Below, one piece after another: positions 1 to 64,000 of a stretch of DNA of 64,000 nt. How positions within the stretch are numbered: position 1 is the first letter of the stretch; every line of letters starts with the position of its first letter. The notes under the pieces were generated by a model. The model searched no databases, was not told the origin of the DNA, and saw nothing but the letters and a program-made list of their open reading frames with translations. The position numbers were made by a program, and so were the translations under genes. Origin of the DNA: Nymphaea colorata (taxonomy: Eukaryota; Streptophyta; Magnoliopsida; Nymphaeales; Nymphaeaceae); NCBI RefSeq assembly GCF_008831285.2, contig NC_045146.1, positions 20,351,289-20,415,288 of the forward strand, read 5' to 3'.

Positions 1-431
1 GGATGGCACCTTCATTTCGTGAAATTAAACTTGGTTTTATGATAACCAATTAGTTTTGAAAACTTGGTTTATTTGTTTGAATGATGCACCCAAAACCTGG
101 TTTTTCATGAATAACATGAGGGGTTAAATTTTTTCGTTCCTTTTTACACAACTAAGTTTCATCAAATTTGTGGTTTCCTCAAACCCAGTTTTGATGGCAC
201 CCAAACACTCCAAAAGCTTGATTTAGAGGCAAAACCAAGTTTTGCTTCTAAAACCTGGTTTTGGAATGTCATCCAAATGCTTGACTCCACTTACATGAGA
301 AGTTGGAGCAATTCCTTGTCTAAATTCGTAACCGAAGGCAAAAGGTTTAGGTTTAAGCGTTGTGCCACTTACCAAACCCTTTGCAAAATGAATAAAATGC
401 CGTAGCACCTAGCGAAACAAACGGGGTCTTA
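1..431. repeat. Transposon or MITE right end, cut by window edge
   Basis: The stretch repeats short palindromic motifs of the type AAAACCTGGTTTT (near 92-105 and 260-274) and copies of GGCACCCAAAC (near 193-206; variants near 3 and 84). It ends near 412-431 with ACAAACGGGGTCTTA, whose reverse complement starts TAAGACCCCGTTTG, the look of a DNA-transposon terminal inverted repeat with a TAA-type target site. The left end lies outside the window, so class and length cannot be fixed. No coding frame of note. Confidence 0.45.
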
Positions 432-2790
432 GAGATGAAACATGATCGTAAAAACTGGTGGTCTGAACCTAGCCTGTATGCAGCCTTAATGAAGAGCCAT
501 GAGCAGTCTTCTTTTGTGCTTGCTCTTTAATGTATTTGCTGAAAATTTGAAATTATTTGAGTGAATCTCTCTCTTTTTGTCATAATTTAAGCATGCCCAT
601 ACTTGTCTATCTAACAATAAGAACACTAGTTGTGTACACGGTTAGATTTTGGTAGATCACTCATGCTGAAAGTTACTTCATATTTGATTATTTGAGTCTT
701 GCAATTGTATTAATCAGATATTTTAATGTTACAACAGCCGTTATTTTTTACGATACATTAAACTCAAAAATTGATGGACTTAACATATTTGTCCTATAAA
801 ACCACTCCTAAAATCATGCCTATGGGGCTAAATAGGGAACACAATAATTATTTTGATAAACTATTTTTAAATGGTCTGATTTCTGCCCCCTGTACCTCCT
901 CTCTCTCTCTCTCTCTCGACTTTTCATCTTTTCCTTTTTTTCCTTTTTGTCCTGCTATACATCTTGAGGAAAAGGGCCTGAAAAAAGTACTGGCCTGAAA
1001 ATGGAACTGATTTCTCTCATTTCTCAAATATAAATGCACAGAAACAGAGGCACAAGTTGATTTACTTGGATTGCGGCAACTTAAATGTGTCAGTTTGATG
1101 GTTTCTTTCAAAAACCTATATCCGCATATGTAGAGGATCCCAGAACCACTACAATATAGAAAATAAACCATGATTTTTCAACACCGGTATCAGATTTTGT
1201 AAACCAAAATTCAGCTTCCAATAACGATGAATCTGTTATACGATTAAATTCTCTGGGAAGTAGGGCATGGTGTAGGAATTGCATAGTCTAAGGTATACAG
1301 GTAGATGTGCTTACAAATAAGGGACAGCAAGCGGGAGTGCTTTGTCGTTACCTATATTAGTGATCCCTGGATGTCATCTCCTAGACATTAAAAAAAAACA
1401 AAAACAAAAACAAAACAAAAATCTTGAACTTGAAAACTCTAGATCGGCCGAACCTTATGTCTCTACTGCAACAGGTAGTTGGCGCATTATTTGAGTTCTC
1501 ATCTCTTCAACTACCGTGGAGAGATTTGGAGCTGCTAAAACTCACCTCGTCTCCTGTCACTTTTCAAAGTAAGCAGTTTCTTCCAGGTCATCGTGGATGT
1601 TGCGGAATCGTTGAATCCCATCCAACGACCGGCGAGAAAAGTGCAAGAGAACATCTTTTGTTTACTGAAATATTTTATTTAGACTTTCGTCTTTTACTCT
1701 CTCTGTAGTTGATTATGCATTGGCATTGAGGAGATTTGCCCGGGCTTTTCTTCTAATTGGGAATGAAGGGGCAATATTTTGACTGATCACATGAAAGAAC
1801 CTCGGTAAAATTGTGGGGCAATTTCCATTTTTGAAGCCAATTAACAAGTCGCCACTCGGTTTTCATGAACAACGATAGTTACAGCCTGTTTCTTGGAGTA
1901 CCGAATTGTGGCATTGAAAAGTCAGATAGGCATGCATGCATGCATTTTGCCACTATTGCAGTACAGCATTTACATGTCCCAAGGTTATGAACCATTAGAA
2001 GTTAGTTTATCTAAGTTATGAATTTTCTGCAAAGGTGCAAGAGTGCCTTTTTCAACTGACCCGGAGCGGCTTAGAATCTGCAAAGAGACACGGTATGAGT
2101 AATCAGCGGTTTGCCTACACATCAAAAATATCAAATGGTACGTCTTACATTGCAAGCTCTGAATTGCGTTTCAGGTCAACCACTCAACTAACTTCTGATT
2201 TGTAGGTAAACTTCTGATGCCATGCTTACCAGTAGGATGCCACTATGATGGTAAATTGTGTAAGCTAAAGGCCCAAGAAAGCTTATAATTGGGCACCAAA
2301 CAGAGTTGATATGGCTTTTGTCAATTCTGTAGCTCAAACTGGAAAGAGCTTATAAATGAAGCACCCAACCTTCGACCAACCAGCTACACTAGGACTTCAA
2401 GTGGTACATTATGTAGTCCAAAGGCGACGACCTTCATAATGAAGCACCAAACCAATCTGACCTTCTTAATGGCTTCGGGTAGCGGTCTATTCTATAAATC
2501 ATTAAGATGCGAACTGCAAGTTAGAAGCGCCTACGCTTGGCCAGGCATCCGGCTTGATGCAGGTCTTCGATTAGATTCGATCGGGAGTTCAAAAATCGAT
2601 ACCTCGTCTTATCTGTAAAAGGAAAAATGAAGGCGCGCACTGAAACCAACTTTTTAACCTTATTGATTATTTTTTTAATGTTTGCCTCTTATGGCAGACT
2701 AGACCCCGGCCAGTTCGCTAAGAATTAGGTGAACAATCGCCCTGTTAGCTGAACTTCCAACCAACCACAATCACATTAATTAGTCTCTCA
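432..2790. other. Intergenic, no gene seen
   Basis: AT-rich DNA without a frame I can support. A 94-codon open frame at 1424-1708 starts on TTG and matches no family I know, so I do not call it. A CT run lies near 900-920 and an A/CA-rich run near 1390-1420. The last 300 bases are the upstream region of the DUF538 gene. Confidence 0.6.
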
Positions 2791-2798
2791 ATATAAGC
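2791..2798 (+). promoter_or_regulatory. TATA-like box of the DUF538 gene
   Basis: ATATAAGC lies 93 bases before the ATG at 2884, a normal distance for a plant TATA box with a leader of about 60 bases. Position and motif only; no transcript evidence. Confidence 0.5.
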
Positions 2799-2883
2799 AC
2801 ATACCCTGAACATTCATCTACTTCTTACACACAATCAAAACGCAGATCAAAGGCAAACAAGGAGAGGGCCTCTTGAGTTCTTC

Positions 2884-3348
2884 ATGGCCGCCCTCGTGTT
2901 GAGCGAGCAGAAAACGTTGAGCGACCTAAAGGCTGGTGGGGAGGTGGTTTATGGGGCAGAAGAGTGCTACCGCCACTCCCTGGAGCTTCTGGAGGAGCTG
3001 GGGTTCCCTAAGGGAGTGCTTCCTCTCAAGAACTTGGAGGAGTGTGGGAGGGTCAGGGAGACGGGGTTTGTGTGGATGAAGCAGAAGGAGCCGTATGAGC
3101 ACTACTTCAAAGGCACGAGCAGCAAGGTGAGCTACGCCACGGAGGTGACGGCGTACATAGAGAAGCACAAGATGAAGAAGATGACGGGCGTGAAGACCAA
3201 GCAGATCCTTCTATGGATTCCGCTGACGGAGATGAGCATCGACGACCCCACCAGCAAGAAGATCTACTTCAAGACGTCGATGGGGGTGGGGCGCTCTTTC
3301 CCCTTCTCTGCTTTCGACTGTGAGGAGGAGGAGAACGGAAATCAGTGA
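2884..3348 (+). CDS. DUF538 family protein
   Basis: Intact single-exon gene of 154 residues. It carries the whole DUF538 (PF04398) core: LELLEELGFPKGVLPL (residues about 33-48), the ECGRVRETGFVWMKQK stretch (53-68), EVTAYIEKHKMKKMTGVK (about 86-103), LLWIPLTEMSIDDP (108-121) and the closing KIYFKTSMGVGRSFPFSAF. Length and lack of introns fit the short, soluble members without signal peptide; the N terminus (MAALVLSEQK) is not hydrophobic enough for secretion. The ATG follows a TATA-like box by 93 bases, and no better upstream start exists. The family is plant-specific; members are linked in the literature to stress response and chlorophyll breakdown, but no biochemical activity is visible here. 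Composition is clearly more GC-rich than the flanks, typical of an expressed exon. Family call is very safe; function is unknown. Confidence 0.95.
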   Translation: MAALVLSEQKTLSDLKAGGEVVYGAEECYRHSLELLEELGFPKGVLPLKNLEECGRVRETGFVWMKQKEPYEHYFKGTSSKVSYATEVTAYIEKHKMKKMTGVKTKQILLWIPLTEMSIDDPTSKKIYFKTSMGVGRSFPFSAFDCEEEENGNQ

Positions 3349-4543
3349 GCCAAACCCACGGATTGGTCTCCCTCGGATCTCATTGAGATCACATGAGTCG
3401 TACCATAGAATAAGCCTGTTTGAGTGCCACGTTATCCATCGTTGTCCTGCATCCTACATTCTGTATGTCTTCTTCTTCGTCCATTTTATGCGTCGTCTTG
3501 TGGCCCTTATGTTTGCTTACTTATCATTTGGTCAAGGAATACCAGTTAATGTAAAAGTCTGTTCTTTCTGCAAAAATTATTGAGATAGACAAAGCTTGAT
3601 AACAACAGGGGAGTTCAGAGTTGTGAAAGGTGTTGCGAACTTGAGCAATATACCATCTTGAAACCGGAACCTTCTAATACTGTTATCCCATGGTATGATG
3701 AGACTCTCCCGAGTTTACCTTCCAGAGGCAGGCCCTTTCAGTGCTCTAGTCTTCCAAGTTTTCTTTGTTACTTAAAAATAATCATGATAGCTAAATTTCA
3801 TCAATACAAATTAAACTAGGTTCGTTCTTGTTAAATAAGTGTTACGTTTGAGTGACCCATGAAATCTGTCAACTTAGGTTGTGATTTTGCCGTGTGAGAT
3901 GAGAAAACTTACTTTCTGCAAATTTTTTCGGCTTAACTTGCTAAAACCATCGATTTCTCTCTTTTAATTAATTATTCACCAAATGCTTCGCCAATCTGCA
4001 GAATCAAATTTGGGTTTCTCCAGAGTCGAGACCTTTTTAAATCAAAGTGTCATTTTGTATTAATATGGAATTTAGACATAAAACGGGTCAAGGCTTTCGT
4101 ATTCCTTCATGTTTGGTTACCATAGGTTGCAATCTAAAAGTAGACCAATAGCTTCAATGAAAACTGACAAGTTATAGCTATCCTGATGGTTCTTAGCCAT
4201 CCTGCGGTTGACTGAGTCAAGGTTCGATTTTCATAAAAGTTCAGGTTCTAAAAGGTAGCTCAGATATTTCCGGAACCCTTGCGTGGAGATTTAAATTTGG
4301 TCTAAAAGTTGGTTGAAAGTCACTTTATCGTTTATACTTAAAAAAAGTGTATATACAGAAGCCCTCAATAAATGGTCGACAATAACTTTAACATAAAATA
4401 TGGCTTCCTACCATTGCCATTTGCTTCTAACTGCCGTAAGCTACTCCAGTTTCAGAACAAAAATAAGGATAAAGCTTAACCGTTGTAAAATCCTAATAAA
4501 AACAATACCCAAACACTAAATATAACGACACCCAAACACGAAA
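3349..4543. other. Intergenic; 3' end of DUF538 gene, then nothing clear
   Basis: The first 200-300 bases are the likely 3' UTR. The 87-codon frame at 3320-3583 overlaps the end of the DUF538 gene and is a shadow. The rest is AT-rich, with no family-like translation. Confidence 0.55.
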
Positions 4544-4827
4544 GTTGCATTTGATAACCTAGGGTCTCAGATCCCAGGTGGGATTTACTGCACAAATCTG
4601 ATGTTTGTCAAACTACAGATTTAAGAACTGTAGATTGGATCTGAAAATGCTGAAATCCATGGATCTCAAATAGGAGGGAGAGAGTTTGACTTGAAGGAGT
4701 AAACAGGGGAGGGGAGAGAGAGAAGGCTGACGGAGTGCATCAAACGTAAGATTTTAAAACCTCAGATGCCAGATCCGATGTTCTAAAATTAAACCTAGAT
4801 CTAAGATCCGAGGCAATCAAATGGAAC
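4544..4827. mobile_element. MITE-like element with ~30-bp inverted ends
   Basis: Left end GTTGCATTTGATAACCTAGG (4544 on) and the reverse complement of the right end, GTTCCATTTGATTGCCTCGG (4827 backwards), align over about 30 bases with some six to eight mismatches, continuing through TCT-AGATC in both. The element is 284 bp, non-coding and purine-rich inside (GGGAGAGAGAG near 4700-4725). I could not find a convincing target-site duplication, so the superfamily is open. Confidence 0.6.
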
Positions 4828-5331
4828 CCCCATGGCTAGGGCAGGCATTTTTCATGTGGAACCTAAATTGTGCTACAAAACTTCGTCTAAAATTGGTAAC
4901 GTGAATATTTACAAAACAAAGATAGTAAAGGTGGATTTTCAAGATTCAACCGAACGAAACAAAGGTATATGTCTGGGACATGTAAGACTCAAGCACGTAA
5001 ATCCAAATCTAACTTGAAACTCACGAGGGAGCCTTCTGTAAAGTTAGCTTTGATAATTATGGTATACAGAAATGGCGTGACACAATCAGAACACGAACCT
5101 AGGTTATTCTGGTAGAACACCCAAAGGCTAAATGTCACAAATCCAGATAAGACATGATTGGAGATAGTTTATCATAACCTTGAGAAAAAAAATGGACAAA
5201 AAGACGTGCATTAATATTAGATGATAAACCGTCACAATACTTTTCTTAACCGTTGAACTAAAAAAAGATCAAAGGTTGATACTGTTCTTTATCCATCTAA
5301 CATCAAAGTGTCTAACATATACCAGCTTCTC

Positions 5332-6379
<1,048 letters not shown>

Positions 6380-8271
6380 TTAAAGAGATGAAGATCCTTG
6401 CAGCAATGAAGAAGCCGCTTTGTCTGCAAACCAGGAAAGCTCACCTTCAGGGGAAACCATTTGAACTGGCAGTGGGTCAGGACGGTCCACGTCTTCCAAA
6501 GCGGTTCTCAAGGTATCAGCTTTTCCACTCCCAGTTACTACAATTCCGATGTTAGACGCAGAATTAATGACAGGAAAAGTGAAAGTTATCCGTTCTGGGG
6601 GTGGTTTAGGAGAGTCCCTCAGAAAGGTAACCCAGCGTTCACTCTCCTTAAGAAGTGGATGCCCAGGGAAAAGAGATGCCACGTGACCATCGGGACCCAT
6701 TCCCAACAAAATGAGATCGAATTTTGGGAAACAGCTTTCAGAGGACAGCGCAACCACTTCTGACTTGACAAGCTGCCTCAGGCCAGTCTCATAATCTTCA
6801 GCAGCAGCCTCAGCAGAGAGCGAATCATTGATGGCACAAACGTTACTCGGGAGAATGGGAACCTAAAATTCAACCAAAAGAATTACCAATTATAATTAGC
6901 TGTAGACAAGCCATGGCAAAGCTTGCAATCTTAGCAGAACACACTAAACGATCATACCTGAGATTGTGTATCAACTATCAAGTGTTCAAATTAACAACAA
7001 AAGAAGAGGGTGAAACAGGACTGTCAAGCTTAGACAAAGTTCATAACAAGCCCAATGACATGTTGGCCGTCAGAACTGCAGACCCAATTCCCAACCTTAG
7101 TCTACATCGCACTAGTTCGTCAAAAGTCCATCAAAGTGATTCGTCGTAATTGAGAGCAACAATAGAACCGATTGACGACCCATTTTCTGCTACGAAACAC
7201 ATGTAGGAAGTGATTTTCAAGCAAGGAGACAACTTTCTTTCAATTTGACAAACGCCATTCAGCAAACCATAAAGAGGAAACGACTCGCAGGCTCGCACAG
7301 AATAGATAAAACAAATAAGTGAAGGAGGTGCCCCGGAATCTACATTGAACAATTGAAGAAGTGTTGATCCTTCCTGTTCATGATATGAGCAATTTCTCCG
7401 TGAAAATCATAACACCACAGAACACAGAGACCAATAACAACTGATATTCTTTGCGACATATAACAGATAAAACAAATAAGTGAAAAAGGGTTGATCGGAA
7501 TCTACATTAGACAATGGAAAAGCACAGGTCCTTCATATTCACGATATGAGCAATTTCTCCGTCTTGATAACACCAAACCGAACTAAACTCATAACATCAC
7601 AGCATATAGAGATTAAAACAACAGATATATTAAGAAAAACTGCTAAAGATACTACCTTGGAGAGGAAAGCATCATAGGCGAGCTTGTAGTTGCTGTCAGG
7701 ATGATCCTTGGGGACCACCCTCTCGTCCACCCAGAAAACGTGCCATCGAGACCACTTGGTCGCGCCCAAGTAAGGCGGCTCCATCAGTTTCCTGCAAATC
7801 CACAAAATGCAATTCGGACAAAGAGGAGACATCCCCAAACCCCAAATAGGCAAGAAGAAGAAACGAGAGATTGAAGCCGTCATCCCTACCTCTCAGACTA
7901 AGATTTTACCTCAGGGTTTTGATGAGAGAGCCGCCAGAGAGGACCAGAGTGAATGCTCCTCTCTCCTCAACAAACTTCTCCGATAACCGCGAAACGTACT
8001 CCGCCAAGCTCTCCGATAGCTCTTCCTCGCTCCCGAAAACGAGCAGTTTCGGCTCCCCTTTTGCTGTCGTCGCTGCCGCCATTGGAGGATGCGCTTTCAG
8101 GTGGAACTTCTCCGCCGTTCTCGAGGATTTGCAGACGCGGGGTCCAAGAAGAGGGAAACGGCTTCCGGCAGGAATGGATTCCCGGAAAACGGAAGCTCGG
8201 GAAACGGGACGGCGTATTGATCCTAGGGGGACGGAAATGGATCCAGAGGAGACGGTGGACGCGAGAATCAT
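6380..8271 (-). CDS. 6-phosphogluconolactonase, plastid type
   Basis: Hydrolyses 6-phosphogluconolactone to 6-phosphogluconate, step two of the oxidative pentose phosphate pathway. Three exons on the minus strand: 8271-7910, 7791-7656 and 6862-6380; introns of 118 and 793 bp, all GT-AG, closing in frame to 326 residues. Family motifs are complete: SGGS (about 112-115), WVDER (141-145), LLGMGPDGH (218-226) and ASLFPGHP just after. The N-terminal 60 or so residues are rich in Ser/Arg, poor in acids, and absent from cytosolic homologues, so they read as a chloroplast transit peptide. The first ATG of the frame (8271) gives this form; a second Met at residue 64 (MAAATTAK) would give a cytosolic-length protein. 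The C terminus is SSL, where Arabidopsis PGL3 ends in SKL, a peroxisomal signal. Gene is intact; family assignment very safe, targeting inferred. Confidence 0.95.
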
Positions 8272-9989
8272 TGCTCTCGCCCGATGTGTGAGTTAGCACC
8301 TGGCGGCCTTGGCGGTCCCACTGTGAAGTAGTCGCCGCCTCGCGTTACCTAACTTCATTTGGGGCCGGTTTGAAAGTTGGTGCTTATTCCACTTATGTTG
8401 TGTGGTTGATGGACCTGAAAAATGTTTTTAGAAAAGTTATTTCTTAGTTTGATGGAATGGGAAGAAAATGAAAACATGAAAACAAACAAGACCTAACAAA
8501 AATATGGCTAAGGTTACCATTTCAGATCGAACAACTTCATGACAAACTACATGCGTTAAATATATTAAAAAAACTAAAATTAAAAATTGGCACGCTGAAA
8601 TGTTACAGTAATGGGAAATTAGGTGAAAAAGGAATAACAATTGGATGTGAAAGATGGGAGAAAAAAAAGTGAGAAAACAGAGAGAAGAGAAGCACAGAGA
8701 TTCTGAAGTTGGAACTAGTTATGACAGATCTATACAAGATGACAAGAAAATCGACGTCGCAACTGACAGCCTATACTTTAACATAGAAACACCATATACG
8801 CGTCTTAATGATTTTACAGAAGGAAAAAGTGGAAAATTCAGTTCCTTTACATCTTAAGAATGCCTTCCTGTCATAATCCATCTTTAATTCCAACAAAAAC
8901 CATTCACGTCTGGAAGCCCTAACAGTTTTAAGTTACACGATTATACTAGAATCAACCAGTCATCGAAGCACTCTGATGTTGGTTCTAGTGGCAAGTTGCA
9001 TGAGGGCGTAGTTTCTGAAATAAAGATCAATACAAAATTCTCACGAGAGCCAACACTAAATTGCAGCAGCCAACTTCGGCACCAAATGCAATTGCCAACT
9101 AGCACTTTGCTGCAGAAAATAACCGTGACACATCCAGATCAAGGCTGAGCAGCTTAGCTTCCTGCTGCTGCAAGAATTGGCATAGGCTTCGCATCTTCAA
9201 CTTTCTCGTGTTCTGGCCATAGAATCTGTCATATAAACCTACATTTGTCGAATGAGGGATGAGAGGTAGATCATAAGCATCATATCATTTGTCTTCACAG
9301 AGAATGCCTTGATCAACTCATTAGAGTACCGTGATAAAACTTAACAATTGCAGATTGCAACACAAGACAATTATGTTTACCAAGTGGTTCAAACTGAAGA
9401 TGACGGTAGAAGAGCTCGCCCCAAAAATCAAACCCCCAAAAATCGAAACCCAATCCCAAAAATCAAACCCCCCAAAAAAATCTGTTTATGCAGAAAAACC
9501 ACTTTAATTAAACCAAAAAATAGCACCAAAGCTAGTCCCCATGAAAACACCAGCAAGAGGAGGCGGCAAAATCAGCTATAATGCAAGGAAGCAATAAGAA
9601 AAGAACCCCAGAAATCCTAATGGAAGCTTTGCAACAGCAAAGTTCTGACTTTCACCGTACGAACGCCCTAAGTTGGCAGCACCATCTAAAGAATTCCCAC
9701 AAGCCACTTCTCTTAACCTGCCCTTCTTCCCTTTTCAGTTCCAGTAACTACCCTACCGAACTTACAGAAAACGCTTCTTTCTCCAATGAGAATAACAAAC
9801 GAAAAAACGCACAAAAGCAATGAAAAGCAATCGATGCAAGTCCAGCTAGAAATCAAGGCAAACCAACAGATAAAGAACATTTTCTCTAGGGCAGAGTACA
9901 AACAGGGGAAAAGAGAAAGGGCAGAAAGGCGAAAAGACGATGGATCAACGACTCCCATTTTTCGTCTTCACGCAGAGGGAAAAATAGAG
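8272..9989. other. Promoter of 6PGL gene, then intergenic
   Basis: The first 100 bases upstream of the lactonase ATG are GC-rich, as for a leader. Beyond 8400 the DNA is AT-rich. On the minus strand, 9225-9154 could be a short terminal exon (23 codons after an ACAG acceptor, ending in LAAAGS and a TAA), but I do not recognise the family and found no convincing partner exon, so it is only raised under findings. Repeated CCCCAAAAATC motifs lie at about 9420-9476. Confidence 0.45.
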
Positions 9990-10024
9990 AGATGCTTCAC
10001 TTGATCTTAGCCAAAAAGGCCGAG
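9990..10024 (-). pseudogene. Truncated U2 snRNA copy (5' end only)
   Basis: Read on the minus strand, CTCGGCCTTTTTGGCTAAGA and the following TCAAGTG match the 5' end of plant U2 snRNA from about nucleotide 9, with one extra T in the T run. The match runs to ATCT (about nucleotide 40) and stops. The branch-site-pairing element, GTAGTA in U2, reads GAAGCA. No upstream sequence element of the RTCCCACATCG type and no TATA spacing are present, and the Sm site and later stems are missing, so it cannot be a working snRNA. Confidence 0.75.
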
Positions 10025-10025
10025 C

Positions 10026-10027
<2 letters not shown>

Positions 10028-10059
<32 letters not shown>
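10028..10059. repeat. (GA)n microsatellite
   Basis: Uninterrupted GA run directly beside the U2-like fragment. Confidence 0.95.
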
Positions 10060-10061
<2 letters not shown>

Positions 10062-11158
10062 CCTCATTAGTTCGCGGTCAGAAGGCGGAAGGGAGACGAA
10101 AAGGGAATGCACCGCGTCTGGGGGAATGTTTCTGTTGGACCACTACGCGTCCGTCTGTCTTCTCCGGCCTCTCGAAACAAGACGGAGAAGGAGAAGGGAC
10201 GATTCTGAAGAGCTGCTGTGGAGAGTCCGCCGTTTCAACCTTCAACAGGGGAACCAATGTCGTCGACCCCGGCAGCAGGCGCCTGCCTTGCGAGACTGAA
10301 GCCCCAGCGGCCTTTGTTTTTATCTCCGGAAATTTATTTCCACCCCCGGGGGTGGAAAGGAATTTCCGGAATAACACTTCGGGAAATCTCTTCACCGGCC
10401 ACGTTTTCACTCCCTTGTCTGATGGACCTGATTAGTTTTTAAAAATTTGAACGTTTTTCCATACACTACAGTGTATTTCTATTGCATCAAACGAGCCTTC
10501 TTCTGCCTCGCAAGCTTCATTTTTCTCAAATTTAAGAATACCCGCCATACGTTTCTGAAATCTCCCAAACGTCACTGTTAGTTTGTAATCCTTCCTTCTT
10601 CGGCAATCAAGATCAGTGTCGGTCCAAAAAAAAAAAGAATGTACCCCACCCACATGGGCTTGACCCGAACAGGCTTAATAATATATGGTAGGGCTGTTAT
10701 GGGGTGAAGAATAACTAAAATACCCTTGATGACTAAATGGTGAAGACTCCCATAAAGGCCAAAAAGAAATCGTGAAAAAAGACAAAAGAAAGGTATTTTT
10801 AACGAAACCTAAGGCCTCTTGACCACATATCAGGCAATTTCAGTCATTGGATTGTGTTTAATAACTTCGGATTTAAGATTAGTGTATTTTGGTGGAAGAT
10901 TCTAAGGCTTCTTTTCTCATGATTGATTGATCAGACAAACAACCATACGAGAATGCTCACGAGAGCCTAGTTTGAACAACACATCAAACTTAGTTTTGAT
11001 GCTAAAACAAATGTTGTTAACAAGGTTTTAGCGTCATTTAACGTCTTCGAATGGTAGGTGAAGGCGAAGCCCGCGGTTCGTTCCTTCCCGCCAATAAAAC
11101 CTCACCCTCTTAGCCGAAGCCCGTGTGCCCTCTGGGGGAGGGAGAGAGAGAGGGGGAG
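10060..11158. other. GC-rich patch, then upstream region of EMB8-like gene
   Basis: Between 10080 and 10420 the DNA is unusually GC-rich and open in several frames, but none gives a recognisable protein. From 10430 to 11050 it is AT-rich. A near-palindrome around 10337-10368 (GGAAATTTATTTCC...GGAAATTTCC type) could form a small hairpin. The 100 bases before 11159 are the likely leader of the hydrolase gene and contain GGGAGAGAGAGAGAGGGG. Confidence 0.5.
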
Positions 11159-14100
11159 ATGTCTGCGCACATCCTGTCGCGCCTGCTCCCTCGAGTCCGT
11201 GCCGGAGCAAGCGTCCCGTCGGCGTCCGGATCGGCAGACATCCATCCCACCCTTGAGGTCATCGGCGGAGACAGGTTCCCGCTGCAGGCCCTTGGGCGTT
11301 CGTACCGGCCCTTCCCCTTGATCGGGAGCAACCGGCACGTAGAGACCATCTTCGCCGCCTTCTTTAGGTCCCTTCCCGATGTCAGGTACCGGAGGGAGTG
11401 CCTCAGAACGGCCGACGGCGGTGCCGTCGCTCTTGATTGGCCGGTAGGCGGTGACGATCAACGGCTCGCGTCCGATGCCCCTGTCCTTATCCTTCTGGTG
11501 ATTAGCTTCTGTCATTTTCATTTTCACCATCTATTCTTTTTCAGTTGTGCAATTTCGCGTGACTTTGCGAATGAGATGGGGTTCCTTTGATATAAATGGA
11601 GTCTAAATTATGAACTGAGCTATTTTTTATACGTCTGGGAGTGTTTTTGTACCTTGTTTTTCTGATTCAGGATGATCGTCAATTAGTCATACCCTCTGTT
11701 GTGGCCTCTCGTTTCTTTGGATTATAGCTGCGATCAGCAGGTGGCCTGTTTTGTGTTTGATAAATTCATGCGAGCATCCGACTAATAATCGGCGCATTGG
11801 GAACTGATTAATACTTCTGACGTCTGTAGGCAGATAGTTTCTCAATCTCATTTCTTATATTATTAAAACCTTGGGAAATCCTGGGGCATTGGGGGGTTAA
11901 TTTCGAGTGGTTCACACTCTGGGTTAACGCAATTTCTTATGTAGTTGGTTCCTTTTCCTACTGTACTCGAGGTTTTGTGCCTAACAGCTGCTGGGTTAAC
12001 TGAAACATGAGTTGGAAAGGGAGCTCGATGTTGTTTGTACCTTGCAGAACCTGTGATTGAAGTATTTCTTTGTTCTTCGACAATATGGATTTTAAATGGA
12101 AGTAGAAGATATTTCATCTGATTGTTTCACGCTTTGTCTGTACTTCGATCATGACAAGTTAAGCGTTTTCGCTGCCTCGGTTTAGAGTTAAGACTTAAAG
12201 AGTACCTTGGCCGTGCTTAGGGCGTTGTTTAAGGAAGGAAGCATGGTTTTCCATGTTCCTATTCATGCTGTTGATGATTCTAGATTCACATGTTTTCTAG
12301 GGCACTCTCTCGCGCAGGCTTAGACAACACACACAATGGCCTCGAAGTAGCAATAACTGTTACGAATTCGAGATGTCAACGGCCACCTGTTGGTGTTGTC
12401 CAAAGCCACCTCCAGGAGCTGCTAAGACGCACCAAACTGATAGAGAACATACACTGTTCACGTGCCTCGGGATATGATTTATTGTGACATGCATTTCGTA
12501 ACCTGGTTGGGTAAACACTAAACACTCGGTAATCAACTGCGAAATCGTATTTTGCTTTGAACATCATAATAGCTAACCATCTTATCTTTTATTTGTTCTG
12601 ACTTTTAGGACTTGTATTCTTTATACATGGTCTTTTATAACGGTGAAATTTGCAGCCAGGTCTGACAGGAGGAAGTGGAGACACGTATGTCAGGCACATG
12701 CTTGTACGAGCAAAAAAGAACGGATGGCGAGTCGTAGTGTTCAATAGCCGTGGATGTGCAGATAGTCCTGTCACAACGCCTCAGGTTTGTAATAATCCAA
12801 ATATTCGGTTGAAAATAGGAAATTCTTTTCTAGAATAAGCTTTTAGCGGATTGCGGCTTTCAGAAGTTAAGTTATTTCATCGAACCAGTTTTAGTTCTTA
12901 ATTTGTTTAATAAAAAATATATGCATATGTTTCGAGGAGTCCTCTTCTTACATAGACCGTTTGGAATTATATTTTCTGCTTTGAAGGCATTGTTTTGTAA
13001 TTTTTGTGCTTGACAACCTTATGCTTTTATTTTCAACATCCTCATTTCTACCTTTTCATGGTATCCTGTTATCATCAATATCCTTCTGTCGCTATGACCA
13101 AATTGTTTTCATGACCATGAACAGCAACAGTTCATTTAGCTACCGCTGTTATTGTTATTGACCAATTACCATCAAATGCCTGTCACCATCATAACTATCA
13201 TAAATTTCTGTGTGACCATGAAATAAATCATGATTTTCTTGCAAATTTTATTGACTTTGTAACCTTCTTTCTCATCGTTATCGTCATATAATCACGTACT
13301 ATGATGGGTCTTGACTTTTGAGTTTTAACACATCATTGATCAACAGTAGGCCACAACCTCAAGATGATTAATAATGACCACCACCACCATCAATAAAGCC
13401 CGTGTTACTAGCATATGACCATCAGGATTCAACCTTGCATCACCTGGTTCTTGGCTTTTCTTTCTGGAGACTTGCAATTAGCTTTAACTGCATAATGCCA
13501 CTTAAGTTAATTGTTTGTGTAGTACCATATCTTAAAAGTCAGAAAACATGGAAATTTCTTCTTTCGATAACTGCGGCTCTTTCTTTACTCTGTTTCCCGT
13601 ATGAGAAAATATGCGGTTGGTCATATTTGCACCTCAAATTATTACATGATGTTTTATCTGATTTTTGCACTTCTGGTTTGTAGTTTTACTCGGCTTCATT
13701 TACAGAAGATCTGCGACAAGTGGTGTACCATGTTGGCCATTGTTTTCCATATTCAAAATTGTATGCAGCAGGTTGGTCTCTTGGAGCCAACATACTTGTT
13801 CGTTATCTTGGACAGGTACTATAGTCATGTTCTGTTGTAGGCTGTTCTTCTTTTCCTCTAAGGATGACAAGACAGACTGGTTAAAGTCTTATTTCCGGCA
13901 TAGCGTTTGTTACCATCTCAGCCTTTTGAGGTTTCAACTACTTTAGCTGTCCCTTTTTCTGTCGTCTTGACATCAATCAAACAAACCTCTCATATTTTTG
14001 GTTCTTTATTTCAACTGCATGGTTTTATCATGTGTAAGCATGAAGGTTTGGAATTGCTTTCTCTTTCATGCACTGTGTCGTGCATATTCAATAATATCTC

Positions 14101-16597
14101 GTCTGTCAGTTTGAATTTTGGTACATAACTCACATGATACTAGTTCTCTGGAATACTACCCCATTATTGCAGGTAAGTACATTACTTGTTTAGGCATGAG
14201 TGGAGCCAGAATAATTTCAGGGAGGGCACGCTTACATTATTTACAAATTTTAGCGGCGCGTAATTGCATTTTCAACAAATTTTAAATTTTTAAGAGAGGT
14301 TATGAACCTTTTCTTGGAGAACCTGCTGTATAGGACACATCTGTAACAAAGTTTCTTACAAAAGGAAATCTCTGATTTTGTTATGCATGTAGCGCCCGTA
14401 TTGGGATGTGTTTACTAGTCAACCTATGGTGTGCTTGTCACTTGTGACTACCAGCAGGCCTGTTGTGAAAATTGAACCTGCTGGACACTGCATCAATATT
14501 TAAGCATATCTGCTTCTCTCTGTAGTCTGTACATCTGTTGTTAATAACTTTTTTCTGGCCAAGTTGCAGGAAGCTCATAGCTGTCCTCTTGCTGGAGCAG
14601 CATCTCTGTGCAATCCTTTTGACCTTGTTGTTGCCGATGAAGATTTCCATAAAGGATTCAATGTCATATATGACAAAGCTCTTGCAAGAGCACTCCGCAG
14701 AATTTTCAAGAAGTGAGCCGGATATTGATGTGCATTCTAAATGAGAGGATGATTAGCTTCTGTTTTCCTTTTTCTTTTTACTCTTTGTTTATGGGCTTTG
14801 TCATATCAGGCATGCACTCTTGTTTGAAGGTATTGGAGGGGAATACAATATTGAGTTAGCAGCTAATGCCAAGTCTGTGAGGGAGTTTGATGATGGATTG
14901 ACACGGGGTTCGATTCACTCTAAGCTAATCTCTTTTTCAACGAATCAGATTCTATGTGGCTGCTAAGAATGATTTCCAATGATCTGCAGTGTCGTTTGGT
15001 TACAAATCTGTGGATGATTATTATTTTGATGCAAGCAGCTCGCATTCTATAGAACATGTGCAGACACCTTTGCTGTGTATCCAGGTAGTTTTATGTTTCA
15101 TCAAAGATGAACTGTAACATGGTTCTTTTGAACAATGACAAACTCTGGCTTTGTGTTTGTGGCCGCAGGCTTCTAACGATCCAATTGCACCTTCTAGGGG
15201 CATACCTCGAGAACAAATAAGGGTGTGTGATGGTTCTTTTGTCACGTTGTCTGAAGTTATTTATTCAATTTCTGTTTAAGATATGGTAAAACTCTGATGT
15301 GATTGTGGTATCTGAGAAAGAGTAAGAGATTGAGAGAGAGAGATTTATAACCCAGTCTTGCCTACCAAGAAAACACATTCTTTATCTGAAGGAAACTACC
15401 TTAAAACCTTTGTTGGTCGGTGCTACATAAATCGATCTTCCTTGCTGTTAGTCTGACTTAAACAGGAAGGCAGTGCCCCAATTTTGAGGTCTGCAAAATG
15501 GGATTGATGGTCACATTCCCAAAAATGCACTTTATAGCGTGCTCATGGCTTCAATTTTGAGAGATCAAATCAGCTTTACTTAGTGTCTACCATATGGTGA
15601 TCTTTAATTGAAAGATTGATCTTAGATGCAATGTGTTAGTTTTTAGTTTCTAATACCAGACCCAGATGTTTCTCTTTCCTTTTGTACACACACATACATA
15701 TTAAGAAATGTATGGTGACAGTTGAAGCTTCAGACGTGACGTTACTGCTGTAGTTTTTTCTGAAAAGGTTTAATGTGTATCTCACAGATTATTCAAGGTA
15801 TTCTTGCTGTCTTGTTAGTGGTCTTGGTGACTATATGTGTACATAAATGCAGTTTGCAAATCTCACGCACCAAAATATGGGCTTGGGTACCCAAATTGCC
15901 TATTCCTGTAGTTTGGGTGCGTGGTTAATTTAGGATAGCTTAAATTGGGTTCAATTGCCAGGGTCCTTATTGGAAAATGGTGGATCTCTGCTGGTCCAAC
16001 TATGATAAATTTTTTGAGACTTTGAGTGTTTCTGTTCTCCTCATATCTGGCTCCTTTTTACCTACGTTGAACTACTCTTATCTGGATTGCATTTTAGCTA
16101 CTGCTAAACTTCTCATGTTCCAATTTTCAGGGCTCCTTGTCTCCTACCTTGAGCGACTCTTTTATCTGGATTGCATTTTAGCTACTGCTAAAGTAAAATA
16201 GTGAATAAGTTTGTCTGTCTTTTTCATGCTTCGTTTGTTTAACTCTGTTTCTTGCTGTCTAATGCCTAGCTTTGCCTTTTGCATCTACATAGAAACGTAT
16301 CGGTGCATTTGTTTCTCTTATTTTTCTTTTGTTCTTGTACCAAGTGACATATATATGAAATTCTGAATTAGAAACTGGAACTTCTTCCAGGGAAACCCTC
16401 ATTGTCTATTGATAGTTACTCCTAAAGGTGGGCATCTCGGTTGGGTCGCTGGAGATGAAGCTCCATTTGGATGTCCTTGGACGGACCCTGTTGTCATGGA
16501 ATTTTTTGAACACATTCAAGAAAATAAAACTGACAGTCCCCTCCATGGAGCAGAAGGTGCTCCGTCTTGCAAAGCGTCTTTGGGAGTGATGGTTTGA
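11159..16597 (+). CDS. EMB8-like alpha/beta hydrolase
   Basis: Eight exons: 11159-11497, 12656-12784, 13684-13815, 14570-14712, 14810-14907, 14990-15084, 15169-15222 and 16391-16597. All junctions are GT-AG and the phases close to 398 residues. It belongs to the embryogenesis-associated EMB8 / ABHD1-3 group of serine hydrolases, as in Arabidopsis At3g50790. The oxyanion region reads LLPGLTGGSGDTYVRHM across the first junction, the nucleophile elbow is GWSLG (Ser188), the acid is in ASNDPIAP (Asp316) and the base in GGHLGW (His345), so the catalytic triad is complete. Upstream sits HVETIFAAFF, a family hallmark. The start is the ATG at 11159; the longer frame begins at a GTG. No clear membrane anchor or transit peptide. 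Substrate unknown; related animal enzymes act on lipids and esters. The last intron (1168 bp) holds a short direct repeat. Family call very safe, function inferred. Confidence 0.95.
16081..16192. repeat. Short direct repeat inside last intron of the EMB8-like gene
   Basis: A 28-base unit beginning TCTGGATTGCATTTTAGC occurs at 16081-16108 and again at 16165-16192, 84 bases apart. This looks like a local duplication within the intron; no effect on the splice sites at 15223 and 16390. Confidence 0.8.
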
Positions 16598-16935
16598 GTT
16601 AGATCCTTGATACCGTTGACAAATAAATGCTGATTCATCTGAGAAATCGTCCAGCTTTCAGTATTGTCTGATTACTTACTTGGTCATGGCACATTGCAGC
16701 CGAAGTGTATTTTGCTTGCTTTATATTATATGGAGCACATTTCCCACGTAAATCTGCCGTCATGTACTATTTTCATTCTTTGGTGACTCGAAAGAACAGA
16801 TTATTGAGCTGAGCGGTGCCTGTACACTGGCTAAGAGTAAATGTCAAAATGAACAGTGTGTTGATCATGCATACGCCACTTTCAAGTTCCTGTCATTGTT
16901 AAAGATAAATCGATAACTCTTAACACAAATTCTCC

Positions 16936-16938
<3 letters not shown>

Positions 16939-16967
<29 letters not shown>
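16939..16967. repeat. (AG)n microsatellite
   Basis: AG dinucleotide run in the 3' flank of the EMB8-like gene, followed by more GAGAG near 16984-16996. Confidence 0.95.
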
Positions 16968-16969
<2 letters not shown>

Positions 16970-16997
16970 CTTTCTCTCAGTGAGATTGAGGGAGAGA

Positions 16998-19900
16998 TTT
17001 CAACATTACTAAAACATACTCCCAACCGAAAGTGAGCACAAAACACAGCTCAAGCATACAATGAAAACCATCTAGAGCCACAGCGCATAAACACACACAC
17101 ACGAGCTCTCAAACCCCTGTAACACCCAAATCTTGTTCTGTAGGTTTATCTGTTTGAATTCTTTAGTAACCAACTTGGAGTACATTCATTTTGTTCAGGG
17201 ATATTCAAGACTTTTCCGTTGGTGTGGCAAGTCTCTTCAGAAGCTATTTCGGGTGAGAATTCTAACAAATTGCGGAGAATATTGGCATTACCTTTTTGGT
17301 GGCGTATCTGAGTAATGCGGTAATGACTAAGAAATAGATCTGCCTCCGCAGCGAAACTTCATCAAACCCATCCTGATGTGCTTTATGCTTTAGAAATTGT
17401 TTCAAAAGGGTGATCAATTCTGCCTATTATGGAATCGTACTTTCTGTTTCCGATATGTTGGCTGGCTTCTTATCGCCAAATTACATCTACTAGTGAAATT
17501 CCCCTTTGGCAAGAAAATAAAAGGTCATCACCAGGCTGAGTGTTGATTGCAGCTTTACTAAAGAAGGTTGTTCATCGCCCACAGTACCCTGGACAAGGAT
17601 ACCTTCCACTAATGTTTGAAGCCATACTATTGTCTGACCATAATTGTTACCCGATAATGTGCAGAAGAGAAAGGGAGAGAGAGTATACCGAACTTTCAAG
17701 TTATCGCCATCTTGTCCACAGCTCGCCTATATTCGGATGTGCCGTAGCTTATGATTTCAGAAAAAAGCAGAGAACTTGCCAGGCAACCTCTCTCTCTCTC
17801 TCTCTCTCTCCCGACTCTTCTATATTCTAACGAAACCGTCTTGTAAGCATTAACTATATGATACTTCAGCAACTAAGGGGAAGGGCACCATATTCGTTCT
17901 CTAGGAATGGGGATTTGCACAAAAATTAAAATTCGGGTAGCAAAGTTATCAACCGTGTTCGTCATTCTCATGCAGTCATTATCAGTATTCTCTGGCAACG
18001 GCCGGTTTTCCTATTGAAGAACTATCCCATGTGATAATGTATCAATATTTCTGGTGGCTTTTAAGATTTTTTAGGACACTGGTTAGATAAGAAGCAGTTA
18101 GACAACTGTATCATCCTTATAGAAATGGTCAGATAATATTCTCTAATATAACTTTTTATCAGTATAAACAAGCCAACAGGCTTCATTAGAAACCAAAAGG
18201 AGTGGATCTACATCTCTACAATTAAACAAATCCCTTTATTTCTTCATAATCTCCACAATTATTTACTACCAGTTTGCCTCCTCCAAATTTCTGGGAGCAG
18301 TTGTGCGTGCAATATCTCATGCGTCCTTATGTAATACGCATTTTTGGTAGTTTGAGGATACCCTGTCCACATGAGCCTTTTGCTTTTTTTTTATTTTCTC
18401 ATCACAGGGGTAATCTCATGCTTAATTTCGGTAAAAAAAGAAAAAAATTACCTTGACAGTGTATTCAAAAGCTTTTCTGGACATAGAAATCTTTTTCAAT
18501 ATTCCGAAAAGTACGGAAAAGTATCCTGTGACAGCACCGGCCGACACAAGAATTATGTCCACGGAATCACTGCTGAGTTTTCTAATTATTAATTGAAATT
18601 GCTTGATTCGGTGACTGACAAGTTCCGACTGTTTGCTGTTCCAGAATTATTGCTTAGACATTTCATATCAGCATACAGTGTTTTGGCCTAAAATTTCACC
18701 TGTTCCACATTTCAGCGGTTAGCAAATTGCTCCATGGAGCTAAGGTCCATGTAAAAAAGTCTATTGAAAAAATAAATGAATTTATGAGGGACTTTTCATT
18801 GGCATGTTTCCCGAACCTATCAACAATGTAACTAATTTAAAGCTTGGATTTCATTATAATAATCAGTAGTAGTACTGCAATGTACTCGTCGGAAGATTAT
18901 CTGTCATGTCAAAAATGCGGTCTGTAGTTTCAGCCTCTATTTTCTTCATCTTGAATAAGGTAGCAGCAAGAAGCATATTCCCCATCTTCTGCACTATGTT
19001 CTATTGCCGTTGCGCCATAATATGCGCGTCGTTCAGTAGCATTTTCCCCTCCCACAGGCTGGTATGTTGGGAACATTTACACGATTCTTTTCCCTACAGG
19101 CAACAATGAAAGGATTCTTATGTACAACATATAGTATAATTAATTTTCTAAGCGAGAGTTTAAGAAATTTTATGCACCAATAGATCCCCGCGCTCCTGTT
19201 AATTATTCCGCATTTTCATTTGATCAACGATTTGTTTATCTAAATATGCTGATGCCTTATTAAATATTTCTGTCTTCACCTCCCTTTTCAACGTCTGTCA
19301 GTCGAAGCCCGAAGGTCACCTCGTTTCCACCGCAACGTGGCTAGCGACGGAGAAGGCCGAGCTTCGGATTCTTCACCTTCTTCAGCTTGAATTCTTTGTG
19401 TTAGCCGCCCCACTCAAAGTGTTGCAGAATCTTGAGAAGCAAGTGTTTTGTGCTAAATCTTGTGATCTGGTAGGTTGGTCGGATGTAAATTTCGTTGTGA
19501 TTCGGATAATTTAAATACACATCGACAATCAGACTCTGGCAAATTCAGCACAGCCAACAGGATCAAAATTTCGGAAGGCTTCAGATCCCTATAATCTGGT
19601 TGCCACGTACTTTTGGAACAACTGCACCTTAATTCCTTTATATATTCATAAAAGATTTCACTTTTTCCTCTAATCTTTATCCACAGTGCGTGAAGCCAAA
19701 AGATGGCAATGGGGTAGGCCACAATAACTAATTGAAGTGTATGAGGACAGATATCAGATATGCGTGTGGTTTCGCGTTTCATTTCTAGATTCGTAAAAAG
19801 AAGTAATCTTGCATAGATTCTAATGTTTGGCAAATTTTCTGTTTCTGGTTGCCGAGCACGTCAAGATCGGAAAGCAAGCGGGGGAAAGCAGTTCAGTCTA

Positions 19901-22900
19901 TGGGCCCTGCTGTTTTTGTAGGATATGGGGAGCTCTTGTCTCTCTGTTGTTGTACTCTCTGTTGCTTTGAATAAAGAATCTCATTGAACATCTCCCTTTA
20001 ACGCAGACGCCACAAAACAAAAATAAGATCGGTGGCCAGAAAGTTTGCCTTCCTTTTCGCACAAGTGGGAAAGCATAGAGGGAGGGGGAGAGAGGGAAGG
20101 TTCGAGTCTCACAACTTGAGACCCCTGACCGCCGCATCCATGAAATCAGCGAGCCAAGAAAAAGCCACCCACGATCTTACGCCTTAATGTTGTAAATACC
20201 AATTTCTATCTTTTAGGAGAAACCTTTAGGCTGCCTCGGATATGAAATTCAAGGCTGACCTCTAATAAGCTTTTGCAAACCCTTTGCTGAAGTGAACGGT
20301 GGATTTTGCAATTAGACACTTGAGATCCATATTATATTATAAAAACTATGGATAGATGTATAGTTCAAGGAGTCGTCCGACCAGAGATCTACAGACTACA
20401 GTTTAAGACCACGTGGATCTATGGTACCTCAGATGAGATCTCAAATCCAAGGCTAAAGGATGATGTGTAATTAACTCCCATTATATTTTTTTAAAAATTG
20501 TTTTCTAAATTTAATTAATAAACAAATTAACTTATTTAACACAACAAAAGCTTATTTTCGTACCAGCCGGCATTTTGCTGGTTTGAAGCCGATACTTTGT
20601 ACATGTACCAGTTCGCCGCTGGGCCAACTTTCATAATATTTCTAGGGATACAAATGTGTGGTGTTGGGACACAAAATCAGGTCAAGTGCAAAATGCCAGA
20701 ACAAGTGGAAATCAACAATATAAAATGAACAAAACTCTTAAACCAAGTTATTAATTTTAATTATGACCCAATGTTCCACCCAAGCAAAGCTCGCCTGGCG
20801 TGCTGCATCCTGATCTGGTGTCAACTGCAGGCTTAGTGAAGGCGCTGGGTTTGGGACCAATCTTGGATGAAGTCAAGCTGGTGAATGGTGATCCTTCATG
20901 GCAACCTTCTCATTCCTTTACCATGGCCTCCCACAAAAGTGCAATTCTTACCCTAGTTTGGCAAAAGCACATAAAAAAAACCTCATCATGAAAAACCAGA
21001 ACATATGCATCCGTCACTTCAACTGTATTTTTTCCAAAAAAGCAATCTGCAGTTTTCATGAGAAAAAAAAAGTTGTATGCTCTTGAATAGCGTAATCGTT
21101 CATTCAGGATCTAGTGATTTGCTTATTTTATATAATTTGGAAAAGGCATATTCTATTTACTTGGGCAAGGGATTTATTTTCTTGTCATTCATTTTTGCTT
21201 GAGAAAAAAAAAAACAAAACGAGACAGGAAGACTGGAAGGGAAAGATATCCGAAGAGGCCTAAGCCCCTCTCTCCTTCTTTCTGCCCCAAGCTCTGCCCT
21301 TTTTTCTGCCCCCAAGCGCTAGTGATGCTACTGATGCCTTGGGACTTGAGTATGAAATAGTATACTTGTTCGTTATAATAATGTAACGTATCCATTTTTT
21401 TTACAACTAAAAAGGGGTAGCACTATGGAACTGATGATGATGAAACTTTCACTCACCATGACAATTAACATAACTACGCTCAGACAAGAAAAAGATCAGG
21501 TGCAAGAAAGCGAATGAGTTTTGATTCGGTCGGCAAAGCATGAGTTGGTAAATGCCAAGGAAGATCGTATCAAGCGATCAAGCCGATGCTTGAGTTGATT
21601 GCAGGATGTAATGGTGGCTCCATCGATCGATTGGTCATTTTCCGAACTGTTCGTCTTGTTTCTTGGGGGAAAAGAAAAGCAGCTTTCTGTCATGGTCTAC
21701 ATAATGCTTGGAATATCTGCAATTTGCTTAAATAGATTTCTTCGGTTCGCTTTCCTAACTGACAAATCTCGAAGGATCCAATTGCAGGTGGCTTTCATGA
21801 CTTATGTTTCTGAATTGTCGGCCTCAGTAAATGGCTTGGCCGGGGGGACCAAATGAAGAGGATCAGATCAAGGTTGGTGCTGGATTTATACAGATGCGTT
21901 TGATATATGCATATGCTTTGCTTTTATTAAAGTTTGGCCGAGCCGAATTGCATGTTAAAGAATATCAAGTGAAAATTAAACAAAAGAGATCGATTTGAAA
22001 GAGAAAATAAGATCAGGAAGGACATTAAATGGAGAGAAACAATGTTAATGTGAATATGAGCGTGTAATGTAGCTGCTACCGGGATCGAATCGAAACCAGA
22101 AGGTCGGGAAATGTTCTCTCCTGAAAATCGGCTGGTATGGGGCCTGTCTTGCATCGGATGATACGGCTTCTGGTGTTGTTGGCAGCACTTATCCTGGTGA
22201 TTAATGAAAACAGAGGTACAGCCCCATGCTTAAATGCATTGAAGAACACAAATCTTCGCCATCATCGCTTCCTGTAAACACGGTTTCATGCATGTTCCTT
22301 GCGCTTCAAAACGCTCTTCTTACTAAAACATGTACCAACCCCCTGCTTTTAATCCTCCAGTGCATGTTCTACATGGACTCACTCAAAGGTCTGTTCACAA
22401 AAGGCCTGATTTCCCCTGTTACTAACTTTTGAAATGAGCTCCCCATCGAGCCATTGCCTGTCCACAGGTGCCATAAGAAGTTGCTTCTCCCAATTCCTAC
22501 AGCGCGTCCATTCTGCATGCCTTGTAACGCTTAATATTCTTCAATATTGCTCTTCAGCTTCAATGTTTACCACCGTATATAATTTCGTATCCATTGAGCA
22601 AAGGCCATCTTCAACAAGGTCCGAGTATCTGACCGCAGAGTTGCAGTTTCACCGTGTGACCTAAATGGGAACCAGTTTCTTACCGGAAAAGCTTTCAACG
22701 GAGGACGGGGCAAACTTTTTAACCACCACGAGGAGACAAATGAACGGAAGTGGTATACATCGCATGCATTATTGTCCTAGGTTCGCGACAAGTCTCTCTC
22801 TCACTACCCTGCAATAAGAAACGTGACATATGATTGACAACAAGACCAAAACAAGCAAATCCAACTATTTAGATTCTTCAACAAAGGTCTTCCTCAGCCA

Positions 22901-23244
22901 CGTGCTGTGATGGCCCGGTCCAATCAATTAGGGCCACTCCCCTACAATGCAACCAAATTTATGTGTTCTCATTTCAATGACTGCGGTCGAGTTAATTTAG
23001 TTTCAAGCTTTTATCGAATAACAGCTTAAGCAAATGATGCAAAGGTGGAACTTTGCTGTTTATGTGTAGATTGTTCATGGCTTGTTACTTTTAATTCCTG
23101 CTTTTTTGTATTCTCTTATTGGTGTTAAGCTGATTACTGCTAAATTACAACAAGAAATACGTATCTCACCCTTGACCTCCTTGGACTTGACTGCCTTAAG
23201 CTACCCATCTAATCAGGTGTACATACCTTTTATATATTAGGCCA
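16998..23244. other. Gene-poor stretch
   Basis: More than 6 kb of AT-rich DNA without a frame or exon series I can support. The longest open frame (19453-19833, minus, 126 codons) shows no family signature. CT runs occur near 17790-17812. Short frames near 17540-17830, 21599-21856 and 22434-22664 also look like chance. A decayed retroelement begins at the right edge. Confidence 0.5.
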
Positions 23245-23520
23245 TCCTGAAATTCGTTGATCCTACGATATGAGCACCCCCACTAGCATCCACAATCTCC
23301 CACGTTTTATTCTCGCCAAGGGCTCTCATTTTTTCTTGCATAGCAAGAACCCATTTCTTATCCGCCTGAGCCTCAGGAATAATCTTGGAATAATCGAACT
23401 AAAAAGAGTGGATATGAAGCATTTCTAGTTTCTACTAAACTTCAAATAAGACACAAAGTTACTAATATGGTGCATAATACATGACCTGGTCCCTTTTTTC
23501 ATGGCAATAGAAAGTTCTTC
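23245..23520 (-). pseudogene. Ty1/copia polyprotein relic
   Basis: On the minus strand, 23520 to about 23430 reads SIAMKKGTRSCIMHHISNFV, then a stop codon in SRN*KCF; 23395 to 23245 reads EAQADKKWVLAMQEKMRAL followed by GENKTWEIVDA. These are the hallmark residues just ahead of the copia reverse transcriptase (RKGTRSC..HPISNFVSY and EAL.DPKW..AM.EEM.AL..N.TWEIV). The pieces are in different frames, with a stop and loss of the GCKWVF block, so the copy is dead. No LTRs were located. Confidence 0.8.
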
Positions 23521-23634
23521 AACATAAAAGTCACTTATGACATCTTGGTCGTGTTCCTCACACACTGGACTTTGGCTCATCCAGGATTGAGATTAGTGTC
23601 TTCATTCTTTTCAACTTCAATAGAGGCCAATTTG

Positions 23635-23660
23635 ATTTATTATTATTATTATTATTATTT
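23635..23660. repeat. (ATT)n microsatellite
   Basis: TTA/ATT trinucleotide run directly beside the copia relic. Confidence 0.95.
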
Positions 23661-26600
23661 AGGTACATCAAAAGGTAATGCATGGTCGACATATAAGACG
23701 CCCAACCAAGATATGGACAACTTGGCCCGCCTATTTTGTAGCCATAAGAGCGACTGAATGAGGATAGGGCTCTTCTTTTTTTCTTTTTTTCTTTTTTTTC
23801 TTTAAGCAATTAATTGGCCTTGGGGTATCGGCCAAATTTGCAAAGACCTCATGCATTAAAATTGTGCTTCCTTCAAAAGATCGTTTCGTCTCATTGGCTG
23901 GGGGGGGAGGATGCCAAGAGGAAGGATATATATAACACCAGTTATTACCGGCTTTGTTTCTTGAAAACAACGAGACGTAGCAACCATACAAATTAGCAAA
24001 AAAGATGAAAAGGAAGAGGATGAGCTAAAGCAACTCGAGAACAAAGGACTTCAATTTGTTTCTGTTATCTCCTCTCCTTATCGTGGCAAAGAAAGTGGTC
24101 TTAGGGCGTCAACTTGGTTTTAACATCTTCGCCTCTCTCCATCACAGCCCACTTCACAGCACTCAACCGGATGGAGCCCATATAGGGCAGATCTAAGGCC
24201 TTTCTCTCTCCCTCTCTTTCCTGAGAGATGCTGCAGCCTGTTTGATCTTAGCCCTCAAATTGGTGAAGGGTCGGTATCAGGAACTTTATGAGAATGGCTC
24301 TACGAACATCTTCCAGTCGTTCTTAGTGGCCCCCGTGTTGTTTCCATCACCACGATCGATTGCACGCGCCAACGCACTCAAGGATAACTACCAAAGGGTT
24401 ATCGATCGAGCAACGTCGAGGTGGCCAGATGGCCTCTTGGGTCATCGAAATTTCAAACAAGAAATTACGGCTTTCAATGGCATTTTATGAGAGAGGGAGC
24501 GACCTTAGGCAGGCTGACTTGTTGATGGTGATTTCTGGTGAAATGTTTGGTGTTTTTGAGTCGCCAAACTCTATGAAATGAGGTTAAAGAAATCGAGTTA
24601 GCGGAGAAAATTCCATGATGAATCTAAAATATGACACGCTGCTAGAAAGCTCCTCCTAATTATTCATATATCCGAAAGGAATCCAATGGGATTATATTTT
24701 CAGCAACCACAGCATGAGAAGTTCGAAGCAATGGTAAGATGAAAGGAAGAGAGAGATTGACTTGGATTAATGGGGTCCCTGAATTGTTCAGAGGGCCGCC
24801 GGTGATGAACGATCGAAATTATCTATATCATCATGAGCACTGGCGACGAGGAATGTAGCGCAGGGGGTAGAGGGGAAGGTGGGAGGTGTCCTGCATGCAC
24901 ATACGAAGGGGGAGTGATTTTATGCGTTGTGTGTTGTGCATGCATGGATGAATTTGTGTACCTATGTTGAGGCCATGGTTCGGATGTTGGAGCATTTCTG
25001 TTCGTGATTCAGCAGAACATATCCTAATCTTAAGCGCTTGATGGTTGGAGGTGAGAAAATGGGCAGCTTCTTACGAAGTTGGACAACTTTCCTACTGGGG
25101 CAATCCGGGGGCCAAGAACTGTATTTCCCTTCCTGTAGTCTGAGGGTGGAGAAAATTGTTTATGTTGTCAGCGTAATGTACGTCTTAGATTATGCAGGTC
25201 ACCGTTATCACCGACTCAAGCATGCCATAAGCCGAATTTAGCTTTCTGCTCAAGGAAAATCCCTTTTAACCGAATTTTGTGGAGATGGGACTTGGAAAAG
25301 AGTTATAAAAAATCAAAGAATAGGAACGGGGCAAAAATCAGATATAAGCAAGAACGATCGGGGACGATAACCAATGAACCAACCAGTGCAAGTGCAAGGG
25401 GAGCCCGGGTTTAGTTATGAGGCTGATGATACATGTACTTGCGATAAAGCGATAAAAAAAAAAGGCCATTTGCTTTTTTGGTTGAGCTCTCACCTTATCG
25501 TTTTCTTCTTTTACCTTTCTGCTCTCTTAAATGAGAAAAAGGTCGTGATTTCCAAGTAGGAATAAAATGTGAAAAGGAAAAAGAGTATCCTGCATGTATG
25601 GACTTCAAGAGTGTTGGCCAAGTGGGCCGTGGTCCATCGAATTCCAGAGACGCCGGTCAATCGCTGGGAACTGAAACTACAGGTGGTGCAGTGGGGCCAC
25701 GACCGGCAAAAAGATGACAAAAGTCTAGTGCCATTTCAAGATCCGGTCGGATATCGGTCCACCCCACGACAGATACGTGAAAGATGCTGACAACGTCAAC
25801 CTCCAGTATCTTCTAGCCCAGGTGCGCTATAGTTTCTTCCTTTCAATGCAAGCAGTGTAGTACTATCATTATACAGCTACAGGCTTCTCCTTCTCAAATC
25901 TGAGATTGTTGTTGTGGTGATGGAGCTTCTCCCAACCCTTGCTATAGCCATCATGCTCCAGACACCGACCCCTTCCACTCCCATCCGTCAACTTCCTCCG
26001 TTGCCCCCGCCCACATGCGTTTAGTCGCTTTCAATGCCGATCCCGACAATTTAGAGCCATTGGTCTTCCCTCCATGCTGATAGACATGGCATCCTCATCA
26101 TCCTAGCTTCCTCTATTATTATCGCACAACTAAGGAGGGGCCGGTCAAGTTCTAACCAGGCCTGGTTGGGACGAACCATTTGGAACCCACTCGATGCTTA
26201 CTAAGCAGAACCGAGCTCCATGCGTCCGGGTTCAGAGATGTTTATGAACTCGATCAGACCGCACATAGCAAGGTGTAAAGCAGCCCATGTGCATCGACAT
26301 CCCGCAGTCAGAATCGCCAGCTCCGAGTTCCATCTGAAAAAAAGCAAGGTTGATAGAAGAGTAAGAACTGTAGAAACTTGATAGTGATTTTGAGAATCAG
26401 AGGACTTGGGGCTGTTGCGGAGAAGACGACGATGGAGAAGGCCAAGGTGGTCCTTGTCCTCAGCCTGAAGACGAAAAAGACGAATCCTACTCGTAAGGTG
26501 GAAATTGTAAACAAAAAAAAAAAAAGGGAGTGAAATTCGGGTAGCTTAACTGGATTTTATCCGTCCAAAATTTGCAGGCCGCAAGTTTTTCAAGCTCCGT

Positions 26601-27439
26601 CATAGTAAGAAGAGGAGCCTAGTCTAATTTGCTATTGTTTAAGGGTAATTAAAATTTAAACTAAAAAGGAAGGAATCGACATTAAACATGTCCATTAAAA
26701 GCACCTGGAAGACCTGAATTTCACATCTTTCGACGGACAATCCAACGTGTTATGGTTTGAGGAAACTTTTTTTTTTTAAAAAAATTAATTTTACGCAAAA
26801 GTAAGAGTTGTATAAAAAATGTAAGAAAGCAAAAACTTAGATTTGAAACTACGAAGACAAAGTAGCCCCCCATGAACAGAAATTTGTCAAACGCGATGTA
26901 AGGCTTAAGGTGGAGCCGAGTCAATGTTGGGGAGGAGAAGTTCAGATCGCTTAATAAGTGCAATAAATAAGGACGCCGGCAGCACAGCACGTCTGCGAGG
27001 GTCGCCATCCACTCCGCCGAAAAAGGACCGCCACCGATACATGCTTGGAATGGTGATGTCCGGCGAGCGAACACATCGGCACCCACCCTGTCGATTGTGG
27101 TGACGAGACCCCTCCACCACACCACACCGACGGGTGGACTTCAGCAGTTTTGCCTTTTGGCTTTTTAGCGTGGTAAAGGTGGTGAGGGAGAGATCAAGAA
27201 AAAAAAAAGTTGAAATTTTTTTTATAAAGTAATATGTTTATTATAGACTTTTTGAATTTTCCTATAACCCTTCTATAAATTTTTAAAATGTTTTGTTTAA
27301 CTTAAATAAAGATATTTTGATCATTGCACATTTCTTACATATTTTGGAGCGTGCATCTCACCATTTTTTATGTATATATATATTCTCTATTTTGTTTGAA
27401 ATAAAGAGAGGGGGCTTAACCTGAGGGAGACTTTACCTA
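23661..27439. other. Gene-poor stretch
   Basis: Mixed AT-rich DNA. Open frames at 24242-24490, 25038-25241, 26721-27125 and others show no family signature, start on non-ATG codons or are low-complexity. Poly-T/TTTTC runs lie near 23775-23803 and poly-A/T runs near 26513-26526 and 26767-26788. I see no gene. Confidence 0.5.
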
Positions 27440-27855
27440 TAGGAGTGAACCCGAGCCAAATCGAACTTAAGTTTAATCTGGACAATTACAAGTTGCACTC
27501 AAGCTCGACTCGATTAAAGCTCGACAAACTCGTTTAAATAGAATTGATATTCATTGTTGTCTTTTGAGCTCGAACTCGACTCGATTAAAGCTCGACAAAT
27601 TCGTTTGAATAGAATTGATATTTGTCTATATTGAACTCGAGCTCAACAAATTCATAAACTCGTTTGAATATATCGACTCGATTAAGGCTCGAGCTTGACT
27701 CGACAATTACGTGCTGAACTCAAACTCAACTCAATTATTTATGAACTCGAGCTCAGCACTCGTTAAGCAAATGACTAGGCTCCACCTCATTCATAAGGTG
27801 AGCTTCAACGAGTCGATGTCGACTCTTTGTTTACTCGTATTTACCCGAACACCCC
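27440..27855. mobile_element. Degraded hAT-like non-autonomous element
   Basis: The left end TAGGAGTGAACCCGAGCC agrees at 14 of 18 positions with the left end of the intact element at 60070 (TAGGGCTGCACACGAGCC). The inside is a run of CTCGA-rich units (CTCGACTCGATTAAAGCTCGAC at about 27508, again at about 27579) of the kind found below both ends of that element. The right end, ...CCCGAACACCCCA, fits the inverted terminus only loosely and no 8-bp duplication is visible. Confidence 0.45.
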
Positions 27856-28250
27856 ACTTGATGGATACCCACGTTGAGACGCTTACACAAGCGAGCGAGA
27901 GGAAACCGAGAGAGCGAGAGGTGCGTTTCTTCCCCTCGGACGCACGGTTTGTAGACAAAAAGGAAGTAATGTTTCAGATGAACAAGGGTTTGTATTCATT
28001 ATATCAATATATATATAGTCATTGAGTGCCATACTTTAGGGAAATAGCAATCAAATTCATCCGAATATGTACAATGGGCGAGAGAGAGACGACCAAACAT
28101 ACATTTTTTTTTCCTTTTTCATGTTCATCCACCGCAACGATGACAAAAGGGCTCACATCATGGAAGAGGGACGACGAAAAGTGCAAGACAAACAAAACAA
28201 ATATAGAAAACAACTGTACAAATTCACAACCCAAAGGATGAGCCGGAAAG
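27856..28250. other. 3' flank of CYP78A gene
   Basis: AT-rich DNA ending at the stop codon of the minus-strand P450 gene; the part next to 28250 is its likely 3' UTR. No gene seen. Confidence 0.5.
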
Positions 28251-29949
28251 CTATGGCCGGCGGCGGAGCAAGTTGACGGTGAGAGGCGACGCCATCTCGC
28301 AGGAAAGCCTCAACCGTTCGGACAGGTCGACCGGGGCGGGTCCTGCAGGCATCCACACGAATTCGTGGAGCAGAGAGGCCACCCACAGGTAGATGGTGGC
28401 AAGGCCCAGCGTCTTCCCAGGGCAGCTCCTCCTGCCCGACCCGAAGGGCGCCAGGCGGAGGTCGGAGCCCAGGACGCTGAACTCCGGATCCGGCCCCGAC
28501 TGCAGGAACCGCTCGGGTGAGAACTCGAGCGGGTCGGGCCAGATGCTCGGGTCCCGTCCGATGGCCCACATGTTCACCATGGCAGTGGTCCCGGTCGGCA
28601 CGTGCCACCCATCCACGACGGCGTCCTCCGTCGCTAGACGGGCCCACGAGAGGAGGGGACCCGGCGGGTGCAGCCTCAGCGTCTCCTTCACCACCGCTTT
28701 TACGTAGGTGAGGCCGGCGAGGTCTGAGTCTGCCACAGGGCGCGCCCTCCCCACCACGTCGTCCAACTCTTCCTGCACCTTCCCCTGCACCTCCGGGTGC
28801 ATAACCATCCGCGCCAGCACCCACTCGATCAGCACCACCACCGTGTCTGTTCCCCGGAAAATCATTTCCTGACACGCAGAAATGGAATCACGCGGGGGAC
28901 AAATTTGAAAAAGGGAAAAACTCGCTTAGCGCGAAGATTTCATTCAAAGAGACCGAAGCAAAAGATACCCAAAGGACGGCGATCATATCATAGTCGGATA
29001 GGAAGTTGAAACTGCCGCGAAAGGAGAGCAGCACGTCGAGGAAATTCGTCCTCGTCTCGTCGGAAATGGAAACAGAGCGGTGCTCGTCGATGATCTTCCC
29101 CACGAAGCGTTTCACTCGAGGGATGAGGTGGGAGCAGCGGCGTCGAATCCTCTGCAGGTCCAGCAGACCGAGGAAGGGGAGGTGGTCCGACAGGTTGAGG
29201 ACGCCGAGTATGTCGTAGCCCTCCTGAACCAACTCGGTCAGCTCCACCACCTCCGTGTTCGTCTCATCCAGCCCGTAGTCCTTCCCGAAGATGCAGCCCA
29301 TCATGTGGTCGAGCGACGCTATTCTGAGGACGTTCCGCACCTGCACACCCGGCCCGGAGATGGCAAAGCGAGCGGACATCCGGGCGGCAATCTCAACGCG
29401 ATGATGCTCGGAGGCGGCGATCTGGCGAGGGCAGAACATGTGGGTGGCGGCCACTCGTCGGAGGCTTTTCCAGTAGGCGCCGTACGGTGCGAACCCGATG
29501 GCTCGATCGAACATGAGAGCGTACGCCGACTCCTTGACTGGACGGTCGGCGAAGGCCGAGCCTTGCAGGATTTCCCGCGCGACGTCCGGGTTGCACGTCA
29601 CGACGGCTCGTGTGGTCCCCACGCTGAAGGCCATTAGTCGAGTAGCGTGGAGACTGGCGGCGGCAGCGGCGAGCTTCCGATGGGCCAGGCCGCTCATGAG
29701 GCTCACGCTCCCGACGACGGGCCACCCTCTAGGGCCGGGTACGGCATTATCGTAACTCATCCCCCTGGGTCTCCCCATCCAGTACCTCCCCCAGGCAGGG
29801 CCGCCCTGGTAAGACCAAGGAAGGAAGACGCCGAAGATAAGGGCGAGGAGGGTGCAGAGCAGAAGGACACCCGCATTCTCCAGTGGAGTAAGGCGGGAAT
29901 CTGGACGCAGGGCGAAGAACCACCACCAGTGCTGAACAAGAGTCGCCAT
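28251..29949 (-). CDS. Cytochrome P450, CYP78A subfamily
   Basis: Two exons on the minus strand, 29949-28969 and 28868-28251, split by a 100-bp GT-AG intron directly after AVLW, the position usual for this subfamily; 532 residues, intact. An N-terminal hydrophobic segment (about residues 28-48) anchors it in the ER membrane, followed by the proline hinge [14 protein letters not shown]78A hallmarks follow: [20 protein letters not shown] and APYGAYW. The I-helix reads FRGTDT (331-336), the K-helix KETLR (ExxR 389-392), then PERF (445-448) and the haem loop [10 protein letters not shown] (469-478, Cys476). CYP78A enzymes (KLUH and relatives) promote organ and seed size, apparently by making a mobile growth signal; the substrate is not settled. 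The gene is markedly more GC-rich than its surroundings. Subfamily call safe; which CYP78A member is not decided. Confidence 0.96.
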
Positions 29950-30020
29950 TGCAAACCGCTGCTCTGCTCTGTTGTGTGTGTGTATGCCAAACTTGACAAG
30001 CCACCAACTGCCCCAATCGA

Positions 30021-30030
30021 CCTTTTATAG
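30021..30030 (-). promoter_or_regulatory. TATA box of the CYP78A gene
   Basis: On the minus strand CTATAAAAGG lies about 75 bases before the ATG at 29949. Further up, a CACGTG-like core, GCACGTGG, sits at about 30198-30205. Confidence 0.65.
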
Positions 30031-33000
30031 CGTTCGCATAGGTGAGCTTGGGGCCCGAGCTGCTAGGACAATGACGCAATGGTAGTGGCTTCTAAAGCAA
30101 ACGGCTGTACCAGATGCTCGGTGGTCGAGCAGAGCATCATATGTCTAGAACTTGGAAATCGGTCTTCTTCATATACAACTTGCAGAGGGCCGTGACGGCA
30201 CGTGGTCCCTCTCAGACATTCCCCTCACCGAATCTTGGTCGTGAAGCACACGGACTGAGAGGCATAAGAAAGGAACCGGGGGGAGGGACAAGAGGATTAC
30301 ATCAGTCTTGGATCGATCGGCGGTATATACCTCGATTTGCCGGGCGGGCCTCTCGAAGAAGCGAAAGTTGAAATCAGGAAAATGCCCTCCCATTGTTTGA
30401 TGTATAGGCCCTCCTTCCATTCGATCACGATCAAGCCTCATTTGGACATCAAAACTCGAAAAATGTCCTACTTTAAAATATATAACCGGTCATGGTATGG
30501 AAACGTGAAGGAAGTGAAGTTGAAGGCCCTGAATCTTCAAACCTTCTTTATATTCTGCTATTTTCGAAACTTTTTATGAGGTTTTGTTATAAAACATGGT
30601 CGAAAATTCTCTTCGTAACTTTACTTGTCATCTGTCCATTTAAAGAGTGCCTCTTGCAAACGTCTTCTATGATCGGGCCTTCTAAAGCTCAGCTAAATTC
30701 TCTTACTTACCATCTGTTTAAGGTTGAAAAGTTATACAGTATAAATAGTATAACGAAACTAGTCGACTCGAGAGGACTGCTTTAGCCAGACTTGGCCACA
30801 CGATCAAAACAGAGGGTGGAAGCATTGGTGTTTTTTCTAATTAAACGACACTTTCCTTGTACAGTTGCACCACTATGGGCAGAGTGACGTGTACATTGCC
30901 TTCTAGCCCTTGCTAAGGCAGGAAACCAGTCGCCAATTCCTCTAATACAAGGTCGCGGACAACCACTTTCTTTCTTATTTATTTAGCAATCCCATAGTTT
31001 TAGGTTGTCCCTCCCATAGGAATATATCCGAATTCTATCCGCTATCGTCCCGTATGCATTGTTGCCCGAAGTTTGGCTGAAGCCAACAGACTTTCTTTAA
31101 AATATTTGAACAGCGTTCCCACAAGTTTAGACTTTAGCGGTTGATTTTTCTGGCTTCATTCTGTGGATTAACTTAAGACAACAAATACTAAAGAAAACCA
31201 ACTAATTTGCTTAACCTACTTTAATTTGAGCGTCAACCCCACTTAGCTTAGCTGGTTCCATGCATAACATTACAAATTTATGAATATTCGTGGATGGTTA
31301 GGGTTGAGTTTGTGAAGGACGAGCCAGAGGCCTGCCAGAACTAGAATCTAGATTGATCTTCCCATTAACAGAAGGTGAAAATCAAAGAAGACTCAAGAGA
31401 AAACCAGACGTACGATGTGCCTGCGTGTCACTGTTTACGAACACGTAGAAAACAATTTACGTCACTCGCTCCCCGAACATAGTGCTGCCGGTCTGCCATT
31501 CTGCACTTGTACCCTCCACACAATCGAGAAAAAGACGTATATTTCTCGTGTAGCCAACTGAATCTGTTCGTAATTCTAGGAAGAGTAACTTTCTTCGAGT
31601 CGATTTTATATGGAAATGCCTACGTTTTGCCTTGTTGCTTACAGGGTGCTGACGGTTTTGCAATCTTCATCATCCGCTGTCAGCCTTAACCTGAGTTGGA
31701 TTTCTACGCATATATGGACTTGGTGTTTCTGTAACTCTCACAGTGACGGGCGGACTCAGTTTCGTCACATCTTAAAATTCTGCCTTCCTGAGAAAAGCTT
31801 CCTGTCTATAACATGTTCTATCGTCTGGGGGATTAAATCTACCATTTTCTCCTACTACTTTGTCGTCTCAAAAACTCGAACCTCAACTAGTTCTTGGACA
31901 TTGGGAGTCATTAAAAAGTAACGCTTATAGAGTATCATTAAATTTATACTAAAGATCAGGAAATTCATTATTGCTGTTCAGGTAAAGCTAAGAAATAGAT
32001 TAGCGTATGTGAAGGGTGTTTTATGTCTCTGAGTTAGGATCATCAAGTACCCCATCATTTTGTTGGTGTTGCGGAAGCGTTTCCTTGGGTGGCGGATCGG
32101 CGGTCCCTAATAAGACTTACTAGTACTTCACAGTTCATACTTACGGTTAATTTGCAAACAAAATAAAAACAATATGGAAAACTGGCATTTTCTCACCCGC
32201 TGAACTGGGTTTTAATAACTTAACGGTTGTAGATTAAAAAAAAGAAAAGTAAGCAGGTGTAGAGGAAATTTGAAAGTGAAAGTCCCTTTCCAAAGTTCAC
32301 ATAGAAAATTAGGCTTGGAAATAAAAATTCCAGCAATTTATTTAAAGTGCGCACGGGAGGGGAATCTAGATAAAGGAATAAAGAACACGCCAGAAAATGT
32401 CAACTTAGAAAAGAAAGGAGGGTGACCCAAAAGTGGGTTCCCTAGATGGGGCGGCTCCCGGCGGCGGGACCCTACCTAGGTAGAGAAGCTTGCAGATCAG
32501 CCGTCGAATTTCTGTACGGCCCTGCGGACTTGAAAACTCGGCTTTGAAATTAAATCGATTGAGCTCCCGATTCACTGAAGTTTCCGCTGATTCAGTCGGT
32601 AAAAATGCTGTAAACTTGATTGAAATATATAAAAATGATCTGACAACCAAGTAAAAAAAAAAAACACGACATTCTTTTGATCTACCAATACTGCATCGAA
32701 TTGATTTGCCACCTGTGGAAGTCAATTTTTGAGTGTAAGGGGAGACGAAGAGACTCGTACATGACCTAATAAAGAACATCATGTTTGCTTGTCTGGTTTT
32801 CCTGCATCGATCCAATGGCCAACGCATTTCGGACTCTTCACCGACTCTCCGGCCTCTTTCCATCTCTGACTGTTCCTTTACAGTCACTCGCATATATATT
32901 ACGAATGGAGCACTAGGAAAGGGAGAGCCGCGTGCCGGCGTGCGAGTGCGGAATCTGGACGGAACTCCATGGCTACTGTCTAATGTGATAGTAATAAGAA

Positions 33001-33842
33001 CCTCCTTTTTTCAGCAGATCGGGTAAAAAGGATCGGCAGTACTGTGTTACATGGCAGAAACGCTTTGGCATGCTTTCATGCCCATTGCTTGCTTTCATCT
33101 CTGCCATCAACTGTCAATTTGAGTTCGGGTTCCCGCAGCTCGAATCAGTTTTGCAAACGCTCAGAAGACTTAATAAAGCGAAGAAGGCATTAAATGTTAC
33201 TAACTAAATGAAAGGATTTAATTTCTTCTTAACTCAGAGAAATCGATCTAACTGCAGCCCTGGAGCATTGTAAAGTTAAACCCAACAGTATTTTTAGTCT
33301 TCATCACTGACATCGGTTTCAAGCCCTAATGTTCCTTGAAATCATCAATCACTTTTTCGTATAGGTAAGCTATTGTGGAACAAATATTTAAAATGTAGAA
33401 ATCTTCCAACCATTGGAGCTCGATGGATTGCGTCGTATAAAGATTGAACACACCGCCCAATGCAATGCATCGGGTGTTGCACAATGTGAATGTGAAGGGA
33501 GTATGTCTCTAATGAAAGTTTATAAGTTGTTTGCGAGAAGTGAGATCCCACCTTGCGGGGCAATTGAGGAAGATCAAATGTGGCCTCCGTGCCCCTGATC
33601 CACATGTCCACAAGTATATGCGTTAACCACGGTAATCAAACAATGTATGAATTAAGGGCTTGTCTCATCCTCCTAGCCACCATAGTTGATTAGCGATGGC
33701 CGATCGAGATCGAACACCCTCCCTAGCAACTAGTCTCACTACACCTTGGCTTCAATCCGAAGAACATTCAGCTGATTGCGGGCCGGCCACAAAGTATATA
33801 ATCTGGAAGATATCTGCCTAATTAACTTCAACTCGTCAGTTG

Positions 33843-33845
<3 letters not shown>
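30031..33845. other. Upstream of CYP78A, then gene-poor
   Basis: The first few hundred bases are CYP78A promoter. Beyond, I find no family-like translation. The 162-codon minus frame at 32405-32893 and the frames near 31610-31921 carry no recognisable domain. A small GC-rich patch at 32425-32480 is isolated. Confidence 0.5.

Positions 33846-33896
<51 letters not shown>
33846..33896. repeat. (TA)n microsatellite
   Basis: Uninterrupted TA run of about 51 bases. Confidence 0.97.
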
Positions 33897-33898
<2 letters not shown>

Positions 33899-36800
33899 GA
33901 AAAGATAAATGGTAATATAAGAAGCTAGCTAAGGTATAGTTTTCACTCGTAATTAAGCGAAAAAAGGTGACAAGAGAATGACAAGGACGCCCAATTTGAG
34001 ATCAGATTGTATGCATAGCTATCAGCATCAGTGGAATGAACTTTTATGTAAGCCGACCAGGTCGATTGATGGCCAACAAGCGCTAGTAGAAATTGTCATG
34101 ATAAGGGCTGATCAGAAGGATGCGTGTCGTCACCCTCCCAGACTCACGCTGGCATCGAGAGAGAAATGGTCCAGATGTGTATGGCCGACGATGGAGGAGT
34201 TGGGAGATGAAGGGATTCCCCGGGCTGCTGGCGGACAAGAGGAGAAGACCAGCTCCAACAACGTCATGGCCTTGCACAAGGCCTCAATCCATTGGCAGAA
34301 GATGATGTTCAGCCATCTCATGACGACAACTGGGTGCAAATATTAACCTGATATCTAACCCCAAATCCCCACCGCTGACCTTCTTTTGCAATTTGATGCA
34401 TGAAAACGACCCTTAAAGTCGCTTGCAACATGATGTGATTATTAAAGCCGAAAACTACAAAAAGGCGGAAGGGGCTTATGACACCATGTCGCTGCAAATC
34501 GCCGTCATGATGCCAGCCGGAGCCACGGATATATGAATGGCTCACGACCACAAAATAAATAATTATATATATATATATATATATAAGAAAATTATTGTGT
34601 TTTTCTTGTCCCCCAGCGTCTTAATCGGCTCACACATGTCACACATACATACGCAAACAAGCGATATACAAAATATCGAGGAGGAAATCCCTTCTGGATT
34701 GATGGATCCATAGAAAATGTAACCTTTTTGAGCGATTATCAACTTTCTCGGTTGCTACCGTTGATCATAAAACGAAATCGAGTCTAGCTGCACTTGGGCC
34801 ATTAAATTTTATGAACGCAAAAGCTTCATGATTCAGTATGAGTTCTTTGTCTTTCCCTGTTACAATGAAGCTTGTGATCACATGTCAGGACATTTTGGCA
34901 TGGTGCAAGAGGTGCCAAACGTTACAATGCAGCTTGATTACAGTCCATAAACTCTGATTTGTCACGAGTTGTTAGCCGCACTAAATGCACACCATGTGTG
35001 TGTGGTAAATGCTCACCATGTAGTTGGCTGCGACTTCCAAATTTTTTTCGTATACACTCTCATCGCCTGTACCTTTGGACGTCGGAAAGTCCACGATATT
35101 ATTTTCTGGTTTTTGTGGGGCTGAATCTGTAACTGGCAATTAATACGCAAAAAGAATGAAGAATCTTCAGATGGATGCCAAGATCTAGTTATAGATGCCC
35201 ATCCGTGTGCGCACGTTTTAAGAGCGTGTGTGTGGGAAGAAATGAATCTTGTAATTCTCTTTCCTTTATTTATTGGAGAGTTCGTGAGTGAACGTGTCAT
35301 TTGTTTGGAGGAGCACAGAACAGTTGGTTAGTTGGCTGGCATAAAAAAATGTGACATGTAGTTAATTTATGGTGGCAAGCTACATAATTCACGAGTGTAT
35401 GGGGCATAAGGTACCATCCTAAACATATAGTTAACAAATTTTTAATTGGTCATGCGGCAGTGACCTGGGTTTGGTAGATCCTATATAATTGGACCCACTA
35501 ATTTAAGCTTTCAACCATCAATTTAAGCTTTTATATAATGGGCTTTGTGGGACGTATGCCCCACAAAGCGCCCACCTATCTACGCCCTTGGTATGAGATA
35601 GTAGGTTCATAAGTCCTCAAGCCATCTTAGACCTTGAAAGCAAGGGAAAAAAAAAAAAAGGTGAGAAGTAAAGGCAACGATTAGGTTTTTATTGAACATC
35701 AGTGGATTGGCTTCCCACTCACATGAAGTGAGTGGTTCATCCAGCATTTTCGTTTCTTTATTTCTGTGTCAACTTCATTGGTCCATGGGCTTGTAGGTAC
35801 CAGCAGAAGGAAACGTTGTGGTCACTCAAACAAAGGGCACCAATGCCGTCATCCTCACCCACCAACAGCCAATGTCAACCTTACACAACTGCCGTATCGG
35901 AACTTTCTCCATTTTTTAATGAGCATATAGAAAGAGGCAGTACCTTAACTCTCAAGTAAACTCCATTAGTTTTGAGAACTTTTTAGCATTTGAATTACAA
36001 ACAGATGCAATTTGGCAGTTAGTTTATAGAAAAACAACATAAATTGGAAACTTGTAAGGGCATTAATGTTCCTTAAATTTAAGTATGCCAAGAAAGAAAG
36101 TCAAGCTGAACTGTAATTACTACAAAAATTAAGGGTCACGTCTTTGTTGAAAATTTTATATATATATATATATAACTCTTGGCTACAAGCAGCCCACGTT
36201 GCTGCGATTAAAAGTTTCCCGGAGAGCAACCCGTTGCTTCATTTCAAGCAAAAGGAACCAACATCTTTTGATATGATATTTTAAATGTGGTTTTCCAAAT
36301 GTCATTTTCAAAAGCACTCCCCCTCTCCTTTAGAGGCTGGGGAAAGGCAACTTCATATATATATAACTTTGATCATCAATAGTGGTCGTTTATATGAAGC
36401 AAATAGTTGATTGGGATGAAAACAAAAAGAAAAAAGTATGAACTAACACTAGATTATAAAAATACCTACCACTTTTTTCTCTTTATTTTTTTTTAACTCT
36501 AATTAAGTGGCTAAAAGGATAGATGAAAATATTTATCACCTCTCTCTCTCTCCACAGTCTCTTGCCTTATGTTCATGTTTTTTACTACCATACTGTAGTG
36601 CAGTATGAATCATTGTTTATTGTTAGACGTTATAGCTACAGCCGCTCTTCATAAGGTTCAATCCCTACTCATTTGAATTTTTTACTTCAGTTTTCTTCTT
36701 TAACTTGTTTTTTCTTTTGATTGAATTATAAAACAATTGAAACAATTATGATGGAAATGCCTTTTCTGGATTGAAAATCGTCATCATTTGCTTGTTAAGT

Positions 36801-36962
36801 AGATCAACGTGCCGGCGGATCTTTTGCAGCTTCTTGATCACAATGCATGTAAAAATGTGCTAAAATATTCTGGCTTCTTAAAAAGGCTTTCTAAGGTTTA
36901 GATGGTCAAAGCAATAGAATTGTGCACGTTGTTTATACTAGATGCCAAACCTTTCCTTCCAG
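33897..36962. other. Gene-poor stretch with small repeats
   Basis: A GC-richer island at about 34110-34320 is open in several frames (for example 33978-34346 plus, 122 codons) but matches no family I know. A TA run lies at 34564-34585, with smaller ones near 36157-36173 and 36354-36364. At 35542-35569 GCTTTGTGGG and CCCACAAAGC form a perfect 10-bp hairpin with an 8-base loop. Confidence 0.5.
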
Positions 36963-37693
36963 TGCTGCTGTGGCGCATACGAGCTAAAGGTAGGTAATTA
37001 TTTTGACTATTTGAACAGATGAACCACAAAAGCATAGGTTTCTTGTTTTTTCTGTAATACATCTCACTTCTGGTTGAGGGTTGTATGTTATGAGAATTAC
37101 TTCGAGATTATACGCCAGAAGTTCTGCAGTTGAACTTTGTGTATATCATTGGTGCCAAAGGGGAGGTAAATGTAACAAATTCAATTACTTTTCTAAATCA
37201 GTAAACTAATGGATGGCTTGTTAGTGCTCAAACATGGACTAAATCAAATTGGAAGGGGGCATGAGCTAAATTGTCGGTAGATTGCTGTATTCCTTATCGC
37301 ACATAAGAGGGATCACATGCTAAAACAAGAACAATCAGTTGGGATGACCATAAACTCTGGCAGAACCATTAATAGGGTTGACTAGATTGTTCCCGGATAG
37401 TTGTTTAGATTATTTTGCATCTTTTTCTTTCGTCTATTTGTTCTTGGTTCTCAAGTAGTTTAATTTGTTGCAGTGCTTTGTCTTCGCAGATCAGCTGACG
37501 AAGTCTTTATCGTGGCAGGAATGTGCTAAGTTTTTCCAGTTTCTGATTTTGTTCTATATATTTTGCAGATTCAGTTCTTGTGTTGGAAGAAAGAGAAAGC
37601 ATATCTGCACAAATTGTATACAGGATAAAGCACGAGGATAATCATGCACCTTTGGTGGGATCTATAATGATGATAATCTGGCATTTTGGATAA
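36963..37693 (+). other. Possible exon series of an unknown or decayed gene
   Basis: Three segments flanked by AG and (for the first two) GT lie in one phase: 36963-36989, 37130-37165 and 37569-37693. Joined they read LLWRIRAKVELCVYHWC and go on to DSVLVLEERESISAQIVYRI before a stop at 37691. The pyrimidine tract before the first (CTTTCCTTCCAG) is good. I do not recognise a family, and two of the segments are only 27 and 36 bases, so this may be chance. No start exon was found upstream. Confidence 0.2.
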
Positions 37694-40305
37694 GATAAGA
37701 AAGGTCGCTTAAACTCCAAAGCGTTCCATTCAGTTTTCTGTGAAGCAATGTTTGAGAAGGTGGTATAAAGCAGATGATCAGACTTTACCATACTCATTGT
37801 TGGTTGATTTTATAGTGCAGATGCTACCACACAGTAAATTGTGATGATCAGTATGAGTGGGGATGGTTCTGTAACATTGTCCACTTATTAGTTGTAAATA
37901 ATGTGAAAGCTGCTAACCATGCTAACTTATGATTATTTTGATGAGGGTTACATTTGTGTAGCAGAACCATGACGTGCATTAGGTTGCACCATGCACAGCT
38001 AATGGTGCATGTCATGTGAACTCCTAACCCACTTTTAGGGTGGTCGTGGCCCACTTTAAGGGCCAGTGTGATGCACAAAGGCCTATGCACCGGGCCTGCA
38101 CCCTCCAGATAACATGTTATGGATGGGTAAAAAGCCATCATTGATAACAAGAATGAAAGTGGTCAACCAGAGTAAGAGGAAATGTTGCTAGAAAAGAAGC
38201 CGAAAAGTAAAAACAGATTCACGATTTTTGTTTGCTGAATAAAACTATGACCGTCCTCCAGTAGACAATCCACCAGTGAGAGGGGAACATTGTTGCCTCC
38301 CTGCAGTGGCAAGCTATGACCGTCCTCCACCAGTGACTGGAGCGCAATGGCAACCTACCAACAGCACGGGGGAGGTGAAACGCCTCCTTCTCCTTTCTTT
38401 TTCTTCAAATGATGAATGATGAGGAGGGTGTTGGATAATGGCCCTGAGCCCGATCCTTCATCCCGTAACTGCTAGGGGCCCACTTGTAGTTATGAGCTTT
38501 AGCACTATACATGCTCTGCTATTCTTTAATTTAGGGATGTATGTTGATGGCCCTAAATCTGAGCCTCATAAAAGCAAACCCGAAAATCCATTGCTCTCTT
38601 GTTTCTTTCTTTCCTCCTCTTACTCACAGGTGTTGGGTGTGCAAGCTTCACCATCTGCTGATGGGCTGCTGATGGTGGACTTGCTGCATATTGGAGAGCT
38701 GACTGTAGTCGCCTGACGACATCCCGCTGCATTATCCAACAGAAGGAGGTGGTTGCATTCCTACCATTGTCAGCAGGTTGCTGCTGCCCTCAATGGCTGA
38801 CGGCTGCAGATGAGCAGAGTGGTTGTCTCCCCCTGTTCATATAAATAAAACGAAAAGTAGATGACCCACTTTGCCCTCGCTATTGGTAGGCTGCCAATGT
38901 ATTATGCTTGTGAGCAGATCGTGCGAAACAATTCGCCCACAAGCAGAGCATGGTAGTGATTGCTGATGGCAAAGGGGAGGCACCGCTTCACCTTGTGAGG
39001 CAGCATCAAACATGGACCTGATACCGACCCATTTCCTTTTAATATCAAACAACTGTGGTTCATCTGCATGGACAAGACAACCAACAGTAGCCGATGCTAT
39101 GTCGGCTGAACAGACTATAAGAGCAACCACGTTCTACCAAAACATGGTTTCATCTGGCTAGTCACAGGAATCCGGTCTCTTATGCATGCACTCGGATGAA
39201 TGCATCGAGGTATGTGCATGACACCTGATGGATATCATCGAATGACTGTAAATAGATGGAATCCCTATAAGCCATTAGGATTCAATCTCCCTACAAACGC
39301 ACACATATAGACACTTTAAGGAAAATTGAAGTTAGTTCACTTCATATAATGGATGCATGTTTACTATAATATTGAGATCATCTACTAGTATCCAAGAATC
39401 AATCGATCACATTGAGGCCCTACATGCATGGGTCTATTGCAATGATTTAAATCACGGCTATATATTTTTGTTTACTGAATAAAACTCGTGGACTATGGAA
39501 GCACTAATTTACAATAGTCATTCACAAATTTTAAAAGCACCAACACTGCAATTCTCTAAGCTACTTTAGAATGGTTGTTTCTCTTAATGGAATTAGTAAA
39601 GCAATGACAACGATAAGTTGATTAAGGCATGAAATTACCAAACCATTCTTATCTTCTTTCAAGTGGAAATTTTTCATCAGGCACAAAACTTTTGTGAACA
39701 CAAACTCACAAACCCCTTAATGCAACTAGCAGAATTTTTTTTCATCCATTCGCATGACTTTGACCCCCTTGACTCCACAACGAAAGTCCACACTGTCAGG
39801 CCAAGAACATGATGCTCACATGCTGATCCAAAATACTTGGCTAGTAATGAACTAAGAAAATGTTTGTCTTTGTAGGTTTATCTTTTGATGTTGCATCAAT
39901 CCAAGTTTAATTTTGGCACTGGAAGAAGATGGTCGCTAGCTGCTCCTTTGATCCCACCACTTCCGCCCAATCCGCATCCGGAAGGAGTAAAAAGTGACAT
40001 ACTTTCACCCAAAAACAAAACTCTCCTGCAGATGTGTCCGCCAAAGCTCACCAGGGATTAAATTGCATATAGTCATCTTTTCTGTCACTCACCCTCACCA
40101 ATTTGAACACCTTAGTTCAAGACAACCTTAGATTTAGCACCACTCATTTGCGTAGGAGTCCGAGATCCTATAGTGAGCAAGAAATAAGGGTCTCACATAA
40201 TCCCCAACAATGGGATTCTGAGTTGAGAATGGAATGCTATCATTTGACCAACATGACAGCATTCTTCAAGGAAATGGAAGTGAGGAGTTCAAGTTGATCT
40301 AACAT
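37694..40305. other. Gene-poor stretch
   Basis: No supported gene. Open frames at 37848-38150, 38438-38716 and 38837-39130 are without known motifs. A repeated phrase, CTATGACCGTCCTCCA, occurs twice near 38247 and 38315. The surroundings resemble transposon-derived DNA, but I could not define ends. Confidence 0.45.
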
Positions 40306-40640
40306 ATGACTAAAAATTAAAGATTTACTGCTAAAAAATTAGTTGCTATAGGAACATTAGCAATGGTTTTATAGTACATCAATGAAGCAATGTGCTTCTA
40401 GTAGCACTTTATGGTGCTTCTAGTGATAATTTTTTAAATTTTAGTCATCTAATAACATTCAACATATGGCATATTTGAATTTATTTTTATATATTAAAAT
40501 ATTATTTAAATCTACTATATAGCTAAGACTAAAAACTTGTCACTAAAAAACAGTCATCATAGGAGTGTTAATGATGGTTTATATTATAACAATGGTTCAT
40601 GGTGCATTCAACAATACTTATGGTGTTTTCAGCTATGTAA
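40306..40640. repeat. Pair of diverged direct repeats, MITE-like
   Basis: A unit with the order ACTAAAAA ... CTAAAAAA ... ATAGGA ... TTA..ATGGTTT appears near 40306-40372 and again near 40528-40590. Between them are near-palindromes (GTGCTTCTAGTAGCAC at about 40391) and AT-rich filler. Ends and superfamily were not resolved. Confidence 0.45.
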
Positions 40641-42590
40641 TTTTTAGTTTTTAGGTACCTTTCATTTGTTGTTGTCAAACTTTACGATGTTAAGCCCAGG
40701 ATGTCGAGAGAGATTTCATTTTTTAAGAATGGAAATGAAATGAAGAGATGGATTGTTAAAGGGATGAAGGTCTGGACTGTTTCTGGGATGACCTCCCCCG
40801 GACGGCCGGACCACGCCCTCCCCAACAGAAACTTATCTCATTGATTAAGTGTTTTTTTACAATAATCATAAAAACAACCTTTTGGTACTGTAAAAAACAC
40901 ATACATATTTTTCATAGGTAATCAAAACCATAAAATTGAAAAAAATGTCATGCTGGTCAACTTTAGGACGTTTTACAGAAGACCTTTCAATGTCTGAAAA
41001 TCTACTTTGATCGCTTAGTTACCAAGATAGTACACAAATAACCGCTCATTCCTGGGGGTGATGACAAACGTGAATCGGCAATGGGTGTTGTCAGAAAAAA
41101 AAAAGGGTAGGAAACCCCTGTTCATCATGATTCCCTTTATAAAGGAAAGTATTACAGCTTTCTTATGAGATGGTTTCTGCATAGGAAAGAAATCTCCTCT
41201 ATCCTGTTGTTAACGATAAGGAATCCAATCCTATGATGTCAACAAACAAGTATGAGGCATTGCCTATTGTGTTGATTTTCTTTATGTATTTAAAGAGAGT
41301 GCATCATGAAGGTAAGAACAGCTTACGTGAATCTCAGTTTTACCTTGTATTATTCGTTGCATTTCTCGAAGACCTTTTCACCTTGTCATAGAGTGAATCT
41401 CAAGTTCCATGCTTTAGCAGCATAGCGAAGAATCCTACGTTCTGGAGATGTGGGCTTGGAAGAAAGGAGAAGTATGACAGAAGAACAGCAAACGGAAAGA
41501 AAGATGGTCATCCCGAAGGCAGCGTCGGAACTTTCGAGTCCCTGAATATGCAGGTCACATTGTCACCATGATTTGTTGGTATGTTTGTTCGCGCGACATA
41601 GAGCTCCAGATTGAAATGAAGCGGATCGATCTGCCACATACTTGGTTGTGCTGTGTCTGAGTTTGGCTAACCCAGCTTCGTGGCTTCATGGCTTATACGT
41701 TCTAATCACTAAAACGTTACAAGATTATAGACATATATTTGCTGTTTGCCATCAAATTACTCAAAGTTAGTTGGTCGGCCAAATCGTCAGCTGCCAAATT
41801 ATCTAACAGCAAGCACGGTTAGTGAGCAGCCAAGCCATACCCTGTGGAAGGCGAGCCTTGCAATTTTCTTAACTATTTCTTCATGACTATGTCTAAAATA
41901 AGAACAAGAATCCTATTGAAGAGGGATCTCTGTCGCATTTGTGCGAGAAAAAACAACTGAATGGTGACTTTAACAATGCATCCTCTTCCGGCCTTCCGTT
42001 TTATGTAAATAAAAATTTGGACTTTTCTTTTTAACAAAGGTCCGGAACCTGCCTCCTAGCATCCATCAATTGGAAATAAAAATTTGCACGACATCAGCTT
42101 CTTCAACAATTGCAATAACTTAATTTTGCAATTAAATGCACTCAGACACAAACCACCTGAACACTGGAGAGAGAGAGAGAAAGATCCAAACAATCAATTA
42201 TGATTCAGAGCAACAATAGAAGTTCAACCAGCAACCAATCGCCCCTCCCTCTAGACAAGAAACCAAATATCAAACTCCTGTCAGGTCTCCAAGTTCAGTA
42301 ACTTGACCACGATCGTCCTTCGGTGGGCCGTTGTCAAGGCAGCGCATCGAGGAAATCCGTTTCATTGTGAAACGGATCAGCCTTGTCTCTGTTGTACATG
42401 TAGAAACTCGGTGTTCACGCTGGACAAACCGCGGACAACAGTTTGATGCAGAGGAGAAATCAGACGTTGTGAAGCCTTTAGGAATTTTACGAGAAGAATT
42501 TTCCCTGATATGATTCCTTCAAACGGCTTTTAGGCCTGCCCACCAGCCATTAATTATGTTGGCCAGCAGACGCTTTCTTGAATCACTGTT
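40641..42590. other. Gene-poor; 3' flank of SHOU4-like gene
   Basis: No gene seen. At 42355-42377 ATCCGTTTC and GAAACGGAT form a perfect 9-bp hairpin with a 5-base loop, about 215 bases past the stop codon of the minus-strand membrane-protein gene and so possibly in its 3' UTR. Confidence 0.5.
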
Positions 42591-44984
42591 TTAAGTGGAA
42601 CTCAAGATTAATCCATCAATTTCCAGAGGAAAAAGCAGTCTTCCCCATTGGCATCCAGTAGGGACAGACTCAGGTGGTTCAACTATTGCAATGCCATCTT
42701 CGGACCTTTTCAGAACTCCCATTACACATACTCTCTTTCCTTCTTCTATGTACCTGTTCATCATTTAGCACTAAACTTTTAAGAAATTGAACACAAAAAA
42801 CATGTGTTTACAGTGAAAATTAGCAAAATTTTAAAGAATATATGACATCATAACTAGTAGAAGATTAGTGCATTTTCATCTTAAAATTATGAGAAACACA
42901 CATATAATGATATAAAGGAACACCAAATGCACCATAGCCTACATCTGCCTATACAAACTCTTCTGGCAAACGAAGGCAGCATGTACTTACCCTTCCTCTA
43001 AGCATAACAAGCACGCTCCATCCTCTAGATTTCTCTCTGCTAGCCAACTCTTCAGATATGGTGACAAGGGCTGACTCTTGCTTTTGGTGTTAACCAGAAC
43101 GTTTTCATCAATCAATGGCAAAACTTTGGAACCAAATCCAGCTCTTACTGTGGCTCTCAAACCAGAGATCCTATCTGTTATATAGAAATCTGTAACGAAT
43201 CTCTGTTCAGAGGAAGCTGTTAAGTACCAATAAGAAAGCAGAAAATTCAAAAACAACATAATACCAACACTCAGATTATTAAAAGAAGAAGAAAAGAAAC
43301 CTGCACAAAAGTTACTTGGCAATAGATTACGTGTTCGGGATTTTTAAGGTCTAAAATTGCACATCTGGCCCAGTAATACCTTTTCCTTTGGTACAAATAA
43401 AGGAGGTTACTAGCAGAGACTATGAACCCCTTAAACTGAGAACTCCATACCGGCCGATAAACATTTTTCAGCCCACATGGATGTGTAAGACCTTAAAGAA
43501 CTATAGACACCATAAACATTTTGGCAACGGAAGAAAAATAAAGATCTGTTCAAACACGCTATATCACTTAGAAGGTTACAGAAGTTACTGATATTGTCCA
43601 AGGTACAGAAGCTACTTCTTGCAAACAGTGTGCTTGCAATAGGAGTTCTGCAAGTTACTGCAGTGACCAATCCAGACAATCTCTTAACTATTTTATGCTG
43701 TGATGCTCTTACAATCAAAAGCACTGCATATTGAAATCATATACAGAGTGCGCCTGTTGTTTATAATTAGAAACAAATGCAGATTACTTTATTGCATTAA
43801 GATTTTCATTTTCACAAGCTGCTAAAAGTTACAAAAGCTATCGCATGATCTAATTCTAAGTTCAAGATAAACTAGCATTTGGCATGTAGACGAGTATGAG
43901 AATCTAACTGCAGTGTTGGTCATTTCTATGAAAATGAAATTGTTCATGTCATGCTGTACCAAAGGTTTTATGTCTTCCCAGGTTACTTTGTAATGACTAA
44001 CAATTAGTAAAAAATCAATCATCCACTCTACTCTCGGTCCCTGCTCACTGTAGAAGCAAGCAAGGATGCAACAGCAGTTCACTATCATTCACCAGTTAAA
44101 CAACGGATGCAGAAAAGAGCATTACAAAGAGAAGAAAGAAAATGCGCAATATGAAAAATGTCAAAAATGAAAAGGTCTACATGGTTCCTAATCTCTTACA
44201 TTTGCTTTGAACGATTAATTCATCTAAGCAGCAAGACACTTGACTTGCGTATACAACGTTGTGTACGCAACTTTACGTGGGACGGGACCGTAAATGAAGG
44301 TGGTAGGTTGGGTCTTTTTGGGATAATGACGTTGCATCTGTTTAAAATTGACACAAAACCTCTTCAAGACTCTACATATGAAGAAGAAAGAACAGTTCCA
44401 ACAAGAAGAGCGCAGAAGCTGCACCTCTGAGTATGCTAACCTCCAAATGGACCAACCACCATTAAACAAGGAAGCGAGCCCTCCGTACTCGTACAAGCTT
44501 GTAGAGGTGTACACGCACCTGGCTGCCTTCTCATATGAAGATTCAAGCGCCACACTCCCACACGTAGCTACCTGATGCCCATTGAACCATTGCACGCATT
44601 AATGATGACATTGACCAATGACCATAAAACTAAAACATCACAAAGAGACACCAAACTCATGCAAAGCAAGGAAGGACATCCAATCCCCTCTGTTCCAAAA
44701 GCATCATTTAGACATTCACCCTCTTATGGACAGTAAATCTAAACGAGGACCAAATAAGAGTGTCTACTAGATGTCAAAGATGTAACAGCAAGCCAATAAA
44801 TCACAAGCTCCCAAAGCCAATAAATCACCTTCCCCCTGGGCTTACGCAAACTACACCTACTCCCAGAAACGTGATGCAGACGTAGTACATAACCAGCGCG
44901 CGTAAGACGTGGTATGTCTATTGCCTTGGAAAAAAATTATTTGATTTTGACGCTCCCCACGCCCCACACCCACACCGATACCCA

Positions 44985-45020
<36 letters not shown>

Positions 45021-45480
45021 AAAAAAAAAAAGGTGCAGCTTCGAAGAAAATGGAAATGTTTATTGTGTGAAGCCGTTAGAAGTAATGAACTATATAGATC
45101 CAAGGGGAGGAGAGGGAGAGATGAAGAAACGGAAAGTGGAAAACGAAAACCCTAGGAAACAAGAGGAGTACCCCGGTGACCTTGACGAAGTGTCCCTCTG
45201 CGGCTGTGGCGAGAGCGGAATCGGGAAGGCGGGAGAGAAAGAAGGAAAGGGCGCGATGCCTCCAGTTCCAGGCGTTCCAAAAGAGAAGGGCGAGGAGGAG
45301 GGCAGAGAGCGCGAGGAGGATGAGGAGAAAGAGTGCGTTGTGGACGGCGAAGAGGACGAATGCGAAGACGGAGACGCCGAGGGCGAAGAGGAAGAGGAGC
45401 GTGCAGGTGGCCGCCCTGGGGATGGTCGACCAGAACGAGGCTTCCCTGCCATCGCGGCCCCTCCACGACAGGTCGTTCAT
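42591..45480 (-). CDS. At1g16860/SHOU4-like membrane protein, short form
   Basis: Four exons on the minus strand: 45480-45172, 44571-44425, 43202-42991 and 42753-42591; GT-AG junctions close in frame to 276 residues. Two hydrophobic spans (about 22-46 and 49-68) come first, then a conserved soluble part: GHFVKVTG, VATCGSVALESSYEKAARCV with YTSTSLYEY, RFVTDFYITD, and near the end CLEEGYIEEGKRVCVMGVL and VPTGCQW. These are the hallmarks of the plant At1g16860/At1g78880 family. Arabidopsis SHOU4 and SHOU4L belong to it and restrain exocytosis of cellulose synthase. Those proteins have a long Ser/Gly/Pro-rich N terminus before the membrane spans; here only about 20 residues precede them, so this is the short type. 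The ATG at 45480 (MNDLSW) is the first in frame; the longer frame begins at GTG. Acceptor of exon 3 is taken as GAACAG to keep phase and the SER-type junction. Family safe, role inferred. Confidence 0.92.
44984..45031. repeat. (AAAG)n microsatellite plus poly-A
   Basis: GAAA tetranucleotide run ending in A11-12, inside the first intron of the SHOU4-like gene (44572-45171). It makes the antisense frame at 44914-45615 look long; that frame is not a gene. Confidence 0.95.
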
Positions 45481-46442
45481 CTCATCATCCCTTTCTTTCT
45501 TCACCCCGTCCCAGGGAGAGAAAAGAGAGCAGCGGAAGAAGAAGCAAGAGTAGTGAGGAAACAGGAAGCCTCCACAGTTTCATTTCAGTCAAACCCCGCC
45601 CTTGAAATGCCGTAAAACTGCCCACGTTTTATGTAGCTCCCACTCCCAGAACAGAAAGGAGGAGCAGCCAACCAAGCGTTCAGTTGAGCCCACGATTGAA
45701 CGCAAGAGTTTTTGAGATGAGATGGACTTACTTGTTCATGGATCGATGGAGACCGCATATCCAGATCCATCCTGCAAACCTAATGAGATAGACTTGTTCT
45801 AATCCAGATCAATCCCGACCAAATAATCCAGATCCATCCCTATTAGTGAACGAATACTCGGCCCTATCTATGCATACGATTCCAGCCAAATGATAAAAAG
45901 GGGTTATTTTAAGCAACTGTGACGGACGATCCACATGAAAGTGTCCGTTTGCTTATTTAATGAACAAATATTTAGCCGCGGCTTTTATTATTTTGAGTAG
46001 CACGTGACGTGAGATCCAAATGTTTCAAGCACTTTAGACCCGCAACCAAGCCTGGAGCTTCATGTGAAGGATCAGCTAATTTCACGTGAAGGCTGCAACA
46101 AAAACTCGCTTTTAGTGAAGATCCGTTTTCTTTTCTTGCCTCAACCAAATTTTTCTTAAATCATTCAACAAATTCTAACCAGCATCAGTACCCTTTACCC
46201 TCAATCCGACTGAAACTGGTTACTACTACTTGCACCGGGGTTGCAATACCCATATTAAAATTATTTTAAAAAATAATTGTAGAAAAGTAAAAAGCGTCTA
46301 CTTTTTTTATTAAAAATTTCAAAAGTACCTTCACCCCCACTTTGTATGTGCACTTAACTCAATCTATCTGAGTTGCCGTAAGTAAAAGCTGTAAAGCAGT
46401 TGAACTTGTCATTCCAAAAAGTTCGTGGCGCATTGAAGCAAT
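45481..46442. other. Upstream of SHOU4-like gene; intergenic
   Basis: Leader and promoter region of the minus-strand gene for the first few hundred bases. The phrase CCAGATCCATCC occurs twice (about 45760 and 45828). Beyond 45900 the DNA is AT-rich, with no gene seen until the tRNA. Confidence 0.5.
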
Positions 46443-46446
46443 AAAA
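46443..46446 (-). terminator. Pol III TTTT terminator of tRNA-Leu
   Basis: On the minus strand a T4 run lies 16 bases past the tRNA 3' end, the usual stop for RNA polymerase III. Confidence 0.6.
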
Positions 46447-46461
46447 CGCAACCCAATTTGA

Positions 46462-46462
<1 letters not shown>

Positions 46463-46542
<80 letters not shown>
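46463..46542 (-). tRNA. tRNA-Leu (anticodon UAG)
   Basis: An 80-base type II tRNA on the minus strand. The 7-bp acceptor stem pairs GACAGTT with AGCTGTC (one G-T), with A as discriminator. A box TGGCCGAGTGGTCTAAGGC and B box GGGTTCAAATCCC are intact. The anticodon stem CCAGA/TCTGG encloses TTTAGGC, giving UAG, which reads CUA leucine codons. A short variable arm (TCCGAAAGGGC region) fits leucine. No intron. The overlapping open frame (MAEWSKAPDLGSG...) is the well-known false protein from a tRNA-Leu gene. Confidence 0.97.
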
Positions 46543-49500
46543 GTGTTGGTGATGAGTATTCCGCTTGCACTAACTTATTATTACTTTGTTTTTTTTTTTT
46601 ATTCCCCAAACTTCGAAACCGTCATCTTCGACCTACAATGGCTGCGGAAAGTTTTCGTTCGAAATTTCCTTACGGCGATTATTTCCTTTTTTATGATGAA
46701 CAGAGAATAGAGAGATTGTATTCTAAATTTCTAGTGCTTAGTATGGTAGCCTCCAAGGATACTGCCCTCGTTTTCAGCTTTCCTTCTCGATTTAATATCC
46801 AAGTTGGATGCTAAGTAAGTTATAGCACCTGTGTTGGTGGGAAAAGGTTTTGGAGGCTAGCACGGGGGACTCTAGTATGCATCCTCTTGGTCTCGAGCGT
46901 TGGGTGCTGGAGACTTTATGATCCAAACTCCCATGGGACATGATGTTTTAGTTTATCGATTTCGATTTGGAAAAATGTGGATTCATTTCTTTTCTTTTCT
47001 TTTAATTCCAATTAAAACAAGAAAGAGTTCAGCCGTGGGGAGAAGTTTGCAGGGCTAATCCTCCCGCCCAACATTACCATCTCCACAAGCATGGCAGTTT
47101 TACATAAAACTGTTCTATGGCAATCTGTTTCAAAGCATGTCTGTCCTTAGTAATCTCTGACCCATTCTCTGTCGTATAAACAAAGTTTCCTGTCATCTTA
47201 TGAGTACATCTATAATACTTTAAGGATGTAATATTGCTTATAGTTCTGAAAGCCTCTATAATTCAGGTAACGCCAACAAAACTTTGTTTGCTCCATGTTT
47301 CAGACAATGGGCATGGCATTTTCTGTTGTGTGGTTACTGAAGAAACATACGCAATTGCTGTAAGATTCACTCTGAGATGGCTCGGGTGATGACTGTTAAG
47401 ATGATTCCCCTAAAATAGCAGCGTGGATGAATCTCTTATTGTCAGCAAGTTCGTGAATGATATTTCTTTGTTTCCCTTTTCTCTGGGGTCTCGCACCTGT
47501 AACACTGGAAACATGCTCCAAGGAACTAGAGCAGGATTTCCTTCGACAAGTGGAAACTAAAGTAGCTTGAAGTTCCATTTTACTCTTTGCTGGACTTTGA
47601 CACTTCAACTTGCACTTATTGATGCATGATCAAGTGATCAAAAAAAAATATTTATAGTGCACTCCCCTGCTCACAACTCCTATTGCATATTTCTCTGTTT
47701 TTCTTTCTGAAGGTTACTCTTTGGAGTTTTTGGTGAATGGCATTTCTTGTTTCCTTGATTAGTGGAACACAAGACGATAATACAGTTTCAATCCACCATA
47801 TTTTCCTCTTCTGTTCGTGTCATCCAAAACATTGAGGAGTATCCTTGCCAATCTTTTATCCGTTCTGCTTGTCCGTCCCCGTCCGTCTCACCTATGTGGA
47901 AAGTGACTTACGGAACCTATTAGCTGAATAGGATACTTAAAGAAGTGTTAAGTTCGGTGTACATGAAATTTTGTTTTGATTTGATAGACACATAAATTCT
48001 ACTTAAATTGCAATTTGTCCTAGTAAAGGTGAATCGTGTTTGGCTCTTTTTGGGGCTTCTCGATATCAACAAAAGATTTGTTACGCCTGACCTGTCATCA
48101 CTGGTCTGGTCTTCTCCTCCTGTTCACTCTCTCGATTTTACAGGAAATGTTCACTGGAGCTACTCGATAGATTTTTTGTGTAATCAAATTTCACTCTGTT
48201 GATTTTACAGGAAATGTTCACTGAGGCTTTGTATAATCAAATTAAGAATTTCTTAGTTCTTCTTTTTCATATAATATATTTATCATTTGGTGACGTTTAA
48301 TTTCAGGTATTTGTAATTCCACTGATTACAACTGCATTAGTCATTTGAGGCTTTATTGTTTATGATCTATGGAGGGTGCCCTCGCTATACGCCTTTTCCT
48401 AATTATCACTCTCATCTCCTGCCTCCGCACTCTATGGACGCCTTATCATCGATTTCCAGAAGCCAGAAAGTATTCATAGAAGTATTTGAAAGTGTTTCAG
48501 ATATAATTCCAATATTTCTTGCTTGTCTTCTCTACACAATGCAAAATCATTGCTATTTTCATTATTATTTGTAAGTTTGCGACTTGACCTTTTGCCTCGG
48601 TAATTGACCGGGCTGTCCTGCTACCTTTTAAAGAATTCAACACATCTCTGTTTCAAAGTGGAACCGAGGGACCCCTTTTTTTAGCTTCAGCAGAGGCGTT
48701 CAAGTCAATCTGACACTGACCTTTGCTCTCTTTTTGTGATGTTTTGGAGCTTTTCACTGCCTTCTATGAAAGTTGTGCTTCTATGTATCGCATTGAGTCA
48801 GCACAACTATCAGTAGGAGTAGGTCACTAGTGTCAAGCTTGACGATCATACCTCATGGAAGTTATCTTCTTGAAAATTCTAATAGTCAGTTTATCTTGAA
48901 AATTTTTGAGACGACTTGTCTAGCAAAGCCATGGTGACATCTTGAAACTTTAGGAAAGTTGACCTGTAAGAAAAAGCAAGTCTGAAGAATGCCACAAGAA
49001 AATGGAAATATATGACCATTTCTCTGTCTCAAAAGATTGCTAGATGGGATCTGGATTTGTTGACAAGTCGCATATTCACAGTAACTTGGGATATACGTAT
49101 AGCTGTATGCAAGATTCGCCACCAAGAAATGTACAATTCAAATCAAACTTTATTTAATCCATATGTGGTGACTGGTTAGGCATGATTCAAGTGGGAATTA
49201 CTTGTGTCAGACCACTGAACACCTGGTCAACAAAATCAAGCCCGGTCTTCCATTACATGCACCGTTTGGCCCCTTTTTCTCACGAAGTGAAATATTGATA
49301 TATTATCTTACGGATTGTGTTATGTTAGGTAGTGGACTGGCATTGTCTTTTTGGAAGTGGCGCAAACTTTACCATCCCTTGCATGTATTTTTGTGGCCTA
49401 CTCACTGCTTTATTTTGTTTACATTTGAATAACATTTCTTGTTGAGGTTGCTGTCAGTTCCTCATGCTTTACGTCGTGATGTTAACTCTTCAACATTGTT

Positions 49501-50081
49501 ATTTGGAAGTTTGCCCGTATTTGTAAATGTAATATTCCATCTGCCATGATCATCATCTGTTTGGCTTTTCTTGTCAAAGAAAATGGAAGCCATATGTTGG
49601 ATTCTGCAGTTTCCTTCATCTTGTCCTCTTGGACTTCCTTGAGTACAATTATTCTTATGATAACAGAATTTTCTGTTCCAGAAATCTAAATGAAAGTTGA
49701 TGTAGAATTCCAAAATCTTAGTGTAGGTATAGTGGTGTCTTTCATCCGATCTCCACTTGAAAGCGAGGACAGGGCACTGATGGTTAGTAGGATTGTCGCT
49801 CTATCTTCCAACTTGATCATTCTTATGTATGACTTGGTTGCATGCATTTATAGTTTTACTATCAATGTTATGCTGCTTGTTTACTGGCATTTTCCTTTTT
49901 AGTTGCTGGCAGCTAAATAATGGTGACTGCTGCCTTCAAACGGGCTATCCTGCTTAACTATGTAATTCTATTACTTCATTTGTTCTCCTTCTACCGTGTT
50001 TTTTTTTGGAATCCACATCTAGTTTGCGATTCACTTTCAGTCCCCATGACTAGCTCCTTCGTGCACCCCCCCCCCCCACCA

Positions 50082-50084
<3 letters not shown>
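46543..50084. other. Gene-poor, T-rich stretch
   Basis: No supported gene. An ATG frame of 58 codons at 46638-46814 (MAAESFRSKFPYGDYF...) lies close to the tRNA but matches no family I know. A local duplication, CACTCT..GATTTTACAGGAAATGTTCACTG, is at about 48125-48157 and 48192-48222. The T-rich, splice-signal-rich composition resembles intron or UTR DNA, but I could not join exons. Confidence 0.45.
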
Positions 50085-50167
<83 letters not shown>

Positions 50168-50168
50168 T
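50066..50168. repeat. Compound microsatellite: C-run, (CT)n, (AT)n, (AC)n
   Basis: A C-run at 50066-50077, CT units at about 50085-50115, AT units to about 50160 and a short CACACAC follow one another without unrelated DNA between the last three. Confidence 0.97.
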
Positions 50169-53100
50169 GTTGCACCACGTCGCAGCATTGCAGAATAACA
50201 AAAGATAGTATTGCAGATTTGTATATAAACTAGGGAGCCCTAGATCGTCCAAACTAGCCACGTCTGCTGAAAAATTACGTCACTGTCTGCATGGTTTTTG
50301 GTTACAAAGGCAATGGGGACTTGTCACCGGGAAAGCAGAGTTTGCGGTTCCGCATGTAGGGATCAAGAAATATGACAATAGCGGCCTGCAATATGACATG
50401 CATGCGCGCGTTGAATATTCAAAGAGTATCTATATTTGGAATAGCTATTTCCTGATTGTATACGTCTTTTAACTGCGTATATTTCTATTAATTTGCATAT
50501 GGAAACTACGAAATATTATTCCAATGTCTAAACATCAGAAAACATGGTGTCTTATGCGTTCTATAAATGTCTTTATTTCTCAGATTCTATAAGTTTCCAG
50601 GTGCCTTTCTCTCTTGTTTCCTTGTAAATAGCAATATTTAATGTGGGTCTCATGTTTGTTTGAGTTACTCATGACTAATTTTCGCGACTATGACTGAAAC
50701 GTCTGAACAGCCAATCCAAGCTGATGTTAATTCATAAGTGCCACCCTCGTCTAAGAATTGTGCCGCGAGTGGAGTTGTGTATGAGCCATATTATGTCTGG
50801 TTAGCAGTCTGCCGTGGAGTCATAGTCGAAATGCGGTTTGAATTTAGTATTTAATTTTCTTTGTGGAAACCACCCAGGGGCGCAGAGACTTTGGTGCTTC
50901 CCCGAACATAAACCCTCAAGTACCGCTTCCCGGAACACAAAACCTTAAGTGCCATTCCTCACCCCCATCCTTGTTTGCAAGGTGTAGGCGCCTTTAAGTT
51001 TTGAATCAGTGACTCGCCGTCAAGCTAGTTGATTCAAATGTCAGCCTAATTGTAGACCCACAAAACTGCAGACAAAATGAAACTTAATTTTTTGTGGGTT
51101 CTGATGTATATCTCACTATAAATCTGTCTAAACGACACTCGTAAACTAACAGGTGGGTTTTGTATGCGATCAGCATTTTTGGAGAAACATTGTGAGTACT
51201 TTCTTTGGTACAAAACTATCTTTCTTAAAACTGCTTAACTACAAATCATGCACTTAAATTGGCACATGGGAAGGGGCTGGGGAATGATCAATGATCAAGG
51301 GATGCAACAAACTAGCGATGGCCGGTTTTTGTTTCGAACTTTTGTAGTGTTAATTTTGTATGTTATAATAAGGGAGGCACAAATATGCAATTTGAAGCAT
51401 AGTGGGTCTGTTACCCAGACTATATATCTATGGAGACTGGGGGAGGGGTAAGAGATTCGGCTTTCAGTTGAGCAGTAAGACGAAATACTCTTCCCACCCA
51501 CCCAAAAGGAAGCAATGAATGATATACAGTCTTTTCCTTTTCATACAAAAAAATTCAATATTTCATGATAAATCATGTCCCGCTTCTGATAAAAACAGAC
51601 AAATCCATAATTTTTTCGTTAAAAACTTTTGAACTGACTGTTTGGTATTTGTTTAATCTCAAGGACCTGACCTCGCCAAGGACCTGACCTCGTTAGGACT
51701 TTATCACGTTGGCGCCGTTTTTGCAATACACAAGGCATGCAGTGAGTGCCTAAGGGGAAGGTCTGGGCAAGCACGTCCAACTTTGCACGTCTCTAACTCA
51801 AGGGGTGTAGTTGTTTGATTTCTAATGCAGGACAAAGCTGCAGTCGTTTTCCCAAAGATGGATTTTGACCAACTTGAAAAAGTATTCTGTACAGATATCC
51901 ATTAAAACTTTGAAATAAAGCTAGAGAAGAGCGGAAAAGGAGAAATTCCTCTGTGGTTTTTAAGGCTTCTTTGCTTCTCCATCTCGAAGAACTGAGGTTC
52001 AATTTCGGCTCTGAAAGTTTGTTGATGTAGCCGAACAAGCCATCTTCATAGGTATTTTTGTTGACCAAGATGGTGAGTTGGAAAAGCTTAGTCAAGCAAA
52101 ATGCGTGCAGCCAATGTCGCAGGACATTTCAGTTTGTGCTCAGCTATTCTTTACGAGAAATTGCCTGAAAATGATGTGTTGGGCGTCCTGCTGTGGAAGA
52201 GAATCGGTATCCCAAGAGTAGTTCCCTTTCTTGTCGTATTGAGGCTCAAGGAATCCGGTATCTTGATCTGATCAGCTGATGCCACAGGTATTCGAACCGA
52301 CTGCCTACAGATTCGGTTCCGACTTTGGGCATGGATAAAAGAAGGGAGTCGAGATGGGCAATGAAAAGAGCCGTAAAGGCTGCAACAAGTTCGGCTTGGT
52401 GTCCAAGAAATGGACAGGATTTCCTCGCGGCCGAAAGAATCGGTGGTGCCTTTAGGGAATGTGTTGTACATCGTTGATTGTAAAATGGAAGGAAGAAGGG
52501 ACCCATGGGGTCTTCTGCTGTGAATTTTGGCCGTAAGAGCTGGAAAGCGGCAGCAGGTGGCTTCTCCTCGAATCACTCAGTCCCTTCTGCCCAAGCTATC
52601 CCATCTTCCCCCCGCCCCCGTTTTCTTTCACTCCACAAGGACCCCTCACCCGCAGCAACGTTAACGTCTCTCCCAGGCCACACGTAGACGCCTTGCTGGC
52701 GTGTGCGTGGGCCAGCTGGAACGCGGACGAAAGAGGATTCCCGCGGACGCTCCTCTGGGTTGGAAACCCCGACGCTTCCAGCGGCATCCTGGTCCACAGG
52801 ACGACCCCACCTGTCGCCTCCCCATTGGTCGACTCATCGGGATTAGGCACGACGCTTTTGCTTTAGTTTTTGCCCCTCGAACGATCACCGTCACTCCCTG
52901 TCCTTATCGGCACTCCCACCTCCTCCCGCCGGAGTCCAGCTTTCAGACGTCCGCGTTCGTGCTCTTCCTCTTCCACCACTTCCTTTTGTTTTCTTTATAT
53001 GGAACGTTTGCTAATTAACATTTTCAATTATCTGTTTAACAGTGGTGATCGTGTTCATTTGAAGTTGATTAATTTCTTGTGAGGTTAATAGGAACCATGT

Positions 53101-54651
53101 AGCTAGCGCTCGGCAGTTGAAGATTACTTGCTACTTATACCTCAGGTGGTGAACGCGGTGGAATGGGGGAGACCCACCTTGGCGTATGATATAAGTGTTT
53201 GGCTTTTTTGGTTTTCTTTTATCATCAACAGACTGCTGTTTGTTGATGCATATTCTTGTACCGACATAGATAGGGTCCTGTTCACATGAACTTGTTCGAT
53301 TAGTCTGCTCTAAATCCGAGTTCGATGTTTAATTGAGCTCTGACATGCAGGCAACATCTGATTAATCAAGCCCAGCTGTATTAATATATATTGATATTTC
53401 ATTTTGTGTCCTGATTATCTCATTACAATTCGGGGACAAACAGTTTTCCGTATTATTGAATTTCTTTCTGTAAATGGCGAACAGCAACCGAACTACAGAT
53501 GCTAATTTGGTGAAACTAAAAACGCATTGATATCTTGTTTATTTCATTAATGTGAAAATCGACATCCCAACTACAAGTTAATCTCCACAAATCTAGGACT
53601 ATAAGAACAAGGTATTCTCTTGCGTCAAGTTTTGTGTGTGTGTTGTATAGCTTCAAACGAAGAGATTTCTCCAACAGATTAACTGTTATGATCATGTGTC
53701 TCCAGCCTTAATGTACCACGGCTTCTAAATCATGGATGCATAAAAACAACCATTTGTTAGCCGGATCATCATGCCGCAAACATGTGTAGTTTACGTCCTT
53801 TTTCTCTTTAGTAAACATATTTTTTACTTTTTTTCCTGAAATAGTGTGGGGTTTCTGTCATACAACACCAACTTGCTTTACATAATTAGAGTTGCGGTGC
53901 TAATCTTCGGTGCAAAGTTTGAGCCATGCATGTGCAAAGCTGCCAAAGGAAAAAAAAGGACAGATGGGAACGCAATGTAGTAGACATGAAATTCGGTTCA
54001 TTTAACATTTCAAGCTCCACAAGACCATTTTATGTGTTCACATTACTTTGGAGGCATCTAATCGTGGTACTAATCGCATAAAGGAAGCACTAGGAATCCT
54101 TTCACGGTATTTATGACTTTTTTGTTTTCCTTTCAACAATAAAATCAAAGTGCCTTGCACACTAATTATTAAGTACACTTTCTTTGGAAAGCTATCACAA
54201 GGGTGCTCATGTATCAGATTTCAAATCCTGTGAGGGCCTTATATATGTATCCAGACCAACCAGGACGGGATCATATAAATTGCACCTGAATAGTTAATTG
54301 AATCTAAAATTGTTATCAAGTTTTCTTTTTATTTCGGTAATATCTATATTTATGTGAATCCGAATCTCACTAGACAAATAGAACTTGTAAGGGGGTAAAC
54401 TCAAAGATAGTGTCACCCAGTTACATACTCCTGATCTCTCATCTGGTAATCCTGCCCGCCGGTTCCAATTTGGCTCATTGGTTCACAGGAAAGATTGCAA
54501 CGAAACCCGGGAAAACAGCTAAAAAAAGGTAAGAATAATAAATAATTAGAGACTGAAAAGCAACAGGCACCAAAGAGAATTCCACACGCCATGTGATTTG
54601 ATTGGTCCACACCATCATACTGGAAAGCCACATACTCATCCAAACGTCCTT
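50169..54651. other. Gene-poor, with a GC-rich island near 52.5-52.95 kb
   Basis: Mostly AT-rich with no supported gene. From about 52500 to 52960 the DNA turns GC-rich and open in several frames on both strands; one minus frame contains GGVVLWTRMPL, reminiscent of PhoD-type phosphatases, but the match is too short to call. A 57-codon ATG frame at 52101-52274 also lacks family support. From 53000 to 54600 I see nothing. Confidence 0.45.
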
Positions 54652-54661
54652 TTATATATAT
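54652..54661 (+). promoter_or_regulatory. TATA box of the HD-Zip gene
   Basis: TTATATATAT lies about 135 bases before the ATG at 54794 and is followed by a short GT run. Confidence 0.55.
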
Positions 54662-54793
54662 GTGTGTGTGATTATCTACAAGAACACGCGCACACCAACC
54701 AAATTCATCAACGCCATATTCTCATCATCTCCTTAATTAATTATTGTTAGAAAGGGAAGCAGAGGAGAATAAAGGAAGGAGCCTCTCGCATTA

Positions 54794-57107
54794 ATGATGG
54801 AGAGGGAAGGGTACTGCACAGGAGATGACGAATCGGATTCAGTGACGATCATAAGACCCTCCTCTTCCCACAAGGTCAGGAAGAAGAGGAGGTTCAGCCA
54901 AGAGCAGATCAGGTCCCTGGAGAAGATATTCGAGAACGAGACCACCAGACTCGAGCCCAGGAAGAAGGTGCAGCTGGCCAGAGAACTGGGGCTGCACCCC
55001 AGGCAGATCGCCATCTGGTTTCAGAACAGGAGGGCTCGGTGGAAGACCAAGCGCGTGGAGAAAGACTACGGCCTCCTCAAGGCAGATTACGATGCGCTGC
55101 TTGCTAGCTTTGAATCTCTCAAACAAGAGAAACAAGCCCTTCTTGAACAGGTAACTTGTAAGTTTTGCTGTTTGCTGCTTTCTGGTTCATCATATATTCT
55201 TCGCGAAGATGGTTTCTGGAACTTCAAATTGAATTTCTTACTAGAGAAAAATACTTTTCTTTTTCTCGGATTGATCATGCGATTGAAGCGAGCATGCATG
55301 TTCCGAGAATCCAAGGTGATCTCGTATTCTTCCCCTTGAGAAGGAAGCTGCCTTCTTAGGATTGCTGTGCATGCTGTTACATATATTAAGAAATTAAGAT
55401 CCATGAGCGTACTAAGCAAATTATAGAACATCCGGCTCATCCCCCTGACTTCGAAAGGCTGTCTGAACGGCCCTCTCATGAACACAAGCCAGTAGCCATG
55501 CAGGAGCGAGCTGAATTGATGCTTGCTTATGTGAAAATTAAATGTTTGTTCTCCAAAAGTATCTAGAATATTTATGCGTAGATCCTTTTTTGCAAAACAC
55601 GTCTCCGTAACATATTTTTTCTGTTCATGATTTGTCTGATCACAAGTCATTAAACCTTTTTTCTTTCTAATGCAAAAATGAATCTTTGAACGACTTAATT
55701 AGACCACTTAGTGAGTCTACATATCTAGAGATAGGCCATGTATAAGCCTTCATCGCCCTGCTCCTGCGCTGCATGAAAAAGAAAGAAAGAAAAAAGAAAA
55801 CTCATACAGTGAATAGGTAACCTTGAAACTTGGCCTTGAGTTTTTCACCTTCACACCATTCCCTTAGACTCACTTTACCATATCAATTGAGCTGCCTATT
55901 GCGCAATGATTGGTTCAATTATTGAACTTATGCTGGTTGTCAAATCCATATCGGATTATTCGGCTTCTCTGACACACTGCTAATTAGGGTGTGAATCATG
56001 CGTGACATGAGTGTGGGACACGCTATTATTAGCATGACCAGCACCTAACAATTAACACATGCTATCTGCGATAGTTACGTAGTTTTTTAGCATCTTCTGT
56101 CATATCTTAGAAATAGAAACTTACTTTTAACATAAACAGCGTAAGAGATAACAAAACTATTTAAAATAACAAACACGAACCATCCGTTCTTGTCTTGTGA
56201 AAGTTTCGAAACCCCTGTATTTATTTCGTTCAAGCAACCTACTCGATCGGTTGCAACCCTGGAGGATGATCGTTGCTTCGAAAATAAGAAACTTTTATTT
56301 AGTATAAACATTCATTTGTATCTTTCCAGCTTCAAGGCGAGGAATAAATTAGTAATCTTCCGCGTCCGTGACTCTAGTGGAGACAGGTCGAACGGCCCAC
56401 CTCTTCGATTCGAGGAAGGGTCAGCTTGAGCCGGTGTACGTGCCCAGTCTGCCTGGTCCATCATATATATATATATATAGTCCTTGAATTATCTGATCCT
56501 CCTGGTCCAAACTTGACACGCACAACCAGATCTACAGTACAGTTGCCAACATAAATTTACAACAGTTCTAGATCCATCCCTGCATTGGATCTTCTCTCAG
56601 ATCCCGGTCTGTAGCACAAAATATGGGCTTAGATCTGCTTCATATCGGAAATGCTTGAGGGGATATATACTTGCAAGTTGCATGAAACGGGCAAGTAATT
56701 AAGCAAACTATACTGCTGTTTGTTCTGATATACAGATAGAGAAGCTGAGCAGGCTGTTGGAAAAGCGGCCCGAGTCGGATGCCGGGGAGCAGAGGGCATG
56801 GTGCGAGAACAGCGTTGAAGGCTGCTCGGAAAATAGAGACCGGAAATCGGGCTGCCAAAAGGACATGATGGGTCGGGAAGGAGAACCAGATATGAGGTCG
56901 GGTTTGTTGTCAGACAGTGAGTGCAGCAAAGCGATGGAGAAGTCGAGGAAGGAGGAAGACCAGGATCATCAGGACGGGGTTCTCGCCGAAATCAACGGCT
57001 ATGGCTGCGGACCCTCTTGCTTTTCTGGTAGATCCTACGGCCTGGAATCGTCATTATGTTGCTATCCTGACCAAATTTCGCAATGGCCTTGGGAGCTCTG
57101 GCCTTAA
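54794..57107 (+). CDS. HD-Zip class I transcription factor, ATHB7/12 type
   Basis: Two exons, 54794-55150 and 56736-57107, with a 1585-bp GT-AG intron inside the zipper; 242 residues. The homeodomain (about 28-88) contains [32 protein letters not shown] and the recognition helix [14 protein letters not shown]. The leucine zipper follows directly with heptad leucines at 95, 102, 109, 116 and 123, and [14 protein letters not shown] is typical of the ATHB7/ATHB12 (rice HOX22/24) branch. There is no START domain or CPSCE motif, so class I not II-IV. The acidic, polar C-terminal half ends in SQWPWELWP, an aromatic AHA-like activation motif. Two ATGs are adjacent; either may be used. Branch members bind CAATNATTG and respond to ABA and drought; that role is inferred. 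Odd: one extra Thr ([10 protein letters not shown], where relatives have nine residues) between helices I and II. Confidence 0.95.
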
Positions 57108-60061
57108 ACGTGCCGACTAATTATAGAGAAGAAGAAGAGGAAGAAGAAGTTGGTCATACGTTGCGGTGAGTTGGAGATGTCGGCCGTTCCTGTAAATTAC
57201 AAGCGGTCATAACAAGAAAATGCATCGAGATGCTACTAGCTAGCTAAAGCTTCATTAGTTTGTTGATGGGGGGACGTAGCCCTCCCGTTTGTGCATGTAA
57301 CAATACTGGACAAAATCTTCCTTAGTCTCTGTCTCTGTCTCTCTCTCTCTGTTATTATGTGGATCTGATTTACTGACATTTAACAATCAAGAACTGAACT
57401 TTTTCCTTCATGAAAAAACCCATTTTTATGTCAACTCTCTCCCTCTCTTTCTCTATCTGGCTTATAAAATCTGCCTTAACAAGAACACCATTTCGATATT
57501 AAATTCTAGGTTCGGACTTTTATAGATTTCAGCACTGTAATTATTTCGTAAGAAAACAACTGAAAAATGTGAGATTCAATTTGGAAATATAGCTGAATGC
57601 ACGATCGCAAAAAACATGTTGTACATACTTGTCTGTTGTGGACTATGCCCAATTGCCCATGCATGGTGTTTGAGCCGCTGACTATAGATCCTACTTTTGA
57701 GGCAAAAAGCTGAAACAAATGAAACGCTTTTACCTTTATCTGTAAAACAAAAGTTAATGAGAGTAAGAACATTGTTTGATTGCATGAAACATAAATTCAA
57801 CTGTAAAATTCCAAGTGTAAAATAACGGATTTTTAGTTGAACTCCTCCAAATGTTTAAATTAAATGGTACGTAAATGCTATCTTTTTTTTTTTTTTCTTT
57901 CTTTCTTTTCTTCCAGTTTCGTTAGAGTGAGTAAAGGAAGTCCCACCACCTAAGTGAAAACCAAAGCCTCTTTCCTACCCTCAAGGTCCAGGCAGCACTG
58001 ATGCTTGGGATGGAGCCCATATTGAACCCTTCTATTAGCACAAAAAGTATGTGGTGCCCATGCCATTAGAACCAGCAACTTCCCATCTACGAATGAGATT
58101 GAGTTGCTATGCATACCTTTGTGCACGCACGAAAGGGGATGTGGGGTATTGTTGAAATCTATTATAAAATGATGGGCATTTTTTTAACTTTTTTTTTGTT
58201 TTTTCAAATCCCTTTTACCCTTTTAAAAAGTTTCTTTTCTTATTCTAGCAAGGGTATTTTGGTCATTGCATAACCTGGTGCATGCATAGAGTGTGCATAT
58301 AACCAGCCTCATCTAGAAACACCCCCCCCATGCTGGTTGAAGGCTTAGCCAGGAAGAATTATTTGATGATAATTTAGGTACAAATCATCACCCAAAGATT
58401 CTGCCACGTAGCTTCCAATAAGTGGGATGAATGCTAACGATACTATCTTGTTGAACATGACAAAAAAGAACTGCAAACAATAATGCATCATATTCATGAT
58501 TTTTTACCTACAAAAAACGGCGTTCCTCTTGAACTTATCAAGGTGAAGAAAATTTTCAACAAAGTCATTTAATGTGTCAGCATACTGGTTCTGCAATAGA
58601 GTAAATAAACTTTTCCTAGCAATCACCTCTATAACAATCTCTATTATTGGTGGCCCTCTTGCCCACCCGGGATGAACCAGCAGCAAGGTTCATTGTAACA
58701 GCTTTATTGACCAAGCATGTTTGGCTGAGCGGCTAGAGTACAATGGAACCAAAGTAGAGACTAGTCTTGGTCTACATGATGCATGCCGAGTTCCGAGCTC
58801 CAGTTAAATAATGTCTGTCGTTAGCATGCCAATAGGATTAGCTTGAGATTGATTCTAACTTCTAAGCATGGATTAATGAGGTGCCCTTGCACCAGAATTG
58901 AACGAGGTTTACAAGCACATATTTGGTTCAATCAATGCTGTTTGAATGTTCCCTTTTTTTGAGCTCACATTGTCACCTCTGCATTCATCAAATTCATGTT
59001 TTTACAAATGTAATATAATAAAAGTACTGAAATGCATCACTTAGTCATTATTATATAACAAGGGTGGAGTAGGTTTTAGATGCCCAATAAAGGATTTGGT
59101 TATACATTGGCTGCTTCCATTATCGAAACTCTTATGTACTCAACAAAATTGATTTGCTATGCTACAAAATGGTCCAAAGTTACTTGGCCTGTTTCCTCTA
59201 TTACCCTAGCGGTCAAATTATGCAAAAAATAGCACATACTATGTTCTCATGGCTTTTTTTCAAATGTAAGAGTCCCATGAGATACTATACGTTACAACTT
59301 AATCTTATGGTACTCCATTATGGAGCGCTTTGTTACTTGTAGTATCATCTCATCAAAAAGAAAATCTGGATCTGAACCCTTTTAAGTGGGCAGGAGCAAG
59401 ACCTTATTCAGTATGTTTTCTTGACTCCAAAGTTGCTAAACCAAACCGCACATCAGTATGTTAACTATCTTCTCAATGTTCTCGTGATGCTCATCAGCTG
59501 CATCATCGTCTCCATATATGGAGGAGGAGAGCTACCAGTACCCCGAAAAGGGAATAAACAAAAGGAGATATACTGACGCGCGAAAATGTCACCAAATATC
59601 TGGTCAATATGAGTTACACTATTACTGATGATTAAGCAAGAACGTCGATAAAAGTGATGTCAGCAGATGGAGGTGAGGGGAAAGAAATGGAGAGGTCGAC
59701 GGTGAGAAGAGAAGGAACGAAGCACTTGTCGTAAGGAGAAAGGGATCTAAGATTTCCTTGTCGAATGTGTGATGTTCTTCTTGATTTCACCCTGTTTTTT
59801 CTGGATATTTTATCTTAAATGAGCTAAAATCTAGGCAAATAAACTTGCCTAAATTTTGAAGTGGTAAAAGGTAGGATAAAAGATCCGTCTTGCTAGTAAA
59901 AGGCGGACTGGGAATAAGACCTATAGAAGGAATGATTAATTCAATGTTGTTAAAAACCAAAATTTGTTGCATATTGCAAGAGGGATCTAATGAATACATG
60001 GTTATCTACAGGCTTGATTTGCGAAAAATATATTACAAATGAGGATCATATCATGGATTCC
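57108..60061. other. 3' flank of HD-Zip gene, then gene-poor
   Basis: The first few hundred bases are the likely 3' UTR, with a GAAGAAGAGG purine tract and a CT run near 57328-57350. Beyond lie a T13 run near 57883 and low-complexity T-rich DNA at 58180-58250. A 60-codon minus frame at 58504-58686 (GPPIIEIVIEVIARKSLF...) looks protein-like but is unplaced. Nothing else seen. Confidence 0.45.
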
Positions 60062-60069
60062 ATCTACCT
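60062..60069. repeat. Target-site duplication, left copy (ATCTACCT)
   Basis: ATCTACCT directly before the left terminus TAGGG at 60070; identical to 62956-62963 directly after the right terminus. Confidence 0.9.
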
Positions 60070-60572
60070 TAGGGCTGCACACGAGCCGAGTCGAGCTCGA
60101 GCTTGCCCAGCTCGAGCTCGACTCGACTCAACGAGCTCGAGCTCGAACTCGAGTCGAGCTACCTAACACAAGCTCGAGCTCGACTCGATTAACTCGATTA
60201 GCTCGTCTAAATAAAAATGATCCTTCTTTTTAAAATATCTAGTAAATTTCATGACGTGGGATGAAATTTGTGAATCACTCAACTCTGCCAACAGTTTAGA
60301 GCTGCAAATAGACACCATTTGGTATTAGACTGTTCTCATTATTAAATATTATAGAATCATAAGCTGATGACTGAACTGAACAAAATGTAAATAGGACATA
60401 ATGTATACAAGGAAATAAAAGTTTAAAATTAGCTACACAGTATGGTAAAATAACAGCCAACTTCAGTAGCTTCAGCATATGTCCTTTGATGGAAAAACAA
60501 ACGAGCAGATTCAAGTCCAGATCTGAGCAGAGCATCATCTCCCAGAGGAAATTGGATAATAGCAGCAAAGTA

Positions 60573-61008
60573 TTGAGCAAGCTTTAGAATATAGTTTGAG
60601 AAAACGTAGACAGGAGTCGAGATCAAGGCTATGCAGAACAGAAAATAACCCATGACCTCTGGCTTTGCATGTAAATCCCCAGCATCCTCAACCTCCCAGC
60701 TCCAAAGGCCTGTCCACACAGTGTCTCCAAAGCACTTCCCATACCCAGCTGCCATGATCACCAAAACCCAGTTCAAATTTCCAACAGAAATCATCCAATA
60801 CATAGATGATATAATAAAGGACATGCTCCTTAGTGCAGAACAGAAAATACGCAAATGATATAATACAATATATGTTCCTTAGTACAGAACAACTAGCAGA
60901 TAGAAACAAAGCATTTTTGGTTTGATGTCATGGGCTGCCATGTCTTACCAAGAAGCCAAAACCCAGCCCTGCAACCACATAGTTCTCTATGGACACAGCA
61001 GCGAGCTC
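60573..61008 (-). pseudogene. Captured MATE (DTX) transporter fragment, frameshifted
   Basis: Inside the hAT element, minus strand. Exon one ends at 60949 with ELAAVSIENYVVAGLGFGFL and a GTAAG donor; exon two starts at 60748 after a GGCAG acceptor and reads [18 protein letters not shown] then [15 protein letters not shown]. This is the block following the second membrane helix of plant MATE efflux carriers, closest from memory to the Arabidopsis DTX33-35 group. At 60631-60629 the frame meets a TAG; the homology resumes in another frame as ALISTPVYVFSNYILKLAQ (60629 to 60573). Two extra residues (SQ) break YMQRSW. The intron, 60948-60749, is kept, so the copy came from genomic DNA, not mRNA. 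Everything before ELAAVS and after ILKLAQ is missing or unrelated. Not a functional transporter. Confidence 0.82.
60789..60900. repeat. Local tandem duplication inside the captured intron
   Basis: Two adjacent diverged units share GATATAATA..., CTCCTTAGTGCAGAACA / TTCCTTAGTACAGAACA. They fall between the two MATE exons and so enlarge the intron without touching splice sites. Confidence 0.65.
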
Positions 61009-61282
61009 CATAGCCATAGCTTCTTGCTCTCTATCAGTGATCTCCTGCACAGAGTGGGACTGCTCTGGTTCTCCAGCAGGGGAAGTGCGTTGGAGACAAT
61101 CTAGCTTACAATGAAGTACGTCAAACATGAGAAGCTAACAACCTAAAAGAATTTAACATGAGAAAATGTTGTACTTTTACAGATGGATGCACATTCTCGC
61201 TGTTCTACTCTTTACTGGCAGGCCCTTTAGTGTAATGTGCACTAAATATTATTGCAGGATTCCCAGCCATGGCCCATGAATG

Positions 61283-61484
61283 AATGAATGAACAGAAAAA
61301 ATCATCCCAGGCAACAGAGCAAGAAACAACGTGAGAAGATAAATAAAAAGAAAGAATAATAAAAGCTATTTATTTCAAGCCATGAATGAATGAACAGAAA
61401 AAATCTTCCCAGGCAACAGAGCAAGAAACAACGTGAGAAGATAAAGAACAAGAAAGAATAATAAAAGCTATTTTTTTCAATGTT
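61283..61484. repeat. Tandem duplication, about 102-bp unit
   Basis: The unit GAATGAATGAACAGAAAAAA...CAGGCAACAGAGCAAGAAAC...AATAATAAAAGCTATTT occurs twice head-to-tail, offset 102 bases, with only a few differences (ATCATCCC/ATCTTCCC; AAATAAAAAG/AAAGAACAAG). It lies within the hAT element. Confidence 0.88.
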
Positions 61485-62490
61485 TCATGCCTAGACCCTT
61501 TAGTGCCTAAGTGAAGGCCTTGCACACAGGTGGATCAACACATGCCTGGCACACATGTCATAAACAATATATAAAAAGAATTTATGTTAATGAAATAAAA
61601 AATCACGTGAACATGAAGGAAGAAAAAGGAAATGTGGATCAATGTTGTTCCTGTAAAGCTTGGTGAACAAGATTTAAGAAAGAAAATATTGGACAGGCGA
61701 GATTTGAAGGTTTCTAACATGGCTAAAAACCGTCGACTGCTTAGGAAGAGCAAATTTCTTCCAAGCAATCACTTTGCACGAGGAAAAAAAATAACAAAAT
61801 CTCTTTGACCCCTTTCTAGCCTTCTTTCTCATTTCTAACCACCAAAATAGGCATTGCATCAAGAAATTCAAAACAACAAAACAGGCTTCACAAAACAGGT
61901 AAGAAGGAGGAAGAGGAAGAAGATGAACAACAAGGAGAAGAAAAGAAGGTTGAAGGGGTACCTGACGTGAAGGCGGGGGCAGAAAGCACGCCTCTAGAAG
62001 CAATTACGACCTCAATATTTATCCCTTTCTAAGATCTCTGCCAAAATAAAAAGCAAAAAAATGATTAATAAGAGGATGAAGTCAAGGATTTGTTTGAAAG
62101 CACAGGCGCAGCACAAGATGTTCAAAACTTTGACCCCTGGAGGAGCATTAGCATACCATCGGGCGTTAGGCAGAGCAGAGGGCGGTGGTGGGCCGGTGGC
62201 GGTGGCAAAGAAGGAAAATGAGGAGGAAATGCAGACAGTGGAGCTGTCGTTCACGTGCTTGTGCAGACCCTGCGAAGGTGAGTCTGTGAGGATGAGGTGT
62301 CACCGTGTCACGGACTCACGAGAGTTTAAGAGAGAGAGAGGCAAAGAAAAAGCGCATGAAAAAGAGGGGAACATACCTGGTGCTCACACAACAAGCGTTG
62401 CCAATCTTTTGGGTCGTCTCTGGATGCTCATTTGTGTTCTTTTCATTGTGTGGACTGTCGTGGGGAGCCTAAACGAAACGCAGACGGCAG

Positions 62491-62578
62491 GCCGGATGGT
62501 GGAGCTGGTGGTTAGATGTTGAATGCCATTGCCGGACGGTGGAGCTGGAGCCTGGTGGTTAGATGCCAAATGCCGGCC
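62491..62578. repeat. Diverged tandem repeat, GGTGGAGCTGG unit
   Basis: CCGGATGGTGGAGCTGGTGG with TTAGATG... is followed by CCGGACGGTGGAGCTGGAGC with TGGTGGTTAGATGCC, two related units near the right end of the hAT element. The frame at 62523-62711 runs through it and is not a gene. Confidence 0.6.
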
Positions 62579-62955
62579 GGTGGTCCGGTGGAGATGGTGT
62601 GCGGCGGTGGCGGTCTGGGCCGTCTGGCGGAGAGGAGAGGACTGGATAGATAGTCGACGGAAGAGAGAGAAAAGGGGAAAAGAACTTATAACCGATCAAT
62701 TTTTACCCTAAACCGGTGAACCGGTTTTGGTAAATTTGTGTTATCGGTTTTCAAAATTTAAACGGTTTTATATAAACGAGTCGAGTCGAGTATAAACGAG
62801 TCGAGTTCTTAAAACTCGAACTCGACTCGTTTACTCATTCGAGTTTCATTGTAAGCTTGAACTCGACTCGTTTATAAACGAGTCGAGCTCGAGCTGAGTT
62901 TAACCGGGCGAGTTCGAGTCGAGCCCGAGCTGGCTCGACTCGTTGTGCAACCCTA

Positions 62956-62963
62956 ATCTACCT
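62956..62963. repeat. Target-site duplication, right copy (ATCTACCT)
   Basis: Directly follows the right terminus (CCCTA at 62951-62955) of the hAT element and matches 60062-60069 exactly. Confidence 0.9.
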
Positions 62964-63202
62964 TTAGTAACTAGCTAGGATAAGGCAGAGGAGTGTGGTA
63001 CATGCATGTGCGGACCATAAAAATAATATAGGAGTCATTTAGTTGGGAAAGCATATCATACTAGAGAGGGTAAGATGGTGATGAGTTGTAGGAAGATCGA
63101 TTGTGCATGTATCATAACAACCCTGCCCACTCGGACAATGGGCTTCGGCTGGTAGCTGGTGGATTCCAACCGACCTCCTAACAGCTTTGGTTTCAACCCT
63201 AA
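62964..63202. other. Intergenic
   Basis: Short stretch between the hAT element and the next repeat; no gene seen. Confidence 0.5.
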
Positions 63203-64000
63203 GGGCCCGTTTGATGGGCGGGGTAAATTGAGAGGAACGGTTGAAAAATGTACGGGCGGATGAAATTTCACCCGCCTGACTGAAAACGTAATAAACATGG
63301 TGAAAGTTCACTCGTTTGACGTAAATGGGAGCGGGTGAAACTTCAACCGCTCGAAAGTCCGAGCTCGCAGCTCGGACTTTCGACCGGGTGAAGTTTCACC
63401 CGCTCGACATGTTTGCCTTTTCACCCCAATTCCTCCCGCTCGACATGTTTGCTTCTTCACCCTTCTTCCTCCCTCCGCTGCTCCTCCTCCCTCGCCGTCG
63501 CCTTCTCACCGTCGCACCAGAGGCGTCTGCTGGTTCCCTTTCTCTCTTGCTCGCAGCTCCGCTCCTTCGCTGGTTCGCCAACGCCATAGTCGCCGCTCTC
63601 AAGTAACGATTTCTCCTTTTTTCTTGCTCTGTCCCTTTCAGAAACACCCAAATCTATTTGTTCTCTGTTTTTACACATTGCTGTCGTTGTCTCTCTTTCT
63701 CTCTCGTTGTTGCTTCTATTGCTCTCGTTGCATGTAGATTCCATAGTTTATAGAGAGAAGGAAGGGGACGGTAGGTTGAGCTACGTGGGAGAAATCTGTC
63801 TATCTCTCTCTCTCTCTCTTTCTCTGTTGTTGAGGTCCAGATTTCTTAGACGTTTCGTGTTTTGCTTATTAGTTCAAGATTTAGTTCTTCGCTGACCTTT
63901 ATCTACAGTCGGGGATTCGAAGAATTTTCTGTTTAGTCCGTGTTTTTTTTGGATCTCCAGTATAGTAATTGTCTGGATTTCCTGAAGAGTTGCTGATTGC
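63203..64000. mobile_element. Left part of a palindrome-rich repeat, cut by window edge
   Basis: It opens with GGGCCCGTTTGATGGGCGGG after TAA, the usual look of a plant DNA-transposon terminus. Four GGGTGAA-TTCACCC palindromes follow at 63255-63276, 63297-63314, 63329-63352 and 63381-63406. From 63400 on the DNA is CT-rich, with frames such as 63325-63606 that lack family signatures. CT runs lie near 63690-63705 and 63800-63822. The right end is beyond the window, so the class is not settled. Confidence 0.5.
63329..63405. repeat. Hairpin with 37-bp arms
   Basis: Arms 63329-63365 and 63369-63405 are reverse complements with two mismatches, separated by only three bases (CGC). The outer part of each arm is the GAGCGGGTGAAA motif and the inner part is TCGAAAGTCCGAGCT. 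Confidence 0.92.

Follow-up and report, generated by a model that had tools for sequence, protein, structure and literature searches.

A Pack-hAT element of Nymphaea colorata shares its captured host gene fragments with transposase-bearing relatives

The window, a 64-kb stretch of DNA in which positions are counted from the first letter, contains a complete hAT-type element of 2886 bp (60070-62955) that carries fragments derived from two or more host genes and no transposase. The same pieces, with shared junctions, are present in members of the same transposon family that do carry transposase sequence, and a comparison with one of them identifies a deletion scar in the window copy. Overall, the patchwork was very probably captured in a transposase-bearing ancestor, with later deletions giving rise to the copy in the window.

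RESULTS

A complete element of a dispersed hAT family

The element was recovered in a scan for ends and flanking duplications. The termini (left, TAGGGCTGCACA; right, reverse-complemented, TAGGGTTGCACA) are short inverted repeats of the form TAGGG[CT]TGCACA, ~12 bp long and with one mismatch between the two ends of the window copy, and the element is flanked by an exact 8-bp target-site duplication. The original prediction of a complete hAT-type element with an exact duplication and TAGGG ends was thereby confirmed, as were its subterminal repeat blocks: CTCGA-type repeats cluster near both ends, and the six occurrences of CGAGCTCGA on the plus-strand text of the whole window all fall in the terminal parts of the element, five within its first 150 bp and one within its last 200 bp. 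The coordinates of all features are collected in Table 1.

Table 1. Features of the window element and its flanks (positions in the 64-kb window)
Feature	Position	Strand	Remarks
Target-site duplication, left copy	60062..60069	.	ATCTACCT, exact
Left terminus and subterminal CTCGA-rich repeats	60070..60410	+	Common to short relatives (421-568 bp) and larger copies
Second host gene fragment	60462..60582	-	Parent C7:2282389-2282504, 89%; in-frame fusion with MATE exon 2
Captured MATE exon 2	60578..60748	-	+6 and +2 bp relative to parent
Captured MATE intron 1	60749..60948	-	200 bp; donor GTAAGA and acceptor GCAG kept
Captured part of MATE exon 1	60949..61082	-	87 bp of the parent exon absent between 61010 and 61013
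MATE exon 2 piece of 19 nt, inverted	61080..61098	+	Capture edge; partner 60722-60740
Piece matching C5:18576339-18576466, 99%	61096..61223	+	Genome search
Deletion scar	61221..61223	.	A42 1207-4241 absent; GGC common to both edges
Internal segment of the window copy's subfamily	61224..61905	+	
Older family sequence	61906..62769	+	Upstream of transposase in transposase-bearing relatives
Right subterminal repeats and right terminus	62770..62955	+	Sequence comparison with copies
Target-site duplication, right copy	62956..62963	.	ATCTACCT, exact

The predicted lack of a transposase also held: a tblastn search with the 759-aa frame of a sister element (A53, described below) at E ≤ 1e-3 found no transposase in the window element, and 8 of the 19 elements tested do match. 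The 141-aa frame of the element matched no Pfam family at E ≤ 0.001, and its PDB matches (antibody chains, E of 0.12 and 0.83) were taken as chance. With host coding DNA between terminal inverted repeats and no transposase match, the window copy qualifies as a Pack-hAT under the definition that reserves this class for elements lacking transposase. MULEs generate 9-bp duplications, and the window element, with one of 8 bp, differs in this respect from a Pack-MULE.

Genome searches returned at least 79 matches for the left 504 bp (40 of 1199 first-look candidates scored) and at least 151 for the whole element (40 of 2284); both counts are lower bounds because 40 first-look candidates were scored in each search. 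The ends were then scanned in 41 sequences, namely the window and 40 stretches fetched from the match lists, including the parent gene of the MATE piece (L039), with up to four substitutions tolerated per end and up to two mismatches in the 8-bp duplication. Both ends and a matching duplication were found in 25 of the 41 (the window copy counted), of which 22 have exact duplications and 3 (L042, L045, and L065) have one mismatch. The 16 misses were the parent gene, L043, L046 to L049, L051, L053, L057, L059, and L072 to L077; several of these run past the edge of the fetched stretch, and the remaining ones likely have diverged or truncated ends. Two misses proved to be exact once they were completed with neighboring sequence: A53 (L053; 6645 bp, duplication GCTGAATG) and A46 (L046; 6922 bp, duplication GTCACCAA). 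Across the resulting 27 elements, the shortest of 421 bp and the longest of 6922 bp, the target-site duplication is exact in 24 and has one mismatch in 3. The proposed search for sister copies thus yielded 24 fetched stretches other than the window and two more completed later; sisters lacking the 8-bp duplication were looked for and not found. The ends and duplications around the window element are not the product of chance.

Several further features of the family and of the window were observed. Three family copies with a near-identical match pattern (L074, L075, and L076) lie within ~310 kb at C13:13146400-13454100, a pattern that may reflect segmental duplication or local jumping. The stretch 61906-61982 matches many genomic places, often several spaced a few hundred bases apart, and some of these matches adjoin transposase loci of the family (e.g., C5:13345117, C8:11412118, and C7:2118519). 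A 102-bp tandem duplication lies within the element at 61280-61480, with similar cross-matches in L040, L041, and L042. Just outside the element, close to GGGCCCGTTTGATGGG, the region 63200-63480 contains a 36-bp tandem unit and a 37-nt inverted repeat whose arms (63329-63365 and 63369-63405) are 95% complementary; it is perhaps another transposon. Elsewhere in the window, a Pfam scan of 10 frames assigned 3 to a family, namely DUF538 (2884-3348), a partial cytochrome P450 (28888-29949), and a homeodomain with leucine zipper (54794-55339); a tRNA-Leu is located at 46463-46542.

A patchwork of pieces from several host loci

The parent of the MATE piece was sought in the same genome and found at C4:15779468-15780057, a fuller MATE gene with further MATE exons, three stretches of which match Pfam MatE (1.3e-14, 1.2e-5, and 1.9e-5, the last lying exactly at the cut-off). 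Positions 60578-61010 match the parent at 92.5% and 61013-61082 at 91%, and the captured extent runs from 9 nt past the first base of the parent's ATG through exon 1 and the 208-bp intron to 163 bp of exon 2. The window copy differs from the parent at 8 of 132 aligned positions in exon 1, 11 of 200 in the intron, and 4 of 163 in exon 2. Because the intron was kept, capture occurred at the DNA level, as had been proposed, and a retrocopy origin is ruled out. A working transporter is ruled out as well: the MATE frame is broken because exon 1 lacks 87 bp and exon 2 has 6 and 2 bp more than the parent, differences that are common to all six copies aligned. Accordingly, the two MATE-like exons of the original prediction stand, together with their splice donor and acceptor, but their frame is not intact and the adjoining segment 60462-60577 belongs to another gene. 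The wider claim of capture from a MATE gene was borne out by the parent but was incomplete, in that the host DNA comes from more than one source.

The second source was recognized in a search with 60410-60580, which gave 14 matches (all 14 candidates scored), 13 in family copies and one at C7:2282389-2282504. The two genes meet at GCTTG (gene strand, 60578-60582), a motif that is present in both parents and once in the element, and each gene keeps its own reading frame across the join. The join is common to the six copies aligned and is in frame in 12 of the 13 family copies that carry MATE sequence, the exception being L043, which has no such frame. The 331 bp read at the C7:2282389 locus contain an open frame; a Pfam scan relaxed to E ≤ 1 assigned the second gene to no family, and its PDB matches (a designed coiled coil, E of 0.00088; NUDT22, E of 0.61 and 0.69) were rejected as an identification. 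Both genes thus have parents elsewhere in the genome (L039 on C4 and L082 on C7), as is expected of Pack-TYPE elements. The parent of the second gene lies ~34 kb from the transposase locus C7:2246163-2248677 and ~165 kb from that at C7:2115388-2117619, neither of which has a MATE match, and this nearness may point to local capture.

At the other capture edge, a 19-nt piece of MATE exon 2 is inverted. The inverted piece is exact in A42 (L042), a transposase-bearing sister element to which the window copy was aligned, and has one mismatch in the window copy; in A42 it scores 19, compared with a maximum of 11 in resampled sequences (n = 60), or of 12 when these were compared with the parent stretch. 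It is followed by the piece that matches C5. In A42, this match extends to 226 bp and has 9 bases in common with a match of 101 bp to C9:13966586-13966686 (93%), the C5 and C9 joins being placed by search coordinates; beyond 27 unmatched bases past the C9 match, A42 shows 98% identity with loci on C7 and C12 that contain transposase and have no MATE match. For the stretch past the MATE edge, a 13-bp resemblance to the right subterminal region (score 13, with a maximum of 10 among 60 resampled sequences) was dropped because that stretch matches the C5 locus. The patchwork therefore consists of pieces from C7, C4, C5, and C9 in a row, one of them inverted, an arrangement that would fit repair synthesis with repeated template switching. 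Two other segments, 61382-61522 and 61556-61753, have single matches outside the window copy's subfamily (C7:9148431, 90%, and C3:14904996, 86%, respectively) and are possibly further captured host pieces.

MATE sequence was found in 13 dispersed family copies (all 25 candidates of the search scored): the window copy, L040, L041, A42, L043, A46, L047, L048, L049, L050, A53, L054, and L055. The shortest pieces are those of L043 (48 bp) and L050 (59 bp). Element ends were verified in nine of these carriers; the others are L043, in which the first 70 bp of the element find no counterpart, and L047 to L049, whose right ends lie beyond the fetched stretches. A native MATE remnant without the termini was looked for among these places and not found.

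Transposase-bearing carriers of the patchwork

Transposase sequence is present in 6 of the 13 MATE carriers (A42, A46, A53, L047, L048, and L049), always in the orientation of the MATE piece, and these six are consequently not Pack-TYPE elements, which by definition have no transposase. A53 contains a stop-to-stop frame of 759 codons, with the first ATG at codon 16, that includes the hAT-like_RNase-H (1.8e-30) and Dimer_Tnp_hAT (5.1e-30) domains and matches Hermes transposase chains (4.1e-11 to 2.9e-10). Within the fetched parts, A53 is the only one of the six with an uninterrupted transposase frame: the frame contains a single stop in L048 and likewise in L049, is broken into multiple pieces in A46 and A42, and lacks its middle in L047. 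A42, whose duplication has one mismatch, is thus a carrier with a broken transposase frame.

The relatives of this transposase were examined with the 2528-bp transposase block of A42, for which 40 of 168 candidates were scored. Among those scored, five near full-length matches at ≥97% were found, A42 included, and all five are MATE carriers, with L047 as a sixth. The next matches among the same 40, at 94%, were C7:2246163 and C2:24288920, and partial matches were C12:11295711 (97% of 503 bp), C7:2115677 (96%), and C10:6731051 and C11:11647198 (both 95%); none of these six loci has a MATE match. Because the closest of the scored matches are all carriers and the next ones have no MATE match, the patchwork resides in one close transposase-bearing group. 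Within this group, A46 and A53 have a shorter MATE piece with different neighbors. A tree of seven transposase sequences placed A42 beside a MATE-free pair and left the carriers unresolved (support of 0.41 and 0.47); it was not used as support, L057 being partial and its alignment distorted.

Origin of the window copy

Alignment shows A42 to be the window element plus ~3.03 kb that include the transposase (3035 bp, with the shared GGC placed to the left), and by this comparison the window copy appears to have arisen from an A42-like, transposase-bearing element through internal deletion. The scar recurs in L040, which lies on a different contig and is flanked by a different duplication, so the deleted form moved after the deletion; mobility after capture, a mark of Pack-TYPE elements, is thus recorded in the history of the window copy and L040. 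L041 carries a different deletion whose right edge lies within a few bases of that of the window copy, and such near-identical right edges are not expected of two independent events. The label of Pack-hAT given in the original prediction therefore stands, whereas the history that it implied very probably does not, given that the pieces are common to transposase-bearing relatives.

In the explanation that best accounts for these observations, the window element would be a non-autonomous member of a hAT family in which an ancestor that still encoded transposase took up copies of segments from several host loci, which came to lie between the left end of the element and the 3' end of its transposase gene. 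Capture would probably have taken place during gap repair, with the growing strand switching templates, and the MATE piece would have been acquired only once. The patchwork-bearing ancestor would then have spread, and internal deletions, including one that took out the transposase, would have produced the window copy and its sisters; the deleted copies would have moved by means of transposase supplied from elsewhere. Because the MATE piece is shorter in A46 and A53, this explanation needs a further deletion.

The reverse order of events, in which a transposase-less Pack-hAT captured the pieces first and later regained the transposase from a full element, by recombination or by gap repair, is improbable and less simple than capture in a transposase-bearing ancestor. 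L041 joins the MATE edge nearly directly to the right part, resembling a state before entry of the transposase, and template switching could restore sequence as well. Conversely, the MATE-free transposase loci share the A42 sequence at 98% nearly up to the edge of the patchwork, as if the patchwork had entered a transposase-bearing element; furthermore, the window copy and L040 keep the first part of the C5 piece, of which A42 has 98 bp more, as a deletion from an A42-like element predicts.

As to function, it is conceivable but very doubtful that the host chimera has been favored for its position in a transposase-coding hAT lineage, downstream of the transposase, in the same sense and with an intron kept in one branch: each transposase transcript could then double as a transcript of the host genes, and silencing of the transposon could extend in trans to the parent genes. 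It is also very doubtful that the pieces are kept because they encode a small chimeric protein or yield RNA directed against the parent genes, a notion compatible with the origin model proposed here. In 9 of the 13 carriers, MATE exon 2 and the join are covered by an open frame of 123 to 202 codons, the splice sites are kept, and in the six carriers with transposase the pieces share its strand. This frame is broken by 8 extra bp in L040 and L041, L050 has only a short piece, L043 has no such frame, and the second-gene part of A42 runs out of its frame; moreover, a common frame is explained by one shared origin.

Finally, the reading of the MATE piece as a native gene remnant, with hAT-like ends that are coincidental or due to separate insertions, is rejected as virtually impossible: exons and splice sites are present, as they would be in a remnant, but the 13 copies are dispersed, those aligned share one internal join, nine have verified ends and duplications of their own, and a fuller MATE gene lies elsewhere.

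DISCUSSION

How cut-and-paste elements acquire pieces of host genes is still debated. Here, one genome holds the parent genes, the joins, the transposase-bearing carriers, and the deletion derivatives of one family, and because all these stages are found in a single genome, the order of capture versus deletion can be tested. Pack-MULEs and gene-capturing Helitrons are likewise mobile and contain fragments of host genes, which often derive from several loci; the present family resembles them in carrying such fragments and differs in superfamily. Helitrons, for their part, have neither terminal inverted repeats nor target duplications.

Gene capture by hAT elements is already known, and the less usual part of the present case is the transposase-bearing carriers. 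No transposase-bearing hAT element with host gene pieces was found in the literature searched by title and abstract start, a search that left subscription journals mostly uncovered. If the proposed history is true, surveys that list carriers only among transposase-less elements miss part of gene capture. For example, in the widely used pipeline behind the rice and maize Pack-TYPE elements, as described by Gisby and Catoni 2022 (PMC8903248), an element with terminal inverted repeats and a transposase match is called "autonomous" and Pack-TYPE elements are drawn only from the remainder; carriers like A42, A46, and A53 would therefore be absent from its list of gene carriers.

One close precedent comes from maize. 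In the accessible text of Du et al. 2011 (PMC3260210), Ds2-22 contains exons 5 and 6 of a host gene together with their intron, inside an Ac derivative, so that hAT capture with a retained intron is already known, though it is called rare there; Ds2 elements are described as derived from Ac by deletion, with filler DNA. The window element resembles Ds2-22 and Ds-l4 in being a hAT (Ac/Ds) element with an 8-bp duplication and host gene fragments. Unlike in maize, where that text names Ds2 and Ds-l4, not Ac-like elements, as the carriers of fragments, the same pieces are here found also in transposase-bearing relatives, in 13 copies, and joined from several loci.

Similar elements are known from other genomes. 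Among the rice and maize Pack-TYPE elements, Pack-hAT is an accepted class (Gisby and Catoni 2022, PMC8903248), and the window copy shares with them terminal inverted repeats, an 8-bp duplication, host coding DNA inside, and several copies per cluster. It is likewise comparable to Pack-hAT-N8_XT of the western clawed frog, a multi-copy Pack-hAT; the host of the latter is an animal, and no transposase-bearing carrier is described in the accessible part of that report (PMC8277862). The gap-filling and FoSTeST models presented there for animal Pack-TIRs invoke microhomology and template switching at breakpoints. The window copy belongs to Pack-hAT, and the family as a whole, with carriers that bear transposase, represents a variant of this class.
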